Assembly (NCBI GenBank): GCA_949741915.1
Contig: CATJOM010000035.1
Span: 1 to 64,000 of the forward strand
Length of the DNA stretch: 64,000 nucleotides
Direction: 5' to 3'
Origin: an uncultured Candidatus Melainabacteria bacterium
GTDB lineage: Bacteria; Cyanobacteriota; Vampirovibrionia; Gastranaerophilales; Gastranaerophilaceae
The notes below the pieces were generated by a model. The model was not told the DNA's origin. It did not search any database and saw nothing but the letters and a program-made list of their open reading frames with translations. Positions 1-64,000 of this stretch are shown piece after piece; positions within the stretch are counted from its first letter, which is position 1, and each line of letters opens with the position of its first letter. Position numbers and translations under genes: made by a program.

Positions 1-55
1 GGACACGGGCTGGACACGGGCTGGACACGGGCTGGACACGGGCTGGACACGGGCT
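1..55. repeat. 11-bp tandem repeat, five copies
   Basis: Five head-to-tail copies of the 11-mer GGACACGGGCT fill the first 55 bases, then break off into unrelated AT-rich sequence. The array touches the window edge, so its true copy number cannot be seen. It is much more GC-rich than its surroundings. An 11-bp unit in coding sequence would change frame with each copy, so it is most likely an intergenic minisatellite. Confidence 0.9.
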
Positions 56-133
56 GTAACCCGAAAACATTTCAGGAGCCTTAAGGTTTAAGCGCATTCA
101 AAAAACCTGTAATGTGCATTTTTAAATCTTGCA

Positions 134-145
134 AGCAGTACTGCT
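134..145. promoter_or_regulatory. 12-bp perfect palindrome upstream of umuD-like gene
   Basis: AGCAGTACTGCT is a perfect dyad about 110 nt upstream of the umuD-like start. A second, imperfect AGTAC..GCACT element lies at 236-251, just before the start codon. Cyanobacterial LexA boxes have an AGTAC core, so either could be an SOS operator. That is inference only; the stretch 56-257 shows no gene. Confidence 0.35.
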
Positions 146-257
146 GATTTTAGCCTGTTTTATTGTGATAGTCACCGCCTAAAACTGCTGAATTGCCTGC
201 TTTCGCAGTGTTCTCTTTGCCTTTTTCCTCAATAAAGTACTCAAGAGCACTCTGTGT

Positions 258-701
258 TTGACTTTTGTAAAAAATATTTCATCATATTGTATTATGGATG
301 ATGGGATATTTGGTCAAAATGGTGCAATGCCAATGTATATGGGAGGTTCGGGCTCAGGATTTCAGTCCTTGATAGATGATTCAAGGGAAAGAAGAATTTC
401 GCTTGACATTGAATTCGAGATGTACAGCCCGTCAACATACGTATTTCTGGTTTCCGACGATTCTTTAGCAAACCTTGGAATTTTCGAGGGCGATTCTGTA
501 ATAGTTAAAAAAACCACGGATGCGAGGGATGGAGATATAGTGATGGCTGCGGTTGACGGCAATTATACCTTGAAAATTTACAGAAAAAGAAAAAATGAAA
601 TCTATCTTGAGGCTGCAGATGCCGCACATAGTATAATCCGCCCAAAAGAAAGTCTTGAGATTTTCGGTATTGCAACAGGCATCACAAGGAAGCTAAAATA
701 G
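258..701 (+). CDS. umuD: UmuD-like S24 family peptidase (SOS mutagenesis)
   Basis: 147 aa. UmuD-type proteins cleave themselves after RecA activation and join UmuC to form an error-prone polymerase. The Ser-Lys dyad is visible: Ser69 in the 'VSDDSLANLGI' block and Lys106 in 'TLKIYRK', a spacing of 37 residues as in E. coli UmuD (Ser60/Lys97). The likely self-cleavage site is the Gly-rich stretch near residues 29-35, followed by 'FQSLIDD'. There is no N-terminal HTH, so it is not LexA. The TTG start at 258 is chosen because 'MTFVKN' matches the usual UmuD N-terminus; the next ATG at 294 would remove it. umuC follows 356 nt later on the same strand, supporting the assignment. Confidence 0.8.
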   Translation: MTFVKNISSYCIMDDGIFGQNGAMPMYMGGSGSGFQSLIDDSRERRISLDIEFEMYSPSTYVFLVSDDSLANLGIFEGDSVIVKKTTDARDGDIVMAAVDGNYTLKIYRKRKNEIYLEAADAAHSIIRPKESLEIFGIATGITRKLK

Positions 702-1057
702 GCTCAAACAAAGACTTCCAGGCTTATGCAGAGAGCATATTAACAATATCGCAAGTTTTTAAGACGACAGCTGCGGCAAAACAAACAATTCGTACGTTTT
801 ACACTATGCAGCATAGGTAAAAAGCAGGCATAGCGGCATTGTAAAAGGCTTTAGAAATACCAGCAAAATTTTGGTATAATTAAATTGAAAAAAGCTTTTA
901 GGAAGCCTGTTTTTTAGCGGATTGGTTTTATTAATACAGGTAAAATGCAGCCATATAGAGGCCTTAAGGAAAACCACTTTGAAAAATACAGACAGAGAGC
1001 TTTTTTCACGTATTAAGAAATCCAAAACCTAAGTTCTAAAAGGCTTTGAGAAAAAAT
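702..1057. other. Intergenic region between umuD- and umuC-like genes
   Basis: This stretch of 356 bases has no convincing reading frame on either strand. It contains an extended -10 element, TGGTATAAT at 872-880, that could give umuC its own promoter. Confidence 0.4.
872..880 (+). promoter_or_regulatory. Possible extended -10 promoter for umuC-like gene
   Basis: TGGTATAAT matches an extended -10 element. There is no clear -35 at 17 nt upstream. It lies 178 nt before the umuC start, which would leave a long leader. Confidence 0.35.
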
Positions 1058-2248
1058 ATGGCAAAAATTGTTCTTGTAGATTGTAATAATTTTTTTGTAT
1101 CCTGCGAAGAGCTATTTGACCCGTCTTTAAAAGGGAAGGCGGTGTGCGTTTTGAGCAATAATGACGGGTGCGTTATTGCACGCTCAAATCCAGCTAAAGA
1201 CCTTGGAATCACTATGGGCATGCCCTACTTTATAGCAAAGAAAAAATTCAAAAATGTGACTTATATTTCCGGAAATATATCAAGATACAGTCAAATTTCA
1301 AAGCGAATAATGCAAAAACTGTGCGACTTTACACCCGAAATAGAGGTTTATTCAATAGACGAGGCATTTTTAGACATCACAGGGTGCGAAAGGGTGCATA
1401 AAACCAGCTATTTTGAGATTGCAAAAAAAATCAGAGCTGTAATAAAAAATGAAATCGGGGTAGATGTTTCAATTGGTCTTGCAGCCTCAAAAACACTTGC
1501 AAAGCTTGCAAGCGAGATTGCAAAATCAGGACTAAGAAAAAAGCTTGATTTATCAGGGGTTTTTGAGATTAATACACAAAATGTCAATGAAATTTTACAA
1601 AAAACACCAATCAGCGAAATTTGGGGAATAGGACGAAATCTTGAAAGGACATTGAGACGCCACAATATAAGGAGTGGTGCTGATTTCCAGACTTTACCGG
1701 ATGATTTTTTAAAAAGAAATTTAGGAAAAATCGGGCTTGATTTAAAGGCGGAACTTCTTGGTATATCGGCAAATCCGGTATCAAGCGAGCCACAAGTACC
1801 CAAAAGTATTTCAAAAACTGCTTCTTTTCGTGAATTTACAAGCGATAAGAGTATTATTAAAAATGCCTTAAACTACCATGCCCACAGGGTTTGCACCAAG
1901 CTAAGATATTTTAATCTGACAGCAAAAATGCTTACTGTTATGCTTAGAACAAAGGATTTTCGGGTGATTACAAATAAGATTATGCTGGAAGAGCCTGTTG
2001 ATAGCGAGTTTGAGATAAATCAGAAAATTTATAAACTTTTTGATGAAATTTATGTGCCTGAAATTATTTACAGGTCTGCTGGGGTAATTTTGTCAAAGGT
2101 AGAGAGGCGAAAAGAGGCACAGTTATGCCTTTTTGAAGCTGAAAAAAGAATAAAATCAAAAAATTTATCAAAGGCGTGGGATAATATTGAGAGAAAATAC
2201 GGCTTTGGAAGCCTGAAAATGGGCGCCATCAGAGAAAAAGAGGAATAA
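1058..2248 (+). CDS. umuC: Y-family DNA polymerase, UmuC type
   Basis: 396 aa from the ATG at 1058. Y-family polymerase for translesion synthesis together with processed UmuD. Palm motifs are present: 'VLVDCNNFFVSCE' at the N-terminus with the first metal-binding Asp, and 'YSIDEAFLD' with the second acidic pair near residues 100-108. 'SIGLAASKTLAKLAS' and 'IWGIGRNLE' (HhH-like thumb) follow, and the little-finger domain fills the C-terminal third. Length is close to E. coli UmuC (422). A TTG four codons upstream (1046) is the alternative start. ATG is preferred because 'MAKIVLVDC' is the usual family start. Confidence 0.92.
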   Translation: MAKIVLVDCNNFFVSCEELFDPSLKGKAVCVLSNNDGCVIARSNPAKDLGITMGMPYFIAKKKFKNVTYISGNISRYSQISKRIMQKLCDFTPEIEVYSIDEAFLDITGCERVHKTSYFEIAKKIRAVIKNEIGVDVSIGLAASKTLAKLASEIAKSGLRKKLDLSGVFEINTQNVNEILQKTPISEIWGIGRNLERTLRRHNIRSGADFQTLPDDFLKRNLGKIGLDLKAELLGISANPVSSEPQVPKSISKTASFREFTSDKSIIKNALNYHAHRVCTKLRYFNLTAKMLTVMLRTKDFRVITNKIMLEEPVDSEFEINQKIYKLFDEIYVPEIIYRSAGVILSKVERRKEAQLCLFEAEKRIKSKNLSKAWDNIERKYGFGSLKMGAIREKEE

Positions 2249-2280
2249 TGACATTTATTTCTACGCCTAAAACCCTTGAT

Positions 2281-2496
2281 TTATAGGGCTTCCTCATCTG
2301 GAATATACTCAAAAATATCGTCAATAGTGCATTCTAGGGCCCAGCAGATTTTATTTAATGTGGAAAATTTTAATACTTTTGCCTTATCATGATAAAGTTC
2401 ATAGATGACACTCCTGGAAACACCTGCTATACGGGCCAATTCAGCCATCTTTATCCTTTTTCTACCCATTGTTTCAGAAAGCTTGTTTTGAATCAT
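2281..2496 (-). CDS. Small XRE/Cro-type HTH regulator, downstream copy
   Basis: 71 aa. Single-domain DNA-binding protein of the Cro/CI type: 'KMAELARIAGVSRSVIYELYHD' is the helix-turn-helix, followed by 'LNKICWALECTIDDIFEYIPDEE', typical of the short Xre family. It is a tandem paralog of the gene at 2499-2714, with only 2 nt between this start and the upstream stop. The two differ mainly in the recognition helix (SRSVIYEL versus TRQTIFEL), which suggests different operator preferences after duplication. Confidence 0.75.
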   Translation of the reverse strand: MIQNKLSETMGRKRIKMAELARIAGVSRSVIYELYHDKAKVLKFSTLNKICWALECTIDDIFEYIPDEEAL

Positions 2497-2498
2497 TT

Positions 2499-2714
2499 TT
2501 AAGAATTTTCCTCATCTGGAATATACTCAAAAATATCGTCAATAGTGCATTCTAGGGCCCAGCAGATTTTATTTAGAGTGTCGAGCTTTAAAACTCTTGT
2601 CTTGTCATGGTAAAGTTCAAAAATAGTTTGCCTTGTAACACCCGCCATTCTAGCGAGTTCAGCCATTTTGATTCTTTTTCTGCCCATTGTTTCCGAAAGC
2701 TTATTCAAAATCAT
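2499..2714 (-). CDS. Small XRE/Cro-type HTH regulator, upstream copy
   Basis: 71 aa. Same architecture as its downstream paralog, with HTH at about residues 17-38. It heads the two-gene unit. On this strand TTGTCA (2750-2745), an 18-nt spacer and TGCTAAATT (2729-2721) form a promoter whose -10 ends 6 nt before the ATG, so the mRNA should be leaderless. The -35 lies inside a palindrome (2740-2755) that also covers the divergent promoter, so autoregulation is likely. Function beyond DNA binding cannot be told. Confidence 0.78.
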   Translation of the reverse strand: MILNKLSETMGRKRIKMAELARMAGVTRQTIFELYHDKTRVLKLDTLNKICWALECTIDDIFEYIPDEENS

Positions 2715-2739
2715 AGTGATAATTTAGCATTAGTCACAA

Positions 2740-2772
2740 ACTATTGACAAATAGTAGTAATTAATTTAATAT
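2740..2772. promoter_or_regulatory. Divergent promoters with palindromic operator
   Basis: On the plus strand TTGACA (2744-2749), a 17-nt spacer and TAATAT (2767-2772) form a near-consensus promoter for the 2820 gene. ACTATT-GACA-AATAGT (2740-2755) is a perfect 6-bp dyad overlapping this -35 and the -35 of the opposite-strand XRE promoter. It is the natural operator candidate for the adjacent XRE proteins. Confidence 0.55.
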
Positions 2773-2819
2773 AAGTAAATTAATATAGACTTTAGCTTAA
2801 CATTTTTAACAAAAGAACA

Positions 2820-3053
2820 ATGGAAAAGATTACAGATATTAATATTTTCTTTGACAAATTGATTCAAAGAAGGCTATATATATTGGATAAAAAGCTGAAA
2901 AGCGCTTATAGGGTGCTTTTTGAGGTGCAGAAAGAAGAAAAATTTTTGCGAAATCTTCTATTTCTGAAAGAAAAGGAAAATACACAAAAAAATTTAAGAA
3001 AAAACAGAAACAAGCGTGCAAAAATTGACAATAAAAACAACAGGAATTTATAA
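2820..3053 (+). CDS. Small hypothetical basic protein
   Basis: 77 aa, not recognised. It is strongly charged, with a Lys/Arg/Asn-rich C-terminal half, and is predicted helical with no membrane segment or Cys pair. It sits behind a strong promoter (TTGACA-17-TAATAT) that diverges from two XRE regulators, the usual place for a regulated accessory gene. No good Shine-Dalgarno sequence is seen. It could be real or a short open frame in AT-rich DNA; the promoter is the best argument for it. Confidence 0.45.
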   Translation: MEKITDINIFFDKLIQRRLYILDKKLKSAYRVLFEVQKEEKFLRNLLFLKEKENTQKNLRKNRNKRAKIDNKNNRNL

Positions 3054-3679
3054 AACTTTAACAAAACAGACAAGTGAAATGCATTACCCCATAAGGGTTT
3101 AAAGCCATTTTCACGTAAAGAATGCCTAGCAGCAAGGCTTTAAGACAAATTATAAAAAAATATTCAGAGAAAATAAATGTTTTTATGGATGCAAAATGTT
3201 TGACGCCAAGGGTTTTAAAGTTTTTACACGCTTGAAAAGCAGGCAGAATGACAATTTATCATACATTTATAGAATGCAACATAAAAAACACGGGACAAAA
3301 GCCTTATGAAAAGGGTTTTAGAAAAATTAACAGGGGAAAACCGCAGCAATTGAGGATTATAACAGATAAAATCCCGAAAAAGTGCGGTATTTTAGTTGAA
3401 TTTTTATTGCAGATTGCTGAAAGCTGCTTAGCTAGAAGATTACAACAGATTGATTATTGCAAAATGCATATATAGCTGGAAAAAACTTTATAATGCTAGA
3501 TGGATCAGCATCCCTATAAAGGTTTTACGGGAATTGTGCACTGAAAACAAGCTATATACTGTAATCAGAAAATTAAATCAGTATAAAAGCTTGTTATATA
3601 AGGATTTTAACATAGTAAAGTCTTGAAAATACTAGTCAAAAGATAATTACAGGGGGTACAATCCTAGAAGCGTGCAGAT
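3054..3679. other. Intergenic region, no supported gene
   Basis: This stretch of 626 bases contains one 75-codon open frame (3248-3475) with no recognisable domain or ribosome site, which I do not call. It has several short, loosely similar words of the AAGGnTTTnA type that recur in other long spacers of this window (see findings). Confidence 0.4.
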
Positions 3680-4957
3680 TTAATGACCATGAGCAATTTT
3701 TTGACGTTCAATTTCATTATGCAGCATATTTTTTGCAAAATTTAATTGAGAATCATTATTATTTTTCCAATCATCCTTTGTGATTTCGACAAGATAATTC
3801 GGTTCAATGCCTTTTTTGTCAATATCATTGCCGTTCGGGGTTAAATATCTTGCAATTGTAAGATTCATACCCATATGGTTTGGCATGGCATAAACTTTTT
3901 GTACGACGCCTTTTCCATAGGTTTTTGTGCCCACAATCAGCGCTCTTTCATTGTCTTTTAAGGCAGCAGAAACAATTTCGCTCGCACTTGCAGATTCTCC
4001 GTCAACAAGCACAACAAGTGGTTTATCATAGACATAGTCCTTTTCTTCGGCACTATAAGAGCTGTCAAACCCGCCTCTGCCAATGATTTTCACAATGTCT
4101 CCTTTTTCAAGGAACATATTTGCAACAAAGAGGGCATTTTGAAAAAGACCACCTGTATTGCCCCTTAAATCAAGGATTAGAGCGTTTGCATCCTTAACTT
4201 TATTAAGTGCATCAATGAATTCAACAGGAGTGTCAGAGCTTATGAAACTTACAATTCTGATATAGCCTATTTCTTTGTCTAAAATTTCGCTTTCAACCGT
4301 TCTTATCTTGATTTCAGCACGTTTGATTTTTTTTGAGAGTTTTTTATTACCTCTTAAAATTTCAAGATCCACAAAGGTATTCAAGGAGCCTTTTATACTG
4401 CTCGCAGCCTGAAAAATACCATCGCCTTTTATATCTTTACCGTTTATTTTTAGAATCATATCACCAGGCTTTAGACCGCCAATGTCAGCCGGGGCGCCTT
4501 TTATGACGTTTATAATATAGATTTTTCCAGATAATGAGGCGATATTTATGCCTATTCCATAAATTTTTGAATCTATAGAATTATTCTGTTCCTGGAATTC
4601 ATTTCGGCTTAGAAACCTTGAATATGGGTCATTCAGGCTTGCAAGCATTGAATTTATTGCAACACATGCATCCTCTTCGGTCTCGATTTTGCCTGCATAG
4701 CGCCTTTTCCAGCGGTTCCAGTTTTGCTCATTTAAATCATAGTCCCAATAGCTTGATTTTACTAAGGACCAGGTTTCAAGGAACAATTCTTTTGGCTTTA
4801 AAATAGTGTTTGCTGCCTTTTCTTCATCAAAATCTTTAAGAAGCATAGGAGCAAAGTGTCCATTATCAGCAACTTTCGGACTTGAAAAATAAGTAAGGAA
4901 AAACAAGGCCAAAAGGCATAAAATCACAAGTGCAAACTGTTTTAATTTATATTTCAT
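3680..4957 (-). CDS. ctpA: C-terminal processing peptidase, S41 family (CtpA-like)
   Basis: 425 aa. Periplasmic serine protease that trims C-termini of envelope proteins. An N-terminal signal/anchor (residues 7-24) is followed by a PDZ domain (about 125-215: 'GIGINIAS', 'GAPADIGGLKPGDMILKING') and the S41 core (about 220-400) with 'ILDLRGNTGG'. Catalytic Ser324 lies in 'ESASASE' and Lys349 in 'TYGKG', 25 residues apart as in Prc/CtpA. The gene lies 21 nt downstream of an OmpR-type response regulator on the same strand, so they are probably co-transcribed. Confidence 0.92.
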   Translation of the reverse strand: MKYKLKQFALVILCLLALFFLTYFSSPKVADNGHFAPMLLKDFDEEKAANTILKPKELFLETWSLVKSSYWDYDLNEQNWNRWKRRYAGKIETEEDACVAINSMLASLNDPYSRFLSRNEFQEQNNSIDSKIYGIGINIASLSGKIYIINVIKGAPADIGGLKPGDMILKINGKDIKGDGIFQAASSIKGSLNTFVDLEILRGNKKLSKKIKRAEIKIRTVESEILDKEIGYIRIVSFISSDTPVEFIDALNKVKDANALILDLRGNTGGLFQNALFVANMFLEKGDIVKIIGRGGFDSSYSAEEKDYVYDKPLVVLVDGESASASEIVSAALKDNERALIVGTKTYGKGVVQKVYAMPNHMGMNLTIARYLTPNGNDIDKKGIEPNYLVEITKDDWKNNNDSQLNFAKNMLHNEIERQKIAHGH

Positions 4958-4978
4958 TTTTTTATAATCTTTATTAAT

Positions 4979-5701
4979 TTACGGCATTTTAAGCTTAATA
5001 CCCTCAGGCACTAAGCGATAGCCCCCGCCGTATATAGTTTCAATGTATTTATTTTTTTCAGTTGAAATTTTATCAAGTTTTGACCTCAGGTGTCTAATAT
5101 GCACCCTGATTGTATCAACATCCTCATTATCAGAATAACCCCAAACCTCCTTTAACAGAAGCTTTGAAGACACCATAGAATTATTGTGCTGCATTAAAAC
5201 ATTCAAAATATCAAACTCTATAGGGGTTAATTTTGTTTCTTTGTTAAGAATTTTAACAGTATAACTTTCAGGAATGAGTGTAATATCACCAAGGCTTAAA
5301 ACCTCCTTGTATCTAAGGGATTCAGGTGTTTGACGGCTTCTATTTAAAAGGGCTAACACCCTTGCTTTTAGTTCTTCAATTTCAAACGGCTTTGTTAAAT
5401 AATCGTCCACGCCTGAATTAAATCCTTTGAGCTTATCATCCAGTTCGCCGAGGGCTGTGAGCATAATAATCGGAATGTCTTTTGTAGCCTTATTTTGGCG
5501 CACCTTTAGGGCAATAGAATAACCGTCAATCTCAGGCATCATTACATCAAGTATTATTAAATCAGGCATTTCCTGCTTTATCATCTGAAAACCTTTAACT
5601 GCATCAGAAGAGGTTTTACAGGTATATCCTGCAAGCTCTAGATTAACCTTTATTAATTCTACTATTGCAATATCATCATCTAAGACAAATATTTTATTCA
5701 T
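4979..5701 (-). CDS. OmpR-family response regulator
   Basis: 240 aa. Two-component transcription regulator. The receiver domain (1-120) has the acidic pocket 'LDDD' at 7-10, phospho-acceptor Asp52 in 'LIILDVMMP', Thr in 'MLTA', and Lys in 'LTKPFE'. A winged-helix output domain follows (about 140-235) with 'LTPIEFDILNVLM' and 'DVDTIRVHIRHLRSKL'. The sequence resembles cyanobacterial RpaA/RpaB-type regulators. No histidine kinase is adjacent. An extended -10 (TG-T-TATAAA, 5718-5710) ends 8 nt before the ATG, implying a leaderless mRNA. Downstream ctpA is probably in the same transcript. Confidence 0.9.
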   Translation of the reverse strand: MNKIFVLDDDIAIVELIKVNLELAGYTCKTSSDAVKGFQMIKQEMPDLIILDVMMPEIDGYSIALKVRQNKATKDIPIIMLTALGELDDKLKGFNSGVDDYLTKPFEIEELKARVLALLNRSRQTPESLRYKEVLSLGDITLIPESYTVKILNKETKLTPIEFDILNVLMQHNNSMVSSKLLLKEVWGYSDNEDVDTIRVHIRHLRSKLDKISTEKNKYIETIYGGGYRLVPEGIKLKMP

Positions 5702-5718
5702 ACAGAAATTTTATAACA
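5702..5718 (-). promoter_or_regulatory. Extended -10 promoter of response regulator, leaderless type
   Basis: Read on the minus strand, TGTTATAAA ends 8 nt before the ATG at 5701. The expected transcription start is at or next to the initiator codon. Confidence 0.5.
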
Positions 5719-5862
5719 AAAATTTGTAATTATATACAATTTTGCACACTGGCTGATTTATATTTTTATATAATCAATAAAGTTTTACACCTGTTTGAAA
5801 TATTTATGTTTGGTTTTATATTTGATTGCAAAAATACATTCTGATTTGCTTTTTATGGCGCA

Positions 5863-7327
5863 TTGCTCTTTATCAAAGCAACCATTGATAAATTCATAAA
5901 TACCTTTATCAGCATTCCCGTTATTATTGATCACAAAGACAATATAGCACCTGAAGATGAAAACGGAAAAATTCAAAACATTTGGTTTTCTCCTGAGGAT
6001 GGCTGGTATTGGTGCAGCGGGAGTTTATCAACAGATAAAGCCGTTGAATTAGTAGAGGATGGGTATAATGTATCTTGCCAATATGCAATCACAGAATATA
6101 TAGAAAAACTTGAAAACAAATTGCATAACGGAAACCCCTGCGATAAAGAAATTTTAAATGGAATGGGCGAACATCTTGCAATTGTTAAAAACCCCCGCTA
6201 TGAAGGCGCGTTCATTGCTGCAAATGCGTATATAGCAAAGAACAATAATTTTAAAGAACAAGACCACCCGAGGGATGAAGGCGGAAAATTTACGGAGGGA
6301 GACAATTCGGATAATCAAAAATTTAATGAAGAAATTGATAAAATAAAATCCGGAGAATATCCACGCGGAAAACAAGTAACGATTTCAGAAAGACCTTCTG
6401 ATGTATGGTTAAAAGCCGGTTTACAGAATAAAAAAATCGTTATGCCGGCAAGCAGTATTTCATAAAGCCACTACTGAAAAACGCAATGTTGATGAAGAAA
6501 CGATAAGAAAATTTCCAGAGTTGTTAAAAGACCCGCCATTTATATTTAAATCTTCAACAAAGCAAGGTTCTTTTGTGGGAGTTTTGGATGCAATAGAAAA
6601 AGAAGGCGATATAGAAAAGCCTTTGATTGTCGCACTAAAAGCCGTACAAGACCGAGAGAAGTTAATATAATCACAAGCACATATGGAAAAGACAAAGATT
6701 TTATAAGGCGTGAGACCGAAAAAGGAAACTTGCTATATAAACGCAAAAAGACGGCCACAAACAGTATCGTAGCTTCACTTGCTACGGAGACTTTGAACCC
6801 GTCTGATAACATTATATCAAACAGTATTGACGATTTCAGCCCAACAGATTTCATAAACGAATTAGATAAAGGAGGGCAGATGGACGAAAAATTAAAAGAA
6901 CTTTGCGCAGGCATAGTTAATGCTTTTATAAAAGCTAAAAACGAAGCCGATGAAAAAAAAGAGAGAAAATAGACAAAGAAAAGGAAGAAGAAAAAGAGAA
7001 AAAAGAGGAAGCTGAAAACAAGGCTAAAAATGAGGATGAAGAAGACAAGGAAAAGGAAAAAGCTTCCAATGAGGATACTGACAAAAGGAAACTCATTGAT
7101 GAAATCGGCGGCATTTTAAAAGGCAAAGTTGATGAAGAGCTATGGCGCACCATTATAGAAAAAGTGGAAAAACTTGCTTATACAAAATCCGAAGCGGGCA
7201 CAGCCGATAACTGCCGCAGTGCTAATGGAGCACCGACTCACGCAGTCAAAAACAAATATAAAATGCGGATACTGCAGCAACCATAGAGCTGTTGGAAAAA
7301 TATATAATAAAGAGGACAACAGGCTAA
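5863..7327 (+). pseudogene. Decayed phage gene: DUF2213-like protein with C-terminal nuclease-like domain
   Basis: A single ancestral reading frame is split by at least three frameshifts. Segment 1 (5863-6465) resembles phage DUF2213 proteins: 'PVIIDHKD', 'GWYWCSG', 'GYNVSCQYAI' and 'GEHLAIVKNPRYEGA', then 'DHPRDEGGKF'. The frame resumes near 6459 ('FHKATTEKRNVDEET...FPELLKDPP') and runs to a stop near 6667. It shifts again to 'VNIITSTYGKDKDFIRRE' and ends at 6972. After another slip in the A-run at about 6955-6965 it continues as an acidic/Lys coiled stretch and 'GTADNCRSANG'. The 6460-6760 part resembles the barnase/RelE-like nuclease domains fused to phage MuF/head proteins. The N-terminus is also missing. 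This is a prophage remnant. Confidence 0.7.
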
Positions 7328-7400
7328 TGTTAAAAAATATTAATTAATATTAAAACAAAATTAGCAATTTTTGACTCTTTTATGTTTTTTGCATATAGTG

Positions 7401-7449
7401 TATAATGTCAAAAAAATTTTAATGTAGTATAGAACAATTTTTTAGGAGG
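7401..7449 (+). promoter_or_regulatory. Probable -10 and strong ribosome site of speH
   Basis: TATAAT at 7401-7406 is a good -10; the TTGACT at 7371 is too far away (24 nt) to be its -35. AGGAGG at 7444-7449 is the strongest Shine-Dalgarno in the window. It is spaced 8 nt from a TTG and only 3 nt from an ATG, which decides the start in favour of TTG. Confidence 0.5.
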
Positions 7450-7457
7450 ACTATGAA

Positions 7458-7910
7458 TTGGCGATAACAACACCTTTTGGACTAAGCGATGATTTCAAAC
7501 TCAATCACTCTAAGTATTTAGGACGTCATGTACTAGCTGAATTTTTTGAATGCGACCCCAATGTTTTAAACAACCCAACACTTGTTGAAAAATATATGGT
7601 AGAGGCAGCACTAGAGTGCGGTGCAACAGTTGTACAGAAATGCTTCCATCAATTTAATCCGCATGGAGTATCAGGAGTTGTAATAATTTCTGAGAGTCAC
7701 CTTGCAATTCACACCTGGCCAGAGCTGGGCTATGCTGCGGTTGATTTATTTACTTGTGGAGAGCAATGCGACCCTAAAGTTGCTTATGAGTTTTTAAAAG
7801 AACGTTTTAATTCAAAAGATGCTTCTTATTCCCAATTAAACAGAGGAATTCTCGATGATAAGAATTTATCTGTTGAGCACACTCCTTTTTATGTAAGCAC
7901 CCAGGGATAA
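7458..7910 (+). CDS. speH: S-adenosylmethionine decarboxylase proenzyme (SpeH type)
   Basis: 150 aa. Decarboxylates SAM to the aminopropyl donor for spermidine synthesis. The protein self-cleaves at Glu79-Ser80 in 'ISESHLAIHTWPE', making a pyruvoyl group at Ser80; His85 and the downstream Cys in 'DLFTCGEQ' are the other active-site residues. Length is normal for the bacterial class 1B enzyme. It starts at TTG 7458, 8 nt after AGGAGG. The ATG at 7453 opens only a four-codon frame (Met-Asn-Trp-Arg-stop) overlapping this start. No spermidine synthase is adjacent. Confidence 0.93.
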   Translation: MAITTPFGLSDDFKLNHSKYLGRHVLAEFFECDPNVLNNPTLVEKYMVEAALECGATVVQKCFHQFNPHGVSGVVIISESHLAIHTWPELGYAAVDLFTCGEQCDPKVAYEFLKERFNSKDASYSQLNRGILDDKNLSVEHTPFYVSTQG

Positions 7911-8190
7911 AGTTACACTATCTCTCCGGCCTTTTGCGCCTGTGACAGTATTTTAACCAAATTAATATACAGGGCTAAAAAATTTTAGCCCTGATTTTAT
8001 TTACATGTTTATTATGCATTTGATGCAAAAATTTGAAATCCAATTTTAGCAGTTAATTTTAGATTTAGCATAAATTTAATACACTATCCTGATTTATGAT
8101 TGATACTCGGCAGCAAAATATAGTGTTAATTTTAAAGACTGTAACATTTATTGAATTTGAGATATTTTATGCTTAATTGGCAAAACTTTT
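7911..8190. other. Spacer between speH and rimI
   Basis: AT-rich spacer with no gene. It contains the speH terminator near its left end and the rimI promoter at its right end. Confidence 0.5.
7970..8000 (+). terminator. Rho-independent terminator after speH
   Basis: CAGGGCTAAA and TTTAGCCCTG form a perfect 10-bp stem with a 4-nt loop, followed by ATTTTATTT, 60 nt after the speH stop. Confidence 0.85.
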
Positions 8191-8218
8191 TTGTGAATAA
8201 GTATTTATATGCTAAGAT
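8191..8218 (+). promoter_or_regulatory. rimI promoter, leaderless type
   Basis: TTGTGA (8191-8196), a 16-nt spacer and extended -10 TGCTAAGAT ending at 8218. The ATG is at 8225, so transcription should start on or beside it. No Shine-Dalgarno is present. Confidence 0.5.
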
Positions 8219-8224
8219 TTTGCT

Positions 8225-8740
8225 ATGCCTATGTTAAAAATTGAAAATATGCAGCTTTATCATCTTGATAATATTATGGAGATAGAGTCAAAATGTTACG
8301 GAGAGCACCACTGGGCGCGAGATTCTTTTGTAAATGAAATTAACAATTCAATCTCACAGTATTTATGCGCAATTGATGATGAAAATAGATGTCTTGGGTA
8401 TCTTGGTATGTGGAAAATTATTGATGAAGCGCATGTCACAAACCTTGCTGTGCATCCTGATTTTCAAAGACAAGGGGTGGCGCATTTTTTGATTGTCAAT
8501 TCAATTGAAAGATGTTACCAAGAAAAAATCAAATATATTACATTAGAAGTAAGGGCCTCTAATGAAAAGGCAAAGAGGCTTTATGAACAATTTGGCTTTA
8601 AATCTTTAGGGGTAAGAAAAAAATATTACCAGGATAATAATGAAGATGCAATCATTATGTGGACTGAAAATATATTCAACGAAGCCTATAGAAAGCTTTT
8701 TAATAAGAAGAAAGATTATCTAAAAGAAATATTAAAATGA
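8225..8740 (+). CDS. rimI: GNAT acetyltransferase, RimI type (ribosomal protein N-acetyltransferase)
   Basis: 171 aa. GNAT-fold enzyme that would acetylate the N-terminal alanine of ribosomal protein S18 or related substrates. The acetyl-CoA site is clear: 'VTNLAVHPDFQRQGVAHFLI' (Q/RxxGxG/A type) around residues 75-95, then 'LEVRASNEKAKRLYEQFGF' around 110-130. There is a short charged C-terminal extension. It overlaps the next gene by 4 nt (ATGA), so the two are translationally coupled. In many genomes rimI lies close to tsaD; here tsaD is about 2 kb away in the opposite orientation. Confidence 0.85.
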   Translation: MPMLKIENMQLYHLDNIMEIESKCYGEHHWARDSFVNEINNSISQYLCAIDDENRCLGYLGMWKIIDEAHVTNLAVHPDFQRQGVAHFLIVNSIERCYQEKIKYITLEVRASNEKAKRLYEQFGFKSLGVRKKYYQDNNEDAIIMWTENIFNEAYRKLFNKKKDYLKEILK

Positions 8741-9477
8741 ACAAAAGGATAAGGAGCGAATTTGAAGAAATAATATACAGAGGTGAAAAGACGCCATTCA
8801 GCCTTGGCAGCCTTACCGTTGTATGTTTGTGCCTTTTGCTTTTAATTGTTGCAACATTCACACAGCTAAACCTTGTTCACTACTGGACTGGAAGCAACCC
8901 CGAGGCACTTCTTGGGATGGGCACAAAACAATATATGTATATTCCGCAGATTCCAATGGTTTTGTTCATTGCTGCGGTTCTTGGGGTTCGCTTTGGAATA
9001 TTTGTTATTATTTTATACCTTATTATGGGCTTTTTTATGTGGCCAATATTTGCCCTGGGTGGCGGAATTGGGTATGTCAAAAGTTATTTTTTCGGATACA
9101 TTTTAGGATACTTTTTTGCGATAGTTTTTGCAAGCAAGGTGTTGTATTATGATAAATTTTCCTTTAAAAGTATTGTATACGCTTCGCTGATTGGGGTTTT
9201 AGCCATTCATTTCTGCGGAATTTTGTATACAGGAATTTTAGGAATTTTTCACCTTGTAAACTTCGGATTCATAAAAGAAGCTCTTTCAACCTTAAGCGGT
9301 GACAAAATTATATATGACATCGCATTTTCATTTATTTTTATTCTGGCCTCAAAACCCATAAAAGCCTTTCTATGGCTTGCAATGAAGAATTATTCAAGGC
9401 CAAAACGCGATGCCAGAACAACCTATGAGGCAAGGCAGATGAGAAAGATGGAACAAGAAAAGGCTATAACAGAATAG
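8737..9477 (+). CDS. bioY: BioY-like integral membrane protein (biotin transporter S component)
   Basis: 246 aa. Six or so membrane segments cover residues 22-205. 'QIPMVLFIAAVLGVRFGIFVI' and 'PIFALGGGIGYVKS...FGYILGYFF' are characteristic of BioY, the substrate-binding subunit of energy-coupling-factor biotin transporters. The C-terminus is a charged cytoplasmic tail. No ECF ATPase genes are adjacent, so it would work alone or with a shared ECF module. It is translationally coupled to rimI by a 4-nt overlap. Confidence 0.78.
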   Translation: MNKRIRSEFEEIIYRGEKTPFSLGSLTVVCLCLLLLIVATFTQLNLVHYWTGSNPEALLGMGTKQYMYIPQIPMVLFIAAVLGVRFGIFVIILYLIMGFFMWPIFALGGGIGYVKSYFFGYILGYFFAIVFASKVLYYDKFSFKSIVYASLIGVLAIHFCGILYTGILGIFHLVNFGFIKEALSTLSGDKIIYDIAFSFIFILASKPIKAFLWLAMKNYSRPKRDARTTYEARQMRKMEQEKAITE

Positions 9478-9565
9478 GCTTTACAGGATACATCATCCAA
9501 TTGGGATAACTGCCAGCTAAAAAGCCTGACATCATTTATACAAAACTCAGGGTAAGGAATATGAT

Positions 9566-10456
9566 TTGATTAAAAAAATATTATTTTATACTATACTGAC
9601 GCTTTTATTATGGATATTTTACACACAAAATGAGCACCATGGGCGGTTTATTTCCTGGACAAGATATGACATAGGGTGTGGAAGATATTTTAAGACAAAA
9701 GATTACAGAAAAGCTCAAGCATGCTACAAAGAGGCAGTTAAAGAGCATAGTGAAAGCCCAAAATTCCGATATTTTTTAGCAAAATCAATGTATTTTAATA
9801 AGGAATATCCTGGCGCCGTGTATCATGCTGCTTATACAATTAGTAAATTGAGGTCATCAAATTATGCATTTCAGGCAAATCAAATTTATGAGGCTTCAAA
9901 CAAATTATTCAAGGAGGCTAGAAAGCCTGATGATTATATGCACTTATTAAACAGCATTACTTTTTGGGATAAAAAGATGCCATTAATAGTATGGATTCAG
10001 CCTAATAATCTAAACATTGACCTGAGACATACTTTATCTGCATGGCAAAAACCACTGGAGCCTTTTATAGAGTTTGAATTAACACCAAACAAGGAAGAGG
10101 CTGATATAACGGTAAATTTTGTCGACAGTGGGCAAATGCTTAAACTGTGCAATAAAAGCAGTAGCAAAAAAGGCGACACAATAGCAGGATGTACGCTATT
10201 AGAGTATAAAGGGCCTATTATTACAAGGGCAAATATTTATCTTGATTATTTTGACAAGAGCAATAGCAGATTTACAAATGGGATAATATACTCTGTTTTG
10301 ATGCATGAGATGGGGCATGCGATAGGTATAAACGGACACAGCGACAGCAAATACGACGTCATGTATCCATACAGCAATGACCATAACTATATTAGAAGGC
10401 CATCAACCAGGGATATAAACACCCTAAGAAGGCTATATTTGGGCAGTGCTTTATAA
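9566..10456 (+). CDS. Membrane-anchored matrixin-like zinc metalloprotease with TPR-like N-domain
   Basis: 296 aa. An N-terminal hydrophobic segment (residues 2-20) is followed by TPR-like helices (about 38-120: 'RYFKTKDYRKAQACYKEAVKEH') and a metzincin domain. The zinc motif HExxHxxGxxxH is clear as 'HEMGHAIGINGH', and 'DVMYPY' supplies the Met-turn, which places it in the matrixin (M10) group. The active site therefore faces outside the cytoplasm. It starts at TTG 9566, 7 nt after AAGGA; the ATG at 9561 hits a stop after two codons. Substrate unknown. Confidence 0.8.
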   Translation: MIKKILFYTILTLLLWIFYTQNEHHGRFISWTRYDIGCGRYFKTKDYRKAQACYKEAVKEHSESPKFRYFLAKSMYFNKEYPGAVYHAAYTISKLRSSNYAFQANQIYEASNKLFKEARKPDDYMHLLNSITFWDKKMPLIVWIQPNNLNIDLRHTLSAWQKPLEPFIEFELTPNKEEADITVNFVDSGQMLKLCNKSSSKKGDTIAGCTLLEYKGPIITRANIYLDYFDKSNSRFTNGIIYSVLMHEMGHAIGINGHSDSKYDVMYPYSNDHNYIRRPSTRDINTLRRLYLGSAL

Positions 10457-10538
10457 AATCCAAAGATGGACGCTTTTTGCAGATAATTTTGGAGCCCAGT
10501 TGAAATTAGATAAAAAGGTTTTGTAATTTACCATTTGG

Positions 10539-10763
10539 TTATTTTGTCATTAAAAGTTTATATGGTTCAATATTTAATGCTGCGGCAATTTTAAAAATCA
10601 TTTCAACGGAAGGCAATACAACAGCGCGCTCTATTTTTGAAATATATTCAGGATTTTTATTAATTTTTATACTTAGGGCAATCTGCGTCAAACCTGCAGA
10701 TTCTCTGTATTTTTTAAGGTTATAGGAAACAATTTTTTTAGCTTCTTCATTAGGCATTGTCAT
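10539..10763 (-). CDS. XRE-family HTH regulator
   Basis: 74 aa, a single Cro/CI-type HTH: 'NLKKYRESAGLTQIALSIKINKNPEYISKIERAVVLP', then 'IFKIAAALNIEPYKLL'. On its own strand a TATAAA lies just upstream of two ATGs (M1 and M3). The second, Met-Pro-Asn, is at the spacing seen for leaderless genes in this window and may be the true start. It stands alone between convergent neighbours. Target unknown. Confidence 0.8.
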   Translation of the reverse strand: MTMPNEEAKKIVSYNLKKYRESAGLTQIALSIKINKNPEYISKIERAVVLPSVEMIFKIAAALNIEPYKLLMTK

Positions 10764-10884
10764 TTTTATATTTTAATGTTAAGCTTTAAAAGTAATTCGA
10801 CTTTTAAAATCGAACAAATAAAAATAAATGCTGGCACAAAATAAGGCAGAACAATTTCATTTAAACCTTTTTTAGAAGGCTTAA

Positions 10885-11859
10885 TTACCCTCTTGAAAAA
10901 ACTTCAAATTCAAGCGGATTATCTGTTTTTATCGGGTTAAAATAGGCACAGGAAGCTACCATACTAGCATTGTCGGTACAGTATTTCATCTTTGGAGCAT
11001 AAACCTTAAAACCGTCATTTTCAAGTTCATATAGTTTTTCTCTAAGTCTTGAATTTGCAGCAACCCCGCCCGCAAGAACGATTGTATTTGAAGAATTTCT
11101 TCTTGCCATTTTGACTGTTTTTTTAATGAGCGTTGAGGTTATAGTCTCCTGAAAGCTGGCACAGATATCATTTATGGGTATCTCTGCACCCTTAAAGGTT
11201 TGTATAAGCCTAAGCACTGCTGTTTTAAGGCCGGAAAAACTGAATTCATCATCCCCAACTTTAGCCTCTGGCAGCTTAAATGCCGTTTGATTACCGCTTT
11301 GCGCCAATTTATCAAGCTGTATTCCACCAGGATATGACAGCCCAAGCAGCCTTGCAACCTTATCATATACTTCGCCAGTAGCATCATCTATTGTAGAGGC
11401 GCAAATTTCCTGTTCATTATAATCTGAAACATTGATTATTTGAGTGTGACCGCCAGATACAAGCAGACATGTGAAGGGTGGTTTTAGGTCAGAATCAATA
11501 AAATTAGCGCAAACATGCGCATTAAGGTGGTTTACTGGAAGATATGGCTTGTCATACACAAGAGACAAGGTCTTTGCAGCATTCAGCCCGACAAGAAGAC
11601 AGCCGACAAGCCCAGGGCCAGCGGTTGATGCGAAGGCATCAACTTCATTTGGCTGAATTCCTGCCTGTGCAAAGGTTTCCTCGATTACCACATTAATTGC
11701 ATCAAGATGCTCCCTTGCTGCAACCTCAGGCACAACACCGCCAAACTGACTATGTGTTTTAATTTGAGAGGCAACCACATTTGAAATAACTTCTCTGCCA
11801 TTTTTTACTATTGCTGCCGCTGTTTCGTCACAGCTTGTTTCAATTCCAAAAATCAACAT
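10885..11859 (-). CDS. tsaD: tRNA N6-adenosine threonylcarbamoyltransferase TsaD
   Basis: 324 aa. Catalytic subunit for the universal t6A37 modification of ANN-decoding tRNAs, working with TsaB/TsaE and TsaC. ASKHA-fold motifs: 'GIETSCDETAAAIV' at the N-terminus, 'HSQFGGVVPEVAAREH' with metal-binding His residues, 'LVSGGHTQI', and 'LAGGVAANSRLRE'. Length is typical. It lies alone on the minus strand, upstream of the XRE gene and downstream of dapL. Confidence 0.95.
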   Translation of the reverse strand: MLIFGIETSCDETAAAIVKNGREVISNVVASQIKTHSQFGGVVPEVAAREHLDAINVVIEETFAQAGIQPNEVDAFASTAGPGLVGCLLVGLNAAKTLSLVYDKPYLPVNHLNAHVCANFIDSDLKPPFTCLLVSGGHTQIINVSDYNEQEICASTIDDATGEVYDKVARLLGLSYPGGIQLDKLAQSGNQTAFKLPEAKVGDDEFSFSGLKTAVLRLIQTFKGAEIPINDICASFQETITSTLIKKTVKMARRNSSNTIVLAGGVAANSRLREKLYELENDGFKVYAPKMKYCTDNASMVASCAYFNPIKTDNPLEFEVFSRG

Positions 11860-11924
11860 ACAAAATTCGCTTTATTCTGTTTTCATAGGCGCTTTCATTA
11901 AACTGCAAACGCTTTTTTAAAATT

Positions 11925-13112
11925 TTATACCATTTCTTTTGTCATATTATACGAAATTCCGGCTTCTTTCATCCTGCTCAGAGCTTTTTGTAGTATATCA
12001 ACAGGCTTTGTAAGGGCTATTCTAAAGAAGCCTTCGCCGTATTTGCCATATCCATTACCAGGAGGCACTACGATTGCTGCTTTTTCAAGCATTACAGTTG
12101 CAAACTCTTCGCTTGTAAAGCCTTTTGGACATGGAAGCCAAAGATAGAATGTGGCTTTTGAGGGCTTAATATTCCAGCCAAGCTCAGAGAGGCCCTTTTC
12201 CATAACCTCTTTTCTTTCCTTGTACATTGTGTTTAATTTTTCAATCTCTGATTTTGGGGCCTTATAGGCCTCAAGTGCAGCATCTTGAATAGCTTTAAAC
12301 ACGCCTGAATCAATGTTGTTTTTAATTGTGCCAAGCGCTTTTATTGCATCTTTATTACCCGCAATAAAGCCCACACGCCAGCCTGTCATATTGTATGATT
12401 TTGAGTGAGAAAAGAATTCAATTGCAACATCTTTTGCACCTTTTGCTTCTAGGACAGAGGGTGCCCTGTAGCCGTCATAGGTCATTTCACAGTATGCCTG
12501 GTCAGAACACAATAAAATATCATATTTCTTACAGAAGTCTACTGCTTTTTGATAAAATTCAAGGTCGCAAACCGCACCAGTTGGGTTATTCGGGTAGTTT
12601 AAAAACATTAATTTTGCAGCTCGCGCAACATCTTCAGGAATTTTATCAAAGTCGGGAAGAAAGTTGTTTTCAGCCAAAAGCGGCATAGAATAGGGCTCTC
12701 CGCCAGCTAAAATTGTTGCATTCTGATAAACTGGATAGCCAGGATCTGGGCAAATTGTAACATCACCAGGGTCAACAAAGGCGAAAAAAACATGTGCTAT
12801 AGCTTCTTTTGATCCTATGTTTACCAAAACCTCCGTGTCAGAGTCTAATTCTACGTTAAATCTCTCTTTCATCCAAGCAGCGCTTGCGTCCCTAAAGGCT
12901 TTTGTGCCATTATAAGGCGGATAGTCATGATTCTTAGGATCATCTATTGCTTTGTGCATGGCGTTTACTACTGTTTGAATGGTTGGAGTGTCTGGATCTC
13001 CTACGCCAAGTGAAATTATATCAATACCTTTTGCCTTGGCTTCAGCAATTTTTTCATCAATTCTCGCAAATAAATAAGGCGGAATTCTATCTAATCTTTT
13101 GGAAATTTTCAT
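11925..13112 (-). CDS. dapL: LL-diaminopimelate aminotransferase
   Basis: 395 aa. PLP-dependent fold-type I aminotransferase that converts tetrahydrodipicolinate directly to LL-DAP for lysine and peptidoglycan, a route known in cyanobacteria, plants and chlamydiae. Motifs: 'PPYLFARIDEKI', 'GVGDPDTPT', 'NYPNNPTGAV', 'DQAYCEMTYDG', the Schiff-base Lys in 'SHSKSYNMTGWRVGF', and 'GFFRIALT'. The frame is open further upstream, but the ATG at 13112 has AAGGAG at correct spacing and leaves room for the divergent promoter. Confidence 0.93.
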   Translation of the reverse strand: MKISKRLDRIPPYLFARIDEKIAEAKAKGIDIISLGVGDPDTPTIQTVVNAMHKAIDDPKNHDYPPYNGTKAFRDASAAWMKERFNVELDSDTEVLVNIGSKEAIAHVFFAFVDPGDVTICPDPGYPVYQNATILAGGEPYSMPLLAENNFLPDFDKIPEDVARAAKLMFLNYPNNPTGAVCDLEFYQKAVDFCKKYDILLCSDQAYCEMTYDGYRAPSVLEAKGAKDVAIEFFSHSKSYNMTGWRVGFIAGNKDAIKALGTIKNNIDSGVFKAIQDAALEAYKAPKSEIEKLNTMYKERKEVMEKGLSELGWNIKPSKATFYLWLPCPKGFTSEEFATVMLEKAAIVVPPGNGYGKYGEGFFRIALTKPVDILQKALSRMKEAGISYNMTKEMV

Positions 13113-13139
13113 TGTATAATTCTCCTTTTTTGATATAAT
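13112..13139 (+). promoter_or_regulatory. Promoter of TPR/NHL gene, leaderless type
   Basis: TTGTAT (13112-13117), 16 nt, then TATAAT at 13134-13139 with an upstream TG (extended -10). The ATG follows 10 nt later. The promoter overlaps the dapL ribosome site and start on the other strand. Confidence 0.5.
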
Positions 13140-13149
13140 ACATAGTATC

Positions 13150-14001
13150 ATGAAAAAAGTTATTTTAAGTCTATTGTTTTTATCAATTTTAGTCTTTGCA
13201 AACACGGCAAATGCAGCTACAAATACCGTGCCAAGTGCTACAGTATATTACAACCAAGGCATAGATTATTACAATTCAAACGAAATACAAAATTCTATAA
13301 ATGCTTTTAAAAAAGCAATCGAGATTAATCCCAAGTTTTATGAAGCGTATTATAATCTAGCAAAGATTCAGGAATCATACAAATATCACAATGATGCAAT
13401 TGCAACATATGAAAAATTAATTGAAATCATGCCTGAAGATTATGAGAGCATGTATAATTTAGGGAATCTGTTATACAAAAGAGGGTATTTAAAAAAATCT
13501 TTGACATATCTGGATAGAATTCCAAATTATTCAGAACATTATGTTGCAGCACAAAAACTTACAGATATTGTTGAAAAAAGACAGGTTGAGGTAGCAGCTG
13601 AGCAAAAATTAAAAGAAATTACACTGAAAAACAGTTCGCTGTTTGAAAATGTTCAGGCGCCATCAGGGGTTGCTGTTGATAAACTTGGAAATGTTTATGT
13701 GGCAAGTTTTTCTCAGAATGCCGTATATAAAATTACACCTGAAAATGTAAAATCAACCTTTGTAGGCCCAAATAACTTAAATGGCCCTATCGGTGTTGCT
13801 GTTGATAATGATAACAATGTTTATATTGCAAACTATGGCAAAGGAAATGTTGTTAAAGCAGAGCCTGATGGAAAAATAAAGGTTTTACTGCTTGTGAAAA
13901 AGCCATACTGTCTAAATGTTGATAATCAAAACCGCAAACTTTTGATAACGGAGCAGGAAAAGAATACTGTTATAAAGTTTGATTTAAAGGGCGACGAGTA
14001 G
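13150..14001 (+). CDS. Exported TPR and NHL-repeat protein
   Basis: 283 aa. A cleavable signal peptide (residues 1-23, 'ANTANAA') targets it to the periplasm or beyond. Residues about 30-150 form three TPR units ('YYNQGIDYYNSNEIQNSI', 'FYEAYYNLAKIQES'). The C-terminal 120 residues hold NHL/beta-propeller-type repeats ('GVAVDKLGNVYVASFSQNAVYKI', 'GVAVDNDNNVYIANYGKG'). Too few blades are present for a full propeller, so it may be a shortened copy or may pair with another protein. A binding or scaffold role is likely; the partner is unknown. Confidence 0.75.
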   Translation: MKKVILSLLFLSILVFANTANAATNTVPSATVYYNQGIDYYNSNEIQNSINAFKKAIEINPKFYEAYYNLAKIQESYKYHNDAIATYEKLIEIMPEDYESMYNLGNLLYKRGYLKKSLTYLDRIPNYSEHYVAAQKLTDIVEKRQVEVAAEQKLKEITLKNSSLFENVQAPSGVAVDKLGNVYVASFSQNAVYKITPENVKSTFVGPNNLNGPIGVAVDNDNNVYIANYGKGNVVKAEPDGKIKVLLLVKKPYCLNVDNQNRKLLITEQEKNTVIKFDLKGDE

Positions 14002-14031
14002 AATCTCGTAATCATAATATTTTTATATTTT

Positions 14032-14064
14032 AAGCCTTGGAAAATATTTTCCAAGGCTTTTATG
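14032..14064. terminator. Bidirectional Rho-independent terminator
   Basis: AAGCCTTGGAAAAT pairs with ATTTTCCAAGGCTT, a near-perfect long stem between two convergent genes. T-runs on both strands suggest it ends both transcripts. Confidence 0.88.
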
Positions 14065-14078
14065 GAAAGTATTAACAC

Positions 14079-14291
14079 CTAAACCAAAAAATCGTTTTCA
14101 ACAAATTCGATATCTAAAATTTTTGCCAAAGATTTGATTTTTTCTTTCATGGTTCTTTGCAGGGCATAAAGTTCGTCTGTTTCGCCACATTCATCTATAT
14201 ATGCCTTGAAAAGATTTATAAATGAGTTTAAATCAGATGTCAGCGTTTCAATTATTTTTTTAGTTTCTTTATCGCAGTTTAGTATTTGCAT
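14079..14291 (-). CDS. Small hypothetical helical protein
   Basis: 70 aa, not recognised. It is acidic and amphipathic, with heptad-like spacing of hydrophobics ('IIETLTSDLNSFINLFKAYI', 'LYALQRTMKEKIKSLAKIL') that suggests a two-helix coiled coil. There is no membrane segment, signal or Cys pair apart from isolated cysteines. It ends just before the shared terminator at 14032-14064, which supports it as a real convergent gene. Confidence 0.55.
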   Translation of the reverse strand: MQILNCDKETKKIIETLTSDLNSFINLFKAYIDECGETDELYALQRTMKEKIKSLAKILDIEFVENDFLV

Positions 14292-14384
14292 AGAAAATCC
14301 TTTATTTTAAGTACAACCTCATTCTTTTTATTTTATCATTAGAATTAAAAAATAAATAAAACAAATAGTTATACAAAGCTTTTA

Positions 14385-14579
14385 ATTAAAATCGGAAAAA
14401 AAATTCGAAAACACAGAAAAAACGCCGGCCTGACACAGACACAGCTAGGGCTAAAACTGGCAAAGACCAAAGAATACATCTATATGATAGAATCAGGTTT
14501 GCGTTGCCCAAGCCTAAAAACACTTGCAAAAATATCAGAAGAGCTTAATGTTTCTTTTGAAGATTTAATAAAAAAATAG
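14385..14579 (+). CDS. XRE-family HTH protein without a canonical start codon
   Basis: The frame encodes a complete Cro/CI-type HTH: 'IGKKIRKHRKNAGLTQTQLG', 'TKEYIYMIESGLRCPSLKTL', 'ISEELNVSFEDLIKK' and a TAG at 14577. From the upstream in-frame stop at 14346 there is no ATG, GTG or TTG before the domain. The best initiators are ATT at 14385 (giving Met-Lys-Ile-Gly, the usual family start) or ATA at 14352. No Shine-Dalgarno is evident. Either the gene uses ATT, or it has lost its start and is silent. The intact domain without stops favours recent function. Confidence 0.6.
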   Translation: MKIGKKIRKHRKNAGLTQTQLGLKLAKTKEYIYMIESGLRCPSLKTLAKISEELNVSFEDLIKK

Positions 14580-14794
14580 TGCAATTATATAAGCATTTGT
14601 ATTTGTCAATTAAATGTTTTCTTTTCATTCCAGCCCTTTTGCATAAAAAAGAACGGGATAAGTTTCACTTTGCAGGAAACTTATTTAGAAGGCTCTTTTT
14701 GTGTATAAGGGCTTTCATTACAAGGAAAAATAGGACTCAGTGCTTTTCGTACAAAATGATAAATGCATCCAAGCAGATGAAGCATTGATAAAGC

Positions 14795-16192
14795 CTACCT
14801 TATGCTCTTTTCAACTTCTTTTAATGTTATTTGCAGGGCTTTGTCAGAGGTTAATTTCTTTTTTAATTGATCATGAGAGTACATTATTGTTGTGTGATTT
14901 TTCTTGAAAATTTCACCTATATTTGGAAAACTGATATCTAGCATTTCGCGTACAAGATAAATTGCTGTCTGGCGGGCGTTCATAATCTCTTTTGAGCGCT
15001 GCGTTGAAAGTATATCTTTTTTTGCGACGTTAAAATATTCAGCGCACTTATCAATAATAAGCTCAGGTGTTATTTTATTTTGCGCATCATTCAAGCCTAA
15101 AATTTCTTTAGCAGACTGAACTGTTAATTCAATCCCCTTTATTGAGGCGTAGGCACTTACCTTGTTATACGCACCCTCAAGTTCCCTAACGTTGTTATCA
15201 AAAGTTTCAGCTAAAAATTCTGCAACTTCTCTTGTTATTTCAAAGTTTGAGCGCTTAGCATGACGTTCAATTATTTCGACTCTGGTCTTAAAGTCAGGGG
15301 GAAGCAAATCAACCGTAAGGCCCCATTCATAGCGGCTTTTTAGTCTGTCTGGGGTATTTTTAAAGCTTGAAATTGGTCTATCTGAGGCAAAAACTATCTG
15401 TTTTCCTGTGTGAAACAAGGCATCAAAAGTGTTAAAAATTTCTTCTTCCGTCCTTTTTTTGCCTTCTGCAAACTGAATGTCATCAAGCAAAAGTACATCC
15501 ACATTTCTGTATCTGTCTCTGAATTTCTTCATTTTTTGGTAAGATTCCTGGCCTTTCTGGCAGGAGTCAATCAATTGGTTTGTGAATTCTTCTGCTTTTG
15601 CATATTTTACTTTAAGGTCAGGGAAATTTTTCAAGATACTGTGGCCTATTGCCTGCATCAGGTGAGTTTTTCCAATGCCGACAGAACCTGAGATAAACAG
15701 CGGATTAAATTTTTGTCCAGGCGCTTCTGAAACCTGCTTTGAAATATTATAGGCAACAAGCGAGTTTTCACCTATGACAAAATTTTCAAAGGTGTATTTT
15801 AAATTAAGGGCACAAAATGAGTGCATCTGTTTAAGGTTATCAATTTGTTCCTTCATTAAAACTATGTGCTCCGCTGGTTTTTCCTTTTTTTTCGGGGCTT
15901 TTTTTACATTTGAAGGCACAAAGATGATATTAACAGGGATGCTTTTGCCAGATGCTTCGTTAACTGCAGCTTGAATTTCTTCAAAATATTTCTGGTTTTT
16001 GTTTAGAAAAGATACACCAAAAGATTGGTCGCTTTTTAGTATGAAATAATCTTCCTTGTATTGTTCTTCATTGGGTTTTACAGCTTCAATAGGAAGAATC
16101 CAAGGTTCATAAGTAGAAGCGGGAATTTTTTCTTTTAGGATATCCTTTGCCTTATCCCATATTTTTTGATAGTCTATATCAGTTCCAATCAT
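14795..16192 (-). CDS. dnaA: Chromosomal replication initiator DnaA
   Basis: 465 aa. AAA+ initiator that binds DnaA boxes and opens oriC. Domain I (1-90) starts 'IWDKAKDILKEKIPASTYEPWI'. The AAA+ core has Walker A 'GSVGIGKTH', Walker B 'LLLDDIQF', sensor I 'VFASDRP' and 'RLKSRYEWGL' (arginine finger). Domain IV carries the DnaA signature 'IGEIFKKNHTTIMYSHDQ'. dnaN is not beside it, and I see no cluster of DnaA boxes around it, so the origin is probably not here. It shares a 120-nt divergent spacer with the radical SAM gene. Confidence 0.96.
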   Translation of the reverse strand: MIGTDIDYQKIWDKAKDILKEKIPASTYEPWILPIEAVKPNEEQYKEDYFILKSDQSFGVSFLNKNQKYFEEIQAAVNEASGKSIPVNIIFVPSNVKKAPKKKEKPAEHIVLMKEQIDNLKQMHSFCALNLKYTFENFVIGENSLVAYNISKQVSEAPGQKFNPLFISGSVGIGKTHLMQAIGHSILKNFPDLKVKYAKAEEFTNQLIDSCQKGQESYQKMKKFRDRYRNVDVLLLDDIQFAEGKKRTEEEIFNTFDALFHTGKQIVFASDRPISSFKNTPDRLKSRYEWGLTVDLLPPDFKTRVEIIERHAKRSNFEITREVAEFLAETFDNNVRELEGAYNKVSAYASIKGIELTVQSAKEILGLNDAQNKITPELIIDKCAEYFNVAKKDILSTQRSKEIMNARQTAIYLVREMLDISFPNIGEIFKKNHTTIMYSHDQLKKKLTSDKALQITLKEVEKSIR

Positions 16193-16222
16193 TTTTCTTT
16201 TCTAACCATTTTTATCTTTGCA

Positions 16223-16258
16223 TATAATATTTTACTACAAAAAGATTTGTAGTAAAAT
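16223..16258. promoter_or_regulatory. TATAAT followed by 13-bp perfect inverted repeat in dnaA divergent spacer
   Basis: TATAAT (16223-16228, plus strand) abuts ATTTTACTACAAA, loop AAGA, TTTGTAGTAAAAT (16229-16258). The dyad is perfect over 13 bp. It lies between dnaA and the radical SAM gene and could be an operator for either or a hairpin in the 5' leader of the rightward transcript. There is no T-run, so it is not a plain terminator. Confidence 0.5.
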
Positions 16259-16312
16259 TGAAAAGTAATAAAAGTTTATTTTTTAAAAGATAGCTGTATT
16301 TTGGGGAGTATA

Positions 16313-17413
16313 ATGGATTATTCAAGACTTTTTGATTTAGCAAGGGAATGCTATGCTAATCTTTCTTACAATAACAAGGAGGGAAAGGCCTTAATACCTT
16401 TGAGGTACTTTTTTGAATTAACATACAGGTGTAATTTAAACTGTCCGTATTGTTATGTAGGGTCTGATAGAAAAAAAAATGAACTTTCGACAGAGGAGTG
16501 GTTTAGTGTTATAAAACAGATTCCAAGATATTCTTTTGTAACACTTGTTGGGGGAGAGCCGCTTGTAAGACATGATTTTAAGGATATCTTATTTGAAACA
16601 TCAAAGAGGGTTTTTGGCAAGCTAAACGTTGTAACAAACGGAATCTTGATTAATGACGAAATCATTGAAGCATTCATAAAATCAAGGATGATACTTTTAT
16701 CTGTCTCTATTGATGGATGGGGAAAAAACCATGACCTGAATAGAAACAAAGATGGAATTTTTGATAAGATTACAAAAAACCTTGAAACGCTTAACTATAG
16801 AAGGATGAAAACTAAAAACAGACCTATGGTTGATATTAAGACTATTGTTCTTAATAACAATATTGATGATTTATTAAAGCTTTATGAATATACAACAGAT
16901 ATGGGTTTTGAATTTTTAAGCATTTCATTCTTAAGAAATAATGACCTGAAGCAAAATTCAATATTAAAAGATGAATTTGAACCAGTATTTTATGAGCCTG
17001 AATATCCTATACAGCCTTACTTTGATATGGAACATTTTGAGGATGTTTACAGAAGAATATGCGAAATATCTAAAAAATCAAAGACCAAAATAAGATTTTC
17101 GCCAAAGCTTGAGGGTGGCGGCTTTAGAGAAGAGATGGCAAAGATTAAATCTTTCTTCACACCAGAAGATAGAAAAGATTTATATCGCCATCCTAAGGAT
17201 ATTTATTACCCATGCAAATATCCATTCTCCAACATGATGATAAATCCCCAGGGTGATGTATATCCTTGTTTATCATTTAAAATCGGAAATGTTAGAGATA
17301 AAAAATTAAAAGATGTATTTAACGAGACAAAATTTAAGTGTTTCAGAAAAAACCTTAAATATTCTCAAAGCTTCAGCGCATGCCAGATGTGCTGTGAGCT
17401 CAAGGTAAAATAA
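16313..17413 (+). CDS. Radical SAM protein with SPASM-like C-terminus
   Basis: 366 aa. The 4Fe-4S/SAM motif CxxxCxxC is at Cys40, Cys44, Cys47 ('YRCNLNCPYCYVG'); 'VGGEPLVRHDF' is the GGEP strand. The C-terminal Cys-rich part ('YPCKYPFSNMMINPQGDVYPC', then 'CFRK', 'CQMCCEL') fits a SPASM/twitch domain that holds auxiliary clusters. Such enzymes modify peptides or proteins. GGGGAG at 16303-16308 fixes the ATG at 16313. An M16 peptidase gene follows 24 nt downstream, a pairing known from peptide-derived cofactor pathways such as PQQ. Confidence 0.85.
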   Translation: MDYSRLFDLARECYANLSYNNKEGKALIPLRYFFELTYRCNLNCPYCYVGSDRKKNELSTEEWFSVIKQIPRYSFVTLVGGEPLVRHDFKDILFETSKRVFGKLNVVTNGILINDEIIEAFIKSRMILLSVSIDGWGKNHDLNRNKDGIFDKITKNLETLNYRRMKTKNRPMVDIKTIVLNNNIDDLLKLYEYTTDMGFEFLSISFLRNNDLKQNSILKDEFEPVFYEPEYPIQPYFDMEHFEDVYRRICEISKKSKTKIRFSPKLEGGGFREEMAKIKSFFTPEDRKDLYRHPKDIYYPCKYPFSNMMINPQGDVYPCLSFKIGNVRDKKLKDVFNETKFKCFRKNLKYSQSFSACQMCCELKVK

Positions 17414-17437
17414 CTATACATAACAGAGGATTTAAAA

Positions 17438-20221
17438 TTGAAAAGAATATTTTTAGCAGTTTTGGCATTCAGTATCATATCTATAAATATTGGTTTTTGC
17501 AAAACCGCTGAGACAAACCAGGAGATAATTGCTCAAAAAAATCAGCAACTACAGCAGGCTGCAGGGGTAAGTAAAAATTATACTGTTCAAAAGCTTTCAT
17601 CAGGGCAGACAGTTATTGTCATGCCTGTTAACATCAACCCAATTGTTACTATTGATACTTGGATAAAGACAGGCTCCATTAATGAGGATGATAAAAATTC
17701 AGGCGTAGCACACTTTTTAGAGCATTTATTTTTTAGGGGGACAGAAAAAACGCCTCCTGGCGAATTTGACAGAATGCTTGAATCAAAAGGAGGGGTGACA
17801 AATGCTGCCACAAGCAAAGATTACACGCATTATTATATAACGATACCATCAAAAGAATTTGACAAAGCACTTGAATTGCACGCGGATATGCTCTCAAATC
17901 CTTTGATTCCGAGAAAAGAACTTGAAAAAGAAAGGCTTGTAGTGCTGGAAGAAATCTCAAAAGGCCAGGATAGCCCCACAAGTGTTATGTATAACAATCT
18001 TTTTAAGCTTATTTACACACAAAACGAGCCAAATCACCCGTATTTCAGACCGGTTATAGGTTCAAACAAGGTGATAGAAACTATCTCACGCGAAGAAATT
18101 CTTGATTTTTATAACAAATGGTACTCACCCCAGAATATGACAACAGTAATTGTAGGGGATGTAGAGCCTGAATATGCAATAAAAAAAGTGGCAGAGCTAT
18201 TTAATGGAAGCAATAAAACTTATCAGGAAGGTATTTATCCAAAAACACCTGATATCATAAAGCCCTTAAGAGTAGTTGAAAACAAGGACGTTAATACAGG
18301 ATATCTTGCAATTGCATACAAGGCCCCAAAGTTCAAGGATGATAAGGACAGCTATGCGCTTGATGTATTGGCAACAATTTTAGGAGACTCAAGAAGTTCT
18401 ATCCTTAATCAAAAATTAAAGGAAGAAAAACAGCTTGTTTATTCAATTTCTGCAAGCAATTCTTCTTTTATGGATGACGGACTATTTATTATTCAGACAT
18501 CATTTAAGCCTGGAAATTTGTCTGCCGTTGAGGATGAAGTATTTAAACAGATTGATCTTGTAAAAAAGGGTGGAATCACAGACAGTCAAGTGGCAAAAGC
18601 CATCAATATGATAAAGACTTCAACTTATTATTCAAGGGAATCAATTTCCAATATTTCAAATGAACTCGGATATTTAACTCTTTTCTGGGGAAACACCTGG
18701 TATTATGATAATTACCTGAATAATATTGAAAAGGTTAAAAAAGCTGATGTCATAAAGATTGCAAAAAAGTATCTTGATAAAAACAAAACAGCAATTTCTA
18801 TTATACTTCCAAAAGAAGATGACAAGAACACAAAAGAAATAAGCAATATTCAGGAAGAAATAAAGCCTGCACAGAAACTTGAAAGTTCAAAAAATATTAA
18901 TAAATATAAATTATCTAATGGAGCAGTTTTAATAATTAAGAAAAACCCTGTAAATTCAATAATTGCGATTGATATTCACAGCATTGGCGGAAACTTTATT
19001 GAAAAAAACCCTGGCATTGCAACAATTGCAGCAACGAGCGCAACCAAGGGCACAAAAAAAATGGACAGCGAGGAACTAGCCAAAACATTGGATGAGAAGG
19101 GAATAAAACTTTCATTAAGCTCTGGCAATGATACTTTTAACATTAACCTTTTAACAACCACAAACGAACTCGACAGCGCCCTTTCAATTTTAAATGATGT
19201 AATAAATGAGCCGACATTTACAAATTATGAAATCGAAAAGGTTAAAAAATTAAAGCTTGCGGGCATAAAACAAATGAAGGACAGCGCCCTTAACCTTGCT
19301 GTTGATGAATTTAAGGCAACAGCGTTTAGGGGAAGTATTTACGGAAATAATTCCAATGTTTTGGAAAAGAATATTCCCGATGTTACAAGGGATGATGTAA
19401 TACAGTATTATAATACTGTATTAGAGCCTGAAAATCTTGTTATAACGGTTGCGGGGAATGTAGATGATACAAAAATTATCAACCATATGACAAGAATTTT
19501 TAAGGATAAGAATCAAAAACAGGTAGTGCTGAAGGATATAAATATTTCACAATTTGCACCTGAAAATAATATAGAAAAAACATTGTATAAGGATGATACA
19601 AAAACAGCATGGGTATTAGTCGGATATAAAACTGGCAGTATTTTTAATGAAAAAGATGTTGCAACAATGAAAGTAATTAATGCTATACTTGGCGAGGGGA
19701 TGAGCTCGAGGCTGTTTAAAAATCTGAGGGATGACAAAGGCTTAGCCTATTCTGTAGGGTCAACTACACTTCAAAATGCACTAGATGGCGCATTTATTGC
19801 ATACATCGGGACAAACAACGACAGTGTTGAAACAGCAAAATGCGGCATGATTAGTGAAATAAACAGGCTAAAAACCGAATATGTTTCAAACGTTGAACTA
19901 CAGGAAGCAAAAGATAAAATTTTAGGAAATATTTTAATTTCACTTGAAACAAATATGGACGATGCCTCTCTTTTGAGCTGGTATGGCGCATTAGGGTATG
20001 ATATCAACCATCTTGAAGATTACAAGAAAGCAATTTTAGATGTTACGCAATCTGACGTTTTAGCTGCCGCAAATAAATATTTTTCAAAAGCATATATAAA
20101 TGTGACAGTTAGAAGCGGGCAAAATACCGCCCTCCCTGCACAAGCAGCACAAAAACCTGCGGAAAAACAGATGCAGGAAGCAGCCAAAAAGCCTGCGGCA
20201 GAACTTCAAAAAACAAAATAG
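17438..20221 (+). CDS. Exported M16 family zinc peptidase, two M16 units
   Basis: 927 aa, with signal peptide 'MKRIFLAVLAFSIISINIGFC' (Cys21 could also be a lipobox). The first M16 unit (about 50-470) has the inverted zinc motif HxxEH (His92, Glu95, His96 in 'HFLEHLFF') and the downstream Glu region 'LEEISKGQDSPTS'. The second unit (about 500-900) keeps the fold but lacks HxxEH, as in clam-shaped M16 proteases such as pitrilysin and PqqF. The C-terminus is Ala/Lys/Gln-rich. It starts at TTG, 7 nt after AGAGGA. It is probably co-transcribed with the radical SAM gene and may process its product. Confidence 0.88.
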   Translation: MKRIFLAVLAFSIISINIGFCKTAETNQEIIAQKNQQLQQAAGVSKNYTVQKLSSGQTVIVMPVNINPIVTIDTWIKTGSINEDDKNSGVAHFLEHLFFRGTEKTPPGEFDRMLESKGGVTNAATSKDYTHYYITIPSKEFDKALELHADMLSNPLIPRKELEKERLVVLEEISKGQDSPTSVMYNNLFKLIYTQNEPNHPYFRPVIGSNKVIETISREEILDFYNKWYSPQNMTTVIVGDVEPEYAIKKVAELFNGSNKTYQEGIYPKTPDIIKPLRVVENKDVNTGYLAIAYKAPKFKDDKDSYALDVLATILGDSRSSILNQKLKEEKQLVYSISASNSSFMDDGLFIIQTSFKPGNLSAVEDEVFKQIDLVKKGGITDSQVAKAINMIKTSTYYSRESISNISNELGYLTLFWGNTWYYDNYLNNIEKVKKADVIKIAKKYLDKNKTAISIILPKEDDKNTKEISNIQEEIKPAQKLESSKNINKYKLSNGAVLIIKKNPVNSIIAIDIHSIGGNFIEKNPGIATIAATSATKGTKKMDSEELAKTLDEKGIKLSLSSGNDTFNINLLTTTNELDSALSILNDVINEPTFTNYEIEKVKKLKLAGIKQMKDSALNLAVDEFKATAFRGSIYGNNSNVLEKNIPDVTRDDVIQYYNTVLEPENLVITVAGNVDDTKIINHMTRIFKDKNQKQVVLKDINISQFAPENNIEKTLYKDDTKTAWVLVGYKTGSIFNEKDVATMKVINAILGEGMSSRLFKNLRDDKGLAYSVGSTTLQNALDGAFIAYIGTNNDSVETAKCGMISEINRLKTEYVSNVELQEAKDKILGNILISLETNMDDASLLSWYGALGYDINHLEDYKKAILDVTQSDVLAAANKYFSKAYINVTVRSGQNTALPAQAAQKPAEKQMQEAAKKPAAELQKTK

Positions 20222-20269
20222 GCTGCCCGCCGCCACTTGTGTTTAAGTTCCCGTAATTTTAGATATTTT

Positions 20270-20312
20270 ACTGCCGTATAAATCCTTAAAACAGATGAAT
20301 GCGGCAGTTTTA
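20270..20312 (+). terminator. Terminator after M16 gene
   Basis: ACTGCCG (20270-20276) pairs with CGGCAGT (20302-20308), followed by TTTTAT. The loop is long (25 nt) but the stem is perfect and well placed. Confidence 0.6.
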
Positions 20313-20325
20313 TGAATATTTCAAA

Positions 20326-21531
20326 TTAATCTTCAATTCGTCTCGGATGTGGTATAAATCCTTCATTATACGCATCATAATTATCACTTTCGTTTGTTAC
20401 AGCTATAGATAACAGTTTTTCTGTAAGTTCATCTAACGAATAATGCGCAACTATTTGTGATGCGGTTGGATTTATCAACAAAACCTCTTCAATATTGTCA
20501 TCTTTATCCAGCTTAATATCTTTAATTGTATACGCATGAGCTATATTTCCATTTTTAAGTGCGCAAGTTACAGACTTTTCGTCAGTATCCGAAAAGATAT
20601 TTTTAAGCAGTTCTTGCGTCATTTCTTTTTTGTCACCTGTTGTCATTGAAACATAATCCTGAACATTTTTCCAGCAACTTATACTTACTTCATCCATTGA
20701 GCTTGTATTGCCAGCTTTTTCAACATTATTTGTTGTAAACTGATACTGATGTCCCGTTTTACCTGTAAGCATATACTGCAAACTTGTTTTTCCAGCCATC
20801 TGATTTCCGAAAAGTATTTTATCTCGCCTTACAAGGTTTCCATTGTCAATTTCCTGTTTAAAATATTTTTCAACAGATAATTCCAAAAGAAGGGCGTCAA
20901 GATCACCGCTTGTGTATGGCGAACCCTTGCCATTTTGCAATGTTTGACCGTCTTTTCTTGCCTTGTCGATTTCTTTTTGCGTTATTTCGGCCTCAAAGTT
21001 TACTCCTTTAAGATTTACCTTATATGTGCCGGTTTCTTTATCCTGCGAAATACTGTCTTTAATAGCTTTTGCACCCCATTCGGTTTTGCTCATGCCGCGC
21101 ATTTGCGATAACATCCAGCAATCGCCAACTCCTGTAGCTCCTTGCTGATTTGCTTCGTCAATAATGCCATCAGAATTATTTGAAATATTATTCATATAAT
21201 TTTTCTGTATGCTATTTAAAAATTTAAAGAAATTTTTACGTTCCGTTTTGGTTACTTTTTTATTTTTGCCCGTTTTCATACTCTTTAAAAGTTTGTTTGC
21301 CTCTTTAGAGCTTATGACGTCATCTTCATCGGAATCAGCATTTTTTAAATCAAGCATAAGCTCGGTCAATTCTTCCTCTCCTAATTTTTTGTCACCATCC
21401 GTATTATAATGATCAAAAAGCGTTCTGCATTCTTTATTTACATCCTTCTTATTAACACTGTATTGCACACTGTCTTTATTAATTTTTGAATTATCATTAA
21501 ATTGAAAATAGTTCCGTTCAAAATTTGGCAT
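20326..21531 (-). CDS. EF-hand calpain-like cysteine protease
   Basis: 401 aa. The N-terminal third has two EF-hand-like calcium loops ('DHYNTDGDKKLGEEEL', 'NADSDEDDVISSKEA'). The rest resembles the C2 calpain core: Cys in 'GVGDCWMLSQMRGMS', His in 'AHAYTIKDI', Asn in 'LLINPT', in the right order for the Cys-His-Asn triad. A third acidic loop 'NNSDGIIDEA' precedes the catalytic Cys. There is no signal peptide. GGAG precedes the ATG. Calcium-activated proteolysis is the obvious inference. Such proteases are uncommon in bacteria. Confidence 0.78.
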   Translation of the reverse strand: MPNFERNYFQFNDNSKINKDSVQYSVNKKDVNKECRTLFDHYNTDGDKKLGEEELTELMLDLKNADSDEDDVISSKEANKLLKSMKTGKNKKVTKTERKNFFKFLNSIQKNYMNNISNNSDGIIDEANQQGATGVGDCWMLSQMRGMSKTEWGAKAIKDSISQDKETGTYKVNLKGVNFEAEITQKEIDKARKDGQTLQNGKGSPYTSGDLDALLLELSVEKYFKQEIDNGNLVRRDKILFGNQMAGKTSLQYMLTGKTGHQYQFTTNNVEKAGNTSSMDEVSISCWKNVQDYVSMTTGDKKEMTQELLKNIFSDTDEKSVTCALKNGNIAHAYTIKDIKLDKDDNIEEVLLINPTASQIVAHYSLDELTEKLLSIAVTNESDNYDAYNEGFIPHPRRIED

Positions 21532-21695
21532 TTTATTCTCCAGCTTAAACTTATAATGTTTATATAATTAACTTATCGTGTGTTTTTGAAATATCTTTAT
21601 AGTTTTTACAAAGCCTCTTTACAAAAATTTATACATTCCCTTATAATGATAATTTAAAATAAGATGTATAAAACATATCCTTAATTCAATTTCTA

Positions 21696-21704
21696 TGCTA
21701 AAAT
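21696..21704 (+). promoter_or_regulatory. Extended -10 of Ski2-like helicase gene, leaderless type
   Basis: TGCTAAAAT ends 7 nt before the ATG at 21712. No ribosome site is present. Confidence 0.5.
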
Positions 21705-21711
21705 CCTTTAT

Positions 21712-24024
21712 ATGTATGGATTTAACTTTGAGCTGGATGATTTTCAAAAAGAGGCCATTGATAATATAGAAAATGGCAAAAGCGTTGTAGTGTGCGCACC
21801 GACAGGGGCCGGGAAAACCTGTATAGCGCAAAGCGCAATACATTTAGCGCTTGAAAACAATAAAAGAATATTTTATACAACCCCATTAAAGGCTTTATCA
21901 AATCAAAAGTATCATGATTTTTCAGTTCAATACGGGCAGGAGAATGTCGGGCTTTTAACGGGTGATACGACAATAAACAGGGATGCTAAAATTGTTGTTA
22001 TGACAACAGAAGTATTTAGAAATATGCTCTATGGCACAACCTTTGGCAGTCTTGCAGATAATCTGAATGATGTAAAATATGTGGTGCTTGATGAAGTTCA
22101 TTATATGAATGATGAATCCAGGGGTACTGTCTGGGAAGAGAGCATTATTTATTGCCCCACTAACATACAGATAATAGCGCTTTCGGCCACTGTACAAAAC
22201 TCAAAACAGCTTACAGAGTGGATTAACACCGTACACTCAAGAACAGAACATGTGTATACTGACTTTCGGCCTGTTCCTTTAAGATTTTATTATTACGACA
22301 GTTCAAAGCCAAACACAGTTGTGCCATTAATGACGCCTGAAGGTGCATTAAATAAAAAAATTAGGCCAGAGAGCAAATTTAAATATTTTAACAGCAAAAA
22401 AACCGTAAAGAATCCTGCAAGCGATATTGTAATTGCTCTGCAGGAAAAAAATATGCTGCCTGCAATTTATTTCACATTTTCAAGAAAAAAATGCGACGAA
22501 AATGCGATAAAATGCAGTTCTATTGACCTTTTGAGCAAAGAAGAGGCTTTACGAGCCAATGAAATGGTTGAAAATTATATTCAGGAAAATCCTTATTTAT
22601 ATAACAATCCTCATATTGAACTTGTTAAAAGGGGTATAGCATCTCACCATGCTGGGCTTTTGCCAGGATGGAAAAATCTTGTAGAAAGGATGTTTCAGGA
22701 AGGTCTTATAAAGGTTGTGTTTGCAACAGAAACACTTGCTGCGGGCATAAATATGCCTGCAAGAACTACTGTTATAAGCTCTATTTCAAAAAGGACTGAT
22801 GATGGGCACAGGATTTTAACAGCCAATGAATTTTTACAAATGTCCGGGCGCGCAGGCAGACGCGGAATGGATGAAATAGGCTATGTTGTAGTTGTGGGAA
22901 CGCCTTTTCAGACACCAGAGGAGGTTTATAACCTTGCGACAAGCGGTGCTAACCCACTTGAGAGTAAGTTTTCGCCAAGCTATTCAATGGTTTTGAATCT
23001 TCTACAGAGGTTTTCGCTTGAAGAAGCAAAAGAGTTAATATTAAAAACTTTTGGTTATTTTTCTTCAACTGATAGAATTACACCGCTTTTAAATGAATTA
23101 AAACAGTATGAAGAAACAATGGAAGGCTGTAATAACTTTAAATGCCCCAAAAAGCACACGGCAGCTGATATGGATGATTATGTTAAATATAAAAATCTTT
23201 ATGTTGAGCACAGGACAATATTGAAAGCCTTAAGGCGGCAGGCAAAGAATCAAAATGCACCTGAAATTATTGAATACAAACAAAAGACAAAAGAGCTTTT
23301 AGACAAAATGCACAGCTATGGCTGCGATATGTGCAAGCTTTATAAAAAGCACAAAAAAGAAATTGAACTTTACAAGCGATACCAAAAGAAGGCAAAAAAA
23401 ATCAAGAAAGAAATTGAGTTTCAAAAAGATGTTTACTGGCAGAAATTTTTGTCTCATAAGAGAATTCTTGAAACCACACATAATCTTTTTGAGGATTATC
23501 CGACAGAAACCGGTAAAATTACTATGGGGCTTAGGATTGAGAATGAACTGTTTTTGTCTGAAATTATATTATCAGGGCTTTTAGATAATCTTGCACCGTA
23601 TGAACTTGCCTCCGTTATTTGCGCTATTTCAACAGAAGAGGTTAGAAACCTTGATAATACACCAATAAAACCGCCTTCTCAAAATGTTAGAAAAATTTTA
23701 GGAAAAATTAAGGATATAAGACGAAAAATTTTCCTTCTTGAACGTGATAATAATATCGAAAATAATATGAATGTAAATTCTGAGTATTCGTCACTAATTG
23801 AAGCGTGGGTTTTAAGCAGAGATGAAGATACAAGCTCAATTGAGGCGTGGGATAAAATATTTTCCGATACAGAATTCACCGAAGGAGATGTGGTACGTGC
23901 ATTCAAGAGGACAATTGATGTTTTGAGGCAATTGGCGGTTGTTGAAAATATCCAGGAAAGCGTTGCAATGACTGCAAAAGAAGCCATTAAAGCCATCAAT
24001 AGGGAACCTGTAAATGTAGATTAG
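21712..24024 (+). CDS. Ski2/Mtr4-like DExH RNA helicase
   Basis: 770 aa. The superfamily 2 helicase core is complete: Q-like 'FELDDFQKEAIDNI', motif I 'APTGAGKT', Ia 'TTPLKALSNQK', II 'DEVHYMND', III 'ALSATV', IV-V 'FATETLAAGINMPARTT', VI 'QMSGRAGRRGMD'. The C-terminal part (about 450-770) is the helical Ski2-type region with a Cys-containing charged insert ('GCNNFKCPKKH', 'GCDMCKLYKKHKK') that could bind a metal or RNA. Homologs occur in cyanobacteria, chloroplasts and actinobacteria and act in RNA processing or decay. A -10 just before the ATG implies a leaderless mRNA. Confidence 0.9.
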   Translation: MYGFNFELDDFQKEAIDNIENGKSVVVCAPTGAGKTCIAQSAIHLALENNKRIFYTTPLKALSNQKYHDFSVQYGQENVGLLTGDTTINRDAKIVVMTTEVFRNMLYGTTFGSLADNLNDVKYVVLDEVHYMNDESRGTVWEESIIYCPTNIQIIALSATVQNSKQLTEWINTVHSRTEHVYTDFRPVPLRFYYYDSSKPNTVVPLMTPEGALNKKIRPESKFKYFNSKKTVKNPASDIVIALQEKNMLPAIYFTFSRKKCDENAIKCSSIDLLSKEEALRANEMVENYIQENPYLYNNPHIELVKRGIASHHAGLLPGWKNLVERMFQEGLIKVVFATETLAAGINMPARTTVISSISKRTDDGHRILTANEFLQMSGRAGRRGMDEIGYVVVVGTPFQTPEEVYNLATSGANPLESKFSPSYSMVLNLLQRFSLEEAKELILKTFGYFSSTDRITPLLNELKQYEETMEGCNNFKCPKKHTAADMDDYVKYKNLYVEHRTILKALRRQAKNQNAPEIIEYKQKTKELLDKMHSYGCDMCKLYKKHKKEIELYKRYQKKAKKIKKEIEFQKDVYWQKFLSHKRILETTHNLFEDYPTETGKITMGLRIENELFLSEIILSGLLDNLAPYELASVICAISTEEVRNLDNTPIKPPSQNVRKILGKIKDIRRKIFLLERDNNIENNMNVNSEYSSLIEAWVLSRDEDTSSIEAWDKIFSDTEFTEGDVVRAFKRTIDVLRQLAVVENIQESVAMTAKEAIKAINREPVNVD

Positions 24025-24113
24025 ATTTTGTCTTCAGCGATTCAAGATATTATATTTATTAAGGATATTAACAAATTCCTAAACAAAATTTGCAGTACAA
24101 AACTTTATAAATC

Positions 24114-24404
24114 TCAATCTTCATACTCTATCTTTAAAAGCTGCCCTTTTTTCAATTTGACTGAGACCACATTTGATACATTCTCTGTAAGAAACATTTG
24201 ACCTATGCCATTTAGAATGTAATTAAGGTTTACATTATGCGTATTTTGTAAATCTATAAGCTTGATGTCACTGAATGTTGCCCTATTTCCCTCTACATTG
24301 TTTAAAAACTGCCTTGACGTGCCGAATGTACGTGCAAATTCAGTTTGGGTTAGTCCTAAACTTTTCCTTATCTCTTTTATTCTTTCGCCGTAAAATTTTT
24401 TCAT
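24114..24404 (-). CDS. XRE-family HTH regulator
   Basis: 96 aa. The HTH is at residues 8-60 ('RIKEIRKSLGLTQTEFARTFGTSRQFLNNVEGNRATFS'), followed by 'NVNLNYILNGIGQMFL', a tail common in phage-type repressors with bacteriophage CI-like N-domains. The C-terminal 30 residues are charged. Its start region faces the strong plus-strand promoter of the putative small RNA (24424-24452), which it may control. Confidence 0.8.
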   Translation of the reverse strand: MKKFYGERIKEIRKSLGLTQTEFARTFGTSRQFLNNVEGNRATFSDIKLIDLQNTHNVNLNYILNGIGQMFLTENVSNVVSVKLKKGQLLKIEYED

Positions 24405-24423
24405 ATGTTTTTTATCTTAATAG

Positions 24424-24452
24424 TTGACATTTAATACATATAGATATACAAT
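24424..24452 (+). promoter_or_regulatory. Consensus-like promoter of putative small RNA
   Basis: TTGACA (24424-24429), exactly 17 nt, then TACAAT (24447-24452). No coding frame follows before the terminator at 24499. Confidence 0.6.
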
Positions 24453-24458
24453 AAAACC

Positions 24459-24530
24459 ATATGTAGTTTCTAGCAATAAATTAAGCTTATATGGTTTGAC
24501 TCAACAAAGCAAGTTGTTGAGTTATTTTAA
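24459..24530 (+). ncRNA. Putative small RNA, about 72 nt
   Basis: A promoter (TTGACA-17-TACAAT) is followed about 45 nt later by ACTCAACAA / TTGTTGAGT (9-bp stem, 6-nt loop) and TATTTT. No open frame fits between. CCATAT and ATATGG near the 5' end could form a second stem. Bases 24463-24475 (GTAGTTTCTAGCA) are the exact complement of the mRNA of the neighbouring HTH gene at 24573-24845 (positions 24108+688 to 24108+700, i.e. 24796-24808), close to its start codon. An antisense-type regulator is therefore possible. Confidence 0.5.
24499..24528 (+). terminator. Hairpin terminator of putative small RNA
   Basis: Perfect 9-bp stem ACTCAACAA / TTGTTGAGT followed by TATTTT on the plus strand only. 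The minus strand has no T-run after it, so it does not serve the minus-strand genes on either side. Confidence 0.6.
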
Positions 24531-24572
24531 GAATGGCTGAATATTTTCGATAAACATCTGCATAGCCTTATA

Positions 24573-24845
24573 TTAGGGCTTTTTTTGTGCAGTTTTTTCA
24601 ACAACTTTTAAGCTGTACCCCAAAAAATCCAATATTTCCTGAACCTTTGTAAACTTTATGGATTTTGTTTTAAGCATCTTTGAAAAGCCACCAATTGTCA
24701 TCTCAGGGTAGCCAGCATCATTCATTCTTTTTACAAGTTTTCTCATTGATAAACCTTTACGAAACAATAAAAGTGTTATCAATTCTTTAACGTCAGTAGT
24801 TTCTAGCATATTTAAATCGTATTTTAAATATTCCATGTTTGACAA
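24573..24845 (-). CDS. Small HTH-like protein
   Basis: 90 aa. 'ELITLLLFRKGLSMRKLVKRMNDAG', 'TIGGFSKMLKTKSIKF' and 'VQEILDFLGYSLKVVEK' match the layout of small XRE-like HTH proteins used in phage and plasmid control, although the recognition helix is atypical. The last residues are basic. It lies between the small-RNA locus and the prepilin-like gene, which starts 72 nt away in the opposite direction, so it may regulate that gene. The family is not identified with certainty. Confidence 0.65.
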   Translation of the reverse strand: MSNMEYLKYDLNMLETTDVKELITLLLFRKGLSMRKLVKRMNDAGYPEMTIGGFSKMLKTKSIKFTKVQEILDFLGYSLKVVEKTAQKKP

Positions 24846-24916
24846 ACATGGATAATATTGTTATCTTATAGTAGACAATAATATACAAAAGTATTACAAC
24901 ATTTAAGGATAACTTT

Positions 24917-27898
24917 ATGGAAGAAAAAAAACTATCGCCCGCAAGGGTAATTTTAAAAAAGCAACATTTGCAGATAAAGAAGCAAACTGGGAAACTTAAA
25001 CAATTAATAAAACTCGTATCAGATAACGTTCTAAAACCTTTCCAAAAGCATTCATTGTACGTAAACTTCAAGAGTTTTAGCAGAAAAAGACAACTTCAAA
25101 ATATTGAGGGGATTGAAAATTTTTCTGCATATTCACAGATTAAATCAGCGAATAATCAATTATATAAACACTTTACAAGAAGAAATTCAGCATTCTCTCT
25201 TGTTGAGATGTTAATGGCACTACTTGTAGCTTCATTATTAATGGCAGCACTGGCACCTGTTATGACAAAAAGGTTTAATGAAAATGTTACAATAGATGCT
25301 AATGTGTCATCATCTGGCGAGGGTATCAAAAAAACCTACGAAATAGAATTTGGCTCGGATGAATGTAGCGAAATAAAGACTGATAGTGACGGAAGCGAGT
25401 ATTGCGAAGGCGAATACTCTATCCCAAGCAATTTTAGCGGAGCAATGAAAGTAACCGTTGTAGGCGCTGGCGGAGGCGGGGGCATAGCACCCACAGCCGG
25501 ATATGTTGAATACACAACAGCAGGAAGTACAAATAGTTTTACAGTGCCTGCAATGGTAAAACAAATTGAGGCAACACTTATCGGCGGAGGAGCTGGCGGT
25601 GGAGCTGCTTCATGGGTTGAAACCTATAAAGAGTGGAAAGGAGGACAGATAACTACCTGGACAGCCCCAAATGAAGTAATGGGTAAAATTGTAAAAGTTA
25701 CAGCATGCGGTGGCGGTGGAGGAGGGGGCTCTGCCTTTTATAATTCCAGCAATCCTGATCATGACTGGGTAAATGCCGGTGGTGGAGGCTCAGGTGGGTA
25801 TCTTGAAAACGTTATCAAAAAGATGCCAAATTCGGGCTCTTTATCTATTGTAATTGGTGGTGGTGGAGGCGCAGGCGGGCACAATAACTCATGTGGCAAC
25901 AACGGCCATGAACCAAATGGTGGTGGTGGCGGAAGTGAATGCGGCGCAACATCAGGCGGGACAGGCGGCAGTGCAGGCGGAGGAAATGGCGGCAGGGTTG
26001 CACCAGATATTACCACTGGAGCAAGTAACACCTTTACCGTAGCTCAAGGCGGTTCTGGTGGCGTAAATGGTACTGCAACTACAACCAGCGCCTTGGGGAA
26101 GGGCGGTTCCGGTGGTGCAGGTGGAAATGGCGGTAATGCATGGGATTGGGATACTCTTTACAACAATGAGAATATGGGCGGCGGTTCTGGTGGAACGCTC
26201 GGCGGAGGTGGAGGCGGAGGCGGTACAGGCGGCAGCAAGGGCGGAGGAGGTGGCGGTGCAACGCAGATAAGCGGTTTTACCAATGGAAATGTACTTGCGC
26301 CGGGTGGTGGCGGAGGTCTTGGTATTGATATGTTATACGCAATGGGTGGTTCTGGTGGTGGAGGCGGAGGCGGTACAGGTGGCGGATTTGGTGGCCATGA
26401 ACCTCATTTAGAGATTGGAAGGGGTGGCGGTGGTGGGCAGCCGGGTGGCGGACATTCTACCTGGTGCTGGCCTGGGGTAGTAAAAACTCCATGGTCTGAC
26501 GGACGTGAGTCTAACTTTTGCATAGGGGGTTATGGCATGCGTTGCGCAGGCAATAATTATGGCGATATGACCGATGGCAAAGATGGCGCAGCGAGAATTT
26601 ATTACGCATCTTCTACAGCCACTGGCGGCAGCGGGGGTGGGGGTGGCGCAATAGTGCCCTACCAAAGCATAAATGTTACACCAAAAGAAAATTTAAGTAT
26701 ACAGATAGCAAATATAGCAATCGGCCAAGGTGCTGGCGGTTATAATTCAAGTGGAATAATAGTATATGGGCAAGGAGCTGAAAAAGGCAATGTTTCAACT
26801 ATAAAAAGAGGAACAGATGTTCTGCTTAACACAGATGTATATCATGGAGCGTTTGGTGGTTGGAATGAAGGCTCTTGCACAATAAATCATACCTGTCGCT
26901 CAGGTTCTGTATTTGATGGCATAAGTACTGCATACTCTAACAATTGGAATGGAGCATACAATGTTAACGGTCTAGCTGCAGGCAACAGGCCCTATGGTAC
27001 AACTACACCAGGTACTGCAAATTCTACCGGCGGACGCGGTGGATATACCAATGTTTTCGGGGAGCAATTCTGTACACCAGGCGAAGGCGGAACCGCATCT
27101 CATCCTGATGGATACAACGGAACAGGCTATGGCTGTGGAGGTGGAGGCGGTTCCCATGGGGGAAGGGGTGGCTCAGGATCTGGCGGATATGCAAGGATAT
27201 CTTGGAATAATAACTGGAATGCAAGTAACAATAATTATGATATAAAGCAAAATCTGACAGGCGGGGGCGGAGCCAGTGGTAATATTATGAGCTATTCAAT
27301 ATATGTAAGAGGCAATGAAAAAATAAAGATTAGAATAGGTAAAGGCGGAAGCGGTGCATATGTATTGAATAATAATGTAATTAGTGCAAAAAATGGTGGT
27401 ATGACTTCATTTGCATCTGGAGCATCTCGAGAGATAAGGGCAGGCGGCGGAAAAGCAGGAGGTAACCCTGTTGTCACATTTGACAGCTCTAATAATGTAG
27501 TTATAACCGCAGGAGATGGCGGCAGCATATCTGATGTCTGCTGGTATAAAAAGAATTTCTTCAATACTGACACAAAAGGTGAGTACTGTACAAAAGGAAT
27601 TGCTGGCGAAAGAGGTACAGCAAGCAAAGGGGGTAAAGGGGCAGATTTTATTGGATATCAAGTAACAGAGGCCAACAATAGTGAAATAAACATTACAGGC
27701 ACAGGGGGAAATAGCGGCGTCTATGATACAGGCAGCAATTCTAGCGGAAAAAATGCAGACGGATACGGCGCAGGAGGCGGAGGTGCCGCATTAAGAAATG
27801 TCAGCAAGGTTAACTCAAACGAAGCAATATCAAATCCTAATTCTGGCGGAAATGGTTCAAACGGAAGAATAATGCTGGAGTGGTATGAGAACAGGTGA
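24917..27898 (+). CDS. Giant glycine-rich prepilin-like protein
   Basis: 993 aa. A prepilin-type cleavage/methylation motif is clear at residues 92-118: Ala92 | Phe93-Ser-Leu-Val-Glu97, then a hydrophobic helix ('MLMALLVASLLMAALAPVMTK'). The pre-peptide is therefore 92 residues, very long and basic. The rest (about 140-990) is dominated by Gly-rich repeats of 'GGGGGG', 'GGSGG' and 'GAGG', broken by Asn/Ser/Thr-rich beta-type stretches, and ends in 'RIMLEWYENR'. AAGGA at 24904-24908 supports the ATG at 24917. A surface or extracellular role via a type IV pilus or type II secretion-like machine is likely. It lies directly upstream of the SVRC cassette array, but contains no SVRC motif itself. 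Confidence 0.8.
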   Translation: MEEKKLSPARVILKKQHLQIKKQTGKLKQLIKLVSDNVLKPFQKHSLYVNFKSFSRKRQLQNIEGIENFSAYSQIKSANNQLYKHFTRRNSAFSLVEMLMALLVASLLMAALAPVMTKRFNENVTIDANVSSSGEGIKKTYEIEFGSDECSEIKTDSDGSEYCEGEYSIPSNFSGAMKVTVVGAGGGGGIAPTAGYVEYTTAGSTNSFTVPAMVKQIEATLIGGGAGGGAASWVETYKEWKGGQITTWTAPNEVMGKIVKVTACGGGGGGGSAFYNSSNPDHDWVNAGGGGSGGYLENVIKKMPNSGSLSIVIGGGGGAGGHNNSCGNNGHEPNGGGGGSECGATSGGTGGSAGGGNGGRVAPDITTGASNTFTVAQGGSGGVNGTATTTSALGKGGSGGAGGNGGNAWDWDTLYNNENMGGGSGGTLGGGGGGGGTGGSKGGGGGGATQISGFTNGNVLAPGGGGGLGIDMLYAMGGSGGGGGGGTGGGFGGHEPHLEIGRGGGGGQPGGGHSTWCWPGVVKTPWSDGRESNFCIGGYGMRCAGNNYGDMTDGKDGAARIYYASSTATGGSGGGGGAIVPYQSINVTPKENLSIQIANIAIGQGAGGYNSSGIIVYGQGAEKGNVSTIKRGTDVLLNTDVYHGAFGGWNEGSCTINHTCRSGSVFDGISTAYSNNWNGAYNVNGLAAGNRPYGTTTPGTANSTGGRGGYTNVFGEQFCTPGEGGTASHPDGYNGTGYGCGGGGGSHGGRGGSGSGGYARISWNNNWNASNNNYDIKQNLTGGGGASGNIMSYSIYVRGNEKIKIRIGKGGSGAYVLNNNVISAKNGGMTSFASGASREIRAGGGKAGGNPVVTFDSSNNVVITAGDGGSISDVCWYKKNFFNTDTKGEYCTKGIAGERGTASKGGKGADFIGYQVTEANNSEINITGTGGNSGVYDTGSNSSGKNADGYGAGGGGAALRNVSKVNSNEAISNPNSGGNGSNGRIMLEWYENR

Positions 27899-27993
27899 AA
27901 CGTCTTTCTGGAAGTTCAAAGACCTGTTCAGTCTCATTAACCCCGTCTGTCCACAATTTGACTCTCACTAAGATTTTAGATGAACAACTTTTC

Positions 27994-28034
27994 GGGTATT
28001 GAGTTTTTTGTAACCTTTTCAATACCCTTTTCTT
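27994..28034 (+). terminator. Terminator after prepilin-like gene
   Basis: GGGTATTGA (27994-28002) and TCAATACCC (28019-28027) form a perfect 9-bp stem, followed by TTTTCTTT. It isolates the downstream cassette array from this transcript. Confidence 0.8.
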
Positions 28035-28419
28035 TATATAGTTGCCAATCATTCTTCTATTAGATATTATTAATAGCGTAGTTATACCCCAAGAGTGTTA
28101 AAGTTTACGGATTTTAACAGACGGGAACCTTCAAATCGTCGGTAAAATCATTTTTATGATAAATTTTTGTATTAAAAATACAAATACCGTTTAATAGAGT
28201 ATATTTTATTAAACTAAATAACTTTACCATTTATATTAAACACAGTACACAAGCAGTTATTGCACATTGAAAGCTAAAGCCAGTGTTGGTTTTAGATGCT
28301 CCTTATGACTAGTATTACCGTTGCGCGTTCTAGCTATATGCAGTTCCGCTTTTTACTTATTGTGGTTTAGCTGTGCTTTTGCTGGTTTTTTAAGCTATAT
28401 TTCACACTTGCGTCCCACT

Positions 28420-28614
28420 ACTTTGCACATTGTATCCTTTACCAGCGGCTGTGCGGGCGCTGCATTAGGAAGCGCCTGGGCTAACAATTGTTATGCAAAT
28501 AATGTCTGGTCCTATACATCCTCGGGTGGCAGTAGTTATGTTGATTTTTACATGGGTGGCGGCTCGTTTAATAAAGAGGCTGTACTACATACAGGTGCTT
28601 TTTCGGTGCGCTGT
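28420..28614 (+). other. SVRC cassette unit 1 (5' box degenerate)
   Basis: Encodes 'SFTSGCAGAALGSAW', 'NNCYANNVWSY', 'YMGGGSF' and ends 'GAFSVRCV' followed by a stop. The 5' box has decayed to ACTTTGCAC, but alignment to unit 2 is gap-free over the first 12 residues. A leader-like TAAGCT is at 28391. Confidence 0.6.
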
Positions 28615-28657
28615 GTTTAGGGTTTGATTACAGCTGTGCGATCAGGGTGCGGCTTCC

Positions 28658-28834
28658 TCTGTGCGGTGCGAGAGCTTCATTGGCGGCTGTAAGGGTGCCA
28701 GTGAAAATAATTGTTATTCAGCTCATCTGTGGTCATATATTAGAGATGAATCTAATGGCTGGCTTTTTCGGATGTATAATGGAATTTTTAGCGAGTTTAG
28801 CCGTAGTCTTAGCAGAGCCATTTCGGTGCGCTGG
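28658..28834 (+). other. SVRC cassette unit 2
   Basis: Leader TACAGCTGTGCGA at 28629, 29 nt before TCTGTGCGGTGC. Encodes 'QLCDQGAAS' then 'SVRCESFIGGCKGAS', 'NNCYSAHLWSYI', 'MYNGIF' and 'AISVRW'. The final Cys is replaced by Trp. The core is 55 codons from box to box. Confidence 0.65.
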
Positions 28835-29034
28835 TTTTTACTGTATTTGCAGGTACTACTTCACTAGTGATTTCCACCCATAGTTGCGGCACTTTGTGTT
28901 TTGACTGTGCACCACGTTATTTTCCTTAACATATCCTTCAAGCTTTTACTTTTGGATAGCACTCAAGTCCCATAAGTAAGTGTCGAGTCATTCTTGCACA
29001 GCTTGCCTTGCTATGTGGCTGCCGTGGTGATGGT

Positions 29035-29215
29035 TCCGTGCTTTATGCAGAGCTCATACAAGAACTGTGCGGGCGCTTGGATTAATACCTGTTACTCGTA
29101 TCATGTATGGTCTTCAACGAAGACTTCAGATAGATGCTATCAGGGGCCATTTCTGTGGTCAGGCGTTATTCACTATGAAGGTATAGACTACACCCGAGCC
29201 ATTTCGGTGCGCCAT
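29035..29215 (+). other. SVRC cassette unit 3 (damaged)
   Basis: The 5' box is altered (TCCGTGCTTTATGC) and a one-base shift separates it from 'SYKNCAGAWINTCYSYHVWSS' and 'AISVRH'. The final Cys is lost. Confidence 0.55.
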
Positions 29216-29344
29216 CGCTTTTTATTCGTTACCTTGGGTGTTGCTTGCTTAGTGCAGTTTTATTATAGACTACGCTCCGGATTTGATGTTCAGTCATTCC
29301 CTTGGCTATTACAGCTACAGCTGTGCGACCATGATGCTATAGCT

Positions 29345-29524
29345 TCTGTGCGGTGCGATCCTAGTTATGGTGGTTGTGTGGGCTCTACAAATAGTAACTG
29401 TTACTCGGATGCCTTTTGGTCGGGCACGCTTATAAATGAAAGCAGCTATCAGGCCTTCTGGCTTAACGCAGGCCTTATTCGCACAGGCTCCCGCGGTACC
29501 AATGAAGCCTATTCGGTGCGCTGT
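29345..29524 (+). other. SVRC cassette unit 4
   Basis: Leader at 29316, 29 nt before the 5' box. Encodes 'SVRCDPSYGGCVGST', 'NCYSDAFWSGT', 'AFWLNAGLI' and 'AYSVRC'. It is intact box to box, 56 codons, and the best representative of the set. Confidence 0.7.
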
Positions 29525-29658
29525 ATGCAGTACACTTTATTTTGCTTGTTTTTTCACCCAGGATTTGTTTTAGTTTATTAGACAGGTGCAATAAAGGCAT
29601 AGTTAAGTATGTATGCCCTCTAGTGACACCAAGTTTGATTGTAGGCACACACTACATT

Positions 29659-29990
29659 CACCAGTGATTCATCGATTTCTTTAGCGCTCTATGCGATATT
29701 CTTGGCGTATTTGTTTGCCTGTCGCGGGTATACTACTGCCCTAAAGATATATTCCTATAAGCATAGGGCAAGAAGCTGTACAATAGCTCAAGGCGCGCCA
29801 GATATAGCGTGTTTCTTATATAGGCGGTGCCTGAGTTTCAGATAATATTTTTTGTACCTATGTTATATGGTCACCACCTTCTGGACAGGAGATATTTGTT
29901 TACACTATTCCCAAACCTACCAGTGACATCCTTAGCCAGCCTATTTCTTCGATATTGACTACTGAAGTTCTAGCGTTACTTATTTTGACA
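29659..29990 (+). other. Decayed cassette remnants
   Basis: GCTCTATGCGATATTC (from 29686) resembles the 5' box of unit 5. GGCGGTGCCTGAGTTT (about 29823) resembles the 3' box, and 'TYVIWS' coding sequence at about 29855-29872 resembles the central CYxxxVWS block. One or two eroded units would explain the double-length gap between units 4 and 5. Confidence 0.4.
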
Positions 29991-30170
29991 CAATGATATT
30001 TACCCGCTCTTTTATACGCTTGTTTTCGAAGCATTTCTAGTACTCATTGCCTGCGGCACTAGATTTACTGCTATAGATACCTTGTGCATCGCTTATATTT
30101 TGCAAGTTATAATGTAGACCGCATCTGTTCCATTTGTGCTATACAGCTGTGCAGTCTTAGCTCTGCAGAC

Positions 30171-30350
30171 TCTGTGCGATGCTCTACTATCTGGGGCTCG
30201 TGTTACAGAGGCTCAGATTCAGACTGCGTTCCACATGCCCTTTGGACTAGTACCCCAAGCACCTCAGGACATTCTAACTCCTGGTTTTCCGGGGGCAGCT
30301 TCGGATTAGATTCTTCGTTTACTAACTTTCATGCATTTTCGGTGCGCTGT
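30171..30350 (+). other. SVRC cassette unit 5
   Basis: Leader TACAGCTGTGC at 30142 (29 nt). Encodes 'SVRCSTIWGSCYRGS', 'DCVPHALWTST', 'WFSGGSF' and 'HAFSVRCV'. It is 56 codons box to box, the same length as unit 4. Confidence 0.7.
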
Positions 30351-30481
30351 GTTTTTGGGGCCAAATGTGGTTGAAGCAATAGGGTATAATATTTTGTACT
30401 ACCTGCTGGACGCTGACTTTTGTGACAGTATGTTATCTACTGACGACTCCTTTGTTTTATCTTGCCATTACAGTTACAAGC

Positions 30482-30682
30482 TCCGTGCGGTGCGATGCAT
30501 TGAGCGGCAAGTGCGGCGGAGCCATGTATGATTTCTGTTATCCTTTCGATGTATGGTCAGGTACAGTTCGTGATACAAATTACTACACAGCAACTGCCTT
30601 TATAGGTGGCACATTTAATGCCAGCCTCTCATGCGACAGCACTGGAAGGTGTCAAAGACTTCACGCCTTTTCGGTGCGCTGT
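30482..30682 (+). other. SVRC cassette unit 6
   Basis: 5' box TCCGTGCGGTGC. The leader TACAG is present but only 13 nt upstream. Encodes 'SVRCDALSGKCGGAM', 'DFCYPFDVWSGT', 'FIGGTF' and 'HAFSVRCL', with an extra Cys pair in the second half; 63 codons between boxes. Confidence 0.65.
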
Positions 30683-30809
30683 TTGCCATTTATCCTTTTG
30701 TTATAAGAGAGAGCACAGCGGCTGAGTTATGTTACATTCTACGCTAAAGCGTGCTGTGTTTATGGCTTTGGCTTATATAATACAGCTGTGCGACGAAAAG
30801 CGGACAGGT

Positions 30810-30986
30810 TCTATACAATGTGAGTACTCAGGCTCATGTACAGGCTCAGAAGGGGGCTGGTGCAACACAAGCTATGTATGGTCAGGCACTTACTTTGGTG
30901 AACCGAAGTATGGTATTTTTTGGCTATATAATGGTAACTTTACTTCTCGTCAGTTTGGTGTCACCTGGGCCTATTCGGTGCGCTGT
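30810..30986 (+). other. SVRC cassette unit 7
   Basis: Leader TACAGCTGTGCGA at 30781 (29 nt). The 5' box is changed to TCTATACAATGT (Ser-Ile-Gln-Cys). Encodes 'GSCTGSEGGWCNTSYVWSGT', 'FWLYNGNF' and 'AYSVRCV'. Confidence 0.65.
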
Positions 30987-31096
30987 GTTGCTGGAGCTGC
31001 ATGATTAATGCATCTAATAACTACACTAAAAGACCTACCGCACGCTGTTTTTAACAGAATAGATATACATAAATTGCATTTTGTACCCAAAGAGGC

Positions 31097-31288
31097 TCTG
31101 TGCGATGCTGCGTAGGGCCTGATTACTGTGCAGGCTCATCCCCAGCAAGAGATGCGGGTTATTGTTGGCCAAAAGCCATATGGACAGCAAATTTTTGCTA
31201 TGGACAGAGCTACAGCGACTATTCATTTAACAATGGTAGCTTTTACGCTCAGATTTCAGACCACACCTATGCCTTTACGGTGCGCTGT
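31097..31288 (+). other. SVRC cassette unit 8, last of the array
   Basis: 5' box TCTGTGCGATGC. Encodes 'SVRCCVGPDYCAGSS', 'GYCWPKAIWTANF', 'FNNGSF' and 'AFTVRCV' (the end box begins ACG, not TCG). The frame runs on 28 codons past the box before a stop. Confidence 0.65.
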
Positions 31289-31423
31289 GTTCTTGGCTTT
31301 TATTGGCAATTGCAAGCAGACAAAACAAATTCATTAAAAAACGATTATTCTTGGCAGCTTCGCACCAATTAAAATAAAAATCCAAGATGAATTATCACTA
31401 CAAATTACAAAAAAGTTCATTGT

Positions 31424-31478
31424 CAACAAAAATGCGCCTTTTGAAATTATGGTGTTTTGCATAATTAATAGGCGCATT
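31424..31478 (-). terminator. Terminator of aroF
   Basis: AATGCGCC (31431-31438) pairs with GGCGCATT (31471-31478), with an inner AATTATG/CATAATT stem. Read on the minus strand it is followed by TTTTTG. It separates aroF from the cassette array. Confidence 0.75.
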
Positions 31479-31500
31479 CAATATTTATCTTAAATGTCTT

Positions 31501-32520
31501 TTACATTGTACCCATTTTTTTATCTACCACAGGGGCAATCTTTATAAGCTTTTCCATTAATTCCTTAAATTGCTCAGGATATAAAGATTGGGCCCCATCA
31601 CAAAGTGCGCAGTCAGGTTCATTATGTACTTCTATCATAAGCCCATCACAGCCTGCTGCGACCGATGCCATAGACATTGGTGCAACCTTATCTCTGAGAC
31701 CTGTTCCGTGGCTTGGGTCAATAATTATGGGCAAGTGGCTAAGTTTATTCACCACAGGTATCGAGCATAAATCAAGTGTATTCCTTGTGGCCCTCTCAAA
31801 TGTTCTAATGCCGCGCTCACAAAGAATTACTTCTCTATTGCCGCCAGATAATATATATTCTGCAGCCATAAGCCATTCCTCAATTGTTGCAGAGAGGCCT
31901 CTTTTAATCATCACAGGTTTATCAACATGGCTTAATTCCTTAAGTAGATTGAAGTTTTGCATATTTCTTGCACCGACCTGCAAAATGTCAACATATTTTA
32001 GAAACAATGGAATCTGGTTTATTTCCATAACTTCACTTGTAACAGCCATATTATATTTATCTGCAACCCTTCTTATAATCTTTAGGCCCTCTTCACCGAG
32101 ACCCTGAAATGCATAGGGGGAGGTTCTCGGCTTAAAAGCACCACCTCTAATGATTTTTACACCATATGAACTAAGCTTTTCAGCACAGGCCTCCACTTGT
32201 TCTTCAGATTCAACTGTACATGGCCCCGCAATTAATCCCACGTTACCACCGCCAAATTTTTCACCATTAACATTGATTACAGTATCTTCAGGCTTAAAGA
32301 TTCTGCTTACAAGTTTATAGCTTGAAGAGATTTTAAGCACTTCTTTTACACCATCCAAAAGTTCAAAATCTCTTGGGTCAATAGAATTTGCACCAACAGC
32401 ACCGATTACTGTGTGCATATCGCCTTTTGAAACGTGCGAGTCTCTACCTTTTTTCTTAACCACATCTATAACTTTTTCTATTTGTTCCTCAGAAGCGCCA
32501 TGGCGCATAACAATTAGCAT
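31501..32520 (-). CDS. aroF: 3-deoxy-7-phosphoheptulonate synthase (DAHP synthase, AroF/KDPS-like type)
   Basis: 339 aa. First enzyme of the shikimate pathway, condensing PEP and erythrose-4-phosphate. An N-terminal ferredoxin-like/ACT-like domain (1-70, 'MLIVMRHGASEEQIEKVIDVV') is fused to the TIM barrel. Barrel motifs: 'GPCTVESEEQ', 'RGGAFKPRTSPYAFQGLG', 'LQVGARNMQN', 'MIKRGLSATIEEWL', 'LCERGIRTFE', 'IDPSHGTG' and 'IEVHNEPDCALCDGAQSL'. Length and order match the type I-beta family. Single-gene transcript with its own terminator. Confidence 0.95.
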   Translation of the reverse strand: MLIVMRHGASEEQIEKVIDVVKKKGRDSHVSKGDMHTVIGAVGANSIDPRDFELLDGVKEVLKISSSYKLVSRIFKPEDTVINVNGEKFGGGNVGLIAGPCTVESEEQVEACAEKLSSYGVKIIRGGAFKPRTSPYAFQGLGEEGLKIIRRVADKYNMAVTSEVMEINQIPLFLKYVDILQVGARNMQNFNLLKELSHVDKPVMIKRGLSATIEEWLMAAEYILSGGNREVILCERGIRTFERATRNTLDLCSIPVVNKLSHLPIIIDPSHGTGLRDKVAPMSMASVAAGCDGLMIEVHNEPDCALCDGAQSLYPEQFKELMEKLIKIAPVVDKKMGTM

Positions 32521-32571
32521 GTTTCTCTCTCCTCAAAAATTGCTCAATCATATTAGCACAAAAAAGTTTTG

Positions 32572-32580
32572 TGGTAAAAT
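32572..32580 (+). promoter_or_regulatory. Extended -10 of rsmE operon, leaderless type
   Basis: TGGTAAAAT ends 6 nt before the ATG at 32587. No ribosome site is present. Confidence 0.5.
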
Positions 32581-32586
32581 TAATCC

Positions 32587-33336
32587 ATGCCGCATTTTTT
32601 TATAGATTCAAAAAAAATTAATAATAATTTACTTATAGTGGATGATGCTGAAACCGTACACCATTTAACGGGATCCTTAAGAATTCAAAATGGAGAGGTT
32701 TTAAAATTTATTGATGAAAATAAAATTCAATATCTGGCAAAAATTACAGATTTTTCAAAAAAAGAGGTGCGAGCAGAAATATTAAGGAGTGAAAAGTCAA
32801 ACAGGGAGCTTAATTACAATATATTTTTAGCACAGAGTGTTTTAAAAACTGATGCACAAAACCTTTTAATATCAAACGCTGCACAGCTTGGAATTAGAGG
32901 TGTTTATCCTTTTGTTTCAGAGTTTTCAACAGTAAAGAGTACAACAGCAAAACTTAAGGCAGAAAAATGGCAAAAAATTTCAGACGAAGCTTTTAAACAA
33001 TGCGAACGGGCTGATAGAATGGCTGTGTTTGAAATTTTACCCATCAATGCAATACTAAAGAAGTTCAAAAAAGAGAATATTATTATTTTCGCAGAAAGAG
33101 ATGAAAATACAGACGTCTTAAGTGGTGTTAAAACTGCAGATTTGGGCTCTGATATTTTGATTATAACAGGCCCGGAAGGCGGCTTTTCAGATAATGAATT
33201 TGAATTTTTCAAGGCAAACAAATATAACCTAGCAACACTTGGAAATTTAATATTTAAGGCGCCAAATGCGGTGACAGCAGGAATTTCGAACGTTGTTTTT
33301 GCTATTAGTTTATATGAAAAAGGAATTATCAATTGA
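32587..33336 (+). CDS. rsmE: 16S rRNA (uracil-1498-N3)-methyltransferase RsmE
   Basis: 249 aa. SPOUT-class SAM-dependent methyltransferase of 16S rRNA U1498. An N-terminal PUA-like domain ('VDDAETVHHLTGSLRIQNGEVL') is followed by the knotted SPOUT domain with 'ITGPEGGFSDNEFEFF' and 'LGNLIFKAPNAVTAGISNVVF' (family pattern LGxxILRxETA, here NLIFKAPNA, so slightly divergent). The stop overlaps the next start (AATTGA), so it is translationally coupled to the CCA-adding enzyme. An RNA-maturation operon is a sensible reading. Confidence 0.9.
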   Translation: MPHFFIDSKKINNNLLIVDDAETVHHLTGSLRIQNGEVLKFIDENKIQYLAKITDFSKKEVRAEILRSEKSNRELNYNIFLAQSVLKTDAQNLLISNAAQLGIRGVYPFVSEFSTVKSTTAKLKAEKWQKISDEAFKQCERADRMAVFEILPINAILKKFKKENIIIFAERDENTDVLSGVKTADLGSDILIITGPEGGFSDNEFEFFKANKYNLATLGNLIFKAPNAVTAGISNVVFAISLYEKGIIN

Positions 33337-34769
33337 AAAATAGAATTAAAAAAATAATTGATAATGATGTGTTTCTTTCAAAAATAAGAAAGCTTTTAAA
33401 TGGTAAAGAAGCATATCTTGCTGGAGGATACATAAGGGATTTAGCGCTTAGCAAACGCAGCAGCGAAATTGTCTACGGCAAAAATGCAGACAAGGATGGA
33501 TTTTTAGATTTTAATGACCTCACAGCAGCAGACAGAAAAGATATTTTACGCGACAGGGACATTGTGCTTTTTAATGTGGATACAGAAAAGGTTTCAAGAA
33601 ACATTGCAGACAATTTAGGTGCAGCGTTTGTCGAACTAGACAATGAGAATAAAATATACCGAATTGTTGCAGGAGAGGATTATACAGATATAGCACAGGG
33701 TTTAAACAATAATATTGATGATGATATTAACAGACGCGATTTTTGCATAAATTCAATATTCTATAACCTAAATACGGGTGAATTTTATGATAAAAACAAT
33801 GGTTTTTATAACTTAGAGAAAAAAATTATAAGAACTTATGATATAAAAAATCTTGCGGATGACCCCTTGAGAATGCTTCGTGCTTACAGGTTTAAGGCAC
33901 AGCTTGGCTTTAGGATAGACAATGATATTAAAAATTTTATTAAAAAAAATAATACAAGCCTTAATATTATTGCAAAAGAAAGAATTAATCAGGAAATTTT
34001 AAAAACATTTGAAGGGGATTTTCTTGTACAATCACTTCTTGAAATGCATGATATAGGCCTTTTAGAAGCTATCTTTCCATTTATTAAAGAAATTAAAAAA
34101 ATTCCCCCAAACACTCATCACCACCTGGATTTAGTACATCATTCAATAGAAACGGTTAATAATATAAGGATTAATAAGCCCCTTCTGAAGCTTGCGGCTT
34201 TTTATCATGACATTGGAAAGCCCTTATGTTGGACGATAGAAGCTGACACTGGAAGGCATAGGTTCATAGGACATGATGAGAAGGGTGGAGAGCTTGTAAA
34301 AAAAGAGCTTTCGAGTTTAAAATTTTCAAACAGACAGATTGAATATATTTCAAAGATGGTAAAACATCATATTTACCCATCATCATTAATGAGCCAAAAT
34401 ACAGATGAAAACGGGGTTTCAAAAAAAGCTATGGCAAGATTTGTAAGAAAAATACACCCCGATGTTGAAGATTTAATTGAGCTTGCAAGGGCGGACCGCT
34501 TAAGCGCTAGAGGTGAGGCTGTAAGCGATGATATGGTTAAAAAAAACCTACAGAGCCTTGAAGTGCTTCTTAATTACTATAAAAGTATGCGAGACAGATT
34601 ACAGGAAATGCCGAAGCTGCTAAATGGCAAGGAAATAATGGAAATACTAAATATTAAGCCAGGCCCCTTTTTGGGTGAAATAATAGACGAATTAAAAGAG
34701 GCACAGATTATTGGAGAAGTTAAGGATAAGGAAGAAGCAAAAATTTTTGTTGAAAAATATAAGGTTTAA
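33333..34769 (+). CDS. cca: tRNA nucleotidyltransferase (CCA-adding/poly-A polymerase family) with HD domain and EF-hand-like insertion
   Basis: 478 aa, TTG start. The head domain has 'LAGGYIRDLAL' (GGxxRD) and 'INRRDFCINSIFYNL' (RRDF-type), then 'DPLRMLRAYRFKAQLGF'. An HD domain follows with 'HHLDLVHHSIETV' and 'AAFYHDIGKP'. The segment between GGxxRD and the DxD strand is about 40 residues longer than usual and contains the loop NADKDGFLDFND, a perfect EF-hand calcium pattern, where the catalytic DxD would be expected shortly afterwards ('RDRDIVLF'). The tRNA in this window lacks an encoded CCA, so such an activity is needed. Confidence 0.85.
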   Translation: MKNRIKKIIDNDVFLSKIRKLLNGKEAYLAGGYIRDLALSKRSSEIVYGKNADKDGFLDFNDLTAADRKDILRDRDIVLFNVDTEKVSRNIADNLGAAFVELDNENKIYRIVAGEDYTDIAQGLNNNIDDDINRRDFCINSIFYNLNTGEFYDKNNGFYNLEKKIIRTYDIKNLADDPLRMLRAYRFKAQLGFRIDNDIKNFIKKNNTSLNIIAKERINQEILKTFEGDFLVQSLLEMHDIGLLEAIFPFIKEIKKIPPNTHHHLDLVHHSIETVNNIRINKPLLKLAAFYHDIGKPLCWTIEADTGRHRFIGHDEKGGELVKKELSSLKFSNRQIEYISKMVKHHIYPSSLMSQNTDENGVSKKAMARFVRKIHPDVEDLIELARADRLSARGEAVSDDMVKKNLQSLEVLLNYYKSMRDRLQEMPKLLNGKEIMEILNIKPGPFLGEIIDELKEAQIIGEVKDKEEAKIFVEKYKV

Positions 34770-35000
34770 GATAGCAACATATAACTAGTAAAAAGTTTTT
34801 CAGAATTTTTGTAAAGCTTTGTAACAAAATATAGCAAAGTGCTCAATTTTATACTTTATATATACTTTATATATATGTAAGAGATAACAAACAAAATAAA
34901 ATCAAAAACTTACAAAATCCAATTAAGAATTCAATCCAAACATTTAATAAACACGATTTTTCCACACAAAACCTAACTTCCTAACCTTCCCTTCCTATTA
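34770..35000. other. Non-coding stretch after the CCA gene
   Basis: AT-rich with a short tandem repeat (ATACTTTATAT, two copies near 34853-34875), then a C-rich, A-rich unstructured stretch up to the terminator at 35008. It may be a 3' UTR or a small transcript. There is no open frame. Confidence 0.35.
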
Positions 35001-35007
35001 AAGATTT

Positions 35008-35038
35008 ACTCCCGTTTTTCGGGAGTTTTTTTTATTTT
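35008..35038 (+). terminator. Strong Rho-independent terminator
   Basis: ACTCCCG-TTTTT-CGGGAGT followed by eight T, then ATTTTT. Confidence 0.9.
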
Positions 35039-35590
35039 TAATTCTGCACTGAACTGCGGTGTCTTAATATCTGCAGTGATTGTTCAAAGTGGCCATTCGA
35101 AATTATATGCTAGTAAAAATTTCTACTGCTTTTATCAAGTTTTAAATAATATTTACCATAAAAGTGCTGCCATTGATGCATCAAATAACAAAAAGGACGA
35201 AGCAGAGCATTTTGATACATTGATTAATAGATTTAATTTTAGTTTGTATACGCTATACTTTTAATAATTTTAATAAACCAATTTTAAAATATTAAATAAC
35301 TGCTCTCGACATCCACCCGACAAGATATTAGTTGACTGCAAGGTGGAAAGAAAAAGGAGAAATAGACAAAAATAATATTCATTAAGCAAGCCCTGCTGTT
35401 CGTAAGGCTCTTGATTGACCTAGTTTTAGTGATATTCTTCTAGGGCAAGAATGCCAGGGCAGAAATGTCTTGCCATTTCTAATATATTAGAACCCTCTTT
35501 TATAATCATTGCAAGCAGATAAAGATTAGGGAAAGACTTTTTAGTATTCTACGAGCGTATCTTCAAAATAAGTTTAAGCTTAAAAACAAA
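35039..35590. other. Intergenic region with an inverted repeat
   Basis: No supported gene; a 62-codon frame at 35076-35264 has no domain or ribosome site. GGCAAGA (35444-35450) and TCTTGCC (35468-35474) form a dyad around a C/G-rich core. There is another GC-richer patch at about 35305-35355. It could hide a small RNA, but nothing firm is visible. Confidence 0.35.
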
Positions 35591-35613
35591 AGCCCTGTTC
35601 AAAAAACAGAGCT
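35580..35613 (-). terminator. Terminator of 285-aa hypothetical gene
   Basis: On the minus strand AGCTCTGTT and AACAGGGCT pair (one wobble) around TTTTG, then TTTTGTTTTT. Confidence 0.75.
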
Positions 35614-35666
35614 AAGGTAAATACCGTTAATAAAATATGAAAAATCATTACAATATAATGCCTTTA

Positions 35667-36524
35667 TTATGAAGCCGTTTGGGCTGAATCTGTGGTTTTG
35701 TTTTTGTTTAGCCAATATTTTAGACCAACACAGATGACACCCACAAAAGCACCAAGGGCAAGTGTCCATTTTGAACTTTTAGCATATGTTGCAGCCTTGC
35801 TAAGCAGCCCCGTAACACCATCTTTTGCTATTGCTTCTGTGCCTTTTTTTGCAATATGCTTAGCGCCAAGCACTCCGAATGTCGCAGCACCGCCAACAGC
35901 AGCACCGCCAACCTTAAGGGCTGTGTCAATTCCTGCTTTAGGCTGTTCTATTACTTTGGACTTAAAGTCCTTAGCATCATTTGTCTGCGTAAACCACACG
36001 GTTAAGGGATTAGAATTTTTAAGGCCGCTTACGAATGAACTATCTGCATATTTTGCAATGTCACCCTGGAGCGTTGTATCGCAAGCACCCAGATATGCTT
36101 CTTCTATTTTTGTTTTAATATCATCTTCACTATAGCCTTGATACTGCTGATAGCTTGAAAGCGTTTCCAGTATTTCATTATATTCATCAATGGCAGCATC
36201 GGTTCTACCGTCCTCAAGAAGATTCTTTATTGTCTGACAGTTCTTTGCAAGTGTATTACCCTGGCTTAAATCTTTTTGTTGATAGGATTGTGCGGTTTTA
36301 TTGATATCATACATACCTTCATAGCTGTTTTTTGTATTTTCTACATAGTTTTCATTAGCATAAAGGTTTCCGAAACCGCCAGAATATATGCTGTATGGCA
36401 TACTGTAGTTGTTATAAAGACCTGTAGAGCCATATATACCTGAACTGTAGTTATTATAGCCGGATGTTGTTCCTGTAATTAAACCAAGTCCGTTTAATGA
36501 GCTATAAGCAGATGTTCCTATCAT
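35667..36524 (-). CDS. Hypothetical protein with Tyr/Ser/Gly-rich N-terminus and C-terminal membrane helix
   Basis: 285 aa, not recognised. Residues 1-60 are low-complexity Tyr/Asn/Gly/Ser ('SGYNNYSSGIYGSTGLYNNY'). Residues 75-190 are helical and charged. Residues 200-285 contain Ala/Gly-rich hydrophobic stretches ('LKVGGAAVGGAATFGVLGA', 'KWTLALGAFVGVICVGLKYWL') likely to span the membrane, with a short polar tail. There is no signal peptide. Glycine-zipper-like pieces suggest membrane association. It has its own terminator, and nothing nearby on the same strand gives a functional clue. Confidence 0.6.
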   Translation of the reverse strand: MIGTSAYSSLNGLGLITGTTSGYNNYSSGIYGSTGLYNNYSMPYSIYSGGFGNLYANENYVENTKNSYEGMYDINKTAQSYQQKDLSQGNTLAKNCQTIKNLLEDGRTDAAIDEYNEILETLSSYQQYQGYSEDDIKTKIEEAYLGACDTTLQGDIAKYADSSFVSGLKNSNPLTVWFTQTNDAKDFKSKVIEQPKAGIDTALKVGGAAVGGAATFGVLGAKHIAKKGTEAIAKDGVTGLLSKAATYAKSSKWTLALGAFVGVICVGLKYWLNKNKTTDSAQTAS

Positions 36525-36975
36525 CTTATATTTTTCCTTCCACTGAAACTTTTATTTTAAACTAACCTTACACATTAATAAAAACATTTAGGGCGGAAAA
36601 ATTGCTAAAAATAAATTTTGGTGTTAATAAAACTTAATATTTATTTAAGAGCACAAAACAAGGATTCCGGTTGCAAATTTCCAACTCATTCTTTGGTGCA
36701 GTAAAGATTGTTGAATTTTACAAAAACCCCGACAAGGTTCGTTGGAATTATTATATATTGCTTGATTTATATACATGTTAATAACTTACCCTAAACAATT
36801 AGAATATTTGTGTGCATATCTCAATAATTGAATTATTCACTACCAATAAGCATAAGTGTTTGTATATGATTAACTTTTCTTTACAAAAAGATATTTTCTT
36901 TGTAACAAAAATGCCAGACTAGGCGATATAATGTAGAATGTTATTGTAACATTGTTAAATTGGGGTAATTAGTTA
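36525..36975. other. Divergent spacer upstream of pilT
   Basis: 451 bases without a gene. TATAAT at 36927-36932 is the best -10 for pilT; its -35 is unclear. GGGG at 36962-36965 precedes the pilT ATG by about 10 nt. Confidence 0.4.
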
Positions 36976-38079
36976 ATGTTTAATATAGAGGAATTTTTAA
37001 CCAGGGTAAATAAAACAAAGGCCTCAGATATTCACTTAAAGCTAGGAAAAGTTCCGTCTTTAAGAATAGCCGGGAGTATCATAAAAATAGATGAGCCCGC
37101 CATTACAGAAGAAGATTTTGATAATATGTTAAATACCATGCTCTATGGTGATTTAGCTGCAAAAATAAAATCCAAAAATGACGTGGATTTTACTTATGAA
37201 ATTCGCGGTGTCTCAAGATACAGGGTAAACTACTGCAAAGAATTAGGATACCCCAAATTAACATTAAGGACAATTCCTTATACAATACCAACTCTTGAGG
37301 AATTATCTTTGCCAAATTCACTTGAAGTATTTACAAAATTTAACAATGGGATTGTCTTGATTACAGGCGCAACAAGTTCGGGAAAATCTACAACAATTGC
37401 CTCGCTGCTTGAAATTATCAACAAAGAAAGACAAAAACATATTGTAACAATTGAAGATCCTATTGAATTTTTATATACAGATAAAAAATGTCTGATATCC
37501 CAAAGGGGCGTAGGAGTAGATGTAGACTCATTTTCGGACGGCATAAAATATGCCCTGAGACAGGATCCTGATATTATTGTGGTTGGTGAAATAAGAGACA
37601 GAGACACTATGGAAAGCGCTCTTAATGCTGCAGAAACAGGTCATCTTGTGTTTTCCACAATTCACACAAATTCAGCTTCACAAACAATAAACAGAATATT
37701 AGGACTTTTTGATGATTCCACAAGAGGTTTTATCAGAGACAGATTTGCAAAAGTTTTAAGGGGCACAATAGCACAAAAATTAATATCAAGAACGGATAAG
37801 ACAGGCCTTGCCCCGGCACTTGAAATTATGTGTTCAACTCCTGCTATTGTTGATTATATACAGAAAAACCAGCTTGAAGAAATAGACACATCAATAAAAA
37901 GAGGAACTTCACAGAATATGTCATCTATGAATAGTTCTATTTTTAAACTGTTTAAAAATGGTATTGTAAGCAAGGAAGACGCACTTGAAGCAAGTGATGA
38001 TACGACAGAACTAAGCCAGATGATGAGAGGGATTTATCATGGCAGTGCATCAGCAAACCCTGCAGATGATTTACTATAA
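36976..38079 (+). CDS. pilT: Type IV pilus retraction ATPase PilT
   Basis: 367 aa. Hexameric motor that depolymerises type IV pili. An N-terminal PAS-like domain ('ASDIHLKLGKVPSLRI') is followed by Walker A 'GATSSGKSTTI', the Asp box 'TIEDPIEFLY', Walker B 'ALRQDPDIIVVGEIRD', and the His box 'TGHLVFSTIHTNSA'. 'ETGHL' and no N-terminal zinc region separate it from PilB/GspE. The next gene begins 18 nt later. It supports the presence of type IV pili, in line with the prepilin-like gene at 24.9 kb. Confidence 0.94.
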   Translation: MFNIEEFLTRVNKTKASDIHLKLGKVPSLRIAGSIIKIDEPAITEEDFDNMLNTMLYGDLAAKIKSKNDVDFTYEIRGVSRYRVNYCKELGYPKLTLRTIPYTIPTLEELSLPNSLEVFTKFNNGIVLITGATSSGKSTTIASLLEIINKERQKHIVTIEDPIEFLYTDKKCLISQRGVGVDVDSFSDGIKYALRQDPDIIVVGEIRDRDTMESALNAAETGHLVFSTIHTNSASQTINRILGLFDDSTRGFIRDRFAKVLRGTIAQKLISRTDKTGLAPALEIMCSTPAIVDYIQKNQLEEIDTSIKRGTSQNMSSMNSSIFKLFKNGIVSKEDALEASDDTTELSQMMRGIYHGSASANPADDLL

Positions 38080-38096
38080 GGAGAGAAAATAAGAAA

Positions 38097-39731
38097 ATGG
38101 CGCCATTTCCTGAATCAGAAGATATGACCATAAAAAGAATTATGGTTGCCCTTAGAAAAAATGATTATCAGCTTTTAAAAATGGGCACATACAAACTCCA
38201 TGAGAAATTCCACACAGGGCATGAGTTTGAGCTAGTTGATGATTTAAGGCAGATACTTGAAACCGTTGAAAAAAAACAATATCCGCCAGAAATTTCAGAC
38301 ATATTATGCTCAACCATTAAGGATATTCTATCCAAAAAGGCGATGAAGCAAATCTCCTGGGAAAATCAAATTCTCCCGTCTGACAGCGGCAAAAACGAAG
38401 CACCAGATATACTGCAGCCCGTCAATATTCAAGAGTATAATCTAAAAAACAATCAGGAAAATGACATTAAAGAACTTGCACAGGCTATCAATTCAAGCAG
38501 ACAGGAGCAGAGCTCTTTAGCTGAGCTAAACAGAATCAACCTCAATTCTTCAATCAGTGAAAATACAAATCATATGCCTGCACAGCCTCAAATCCAAGGA
38601 TACAACAATATGCAATCTGCTGGGCAGATGTCTGCACAAAACACCTATTACAGACCGGCACAGCAAGTGTCACCTTTAAGCACTGCACAGACACATCAAA
38701 CGCTAACACAGCCCATGCAAACAACCAACCAGGTTGAAAATATTCAGACACAGGCCATCGGGCAGCCCGAAATGCGAAATGCAGGAGCTCAGAATCCCAC
38801 TGCGCAAAATGCAATGCAAAATATCCAGCAAGTGCAAAGCGCATATATACAGAATGTTCAACAAAATTCAACACAAAATCTTTCACCCCAAGGCCAAAAT
38901 GAAACAGCACCCGCCAGGGAAGATGGTGGCATCAAAAATATTGCGGTATTCTATGACGATTTTAAGAATGATATAGATTTTTCAAGGGTAAAAGATTATA
39001 AGAATAACCTAAATTTGTTGTTTTCAAAAAATGCAAGCGGACAGGATTATAATATATTGCAGCAGATTTCATCGCTGACACAGCTTCTTGACACCGATGC
39101 TTCGGGCATTGATAAGATAATTTCAATGTTATCAACCTCAAAGGGGAAGGTTTCGTTTGTGACAGCATCACAAAGCCAGCATATTTCAAGAATCTTCTGT
39201 GAAAAAAATATTGATTTCGATATTCCTTTTGTGAAAAAGGCAAAGGATAAAAATACAGCGTTTGACTTGATTCCAATGGTGGGCGCAACAAATATTTTTG
39301 TCTGCTCTAATTGCAACCTGAGAACACTAAAAACAGATTTCAATACAAGAACTTTAAGTGTTCAATGCCCGCACTGCGACGGGGCTGCTTTTCCTGATAT
39401 TTATGCAGTAAATTCGTATAATCCTGACTGTAACCCGGTTTTCTGGCACAGAGCGCTTGCCGCCTTAATAAAATCTCAGATATGGATACTTGTTAACCCA
39501 CCTTTAGATGAGAATAAGGAAGTTATTTTTGATTTTATAAAAACAGCATATGAAACCAATACGCCATCAAAAATTTATATTTTATCAAGAGAGAACGATA
39601 AAAAAGAATTCTACAGGCAAATGTTTATGTCAATAAATGAAGACTGCGAAATTAAGCTTAATTTTTCAGACCAGGATAAACTTTGCGAAGAATTTATCAA
39701 TGAAGAAATAATAAAAAAGGTTTTTGCCTAA
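38097..39731 (+). CDS. Hypothetical Gln-rich protein with C-terminal zinc-ribbon/Sir2-like region
   Basis: 544 aa. Residues 1-100 are helical; about 110-300 are low-complexity Gln/Asn/Thr/Pro ('NMQSAGQMSAQNTYYRPAQQ'). The C-terminal 230 residues carry CxxC...CxxC ('CSNCNL', 'CPHCDG') in a setting reminiscent of the sirtuin zinc module, followed by Rossmann-like strands ('SQIWILVNPPL', 'SKIYILSREND'). The catalytic His and NAD motifs of sirtuins are not evident. A good ribosome site (AAGGAG) sits before the ATG. Co-transcribed with pilT, so a pilus-related role is possible but unproven. Confidence 0.6.
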   Translation: MAPFPESEDMTIKRIMVALRKNDYQLLKMGTYKLHEKFHTGHEFELVDDLRQILETVEKKQYPPEISDILCSTIKDILSKKAMKQISWENQILPSDSGKNEAPDILQPVNIQEYNLKNNQENDIKELAQAINSSRQEQSSLAELNRINLNSSISENTNHMPAQPQIQGYNNMQSAGQMSAQNTYYRPAQQVSPLSTAQTHQTLTQPMQTTNQVENIQTQAIGQPEMRNAGAQNPTAQNAMQNIQQVQSAYIQNVQQNSTQNLSPQGQNETAPAREDGGIKNIAVFYDDFKNDIDFSRVKDYKNNLNLLFSKNASGQDYNILQQISSLTQLLDTDASGIDKIISMLSTSKGKVSFVTASQSQHISRIFCEKNIDFDIPFVKKAKDKNTAFDLIPMVGATNIFVCSNCNLRTLKTDFNTRTLSVQCPHCDGAAFPDIYAVNSYNPDCNPVFWHRALAALIKSQIWILVNPPLDENKEVIFDFIKTAYETNTPSKIYILSRENDKKEFYRQMFMSINEDCEIKLNFSDQDKLCEEFINEEIIKKVFA

Positions 39732-39801
39732 AAAGATGGGCTTAGAGCTTAAAAAAATAAACCAGTAAAAGACACGGACAGAAAAACAAATACGGACAAA
39801 A

Positions 39802-40587
39802 ATGAATACCTTTACCACAGATGCTATAAATATAAAATCATACCCCTTGAGTGAGAATGACAATCTTGTTGTTATGTTCTCAAAGGACAGAGGGCTTATT
39901 AAGGGGGTTGCAAAGGGCGTAAAAAAACCAAAAAGCAAACTTGGTGCAAGAATGCAGGCACTTGTTTGTAACAAACTTATGCTTAATGAAGGAAGGAACC
40001 TTGATGTTATAAGGGAGGCCCAGGCCATCAATCCTTTTAATAAATTAAGGTATGATCTTGAAAAGCTTAATTATTCAATATATTTAACTGAAATAATAGC
40101 TAATTTCTGCCGCGAAAATACGGAAGAAGAGCCAGAGATTAACAAAAATATATATGAACTTTTCTATAAAACGCTTGAAAACATTTCTAATGCAGATAAT
40201 TTCGTAAGGATAATTTTAAGCGTATTAAAGTTTCAATTAAAATTTATGAGAGAAATAGGCCTCGGGCTTGAGTTTGGGCATTGCCTCAAGTGTTCTTCGA
40301 AAATAGACGGGGACAGCTACCTTTCTATTGAAAATTGCGGAGTTATATGCAAACATTGCCTGAATGAAGCGGGTGGCACTGGGCACAAAATAAGGATTCA
40401 CATTAAAATAAAAGAATTTTTATGTGAGATATTAGGATATAATATAGATGAGCCCACAAAATATGATAATTTAGTGAACGAAAAGGTGGTATTAAGCTGT
40501 TTTAACCTTTTAAGAAAATATATAGACAGCCAGACAGGAAGAGAATACAAAGCACTAAAAGTGCTTGAGATGACAAAGGTGAGCTAA
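39802..40587 (+). CDS. recO: DNA repair protein RecO
   Basis: 261 aa. RecO loads RecA with RecF/RecR. An N-terminal OB fold ('TTDAINIKSYPLSENDNLVVMFSKDRGLIKGVAKGVKKPKSK') and helical core lead to a zinc finger of the RecO type: 'CLKCSSKI' and 'CGVICKHCLNEAGG'. The stop and the next start share TAATG, so translation is coupled to the TPR gene. Confidence 0.92.
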   Translation: MNTFTTDAINIKSYPLSENDNLVVMFSKDRGLIKGVAKGVKKPKSKLGARMQALVCNKLMLNEGRNLDVIREAQAINPFNKLRYDLEKLNYSIYLTEIIANFCRENTEEEPEINKNIYELFYKTLENISNADNFVRIILSVLKFQLKFMREIGLGLEFGHCLKCSSKIDGDSYLSIENCGVICKHCLNEAGGTGHKIRIHIKIKEFLCEILGYNIDEPTKYDNLVNEKVVLSCFNLLRKYIDSQTGREYKALKVLEMTKVS

Positions 40588-42614
40588 TGAAGAAGAGAGA
40601 ATTTTTAAGTGCATTTTTAATATACATGATACTTTTGTGCTTTAACAATGCAGGTGAAGCAAAGATGTCCCCTGAATCAAATGAATTATATAATCAGGCG
40701 CTAAAATTCGAAAATCAGGGCAGATACGAGGATGCACTCGATTTAATAAAAAAAGCCTTATCTACATCTGAAAACGACGTAGTTTTGACAACAAAATTAG
40801 GTGGATTATACGCCCTTACGGGACAATTAGACAAGGCACTTGAAATATATTCTAAGGCTGTGCAATTAAACCCTGAAGATGCATTTTTACAGATAAGCAT
40901 TGCAAATATATACAAACATCAGGGGAAATATAAGGATGCATTTGACTGTTATTTTCGCGCAATGAACCTAAACCCAAATTATAAATACAATTATCTTAAT
41001 CTTGCAAATACAAAGTATTTAAGCGGCAGCTATGAAGAGGCTATAAAATATTACAGAATATACTTACAAGATTATCCCAATTCAACAGATGCAAGATGTC
41101 TAATTGCAAGCAGCTATCTTAATCTTAAAGATTATAAAAAAGCAATATCTGAATACGAAAAGGCAAAACAGCTTAATATACCTGGTTTTAAAGAATACTC
41201 AAGTCTTGGGCTTGCATATCTTCGGGATAAACAATATATTGAAGCGCAAAAAGAATTCCTGAAGGCGGTTGAATTAAACCCAGGAGACTTTATGGCATAC
41301 GGAAACCTTGCCATTGTACAATCTTATTTAAAGCAGAATGAACTTGCTTTAAGAAATTATAAAAAAGCGTTTGAACTTCAACCTGATTTTGAAAATCTAA
41401 AATTTGATTATGCGAGCCTTCTGGCTTCAATGGGAAGGACGGATGAAGCCATAAAAGCCTATCAGGACTATATTAAAGCTTTTCCAGATGATTCTAATGC
41501 ATATTTAAATCTTGGAATTTTGTATTCAAACTCCAATAAGCCAAAATACGCTATAGCTGTACTGCAAGAGGGTGTTAGAAAAACCCAGGATAACGACATG
41601 AAGAATGAACTTGCAAAAAGCTACTATCAAAATGGCGAATTTGAAAAAGCTACAGAAATATATGACGGCATTCTAACTTCAAAACCTGATAGCCTGAGAG
41701 CTTTATTTAATAAGGGCTTATGCCTGACAGGGCTGGGCAAATATACCGAGGCGGACAAGATATTTAAAAAGGTAAATACAGCATCTGACAGTGAGTTAGA
41801 AAAATATCAGATTACAAGGCTTGATATTAAAAAAAGTATTGCAGGCAATATGGTGGCGGAAGCCAACAGCCTTAAGGACAAGAAGCAGTACGAAAAAGCC
41901 AAAGCAATTTATTCAAAAGCAATAGAACAGGATAATATGAACCCTGATGCATACCTTGGGCTTGCAAAGACATATGAAAACCTAAATGATAAAGAAAAAA
42001 CTATGGAAGCTTACGAGCAGGCAGTTTCAGTGGCGCCTGACAATTCAGGTGTATTAATAGAATATGGCGAAAGCCTTTCAAAAATGGATGAGGATACTAA
42101 GGCACAGGAGACATTTAAAAAAATACTTCAAAACGATTCATCATATTATGAGGCAAGAATTTCCCTTGCAGATAGTTATACGAAGATGAAAAATTATAAA
42201 GATGCCCTCACAGAATATCTTGAAGCCCTAAAATATAATACTGGCGATGACGGGCTTTATATCAAAGTTGGAAATACATATAAATATTTACTTGATAGCA
42301 AAAATGCGATAGCAAATTATAATAAAGCCCTTGAAATCAACCCTGATAATGAAAATGCATATTTTAACATAGGCCTTGTGCAATATGATGACAGTAATAT
42401 AGCAACGGCTATTGAAAACTTTAATAAAGCAATTTCTATTAAAAAAGATTTTGCATTTGCATACTGGGCGCTTGGGGCCTGCTATGAAAAGCAGGATAAG
42501 GCGGATGATGCCATATATAACTATGAAAAATTTATTGAGTATTCTAATGATGATGAATTAATAAAATCAACAAAGGAAAAAATCCGCTCCTTATATGAAA
42601 GCCTTGCATATTAA
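40587..42614 (+). CDS. Large exported TPR protein
   Basis: 675 aa. Signal-like N-terminus ('EFLSAFLIYMILLCFNNAGEA'), then about 17 tetratricopeptide repeats covering the rest, e.g. 'EALKYNTGDDGLYIKVGNTYKY', 'NPDNENAYFNIGLVQYDDS', 'YWALGACYEKQDKADDAIYNYEKF'. TPR arrays serve as protein-binding scaffolds; in this position it probably acts at the envelope. It overlaps recO upstream and the lipoprotein gene downstream by one or two bases, so all are one operon. Confidence 0.85.
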   Translation: MKKREFLSAFLIYMILLCFNNAGEAKMSPESNELYNQALKFENQGRYEDALDLIKKALSTSENDVVLTTKLGGLYALTGQLDKALEIYSKAVQLNPEDAFLQISIANIYKHQGKYKDAFDCYFRAMNLNPNYKYNYLNLANTKYLSGSYEEAIKYYRIYLQDYPNSTDARCLIASSYLNLKDYKKAISEYEKAKQLNIPGFKEYSSLGLAYLRDKQYIEAQKEFLKAVELNPGDFMAYGNLAIVQSYLKQNELALRNYKKAFELQPDFENLKFDYASLLASMGRTDEAIKAYQDYIKAFPDDSNAYLNLGILYSNSNKPKYAIAVLQEGVRKTQDNDMKNELAKSYYQNGEFEKATEIYDGILTSKPDSLRALFNKGLCLTGLGKYTEADKIFKKVNTASDSELEKYQITRLDIKKSIAGNMVAEANSLKDKKQYEKAKAIYSKAIEQDNMNPDAYLGLAKTYENLNDKEKTMEAYEQAVSVAPDNSGVLIEYGESLSKMDEDTKAQETFKKILQNDSSYYEARISLADSYTKMKNYKDALTEYLEALKYNTGDDGLYIKVGNTYKYLLDSKNAIANYNKALEINPDNENAYFNIGLVQYDDSNIATAIENFNKAISIKKDFAFAYWALGACYEKQDKADDAIYNYEKFIEYSNDDELIKSTKEKIRSLYESLAY

Positions 42615-43075
42615 TGAAGAATAAGTTGCAAAAGATTGGCTTATTTGGCCAGACGATGCAAATATTATCATATTGCCTGCGTGGGCTACTTATAATATTA
42701 CTCTGTAGCTTTCTTTGTGGCTGCGATAAAAGCAAACCGGGAATATTATTTTCAAGTACGCCGTTTTCAAAAGAATACGGCTATACGCCACAGGAGATAT
42801 ACAAGAAGGGTAAAAAAATTTATTACCTTTTATATAACCCCAACGATTTCAAGACAAGACTTATCAAAGTGCAGGTATTCAGGAAGGATGATGGCAACAG
42901 TGGTGAATTTTGGGGATATGAATATTTGCATAACAAAACTATAGAGCTGTCTGATAAAAAATATTACACAGATTATTTTATAATCAACAAAAAAGGGTAT
43001 TATATTTTTCAGGTTTTTGAATATACAAACACCATAAAACCCGTGATAAGAGGGGTGGTAAAAGTTAGTGATTAA
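42614..43075 (+). CDS. Putative lipoprotein
   Basis: 153 aa. A hydrophobic N-terminal segment (about 20-36) ends in the lipobox 'SFLCGC', so Cys37 is the likely lipidated residue. The mature part has no family I recognise; it is Tyr/Lys-rich and probably beta ('KIYYLLYNPNDFKTRLIKVQVF', 'KKGYYIFQVFEY'). Translationally coupled on both sides (TAATG with the TPR gene, 8-nt overlap with the next gene). Confidence 0.7.
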   Translation: MKNKLQKIGLFGQTMQILSYCLRGLLIILLCSFLCGCDKSKPGILFSSTPFSKEYGYTPQEIYKKGKKIYYLLYNPNDFKTRLIKVQVFRKDDGNSGEFWGYEYLHNKTIELSDKKYYTDYFIINKKGYYIFQVFEYTNTIKPVIRGVVKVSD

Positions 43076-43496
43076 TTTCATCCAGGATTTAATCCAATAT
43101 ATTAAAAATAAACTTTTTTCATCAAAATATGTTGTCAAGGGAAAGTGCAAACAGTGTGGAAAGTGCTGTTCTACTATACTTTTTAGCGATGAGAACGGTT
43201 ACATTAAAACCGAAGAAGATTTTTTAAACCTGCAAAAAAGAAATAGAAGATATCTGCATTTTACAATTAATGGCAAGGTAGAGGATAAAAATAATTCATT
43301 TTATGACGGTGCATTGATGTTTAAATGCAAATCATTAGGAGAGGATAACAGGTGCAAAAGGTATATTTTAAGGTCATTGTATTGCAGAGACTATCCTTCA
43401 ATTAATCCAACGTTTATACATAATGGCGGCGAAACCCTTGATGATTGCGGTTTTTGGTTTGATGTGGATAAGAAGTTTAAAGAGTATTTGAAATAA
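43068..43496 (+). CDS. YkgJ-type cysteine cluster protein
   Basis: 142 aa, GTG start. The pattern 'CKQCGKCC' near residues 26-33 and 'CKSL...RCKRY...YCRDYPS' later is the signature of the YkgJ/UPF0153 family, zinc- or iron-binding proteins of unknown biochemical role. Length is typical. Last gene of the recO-TPR-lipoprotein operon. Confidence 0.85.
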   Translation: MINFIQDLIQYIKNKLFSSKYVVKGKCKQCGKCCSTILFSDENGYIKTEEDFLNLQKRNRRYLHFTINGKVEDKNNSFYDGALMFKCKSLGEDNRCKRYILRSLYCRDYPSINPTFIHNGGETLDDCGFWFDVDKKFKEYLK

Positions 43497-43741
43497 TGCC
43501 CGCAAAAAATCCTTGATTAACTTATCAAACTTTATTATATAAATGACTTTTCGCCAGAATCCAATTGTATCATCTGTTAAAATCTTTAAATCTTAGAATT
43601 CCTGAGTCATATATTATAAACTCAGAATTGCATTATCTTTACATATGTGTTTTTCCTTGTTAATAGAAAATTTCAAAAACCCTGTTTTATAAAATCACTA
43701 AATGTGACAAAATCCAACTATCAACTGAACCCTGTGTCTAA

Positions 43742-45709
43742 TTACAGATTTTCGGGCACCTTGATTTTGCGATACTGCCAATCTTTCATAAAGCCTGGTT
43801 CCTTTTTTCTTAATTTATCAGGATCTTTTATGGTGAGTTTTTCATAGGTTATTCCTGTGTTATCAGTACCAAGAAGGAACATAAAATCAAGATATGCATT
43901 TTCTCTTATAGTGTCATAAGAGAATGCCACTTTTATATCATCAGGACCGGCGATTACATAAAATCTGTTTTCTGTAAACAAATCGTTATCACTGTTATCT
44001 TTAAGGGGGCTGATTGTTCCCCTATAGCCTATGGATAAGTGTTTTGTCAACATCAGACTTTCATCAATACTGAATGAAGATTTTCCATATGTGTATTCAT
44101 CAAACTCAAAAGGGCTTTTTCCATGAAATCCGCCAAAAGCATATGCAATGTTTGATTTCCAGTTTTTAACTCTTGAATGTATCCAAGGCCCGCCCCTTAC
44201 AAGAGCAGTGGTTTCACCAGTACCGTAAACCGTTGCAGCAGTTTGACCAAATATGCCCATCTCTAAAGACATATCCTGTTCTTTATTTGAAACTTTGAAC
44301 AAATTTTTGCTGAGCTCAGATTGCCATCTCAGGCGCATAGTTCCGTAATTATTATCTTCCTGATGTTTTGCAACATAATCTGAAGCATAACCAGCAGTTA
44401 TTCTATGGCGAAAATTTGCATCAAGATCTTTTACTCTGTATGAATCATCATATACTAATTGTGCTATGTGCCCAGCTCTATTTGATCCTAAAAACCATTC
44501 ATCCTTATAGGCATGACGCCCAAACTCAGCCCTTAGGGGTCCTATTATTTTATATTCACCATCCAAAATAAGGTTTTCGCTGCTTGTGGCCCACGCAGCA
44601 TCCAAGGTCAGCCTTTTTGTCTTTAAACTTCCCAGTACGCCAATTCCAATTTCATGATCATAAACAAGTGCTGGAGAAACTTTAAGGCTGGCCCCAGTCG
44701 GAAGCTTAAAAATATAGCCCATACCAAAATATGTGCCGAAATCATCCAGAGAGCCGACATCAATTGGTACATTAACCTCGGTATAGTTCATCTCTTTATC
44801 GGAAAACAATTCAAGAGAACCAAGGGTTACAACTTTTAGTTTTTTATAATACAAATCAGCATTTTTTAATATCAGGCTGTCATGGTCTTTTTTGGGCTCA
44901 ATTATGATTTCTTTTGCCTTGATTTTGTAAGACGACAGTCTCTCTTTTTTTAAATCAAAAGAAACATCTTCATCCTGAATAAGCATTTTGTCATATGAAT
45001 TAAACCTTGAAGATTTGAGGCACATTTCAATCTTTTTTGCAAGCTCCACACTGCCATTTACAGCCTCAAACCTGTCTGTGTAAGCATAGGCTTCCTGCGC
45101 CCTAATGCGTATTAAAGGCCCCACAGCAATTGTCGGAGCATCCATCAGGGCATTTTCTTCATTAAGATCAATTACCATATATTCGCCGCTTGCAACATTT
45201 TCACCCCTTCTTAAAATTACATTGCCAAACAGCTTTATAATATTTGAATTTTTGTCATAAACAGCCCTGTCTGATGTTACAGTATTATCAGGACCAGAAT
45301 TTATAACAACATTTCCCGCTGCTTCAAGCTCACCTGTATCATCAAAATATTCTAGCTCTTTACTGTCAATTGTTATTTCCTTCTTTGCTGGGGCAGGATT
45401 TGTTTTTTGTGCCGCGGCCTCTGCTGCATTGGTTTCTTCAATCCTTTTTATCAGCATTGCATCAAAAATATTTGGAATGGCGAATTCTTTCCTGTCAGGA
45501 AATTTTGAATCCTCCAGAACAGAGCCCTGGATGGGTTTTTGGTCATCAACATAATTTACTGTTGTTTTGTCTTTTTTAGGAATTTCAGTAGAAGCCTGAA
45601 CAAATTCATAAGCAAAAGCACAATTGGAGGCAAAAAATGAAAATGCAAACAAAACACCTGTTGAAACAAAATATAATTTTATTGAATTTTTACTTTTGAA
45701 AAAGTTAAT
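43742..45709 (-). CDS. lptD: LPS-assembly protein LptD (OstA-like)
   Basis: 655 aa with the start proposed here. An N-terminal jellyroll OstA domain (about 120-250: 'SKELEYFDDTGELEAAGNVVIN', 'DRAVYDKNSNIIKLFGNVILRRG') is followed by a beta-barrel-like region rich in alternating strands to the C-terminus. It would insert lipopolysaccharide or a related lipid in the outer membrane. The first standard start (TTG 45652) cuts the signal peptide in half. An ATT at 45709 sits 9 nt after GGGGAG and yields 'MNFFKSKNSIKLYFVSTG' plus '...SFFASNCAFA', a complete signal peptide. It is shorter than proteobacterial LptD. Confidence 0.8.
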   Translation of the reverse strand: MNFFKSKNSIKLYFVSTGVLFAFSFFASNCAFAYEFVQASTEIPKKDKTTVNYVDDQKPIQGSVLEDSKFPDRKEFAIPNIFDAMLIKRIEETNAAEAAAQKTNPAPAKKEITIDSKELEYFDDTGELEAAGNVVINSGPDNTVTSDRAVYDKNSNIIKLFGNVILRRGENVASGEYMVIDLNEENALMDAPTIAVGPLIRIRAQEAYAYTDRFEAVNGSVELAKKIEMCLKSSRFNSYDKMLIQDEDVSFDLKKERLSSYKIKAKEIIIEPKKDHDSLILKNADLYYKKLKVVTLGSLELFSDKEMNYTEVNVPIDVGSLDDFGTYFGMGYIFKLPTGASLKVSPALVYDHEIGIGVLGSLKTKRLTLDAAWATSSENLILDGEYKIIGPLRAEFGRHAYKDEWFLGSNRAGHIAQLVYDDSYRVKDLDANFRHRITAGYASDYVAKHQEDNNYGTMRLRWQSELSKNLFKVSNKEQDMSLEMGIFGQTAATVYGTGETTALVRGGPWIHSRVKNWKSNIAYAFGGFHGKSPFEFDEYTYGKSSFSIDESLMLTKHLSIGYRGTISPLKDNSDNDLFTENRFYVIAGPDDIKVAFSYDTIRENAYLDFMFLLGTDNTGITYEKLTIKDPDKLRKKEPGFMKDWQYRKIKVPENL

Positions 45710-45723
45710 TTTTATTTACTCCC

Positions 45724-45778
45724 CTAAAAAGGCATGGCCATAGTAAAATTTTACAACAAAAAGTCTTTAATGCCATGC
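45724..45778 (-). terminator. Terminator or attenuator between M23 gene and lptD
   Basis: Minus strand: GCATGGC (45778-45772) pairs with GCCATGC (45738-45732), with the palindrome GTAAAATTTTAC in the loop, then CTTTTTAG and directly the lptD ribosome site GGGGAG. It could end the M23 transcript or act as an attenuator for lptD. Confidence 0.5.
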
Positions 45779-46015
45779 TATTTTAATGCTTTTTTACACT
45801 TCTTTGGAGCTATTTTTGGCATAAATATTCCACTGATTTCAGGCAAACATGATTAATTTAAACACTTCACTAAAAACCTCTTTATTTTTGTGATGAAGCA
45901 AAATTCTTAATATAAAAAATTCTGAAAAAATTTAAATAAAACCACACAAGCTTATCAAACTGAAACTTTTTTAAGATTGAAAAATTTAAATAAGCGCAAA
46001 CACCACTTATAAAAG

Positions 46016-47164
46016 CTATCTTGGTACATAATTTAGAGGGTTGGTTGTCGCACCATTGCGCCTTACCTCAAAATGAAGGTGAGGCCCTGTAGAATAACCC
46101 GTTGTTCCTATGTTTGCAATTACTTGGCCTCTGTATACAGATGCACCTTTTGATACCCGGTAGCTTGAAAGGTGAGCATACAATGTAGTTGTAGGTACGC
46201 CATTTACCTTACCATGGTCAATAATTACAACCTTACCATAGCCTCCGTACCAGCCTGTAAATATTACCTTGCCAGAGTTTGCAGCTTTTACATTTGCCCC
46301 GTATGGCGCACCAATATCAATGCCAGAATGGAAAATTTGTTTTTTAAATATAGGATGGATTCTTGAACCATAAGGAGATGTAATAGGCCCGCCAACTGGC
46401 CTTACAAAGTTTCCGCTTGTTGTAATACTTGTTGTTTTAGCATTTTTAGTAACAGTCTTGTTAATCATATCCTCAAGCTGTTTAGACTGCCTTGCCAGTT
46501 CTCTTTCAGATTTCTCCCAGGTGGCGCGGTCTGTCTTAAGCCTGTTTATCATTTTTTCGTTTCTTGAAATTGCAGATTGGATATTTTTCTGCTGACGATT
46601 CATTGATTCAATAGAATCTTTGAGTTCGTTTTTTTGATTCTCCAAGCGCCTTGTTAATTCACGGATTTTGCGGGTTCTATCCTGAGTTTTAGCAATTTTT
46701 TGCCGGTCAATATCCATTACAATGTTTTCAAAATAAATCCTGTCCAAAAAATCGTTAATATTTTTAGCAGACAGTAAAAATTCAACATAACTTTTTCTTT
46801 TTGTCTTAAAAATCTGGTTTATTCTTTTATTTGTTGCATATTGTTGGGCACGATAATTTCTCAATGCATTTTCAAGCTGAACCTGCAGAGTATATAATTC
46901 CTCTTGTGCATCTTTATATCTGCGCCTGTTTTGATAAAGCCCTTGCTCGGTTTCTTCAAGTTTTCGCTGGTTTCTGTATAATTTATTGGTTTCTATTTTT
47001 TCTAAAAGTTTGAGCTTATGTATCTCTTGCTTTGCCCTTGCACGCTTTTGCTCTATCTGAGCCTTATTAGATGAAGCAGCGCAGGCGCTTAAGGATACCG
47101 TATTTTGTAAAAACAAAATAAGGACACAAAAACATATTAAAAATTTGAATGTTTTTTTATACAT
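46016..47164 (-). CDS. M23 family peptidase with coiled coil (EnvC/NlpD-like)
   Basis: 382 aa from the ATG at 47164, which begins a proper signal peptide ('MYKKTFKFLICFCVLILFLQ'). A long coiled coil (about 30-260) precedes a LytM/M23 domain with 'HSGIDIGAPYGANVKAANSG' and 'GPHLHFEVRRNG', containing the HxxxD and HxH zinc ligands. Such proteins cut peptidoglycan cross-links or activate amidases at division. Upstream is a 35-aa membrane peptide gene on the same strand. Confidence 0.88.
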   Translation of the reverse strand: MYKKTFKFLICFCVLILFLQNTVSLSACAASSNKAQIEQKRARAKQEIHKLKLLEKIETNKLYRNQRKLEETEQGLYQNRRRYKDAQEELYTLQVQLENALRNYRAQQYATNKRINQIFKTKRKSYVEFLLSAKNINDFLDRIYFENIVMDIDRQKIAKTQDRTRKIRELTRRLENQKNELKDSIESMNRQQKNIQSAISRNEKMINRLKTDRATWEKSERELARQSKQLEDMINKTVTKNAKTTSITTSGNFVRPVGGPITSPYGSRIHPIFKKQIFHSGIDIGAPYGANVKAANSGKVIFTGWYGGYGKVVIIDHGKVNGVPTTTLYAHLSSYRVSKGASVYRGQVIANIGTTGYSTGPHLHFEVRRNGATTNPLNYVPR

Positions 47165-47210
47165 AAATTTTAAATCTGGACTAAAACCGGGATTGCATTT
47201 AATTGCAATA

Positions 47211-47318
47211 TTAACTTGCAAGAAGAGGCAAAAGTATTGTTGCACCTATCATCCAGGCTGCAACAGTAATTACAAGAATGCCAACTATTATCCTTCTATT
47301 TTTTCTAAAAAATTCCAT
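47211..47318 (-). CDS. 35-aa single-span membrane peptide
   Basis: Starts with a basic N-terminus ('MEFFRKNRR') followed by one hydrophobic span ('IIVGILVITVAAWMIGATIL') and ends '...LLPLLAS'. A very strong ribosome site (GGGGGG, 5-7 nt before the ATG) makes translation likely. The stop lies 46 nt before the M23 peptidase start, so the two probably form an operon. Family unknown. It may anchor or assist the envelope machinery. Confidence 0.6.
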   Translation of the reverse strand: MEFFRKNRRIIVGILVITVAAWMIGATILLPLLAS

Positions 47319-47601
47319 TATCCCCCCTGGTGGAATAGTTCTTAATTACAACAATATTTTATATGAAAAATACACTCATTGCAAACATATTAAGGCATTT
47401 GTAGGATTTTTGAAAATCTATCTCATAAAATAAAGCCGTATAGAATAAATATTGGCGGCATATTGCTCAATAAAAGCTCATTAAATAAGCACTTTGGCCT
47501 GCTTCTAAATTACTAAAGCCAATTTAAAGAGCCGATTTTAGACACAGTATTTTAGCGCAAGCCAACAAGGTTAAAACCCACGCCAAATCGATAGAAGAGG
47601 G
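47319..47601. other. Spacer upstream of the small membrane peptide
   Basis: AT-rich, with no reading frame of interest. The promoter of the 35-aa/M23 pair should lie near 47330-47400 on the minus strand; no consensus match stands out. Confidence 0.35.
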
Positions 47602-49440
47602 CTAGCGCCTGCAGCCAATATCTTCGCTATCGATTTTTCCATCAAAATTATTGTCGATACCATCATAGCAAGAGTTTTTAGATTCAAAACTTTCAGCGCG
47701 CGGAGTAAATTTTAAATATTTTTCGTCTATTGAATTATATAAATTTAAAAAATGTGTCCTGTAAAACATTGCAATATCTGGATTTTCAAATATCAAAATA
47801 TTTTCATCATTTTTATTCATACCGGAATTTGAAAAATTGGCACTGCCAGTAATTAAAATTTTTGAATCGATTATCATGTTTTTTTCATGGTCCTTGCCGC
47901 CCCAATTTTCAGCCTTGAGAAATATCTGTGCATTTCTTAACATCTTTACTTTGTCCTTCATATTGCCCGCCCCTGCTGCATCATAGATGATTTTAACATC
48001 CACGCCGCGCTTCTTTGCAGCAATTAAATCCTGAATTATGTCCTTATGGGTTAAAAAGAATATGCTTACAAATATTTCTTTGCTGGCATTTTTTAGAATC
48101 TGCGAAATCGCCTTCTCATAAGGATTTGCCGCAGGTGAAAAAAGTATATAAAGATTAGTTTTATCATTTAGCTTGATTTTTTGGCTAAAATCTGTTTTTG
48201 AAAGCTGAAATGCGCCTGAATACAATTGTTCAAATTCTTTTTTGTAAGCGTTTGCAGTGCGAAAATCGTTTATTAAAACCGCCGTATTAGCATTATAGCC
48301 GCCGCTTCCAGTATTTGAAATGTTCATTGTTCCTGTAAAAACTATTTTATTATCAAAAATAAAAAATTTGTTGTGCATATAGGCTGGTCTGGAATCAGAA
48401 ATTATATCAAAATTTTCTTTTAATTTGGCTGTATCCTTGTAGATATAAGTGTTGTCAGGTTTTGAGTCAACAACTCCTCTTATTTTCACACCCCTTTTCT
48501 TTGCCTGCAAAAGAGCCTCCACCACTTCATTTTGGCCGTCTAGTCCATACAAAGCAAAGTCTATACTTGACTTTGAAGCATTAATTTCCCCTAAAAGTCT
48601 TTTGCAGGCAGGAATCCGGCAAAATGGAGAAGGCCTGCTAGCTGAATTTGGATTTATTAAAAAGAATGTCACATTATCAAAAGTTTTTTGGGGCGAAAGA
48701 GTGTAAATAGCTGCAGTGCCTGATTTTTGGGATTTTTTTTGATTAGCATATGTGCTTGCAAAACAATATTTACATTTTTTATATCCTGGGGGAATTTTAT
48801 CTAGTGAAATAAGACTGTATTCCTTTATTTTAGCAGCTTTTGGGCAATCTGGCTTATGATGAATTTTGTATTTAATATCAAGCAAAGCAAGCTTTAGGTA
48901 TTGAAATTGTTTTAAATTCGCCCTCATTTTTGATGGATTTTCATAAGCCACATAAGGGTTAAAACCCTTGCCATCAAAGGGTATAGCAAGACCATTTTCA
49001 AGAAGGATTTTTGCAAAATCTTTATTTTGAAAAACAATTTCTGCAAAACGATATTTATACTTTACATTATAAGGAGAAAGGCTCGAATTTGCCTTTTGCC
49101 AAGGGTTTAGCGAATATTTAAGGCGCACATTCCTCTTTAGAAGAGTATTTTCTGTAAATTTTTTAGCCAAAAAGCCTAATTTCATTGCCTCTTCCAGGCT
49201 TAAACCGTATTTTTTGGCGTAATGCTGCGCTTTTTCGGTGTTTTTCAATGGAAAGGTATTGACATTTTTTATATGTACAATTTCATCCGGGCTGCATTTT
49301 TGGTTAAAATCAAGGTCCAGACAGAGCTTATCACCCTCGAATACCTCTAAAACCTTGTAATTATGGTCTTTTTTAGTCTCAAAAAGAATAAAAACAGCTA
49401 AAAACAGCACAATTAATAAGACAGCGCAGATTTTTTTCAT
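47602..49440 (-). CDS. Exported SNase-like / phospholipase D-like fusion protein
   Basis: 612 aa from the ATG at 49440, which starts a clean signal/anchor. Residues about 30-190 resemble a degenerate staphylococcal-nuclease fold ('KVLEVFEGDKLCLDL', 'YRFAEIVFQNKDFAKILLENGLA'). A CxH/CxxC-like segment follows ('HKPDCPKAAK', 'YKKCKYC'). Two PLD/HKD motifs are intact: 'HNKFFIFDNKIVFTGTMNIS' and 'HEKNMIIDSKILITGSANFS'. The C-terminus 'CYDGIDNNFDGKIDSEDIGC' is a Cys-bounded acidic calcium-type loop as in MopE-like repeats. A secreted nuclease or phosphodiesterase is likely. Confidence 0.8.
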   Translation of the reverse strand: MKKICAVLLIVLFLAVFILFETKKDHNYKVLEVFEGDKLCLDLDFNQKCSPDEIVHIKNVNTFPLKNTEKAQHYAKKYGLSLEEAMKLGFLAKKFTENTLLKRNVRLKYSLNPWQKANSSLSPYNVKYKYRFAEIVFQNKDFAKILLENGLAIPFDGKGFNPYVAYENPSKMRANLKQFQYLKLALLDIKYKIHHKPDCPKAAKIKEYSLISLDKIPPGYKKCKYCFASTYANQKKSQKSGTAAIYTLSPQKTFDNVTFFLINPNSASRPSPFCRIPACKRLLGEINASKSSIDFALYGLDGQNEVVEALLQAKKRGVKIRGVVDSKPDNTYIYKDTAKLKENFDIISDSRPAYMHNKFFIFDNKIVFTGTMNISNTGSGGYNANTAVLINDFRTANAYKKEFEQLYSGAFQLSKTDFSQKIKLNDKTNLYILFSPAANPYEKAISQILKNASKEIFVSIFFLTHKDIIQDLIAAKKRGVDVKIIYDAAGAGNMKDKVKMLRNAQIFLKAENWGGKDHEKNMIIDSKILITGSANFSNSGMNKNDENILIFENPDIAMFYRTHFLNLYNSIDEKYLKFTPRAESFESKNSCYDGIDNNFDGKIDSEDIGCRR

Positions 49441-49494
49441 AAAAATATTATATTTTAAAAAAATAAATATTACGTGCAGATTTTTTAGAACCAT

Positions 49495-50108
49495 ATTTTT
49501 TTAAATTTTAATAAGAATCAGTCATTATGCCAATATACAAAAGGGATTTAGGAATTTATACACGCTGGAACGCAATAAATACAAGGTTTTTTATGCTTTA
49601 ATATCAGATATATTATTTAACCAACGGCTGAATATGACTCTATAAAGGATTTTTTGGGTATTTCACGCAGCACAAACCCAAAATGCACAATATGAAAGGT
49701 TTTTTAGGAATCAATAATGGCGTGTTTGAACTATTAGCGGAATAATCCTTGTGGCGCAATAGTTTTAGGCAAATTCACGGTAAAAACACAGATACTGCAA
49801 AGCTTTTAGTGTATTTTTTGTAAAATTATGCGTTCTGCACGCCAAAAAGCTTGCTATATTTGAAGAATTGGCTTTGCAAACTTGAAAATTTCAGCAAAAT
49901 GCCTTTCAATAAAGGGTTTTTACATCTAGATACAGGGCAAAAGCACTATAATTAATAGTTTTAGGCAATCGAAAAAGAGCGCGTGCAAAAAATCACGGTT
50001 TTTGGGTTTGATTTTAGAAAAAATTTTGCAAAATGACGATTTTTATAAAATTAAACTAAATTTTGTAAATTTTTCCATACGCAAAATCCAAAGACAAGTT
50101 TGTGGTAA
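49495..50108. other. Long intergenic region, no gene seen
   Basis: 614 bases with stops in all frames. Words like AAAGGATTTTTTGGG, AAAGGTTTTTTAGGA and AAAGGGTTTTTACA recur several times; similar words occur in the spacers at 3.1-3.6 kb and 0.8-1.0 kb. Confidence 0.4.
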
Positions 50109-53100
50109 TTAATCTACAGAAAAGATATCCTTAATATCCTGATATGTCAAAGTTTTTGTGATGTTTCTATCAACAGAAATTACAGAATCAACCAGGGAAC
50201 GCTTTTTAGACTTTAAGCGCTGGATTTTCTCTTCAACCGTACCTTTTGTAATTAAGCGGTAAACAAAAACTTTCTTTGTCTGGCCAATGCGGTAGGCTCT
50301 ATCAGTTGCCTGGTCTTCCACTGCAGGATTCCACCATGGGTCGTAGTGAATTACATAATCTGCACCAGTTAAATTCAGGCCTGTGCCGCCTGCCTTCAAA
50401 GATACAAGGAAGATTGGAATAGTGGGGTCAGTGTTAAATCTTTCTACAACTGCCTGTCTGTCTTTAGTTTTACCTGATAAATATTCATGTTTTATGCCTT
50501 TGGTTTCAAGCCAGCATTTGATGATATCCAGCATTCCGACAAACTGGCTAAATAAAAGGATTCTATGACCTTCTGAAATAATTTCCTCAAGCATAGACTG
50601 TAAATGCTCAAATTTACCAGATTCTGATATTCCAAGTTTTCCCTCAGTATCATAGAGCCTTGGGTGGCAACATATCTGTCTTAGCCTTAAAAGAGCCGAG
50701 AATATTGACATTCTTGACTTTTCAAGACCCACAGTTTCAATTGATTTAAATAATTCTTCTTTTGTTGAATCAAGAACCTGCAGATATAAATCTTTTTGCT
50801 CAGGTGTAAGTTCGCAGTATGCAACACTTTCAATCTTATCAGGCAAATCTTTTGCAACATCCCTTTTCATACGCCTTAGAATGAACGGGAAAATCTGTGA
50901 TTTTAAGCGCCTTTCAACCGATTTATCCTCTTTTTCCATAATTGGATAAACATATCTTTTGTTAAATTCAGAGGCATCAAACAAAAATCCTGGCATTAGA
51001 AAATCAAAAACACTCCATAATTCTTCAAGTTTATTCTCTATCGGAGTACCTGATAAAGCCAGTTTATGCTTAGCATTAAGCATTTTTACCGCTTTTGAAG
51101 TTTGGCTTTGAAAGTTTTTAATATTTTGGGATTCATCCAAAATTACATATCTAAAATCTTCTTTTTTAATTTCCTCAATATCGCGACGTATCAATGCATA
51201 GCTTGTAATTACAATATCATATTTGTGAATATTTTTGAATTTTGATTTCCTATCTACACCAGTTAAATTCAAAAATTTAAGGTTTGGGGCAAATTTTTCA
51301 ATTTCATTTTCCCAGTTAAAAACAACCGATGTAGGACAAATTACAAGGTTTGTTTTTTTGCCATCTTTTTCTTTTGCCTTTTGAAGCAAAGTCAAAGTCT
51401 GTAGGGTTTTTCCAAGGCCCATATCATCGGCAAGGACGCCATTTAGGCCATATTTGTATAAAAACCACAGCCAGCCATAGCCTTTTGTTTGGTATTCCCT
51501 TAAATTGGCAACCGTGGCCTTTGGAAGAGAAGTATTTTCCATGCTTGAAAAGGTTGAAATTTCTTTCCAGAACTTTGAAAATTTCCGGCTCATTTTTAAT
51601 TTCACCTTCATATTTTCCATTTCTGAAACAACGCCTGCACGGTATGTTTTGACAATAAATTTATCTTCCTCGTTTCTGTAAGCATCATAGGTATTAAAGG
51701 ATTTTAGCAAAGAATAAACATCGTCCACAGGAATTGCGGCCTGGCCTTTTCCTGGCACTTGATAATATTTTGCGCCCTCGTAGGTCATCTCCTGAATTTT
51801 ATCAAGCTCAATTTTTTCACCATCCACATCGCCATAGAGTTCAATCTCAAAAATATTTGTAGTATTTGGTGCAAAATCAATGTCCGCGCACAATTGAAGC
51901 TGCTTTTGAACAAGTTTAAACACAGACATATCGTCTTTTTCAATGAATTTCCAGCCATCGCCTGCTTTATTTATATAATAATTATAAAAATCTATTGCAT
52001 TTTCTTTTTCTAAGGCAAGATTATTGGTTTGCATAGGATGAAAACGACATGCAAGAAGCATTTGGTAGGCCTGATGCTCAAATGTTGGATCTCTTTTGAC
52101 CCAATATAATAAATCCTTATCAGGGTCTTTTATTGTAACATAAGGGGTTTTCGGGGTTCTTGTATAAGGAACACGAACGCCATCATATTCAAATTCAAGA
52201 GAAGCCTTTAAAGATTGGTCATAATCAACACCGAGCTCTACAACACAGACAGGTGGGCGTTTTTCAAAGGTTAATTTTTCCATCTCTTCTGAGAGCTCAA
52301 CTGTCATCATCTCTCTTAGTTTTGGGAGCTCCTCATATACAAATTTGCCACCCTCAGCATCCTTTATATCTGTAAAAGAGGCTTTAGTCAAATACTGAGG
52401 CAAGATTGAAACTTGAACATCTGTCGGAAAAATTACATCCTTATAACGGCCCCACTTCAATTGACGAGAAAAATACCTAACCTCTTCAAAGGGGTAAATT
52501 TCACTGTCATCAGGACGTTTCCAGTAAAGAGACAAAAGAACATTCCCAACATATGAAACATTCACAGCAAGGCATAGCTTCCAGGTTTCATTCATAAAAT
52601 GAATTTTTTTGTGGGTTTTGGCATCCACAACATCCTCAAGTTTTGCTAAAAGCCTGAAAAATTCGTCAAATTTATTAATTTGAACATCATACCAGCCAGA
52701 TTTTTTATCAAGTCTTGATTGTTTCAACAATAGCCTGAACATCATTATTTCAAGCTTCTGGGCTTCATTTAGGGTAAAATTTTCATCATTTTTTTGGGCT
52801 GCCAAAATAGCCTTTAGGGGGCCTTCAAGGTCTCTCATTACTCTTTTTGTGTTTCTATCCATAACAAGAATAGAGAAAAAATTTTGGCGTCTTTTGGGGT
52901 TGAAATGAAATATATAACCGCCTTTAGCGTTTTCTGTGACAGGAAAATCTTCATCATCAAAAACAGGTGGAATATCATATTTTTCATATAAAAATTCATC
53001 CCAAAGGTGCCCCTTGAGAGCATTCAGTGCCACGGCAACAGTATGTTTGCACCAAGGTTCATCCAAAGGGCAAGTGCAGGAAGGCTTTATACTTGTTTTG

Positions 53101-53279
53101 TTAAACTTTAAAGACACATCATAGGAGGATTTATAGTTGCCCTTAACCTCAGCTTTTACAAGGTTGTCTTTAAGCTCTATTGATGACACCTGATTTTTTT
53201 GAAAGTACTCATAGCCCCGGCGCCAGCTGCCCGGTTTAGCATTTTCTTTTATATACTTATGGTTAAATTTATACTTCAC
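50109..53279 (-). CDS. SWI2/SNF2-family helicase with SWIM zinc finger
   Basis: 1056 aa, GTG start with AAAAGGA upstream. The SWIM finger (about 65-85) is '[12 protein letters not shown]'. The Snf2 ATPase occupies the C-terminal half: Walker A '[12 protein letters not shown]', 'DESQNIKN' (DEAH-like box), '[18 protein letters not shown]', '[13 protein letters not shown]', '[12 protein letters not shown]', '[25 protein letters not shown]' and 'DRAYRIGQ'. The middle 500 residues are the poorly conserved linker typical of bacterial SWIM-SNF2 proteins, which are thought to move on DNA or remodel DNA-bound complexes, for example during transcription recycling (RapA-like). Confidence 0.93.
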   Translation of the reverse strand: [1056 protein letters not shown]

Positions 53280-53502
53280 AAATTCCTTTTAACAATTTAA
53301 ATTAAATGAGCATTTATTTTTATGCAATTTTTATGCAATATGTAACATAAAATCTTATCTTTTGTGTTTTAATTTAGCTCCTGTGGCCGATTTGACAATC
53401 TTAAAAAACAAAATACTTGTTTTATACCGGCATCATTCGATAATAAAATAGCAAAAAATAAAATAAAAAGCAAGCAAAAAAATGCAGCAACTGTATGTGG
53501 CT

Positions 53503-55569
53503 TTATGAGGCTAATTTATCAATCGCCTTGTAATACCAGCTCATAGCCCCTTCTTTGTGGTCTTTTTGGTATTTTTCAAGTTCTTCTTTTGTCATTTTCT
53601 TTGATGGCATACCGCTTAATACACGTGATGCCATATCAGTCAGTATCGTGCTTGCGACCACTACAAGGGCTGAGCTTGCAATTGAATTATTATACTGTTT
53701 TGAAAAGATATCATTCAATGAGCCTGAAATAATAAGCTGGACAGTCATTCTAAAGAATTTATTAATGCCCCTGAGCCTTGCATCCTTTTCGGCTTCCTCT
53801 TTTGTAGAGCCGTTTCTTATGGATGAATTAAATTCATCATTCATATTAAACCACATGCCGGTGAGGGTGCCTAAAGTTTGCGCCATTACTGCTATTTTAG
53901 AATTATTACCCTTTGATGATGTTACTTCATTATTGGCCTTTAAAATCATTTTGTTTACATATTCGCCAAATTCTTTTGCGAGCTTTTCATCGTCTCCGCC
54001 GCATTTTTCTTCAAATTCAAGGAAGCGTTTATACATATTCATTATGCCGTGAATATCTTCTGTATCCTTTGGTTTTTTAGGAATTGTGCCGCCGTTTTTA
54101 ATTATTTTTGAATTTCTAATTGATTCTTCTAATTTACTTGCAATCTTATACGGGTAAGATACAAGTTCTTTAACAAACCTGAATGGTGCGGTTTTTAGGG
54201 CTTTTATGTCTTTTACTTTTACTTCAATGCCGAATGGTTTTTTGGTTACATAGTCGGTGCCGAGAGGGATTGTATCCAATGCACTGTTTTTATCTATAAT
54301 TTCATCAATAGAATTACTGAAATTTTTATTGCCATTTCTGCGTAGCATATATGATAATTCCATTAGTTTATCAGGTGTGGCAGATACTTCTTCTAAAATT
54401 TGCGATTTGGCTTTTTCATTATGCTTCTCTAACATACTGGCAATATTTTGGCCGATTTTTGTATGGTTTTTTCCAAACCTTAGGGCATATCCGCCCAAAA
54501 TGCTTGCAGCGCAGAATAATAATATATTCTTTGCGCTTAAGGCAGGCTTTTTGTGTTCACCCTTATCTGTCTTAAGGGCTTCCTTTTGTTTTTTATCCAA
54601 AAGTTCTTTTGTATTTCCCGCCTTTGCAGATTCCATAAATTCATTCATAGAGGGGGCTGATTTTATATTTTTAGAATGCTCCGGCACATCCATCCTTGTG
54701 ATGCGCATTCCCGAGGATAACCTTGAAATAACACGTGAAACAAGGCCTATTCCTGCCCCTATTATTGCAGGGGCCCACGGGCTTTTATTAATTGTCTTTG
54801 AAAAGCAGGCAAATACTGCAAACTGGGTTATGGCTTCGCATACATTTTCTTTTATTTCCTGGCCCTGTTTTAGGTGCTGCTCTTTTTTGGCCTCTTCCTT
54901 TGTTTTTCCTTTTTGAATGGCCTTATTAAAGAAATCACTGCCAAGGAAGAATGCCGCTGTAAGGCCAGAGATAATTCTTGTTGTGAACCTTTCTTTTTTG
55001 GTGTCATAGTTTGCAACATTATCTGCCATAGCATCATTCATCTGCTCGACAAATTTATTTGTGACAGAGTCTTTATTTGTGACAGAGTCGCAAATTGATT
55101 GACAATATTCTCCGCAGTCTCCTGTCGGGTATTCAGTGAAGCCTTTCTTTTCCATTGCTTCTTTTGCAAATTTGGCCCCGTTTTTCTGCAGGCCCTGCAG
55201 GGCGCGTATATTATCTTCCAGCTGGATAGAGCCTCTATATCTTTGCAAAAACTCTGCATTGTTTAATTTTGAATTCGGAAATTTCTTTGCAATAGAATCT
55301 ATGATATCCAAGGGCATTCCAAAAAAGCATTTTAGGCTGGATGTTACCCTTCTTAAGGGGGTATCGTCGGGGATATATTCAATACCATCAATATTCTTAA
55401 TAAGGTTTGGGTTTTTATTTTTTATTGAGCTTGATAAATTATCCCATAAACCATCAAGGGCACAGTTTGCAAACCTTCTTGATGCTATAAGGTCATCAGC
55501 ATTTGGCACCTTTCCTTTAAAATTGGTGTTTTGATTTGTATTATTAAGATTGTGCGGCAAAAGGCGCAT
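53503..55569 (-). CDS. Hypothetical membrane protein with internal duplication and N-terminal NFKG motif
   Basis: 688 aa, not recognised. N-terminus 'NTNQNTNFKGKVPN' is of the type seen in three other proteins here. Two homologous blocks are visible: about 195-300 ('LTAAFFLGSDFFNKAIQKGK', '...SRVISRLSSGM') and about 555-665 ('LTGMWFNMNDEFNSSIRNGS', '...SRVLSGM'), both with 'TKEEA' after the first helix. Each block has two or three hydrophobic helices, so the protein probably spans a membrane with a long polar middle. No catalytic motif seen. An 18-bp tandem repeat (55054-55089) adds a second 'DSVTNK'. Confidence 0.65.
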   Translation of the reverse strand: MRLLPHNLNNTNQNTNFKGKVPNADDLIASRRFANCALDGLWDNLSSSIKNKNPNLIKNIDGIEYIPDDTPLRRVTSSLKCFFGMPLDIIDSIAKKFPNSKLNNAEFLQRYRGSIQLEDNIRALQGLQKNGAKFAKEAMEKKGFTEYPTGDCGEYCQSICDSVTNKDSVTNKFVEQMNDAMADNVANYDTKKERFTTRIISGLTAAFFLGSDFFNKAIQKGKTKEEAKKEQHLKQGQEIKENVCEAITQFAVFACFSKTINKSPWAPAIIGAGIGLVSRVISRLSSGMRITRMDVPEHSKNIKSAPSMNEFMESAKAGNTKELLDKKQKEALKTDKGEHKKPALSAKNILLFCAASILGGYALRFGKNHTKIGQNIASMLEKHNEKAKSQILEEVSATPDKLMELSYMLRRNGNKNFSNSIDEIIDKNSALDTIPLGTDYVTKKPFGIEVKVKDIKALKTAPFRFVKELVSYPYKIASKLEESIRNSKIIKNGGTIPKKPKDTEDIHGIMNMYKRFLEFEEKCGGDDEKLAKEFGEYVNKMILKANNEVTSSKGNNSKIAVMAQTLGTLTGMWFNMNDEFNSSIRNGSTKEEAEKDARLRGINKFFRMTVQLIISGSLNDIFSKQYNNSIASSALVVVASTILTDMASRVLSGMPSKKMTKEELEKYQKDHKEGAMSWYYKAIDKLAS
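55054..55089. repeat. 18-bp in-frame tandem duplication
   Basis: TTTATTTGTGACAGAGTC occurs twice in a row, encoding a repeated Asp-Ser-Val-Thr-Asn-Lys inside the 688-aa protein. The copies are identical, so the duplication is recent. Confidence 0.9.
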
Positions 55570-55650
55570 TTTAACCTAACTTTTCTTATTAAAATCTTGA
55601 CTTATAATAATAAAAACAAGTTAAAGAAAAAAATTGCTTAAAAATATAAT

Positions 55651-56160
55651 TTATCTATATGTTTCTTCTTTTGCACGCATTGCAGCATAGTTTTCAGACT
55701 CATCATTGCCTCTCAAACATTTACGACGCTCTTCAGCAAGGTCAATCCCTTTAAGCACTTTTTGGAAATTCCGTAATTGGCGGGCAACATCTTCAATATT
55801 TCCAAGTATGCTTAAATCATCCAGAGAACCATATCGTTTTAGTCTATTTATGCCATTTGTTATAACCCTTTGGCTGTAAATTGTAGTATCAGAATTACTT
55901 TCTACAAACTCTTTATTAAATTTGCCCTTAACTTTTCCAGATTCTTTATCTGTATAATATAAAAAATTTTTATCTTTCTCCATTCTTTCAACCCAGGAAT
56001 CGTACATAGAATGCACAACAGGGTCAGGATTCTTTGTTTTTGCATCTTCTACAGCGTCATGAACAACCTTCGCTGCATTGTCATCTACATGTCTGCCAAA
56101 GGAAACATTATTCACTTTGTTATAATTAAAATTATTCTGTGATATATTATTTATTCTCAT
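55651..56160 (-). CDS. NNVSFG-type hypothetical protein
   Basis: 169 aa, not recognised. N-terminus 'NYNKVNNVSFGRHVDDNA' defines the motif. The remaining part is helical and charged ('TDKESGKVKGKFNKEFVESN', 'LRNFQKVLKGIDLAEERRK'). No signal peptide or membrane segment. It is the intact paralog of the frameshifted gene at 56232-56727. Confidence 0.6.
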   Translation of the reverse strand: MRINNISQNNFNYNKVNNVSFGRHVDDNAAKVVHDAVEDAKTKNPDPVVHSMYDSWVERMEKDKNFLYYTDKESGKVKGKFNKEFVESNSDTTIYSQRVITNGINRLKRYGSLDDLSILGNIEDVARQLRNFQKVLKGIDLAEERRKCLRGNDESENYAAMRAKEETYR

Positions 56161-56231
56161 ATTTAAAACCTCTTCTCATTGTGCTGTATTTGTAGAAATT
56201 AATTTATTTTATTCAATGAAGCTATATGAAA

Positions 56232-56727
56232 TTAATCAGCTAAATTATTAATGCGTTCTTCTCTTTCCCATTCTTCTTGTCTGGCATCACCGTGAGGATT
56301 TTCTGAACGGCATTCATCAGCAAGGTTGATTCCCATAAGTGCCTTTTGAAAATTATATATAGTTAGCAATTACTCTTATATTTCTAAACACCCTTAAGTC
56401 ATCCAAAACCTTAAGCATATTTACAATTTTTAAGCTGGTTGATATATATCTGTGAGCATAAGTAGCATCATCTTTGGTGTTTTCTTTTACAAACTCTTTA
56501 TCAAACCTGCCCTTAACTTTTCCAGATTCTTTATCTGTATAGACTTCAAAGAAATCGCACTTTTCAATACTTTTAGCCCAGGAAGTATATATACGCTGCG
56601 TATCAGGATCGGTACCTTCTACTTTTACAGCGTCATAGACAGCATCCCTTGCATTGTCATCTACAAACCAGCCAAAGGAAACATTATTTGCTTTGTTATA
56701 ATTCTGGGGAACACTAAAAATTCTCAT
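56232..56727 (-). pseudogene. NNVSFG-type paralog with a 2-bp frameshift
   Basis: The open frame (56353-56727, 124 aa) starts 'NYNKANNVSFGWFVDDNA' and stops early in a (TA)4 tract at 56354-56361. In another frame the sequence continues 'YNFQKALMGINLADECRSE' to a stop at 56232, matching the C-terminus of the neighbour. Adding one TA restores the frame and gives exactly the paralog's spacing (NIEDVARQLRNFQK versus NIRVIANYIYNFQK). Loss of one dinucleotide by slippage explains it, or a sequencing error. Confidence 0.75.
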
Positions 56728-57115
56728 TATCTCAACACCTCATTTTATTCAAACCTAAAATCGGATTTTTATTATAAGCGGAATATACGCAAAATACAAG
56801 CAGGGATAAGCTTTATATACTATGTATACACCTGGGGTATATGCACATAGAATTTATATATGTTTTAGGCTAAAATGCACTTTTGTTGAAGGATTAACAG
56901 ATTTTGAAACGAGTTTAACATAGTGGCTAAACATTTGCATACAAAAACAGAGGGTTCATTGCGAAGGAGTAGACCCAGGCTGGTGGTGTTAGACAGAGCG
57001 CAGGGGTGTTGGGTTAAAATTATGATTTCAGGGAATGTGTAAAATTTGCAAAGAATCTTAAATTAATGTAAAATAGGCCTGTATTATAACTTTTGAGAAG
57101 ATTAAGGGCAAAAAA
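56728..57115. other. Intergenic region with a GC-rich patch
   Basis: 388 bases without a gene. Positions 56950-57017 are G-rich (GGAGTAGACCCAGGCTGGTGG and nearby) inside otherwise AT-rich DNA. No clear tRNA or other known RNA fold is seen. AAGGG precedes the acpS TTG start. Confidence 0.4.
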
Positions 57116-57541
57116 TTGGAAGATTTTGAAACACTGGGCATTGGGGTGGATATTGAAGAAATTGAAAGATTTAAAAAATATAACACTAGGAATAACCCCT
57201 TCGTATTAAGGATTTACACTAAAGATGAAATAGAGTACTGCTTTTCTAAAAATGATGCAGCATCACACCTTGCGGCAAGGTATTGCGCCAAGGAAGCTTG
57301 TTTTAAGGCTGTTTCGTCCCTCGGGTATGAGAATGTGAGCTATGCCGATTTTGAGGTTTGCCACGACAGAAACGGGGCACCTGAAATTAATATAAACAAC
57401 CAGCAATTGAAAAATAAGGTTGAGATTAAGATTTCAATTTCCCACAGCAAAACAAATGCCATATGTTATGCCGTTGCACACAGAAAACGCCAGCCCATAA
57501 ACCCCTTAGGCCAAGGCATTTACAGCAATTCTGAAATTTAG
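57116..57541 (+). CDS. acpS: Holo-[acyl-carrier-protein] synthase
   Basis: 141 aa, TTG start about 7 nt after AAGGG. Transfers 4'-phosphopantetheine from CoA to Ser36 of ACP. AcpS signatures: 'GIGVDIEEIERF' with the metal-binding Asp, 'RYCAKEACFKAV' (family 'FAxKEAxxKA'), and 'ISISHSKTNAICYAVA' (family 'SISHt..yAvA'). Its substrate acpP and the user fabF lie about 5-6 kb to the right. Confidence 0.93.
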   Translation: MEDFETLGIGVDIEEIERFKKYNTRNNPFVLRIYTKDEIEYCFSKNDAASHLAARYCAKEACFKAVSSLGYENVSYADFEVCHDRNGAPEININNQQLKNKVEIKISISHSKTNAICYAVAHRKRQPINPLGQGIYSNSEI

Positions 57542-57604
57542 TCTGAATCATTAAAATAATAAAATAGCAACACTAGGGGCAACAATAAGGAAAAATAATA
57601 AATA

Positions 57605-58672
57605 ATGTTTAAACATTTTAGAGAATCAATATTTATAACACTAGCAGGTTTTATTGCTGCATACTTTTGGGCGGAACATATTGCTGTTGGCACAGGGCTT
57701 AAAATGCTTTTTGTAACATTTTTTCTTGCAATCTTAGAAATTACATTATCATTTGACAATGCTGTTGTTAATGCCTTGATACTTGAAAAGATGGAGCCAA
57801 AATGGCAGCATAGATTTTTAACCTGGGGTATTCTGATTGCAGTTTTTGGCATGCGATTCTTGTTTCCTGTCTTAATTGTGTCAATATTTTCAAATTTGAG
57901 CATTATAAAAACTATACATTTGGCACTAGAAGATGTAAGCCAATACACACACTATCTTCATATAGCCCATGCACCTCTTGTGACTTTTGGCGGAGCGTTT
58001 TTGATGATGGTTGGCCTTGAGTATTTCTTTAATGAAAATAAAAATTTGTGGCTAGAGAAAATTGAAAAGTTTTTTATAAATTTAAAGATTAGGTTTTTAG
58101 ATATAATCATAACTGTATTTTTAATTTTTGGGGTTCAGTTCTTTGTTAATGAAGCAGAAAGGATGCACATTATTATTTCGGGAATAACTGGTATTTTGGC
58201 ATATATATTAATCAAACAGCTGTGCTCGCTCCTTGAAAAAAAACAGAAAGGACTTATATCAGATGGCGACACTGCCTATGGAAATAATAATATTACAAAA
58301 GATATAACAAATGGTGCCGCAAAGGGCGGTTTTATGATGTTTATGTATCTTGAATTAATCGATGCATCATTCTCATTAGATGGGGTTTTAGGAAGTTTTG
58401 CAATTAGCAAAGATATTGTAATTATTACAATAGGGCTTGCAATTGGGGCAATGTTTGTGAGAAGCCTAACCCTTGTTATGGTGGAGATGCATACACTAAA
58501 AAGATATCCTTATCTTTCATCAGGTGCACATTATGCGATTTTAACACTTGCTATTATAATGTTTATTTCAACATTTTATGAAGTGCCAGAGATTATAACA
58601 GGAACCCTGGGGCTCATTTTTGTCGGCTCAAGCTTTTTTGCTTCAATCAATGAAAACAAAAAAGAAGGATAA
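57605..58672 (+). CDS. TerC/DUF475-family integral membrane protein
   Basis: 355 aa. Eight or nine membrane helices. 'ILEITLSFDNAVVNALIL' near residue 45 and 'LELIDASFSLDGVLGSFAIS' near 255 carry the acidic 'SFDN / SLDG' pairs of the TerC-DUF475 superfamily, linked to tellurite resistance and manganese or other metal export. There is a cytoplasmic Lys-rich loop in the centre. It starts 63 nt after acpS. Confidence 0.88.
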   Translation: MFKHFRESIFITLAGFIAAYFWAEHIAVGTGLKMLFVTFFLAILEITLSFDNAVVNALILEKMEPKWQHRFLTWGILIAVFGMRFLFPVLIVSIFSNLSIIKTIHLALEDVSQYTHYLHIAHAPLVTFGGAFLMMVGLEYFFNENKNLWLEKIEKFFINLKIRFLDIIITVFLIFGVQFFVNEAERMHIIISGITGILAYILIKQLCSLLEKKQKGLISDGDTAYGNNNITKDITNGAAKGGFMMFMYLELIDASFSLDGVLGSFAISKDIVIITIGLAIGAMFVRSLTLVMVEMHTLKRYPYLSSGAHYAILTLAIIMFISTFYEVPEIITGTLGLIFVGSSFFASINENKKEG

Positions 58673-58974
58673 AATTCCAGGCAGCAAGGCATAATTTCCG
58701 ACAAAAACTTAAAAAAGTATGAATTTATTTTACATTCAAAAAGCAGGCTGGATTTTTAAAGCTTTAAAACTTTGCTGTGCCTTGTCCTATTTTTTGCTTG
58801 CCCCAAAAAAGAGCATAAAAACTCCTATTATATTTTAATAATATTTAAGGAAAGCAGCATAAAATTTGTGAATCTATGTAACAATTTGAACAATTTTTAA
58901 GTATAATCTGGCAATTAAAATTTTCAGGTGCGTTATACTGTAAAGCATTTATTAAGAGCAGAGGTAATAATATA
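58673..58974. other. Spacer with no gene seen
   Basis: 302 bases, AT-rich, stop codons in all frames. No clear promoter or hairpin apart from weak A/T elements. Confidence 0.4.
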
Positions 58975-60129
58975 ATGAGAGTTAATTTACAAACCGGATT
59001 CAGGGCATCATTTGGGGCGCATTTTGCACATGAAGAACATGATTCCAATACGGAAGTGAGACGGGCGAAACAAGCAAGGAGTGCAAAGGTAGATATTCCT
59101 ATTTACAATACAACATCCAACGATACCAGTGTTTCAAGGCTTGAATATACAACAAAGGGTGAAATTGCTAGTGCAAAAACTAACCCAGTAAATAGAAAAC
59201 ATTTAACAAACCTTTTTAAGAATTTATTTTACTTAGACAAAGCAGGCATTTGTCATGATTTGCTAAGTAAAGACCATATATTCTTTTCCAAAAATGGCGA
59301 TGTCGAGCTTGATTGCTTCAGGTATTCGTATAATTTTGTTAAAAAACCCAATAAGACTCGCCAAGAAACCGAGGATGCTCATTCTATTAAAATGCCCAAT
59401 TTTGTAATGCCATCAAATTCAGTAAGCCTAGAAACTCTGTTTTTATCTGACTATATTAATGACATTAGAGGCTCAGCACAAAAAGATGATTTCATAAGGA
59501 GTTATTTAAAAGAAAAGAGCAAATACCACCAAAAACGCACCGATATGCTTGCAAGCAGGGGATTTAAGCCACTGGATGACACCGTGCAATATGAAGTTAT
59601 TCAAAGCGAGGTTTTTAAAAACCCGACAATGACAGTTATGGATTATACTGAATCCAAGGCAAAATTATTCAAGAAACTGGATATTGCCTATAACAGCTAT
59701 GACGAACAGGCGGCAGAGAAGGCTTTAGCCTACTTTGACTGCCTTATAGATATTTTAAAACTCAAAGAAAATGCAAGGATATCTTCTTTAACAAGCAGCA
59801 ATGATGATGAATCTAAATATTTTGCATTTGAGAGTGAGATACTCAACAAGATATTTGAAGATTACAGAAGAGATACTCTAGGAGTAGCCGAAGAATTCTA
59901 TTTAGACGACTTGTACGACAGCCTGTATGAACAGCATGACACCGATTATTGCGCCAATAATGACAAGATTGTTCACGATAACAAGGCAAAAAGAAAACTT
60001 TTTATGAAGCTATATTCAGATATAGACCCTGATAACAAAACAATGGAGGAGAATATTAGCATAATACAGGGCGCCAAAAATATATTTGATAATGATACTT
60101 TTATGGCTTCTCTTTTAAATAGATATTAA
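58975..60129 (+). CDS. Hypothetical protein with N-terminal 'RASFG' motif
   Basis: 384 aa, not recognised. 'MRVNLQTGFRASFGAHFAHE' places an SFG motif at residues 12-14, as in the NNVSFG group. The body is helical, acidic and Tyr-rich with no membrane span, e.g. 'SLTSSNDDESKYFAFESEIL', 'EEFYLDDLYDSLYEQHDTDY'. No catalytic motif is visible. It stands alone in its orientation. Confidence 0.6.
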   Translation: MRVNLQTGFRASFGAHFAHEEHDSNTEVRRAKQARSAKVDIPIYNTTSNDTSVSRLEYTTKGEIASAKTNPVNRKHLTNLFKNLFYLDKAGICHDLLSKDHIFFSKNGDVELDCFRYSYNFVKKPNKTRQETEDAHSIKMPNFVMPSNSVSLETLFLSDYINDIRGSAQKDDFIRSYLKEKSKYHQKRTDMLASRGFKPLDDTVQYEVIQSEVFKNPTMTVMDYTESKAKLFKKLDIAYNSYDEQAAEKALAYFDCLIDILKLKENARISSLTSSNDDESKYFAFESEILNKIFEDYRRDTLGVAEEFYLDDLYDSLYEQHDTDYCANNDKIVHDNKAKRKLFMKLYSDIDPDNKTMEENISIIQGAKNIFDNDTFMASLLNRY

Positions 60130-60400
60130 TAGGCAGTTTGTGCAGCTATTATATCGCTGTAAAATTAATCAGCAAAATCCGATAAACTTAAACTTTCAAA
60201 TTTATTGAGCCAGTGAGGTTTACAATTATATTTTGCAATCAGAGGATATTAAACTAATTGAGCTTATAAAATAAATTCTTGAAATTATCAGCCAAATTTT
60301 AAGCAACATAGGATAAATTTTATGCCAAAGAATATCTTACCGTAAAAGATACAGGCTTATTTTGTGCGAAATTATGCATAATGTTAATTATTTTTAGAAC
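60130..60400. other. Spacer upstream of marR gene
   Basis: No gene seen. AT-rich; the marR promoter begins at its right end. Confidence 0.4.
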
Positions 60401-60402
60401 GC

Positions 60403-60431
60403 TTGACAATAGTTAGATATCGAACTATAAT
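60403..60431 (+). promoter_or_regulatory. Consensus promoter of marR gene with embedded operator
   Basis: TTGACA (60403-60408), exactly 17 nt, TATAAT (60426-60431), with the ATG 7 nt later (leaderless). The spacer holds a near-perfect 20-bp dyad (60409-60428) centred on GATATC with arms ATAGTT and AACTAT, so a bound dimer would block RNA polymerase. Confidence 0.75.
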
Positions 60432-60438
60432 ACATATT

Positions 60439-60852
60439 ATGAAAAGGGCTTTGTCATTAATATCACGAATACATGAAGCCGGCAACAGCTTTATTATTTC
60501 AAAATTGAAAGAAATTGGGCAGGGTGAGTTATCACCATCCCATGGAGATATTCTTGCTGCTTTATACACAAAAGATAAAATCACAATGAAGGAGATTTCC
60601 AAAAGAATCAATAGAACAAAAGCAACAGTAAGTGTACTGGTTGATAAGCTTGAAAAGTCTGAACTTGCAAGGCGCGAAAAATCTAATGAAGATTCAAGAA
60701 ATACTTTTATTGTATTAACAGAAAAAGGTAAGGCTCTAGAGAAAGATTTTAAGAGGATTTCACAAGAATTAAATAGAAAACTATACAACAATCTATCAGA
60801 AGGTGAAGCTAAAATATTGGATGAATTATTAGAAAAAATGGCTAAAAATTAG
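60439..60852 (+). CDS. MarR-family transcriptional repressor
   Basis: 137 aa from the ATG at 60439. Winged helix: 'ITMKEISKRINRTKATVSVLVDKLEKSELARREKSNEDSRNTFIVLTEKG' is the MarR DNA-binding domain with the 'D.R' wing; helical ends form the dimer interface. The dyad in its own promoter argues for autorepression, and the same sequence before the cupin gene indicates a two-gene regulon. The inducer is unknown; a single Cys is not apparent, so redox sensing is less likely. Confidence 0.9.
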   Translation: MKRALSLISRIHEAGNSFIISKLKEIGQGELSPSHGDILAALYTKDKITMKEISKRINRTKATVSVLVDKLEKSELARREKSNEDSRNTFIVLTEKGKALEKDFKRISQELNRKLYNNLSEGEAKILDELLEKMAKN

Positions 60853-60991
60853 TTATAGAAAAGCTGATTAAGCTTTTATAAACATCATATGCAGTGATAT
60901 TGATTTTTTGTATGAAAAATTTTTGCACAAAAAGAATTTAAAAAATATGCTGTGTGTAGCTGCAGAAAATTCTTCATACATTTTTATATAA

Positions 60992-61008
60992 ATAGTTAGA
61001 TATCAAAC
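60992..61008 (+). promoter_or_regulatory. Second MarR operator, before the cupin gene
   Basis: ATAGTTAGATATCAAAC repeats the left 13 bases of the operator at 60409 exactly, and its right arm partly. It lies between TATA-like sequence (60984-60990) and the AAGGAG ribosome site (61011-61016). Confidence 0.65.
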
Positions 61009-61022
61009 AAAAGGAGAACATT

Positions 61023-61400
61023 ATGTCAAATTGCAAAACATTTAAATCAGGAGCATTTAATGATGTATCAAAAGCAGAAAATGGAAAAATTTTCCTTCAT
61101 GATGCACTAGACTTAACAAGTGCTGAAATTTCGATTAACTGTGTACCTAAAGGGTTTAAAACGCCATTTAATCATAAACACATACAAAATGAGGAAATTT
61201 ATATATTTTTAAAAGGTGAAGGAATTTTAACAATTGATAATGAAAAAATAAATGTAGAAGAAGGGACTTCCATAAAAGTTTCACCAAAAGGATGCAGGAT
61301 ACTTGAAAACATTGGCAAGGAAAGTCTGCAATTTATATGCATTCAGGCAAAGGCAGACTCGCTTGAACAATTTGGCTTTGCTGATGCTAAATTATGTTAG
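61023..61400 (+). CDS. Small cupin-domain protein
   Basis: 125 aa. Conserved barrel with cupin motif 1 'FNHKHIQNEEIYIFLKGEG' (two His and a Glu as metal ligands) and motif 2 region 'EEGTSIKVSPKGCRILEN', in which the usual His is replaced by Cys or Arg. Such single cupins include isomerases, dioxygenases and effector-binding proteins. The shared operator suggests it is induced when the MarR repressor senses its ligand, possibly the cupin's own substrate. Confidence 0.82.
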   Translation: MSNCKTFKSGAFNDVSKAENGKIFLHDALDLTSAEISINCVPKGFKTPFNHKHIQNEEIYIFLKGEGILTIDNEKINVEEGTSIKVSPKGCRILENIGKESLQFICIQAKADSLEQFGFADAKLC

Positions 61401-61726
61401 ATTAAATTTATCGCTCATCGCAAATATGCGAGAACAAAAGCTGCATATTTGCATATGATAACAAGTCTGTGGCAAATGTGATAAATATTGCGCCTGGCCG
61501 GTTTAGACACATTAAAATATACCCAGTCAGTTTAAAATTCAGGCAGTTAAATAAACACCGGACACTATGACTGCGCCAGCTTTTGCCAAGCCTCTTGTGA
61601 GCCTATAACTGTAACTTTTTGCTTGCAATCAGAAAGCCACCAAGCGACTTCACTAAACGTGGAACCATAAGTTGCAATTAATTCCATCTTTAAGTTGATG
61701 TTCGATTTATACAAAAATGAAAAAAT

Positions 61727-61807
61727 TGTCGAAGACGGGACTTGAACCCGTACAGATTTCTCCACACGCCCCTCAAACGTGCGCGTCTACCATTCCGCCA
61801 CTCCGAC
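61727..61807 (-). tRNA. tRNA-Leu (anticodon GAG)
   Basis: Minus strand. Acceptor arms GTCGGAG / CTTCGAC pair over 7 bp with a GU. The D-arm contains GTGGCGGAATGGTAGAC; the anticodon stem CACGT / GCGTG holds loop TTGAGGG (anticodon GAG). There is a class II variable arm and a T-arm with GGTTCAAGTCC. CCA is not encoded (ATTTTT follows), consistent with the CCA-adding enzyme at 33.3 kb. A T-run downstream could serve as terminator. Confidence 0.95.
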
Positions 61808-61883
61808 ATATTTAGTTTTCAAGATTGCATTTTTAATCCTGGGGAATGGTAGATATTTTTGTTGTTTTAGCGTAACTAAAACA

Positions 61884-61900
61884 AGTCCGCCACTCCGACA
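61884..61900 (-). repeat. Partial copy of the tRNA-Leu 5' end
   Basis: TCCGCCACTCCGACA here is identical to the last 15 plus-strand bases of the tRNA-Leu locus, and the flanking A/T-rich bases are also similar. It breaks off after about 15 nt. An inverted GGAATGGTAGA (D-arm sequence) lies between the two, at about 61841-61853. Remnant of a second tRNA or of an integration event. Confidence 0.7.
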
Positions 61901-61977
61901 AATATTTAATTTTCAACTAAACTTTTTTAATTACCATGATTTTATCACAGAATAACCAAAAAAGACATCCATGATTT

Positions 61978-63237
61978 TTAACCTTCATATTTTTTAAATA
62001 GAAGAGAAGCATTGTGTCCACCAAAGCCAAAAGAATTCGTAAGTGCATATTTAATATCAGCTTTTTGTGGTTTATGCGGAACATAATTAAGATTTGCAAC
62101 ATGCTCGTCTTGATTATCAAGATTTATTGTAGGAGGGATAACACTTTCTTGAAGCGCCATAATACAAACAATAGATTCAGCAGCACCGGTTGCACCAAGC
62201 ATATGTCCATGCATACTTTTTGTAGATGAAACTTTCAAATCAGGATTTACATCCAAATCGCCAAATATTCTTGCAATTGCCCTTGATTCAGCTGCATCAC
62301 CAAGGCCAGTTGAAGTTCCATGGGAATTAACATATCCCACCTCTACAGGACTAATGCCAGCATCTTCGACTGCCAGCTTCATTGCCATGGCAGCACCATC
62401 ACCACTAGGGTCAGGAGCAACAATATCGTAGGCATCTGCAGTTTGGCCATAGCCCACAATTTCTGCGTATATTTTAGCACCGCGTTTTTTAGCATGCTCT
62501 AATTCTTCTAATATTAAAATTGCTGAGCCTTCGGACATAACAAAGCCGTCTCTATCTTTGTCATATGGCCTTGAGGCCTTTTTCGGCTCATCATTTCTTT
62601 TTGATAGAGTCCTTGCAGAAGTGAAGGCGCCTATTCCTAATCTTGTAATTACAGCTTCAGCACCGCCAGCTATTATAACATCAGCATCGTTATACTGAAT
62701 ACTTCTAAAGGCATCACCAATACAATGCGCAGATGTTGCACATGCAGTAACAATCGCCTTATTTAAACCTTTTGCGCCGTATTTCATAGAAATTCTGCCG
62801 GCACCCATATCGGATATTATCATAGGAACCGTAAAAGGCGAGCATTTGGATGGACCTCTATCGATAATAGTATGGTGCTGTTTTTCAAATGTATCAAAAC
62901 CACCAGCAGCAGATCCAACTATAACGCCAAAGCGGTAGGCATCAACATTATCTGTTGATACTTTAGAATCCTGAACTGCCTCCTCGGCAGCAGTCAAAGC
63001 AAACTGGGTATATCTGTCCATCCTTCTTGATTCTTTTGCATCAAGATTGCTGATTTTATCAAAATCTTTGATTTCTCCAGCAATATGGACAGTGTGTCCA
63101 TCAAGCGAAATATTTTCTATTGTGGAAATACCACTTTTGCCTTCCAGCAAGCTATTCCAGAAGCTTTTAATTCCAACACCGACTGGAGAAATTATCCCCA
63201 TTCCAGTAATCACTACTCGTCTTTTGTTTGTGTTCAT
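61978..63237 (-). CDS. fabF: 3-oxoacyl-[acyl-carrier-protein] synthase II
   Basis: 419 aa. Elongating condensing enzyme of type II fatty acid synthesis. Cys-His-His triad: Cys in 'TACATSAHCIGDAFR', His in 'NSHGTSTGLGDAAE', His in 'KSMHGHMLGATGA'. 'ITGMGIISPVGVG' at the N-terminus and 'TNSFGFGGHNASLLFKK' at the end are family marks. Lies 137 nt downstream of acpP, the usual acpP-fabF order. Confidence 0.96.
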   Translation of the reverse strand: MNTNKRRVVITGMGIISPVGVGIKSFWNSLLEGKSGISTIENISLDGHTVHIAGEIKDFDKISNLDAKESRRMDRYTQFALTAAEEAVQDSKVSTDNVDAYRFGVIVGSAAGGFDTFEKQHHTIIDRGPSKCSPFTVPMIISDMGAGRISMKYGAKGLNKAIVTACATSAHCIGDAFRSIQYNDADVIIAGGAEAVITRLGIGAFTSARTLSKRNDEPKKASRPYDKDRDGFVMSEGSAILILEELEHAKKRGAKIYAEIVGYGQTADAYDIVAPDPSGDGAAMAMKLAVEDAGISPVEVGYVNSHGTSTGLGDAAESRAIARIFGDLDVNPDLKVSSTKSMHGHMLGATGAAESIVCIMALQESVIPPTINLDNQDEHVANLNYVPHKPQKADIKYALTNSFGFGGHNASLLFKKYEG

Positions 63238-63374
63238 TTTAATAAAACTTTCCTCTTTGATAAATTATTAAGATGCAAGAAGCAAATCGATAAATAAGGG
63301 AAAATCCTACATTTATAAAATTTATCGAGCAGGATGTTCCCAAATCAACCTCAGCTGCATTTAGCATCTGTTAT

Positions 63375-63608
63375 TTAGTTAAGATGAGCGTCGATATAAT
63401 CAACAGCATCTTGCACTGTAGCAATTTTTTCAGCTTCTTCATCTGGAATTTCGCATCCGAATTCTTCTTCGAAAGCCATAACTAATTCAACAGTATCCAA
63501 TGAATCAGCACCTAAATCATTTGTGAAACTAGCTTGTGGTGTTACAAGATTTTCATCAACACTTAGCTGATCAACTACTACTTTTTTTACTCTTTCTAAT
63601 GTGCTCAT
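63375..63608 (-). CDS. acpP: Acyl carrier protein
   Basis: 77 aa, acidic four-helix protein. Ser36 in '[20 protein letters not shown]' is the phosphopantetheine site. AGGT precedes the ATG. Partner of AcpS (57.1 kb) and FabF. Confidence 0.97.
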
Positions 63609-63738
63609 TTTGCCTTTACCTCATTAAAATTAAATAATACTAACTAACATTACCGATTATACTAAGCACAAGATAAATTTGCAAATTATGAAGCAGCACA
63701 AAAGCGAAAAGTATACAATTTGTAATATATTGTATATT

Positions 63739-63767
63739 AAAATGCGAGTATTTAATACTCGCATTTT
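63739..63767. terminator. Strong symmetrical terminator
   Basis: AAAATGCGAGTATT and AATACTCGCATTTT, a perfect 14-bp dyad, lie 31 nt beyond the stop of the rightmost minus-strand gene and upstream of acpP. Confidence 0.8.
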
Positions 63768-63797
63768 AAAAGCTCCAATCAAACTAAGATTCAATAA

Positions 63798-64000
63798 TTA
63801 TAAATCTTCGTTAATGCTTACATTATCTAGCAGCTTAATATAAACTGTCTCACCAGCTCTTGCAGAGTAATTTACACCTTTTGTTACAAGACCGCCTATA
63901 AATCCTGCACCAGCACCAACGGGAGCACCAACTGCAAGACCTGTACCAAGCTCATCACAAGGTATGCCCACACCAACGCCAGCACCAGTACCTAGCACAG
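63798..64000 (-). CDS. Glycine-rich protein, 5' part outside the window
   Basis: Only the C-terminal 67 or so residues are visible: a Gly/Val/Ala-rich hydrophobic stretch ('GAPVGAGAGFIGGLVTKG') of glycine-zipper type, then 'GETVYIKLLDNVSINEDL' and a stop. Gly-zipper segments of this kind occur in small envelope proteins. The start lies beyond the right window edge. Confidence 0.6.
   Translation of the reverse strand, partial: VLGTGAGVGVGIPCDELGTGLAVGAPVGAGAGFIGGLVTKGVNYSARAGETVYIKLLDNVSINEDL

Follow-up and report, generated by a model that had tools for sequence, protein, structure and literature searches.

The 64,000 nucleotides analysed here, referred to as the window, carry a row of coding units that share one protein domain and lack start codons, and the locus thus raises the question of what such units are and where their sequence might be expressed. 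The window lies on contig C35 of a 2.45 Mb genome in 126 contigs (G000), the closest named relatives of which are Candidatus Gastranaerophilales MAGs.

The cassette bank in the window and its counterparts across the genome

Eight cassettes occupy positions 28426–31291 of the window on the plus strand, in mixed frames, all eight encoding a common four-cysteine domain with invariant C, C, W, G, A and VR residues and all matching its HMM; in these respects an initial annotation, which had described at least eight units of one orientation and one domain without starts, was confirmed. Its further statement that every unit is bounded by Ser-Val-Arg-Cys (SVRC) boxes applies to most cassettes, but does not extend to cassette 1 (28426–28617), which is without a proper left box, or to cassettes 2 (28652–28837) and 3 (29033–29218), the right boxes of which end in SVRW and SVRH. 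Cassettes 4 (29339–29527), 5 (30165–30353) and 6 (30476–30685, with an additional Cys pair) follow. The left box of cassette 7 (30804–30989) reads SIQC and the right box of cassette 8 (31091–31291) reads TVRCV. Between cassettes 4 and 5, approximately 630 bp (29530–30160) hold no recognisable cassette and may contain a decayed unit. Elsewhere in the window (16301–20221), translation alone reveals a radical-SAM-like protein (CxxxCxxC) followed directly by a large zinc-peptidase-like protein (HxxEH), a couple that may be a peptide maturation pair.

Across the genome, approximately 124 cassettes were found in 11 contig-level banks (C20, n = 4; C22, n = 9; C35, the window bank, n = 8; C45, n = 3; C47, n = 9; C57, n = 21; C66, n = 12; C80, n = 13; C88, n = 13; C95, n = 25; C102, n = 7), with uniform unit orientation inside each bank. 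The banks on C66 and C102, which overlap by 98 bp, are probably adjacent. The array is far beyond chance, with 103 matches in a domain search of the genome and 61 matches to the box pattern compared to 0 for the reversed control. No cassettes were detected in 26 of 29 other sampled relatives from the family and order.

Alignment of approximately 120 copies bore out the description of variable centres between conserved box DNA: the right box (GCCTTTTCGGTGCGCTG) and the left box (TTACAGCTGTGCGAC and GCAGGCTCTGTGCGGTGC, separated by ~9 free bases) are near-invariant, the cores between them are strongly divergent, and DNA conservation ends sharply just outside the boxes, leaving the spacers unconserved. 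Unconserved spacers and mixed frames are what functionless, decaying tandem gene duplicates could leave behind, but such an origin is scarcely credible given that 121 of the 124 cassettes have open cores (9.9 expected under base shuffling), that boxes and leader (see below) are conserved, and that exact recent copies of cassettes occur in the expressed gene of three genomes, which already contradicts decay. The excess of open cores shows that coding content is under selection, although none of the cassettes has a start codon.

Silent cassettes and an expressed prepilin-like gene

The initial annotation had proposed that the cassettes are donors for an expressed gene elsewhere, and the search of the genome recovered such a gene, carrying the same segment, on contigs C26 and C118. 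On C26 (minus strand, 2–1303) the gene opens with a prepilin N-terminus (FSLVEMLMALLVASLL) and a glycine-rich stretch, followed by an Lcl_C-like segment (GGGRLPTQNELS) and a cassette segment between the same two boxes as in the banks, the boxes being coding sequence located within the recipient gene. The continuation on C118 (minus strand, right end) adds approximately 600 glycine-rich residues, which places the cassette domain mid-gene and not at the end, where it had been expected. C26 and C118 both stop at the cassette and have 36 bp around the right box in common, with tails that differ. An identical break point occurs in the expressed gene of G001, another species of the same genus, and the two genomes share the neighbours of this gene, with infB and truB lying upstream of it and the genes for Avd and a reverse transcriptase (RT) downstream, though in both, each species being represented by one MAG, the expression site falls at contig ends.

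The product looks secreted or pilus-like, has the N-terminal methylation motif FxLVE (FSLVEMLMALL in C26), and is presumably displayed on the cell surface. The N_methyl domain was also found in the homologous target at locus L096 (genome G029) and in a prepilin/Gly-rich gene next to the window bank (24917–27898, plus strand; PF07963 N_methyl, E 1.2e-4; PF21722, E 4e-5). Paralogue matching assigns the latter to the same large family as the expressed gene; it is without the cassette domain and is not the expression site. Similarity of the C26 gene to PF07603 (Lcl_C/DUF1566) is weak (E 0.0069), and the L096 target matches with E 1.3e-5, under the curated cutoff. An AlphaFold model was too poor to use (pLDDT 51), and a search for a solved structure of the domain found none. 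The pilin part is just 36% identical between G000 and G001. At least 20 prepilin/Gly-rich paralogues, including the window gene, were counted in G000, and their near-identical N-termini form the break points of many contigs (e.g., the starts of C39, C42, C71, C97, C107 and C116). The paralogues on C82, C68, C48 and C88b have no long tracts in common with the banks, except for a 20-bp box match of C88b.

Exact matches of 25 bp or longer to three banks account for 147 of the 154 bp in the C26 variable region; C80 contributes 37 bp, C95 contributes 64 bp, and cassette 3 of the window (29154–29212) supplies 59 bp as the right half. Of the 1221 bp upstream, 0 are accounted for in this way. In a bank-versus-bank control, the longest common stretch had a median of 15 and a 95th percentile of 26. 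The 7 bases left over are similar to a C47 cassette, with a single A-to-T change. At its tail, C118 carries a different donor tract, an exact 56-bp copy of a C47 cassette. At the G001 expression site, both halves are exact to one silent cassette (55 and 37 bp), and in a third genome, G035 (CALUWF010000001.1), the expressed gene lies next to the start of a tandem array of approximately 26–30 cassettes, one unit of which it reproduces exactly, over 187 bp, in its expressed segment. Sequence sharing between silent and expressed copies was thus observed in three independent genomes, in keeping with the mosaic segments that had been anticipated in the expressed gene, and it supports donation of sequence from the silent cassettes to the C26/C118 gene as the probable direction. 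An assembly artefact was considered and rejected, as bases at the donor junctions are absent from every bank and the G035 copy lies mid-contig (401 kb).

Identity by itself carries no direction, and the cassettes of G000 are adenine-poor (0.187), resembling a mutagenised variable region, both of which would suit an archive in which past variants of the expressed gene are exported to the banks and kept there. We consider such an archive improbable. Three silent cassettes, each complete and each on a contig of its own, make up the patchwork of the expressed segment, so that flow towards the banks would need three separate partial exports, and in the relatives described below the leaders head template repeats, not their products.

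Bank leaders, the DGR machinery and mutagenic relatives

The initial annotation had reported the units to be without promoters, but the window bank is preceded by a promoter-like site and a leader (28042–28143). The inferred promoter (28042–28070, plus strand) consists of TTGCCA (28042–28047) and TATTAT (28065–28070) with a 17-bp spacer, and a structured leader RNA follows at 28082–28143 (plus strand; covariance model R1, E 3e-13). In both species, TTGCCA-N17/18-TATTAT or a close variant precedes nearly every copy of the leader by approximately 10 nt (promoter-like sites, mean score 9.5 compared to 8.3 in shuffles), and the leader heads most of the G000 and G001 banks with an assembled 5' end, nearly all of them with such a site. 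It is this combination at nearly every bank head that makes the banks look like transcribed arrays. Of the 13 pairs in the leader hairpin, 10 show compensatory changes; 98% of cells are paired, and none of 500 shuffles is comparable.

Searched against 892 kb of loci, R1 matched only at bank heads, inside the G035 array or at its end, and in the surroundings of the templates of L096 and of L097, the locus of genome G030; none of the diversity-generating retroelement (DGR) loci tested from other phyla contained the leader. Strong matches numbered eight in G000 (six at bank heads, two at contig edges) and 10 in G001. A search of 241 genomes from the order detected the leader only in G000 and three genomes of one other genus. 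Comparison with Rfam, including window positions 27900–31500, returned no significant family. The RNA element recurs where the template or array ends on its 3' side (L195, 11870–12060; L097, 5391–5610). After this second copy come a solitary right box and a hairpin resembling a terminator, and the variable regions of L097 and L102 have a right end identical to such a solitary box.

The leader precedes the G035 array and also the true templates of L096 and L097, both of which are Gastranaerophilales DGRs. At L097, the variable region of the homologous pilin gene differs from a nearby template at 21 positions, 20 of which are template adenines. In G029, all 14 mismatches between the variable region and a template approximately 190 kb away (L197, 9114–9344) fall on template adenines, while a nearer template is not the source of the variable region, a comparison that shows the remote template acting in trans. 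Leader and cassette unit are likewise shown to be homologous to working templates. These mutagenic relatives change 27–33% of template adenines, and G025 carries a classical DGR, with an RT of the same type and Lcl_C in its target. The remote G029 template contains an in-frame TAA that is lost in the mutagenised copy in the gene, so that an unmutated copy would be non-functional. The expressed genes of L097 and L102 have a right box (TCGGTCGCTG) that is one base short, with a frameshift just after the cassette, and the expressed gene of L099 is in two frames, split at the right box; the short box is also present in some array units and in the terminal element. The short box and the split gene are possibly an off state.

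In G000, Avd and RT adjoin the expressed gene on C118. The RT has the motifs GLPIGNLTSQ and YVDD (DGR-type [I/L]GxxxSQ and YxDD; RVT_1, E 1.5e-16), and the Avd matches bAvd (PF22296) with 46.9 bits (cutoff 40); PADLOC matches of the RT were set aside as generic RT similarity only. Between G000 and G001, pN/pS is 0.08 for Avd and 0.20 for RT, compared to 0.14 for infB, values that indicate purifying selection and a housekeeping-like conservation of both genes. Neither a template repeat nor a box was found between or near Avd and RT in this genome, leaving the cassettes as the only candidate templates found. None of the G000 and G001 cassettes behaves as a mutagenic template, with at most 48% of mismatches at A, and DGR mutagenesis was rejected as the origin of their diversity, the differences not being adenine-specific and NNY codons not being enforced. 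Since the adenine-mismatch pair is absent from G000 and G001 and present in the relatives, the system was filed as DGR-derived and not as an ordinary DGR.

On the cassette strand, the spacers of the G000 banks have a low adenine content (A 0.242, T 0.358; other noncoding DNA ~0.345 each). This occurs in nine of the 11 banks, most strongly in C95 (A 0.159, T 0.405), and is absent in G001 and G035. Adenine content of spacers and of cassettes is correlated across the G000 banks (r = 0.77, p = 0.006). The adenine-poor spacers could reflect adenine mutagenesis of the banks and, together with the cassette values, may mean that the G000 banks are slowly rewritten by the DGR RT.

The reading that we prefer, with a probability of roughly 0.6, is that the banks are expanded and dispersed DGR template arrays, copied by RT and Avd into one pilin-like gene. 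A single DGR template repeat would have expanded into a library of approximately 124 cassettes in approximately 10 dispersed arrays, and every array would have a promoter of its own, giving a non-coding RNA that carries the structured leader. With one cassette as template, the DGR RT and Avd, whose genes adjoin the expressed gene, would synthesise cDNA. This cDNA would then take the place, wholly or in part, of the variable segment that the two boxes of the gene enclose, and a surface or secreted protein would in this way switch cassettes faithfully and often as mosaics. We infer from sequence that the arrays are transcribed and that RT, rather than RecA, is the copier. That the system is a DGR in which adenine mutagenesis has been swapped for more than 100 transcribed templates, copied faithfully and as mosaics through RNA, we hold at even odds.

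Fidelity is the main difficulty of the DGR reading. The copies in G000, G001 and G035 span approximately 85 adenines with at most one to two changes, and the relatives have a quarter to a third of adenines changed; the RT active-site motif is identical in array genomes and mutagenic relatives, with no fidelity switch visible. Exact copying favours RecA-type segmental gene conversion, in which DGR-derived cassettes now serve as DNA donors through their boxes and RT and Avd act elsewhere, for example in occasional mutagenesis. Exactness across those adenines, conserved boxes around divergent cores, three-donor mosaics and the retention of a mutagenic-type motif by the RT would all agree with such conversion, which is a serious but rather unlikely competitor; it leaves unexplained the promoter and covarying leader RNA at nearly every bank head, as well as the conservation of RT and Avd beside a gene with no other template. 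The conserved RT, Avd, promoter and leader favour a faithful RT, and RNA-templated cassette copying is accordingly the favoured process over RecA gene conversion.

Comparison with known systems

In published surveys, DGRs have one template or a few, with 75% or more of mismatches at adenines (PMC8144416, PMC6642488), and multi-template DGRs are on record in small numbers (PMC6642488). A literature search, outside of which lay preprints and most subscription journals, found nothing on gene conversion in the Gastranaerophilales or on template-repeat arrays, and equally no arrays of more than 100 templates, leader-headed dispersed library or DGR-tied faithful cassette switching. DGR hypermutation and silent-cassette gene conversion would here be joined in one lineage with visible intermediates, from one to two mutagenic templates, to an array of approximately 30, to approximately 124 in dispersed banks. 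It becomes testable how a mutator element turns into a stored repertoire, whether cassettes can be switched faithfully by an RT, and what varies on the pilus-like proteins of these uncultured gut bacteria; with the short leader model, such arrays can be located in other genomes.

The DGRs of G030 and G029 (L097 and L096) share with this system the target gene family, the leader, the boxes and the convergent RT/Avd, but have one to two templates per genome and are visibly adenine-mutagenic. DGRs in general (BPP-1 type, and cellular DGRs with DUF1566/Lcl_C targets) have in common with it the GLPIGNLTSQ RT, bAvd, a structured template RNA, and a target that has a conserved 3' box and a variable C-terminal part, which may be Lcl_C-like here, and mutagenic pairs occur in its closest relatives. 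The BPP-1 system has been reconstituted in laboratory E. coli (PMC12875486). DGRs differ in possessing one template, compared to approximately 124 in dispersed arrays with none beside the RT, and in adenine mutagenesis as opposed to faithful mosaic copying. Neisseria pilS/pilE and Borrelia vls have the many silent partial copies, the expression site, the flanking conserved boxes, the exact segmental mosaics and the prepilin-type N-terminus in common with the present system. The banks described here, however, occupy approximately 10 places, have a promoter and a structured RNA leader, appear to be derived from DGR templates, and are accompanied by a DGR RT. The analogy to promoterless vls and pilS cassettes made in the initial annotation is not supported, as the leader also heads true DGR templates, and a DGR RT and Avd sit at the expression locus. 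DGRs and silent-cassette systems such as pilS and vls are each well known, and both would meet here in one system.
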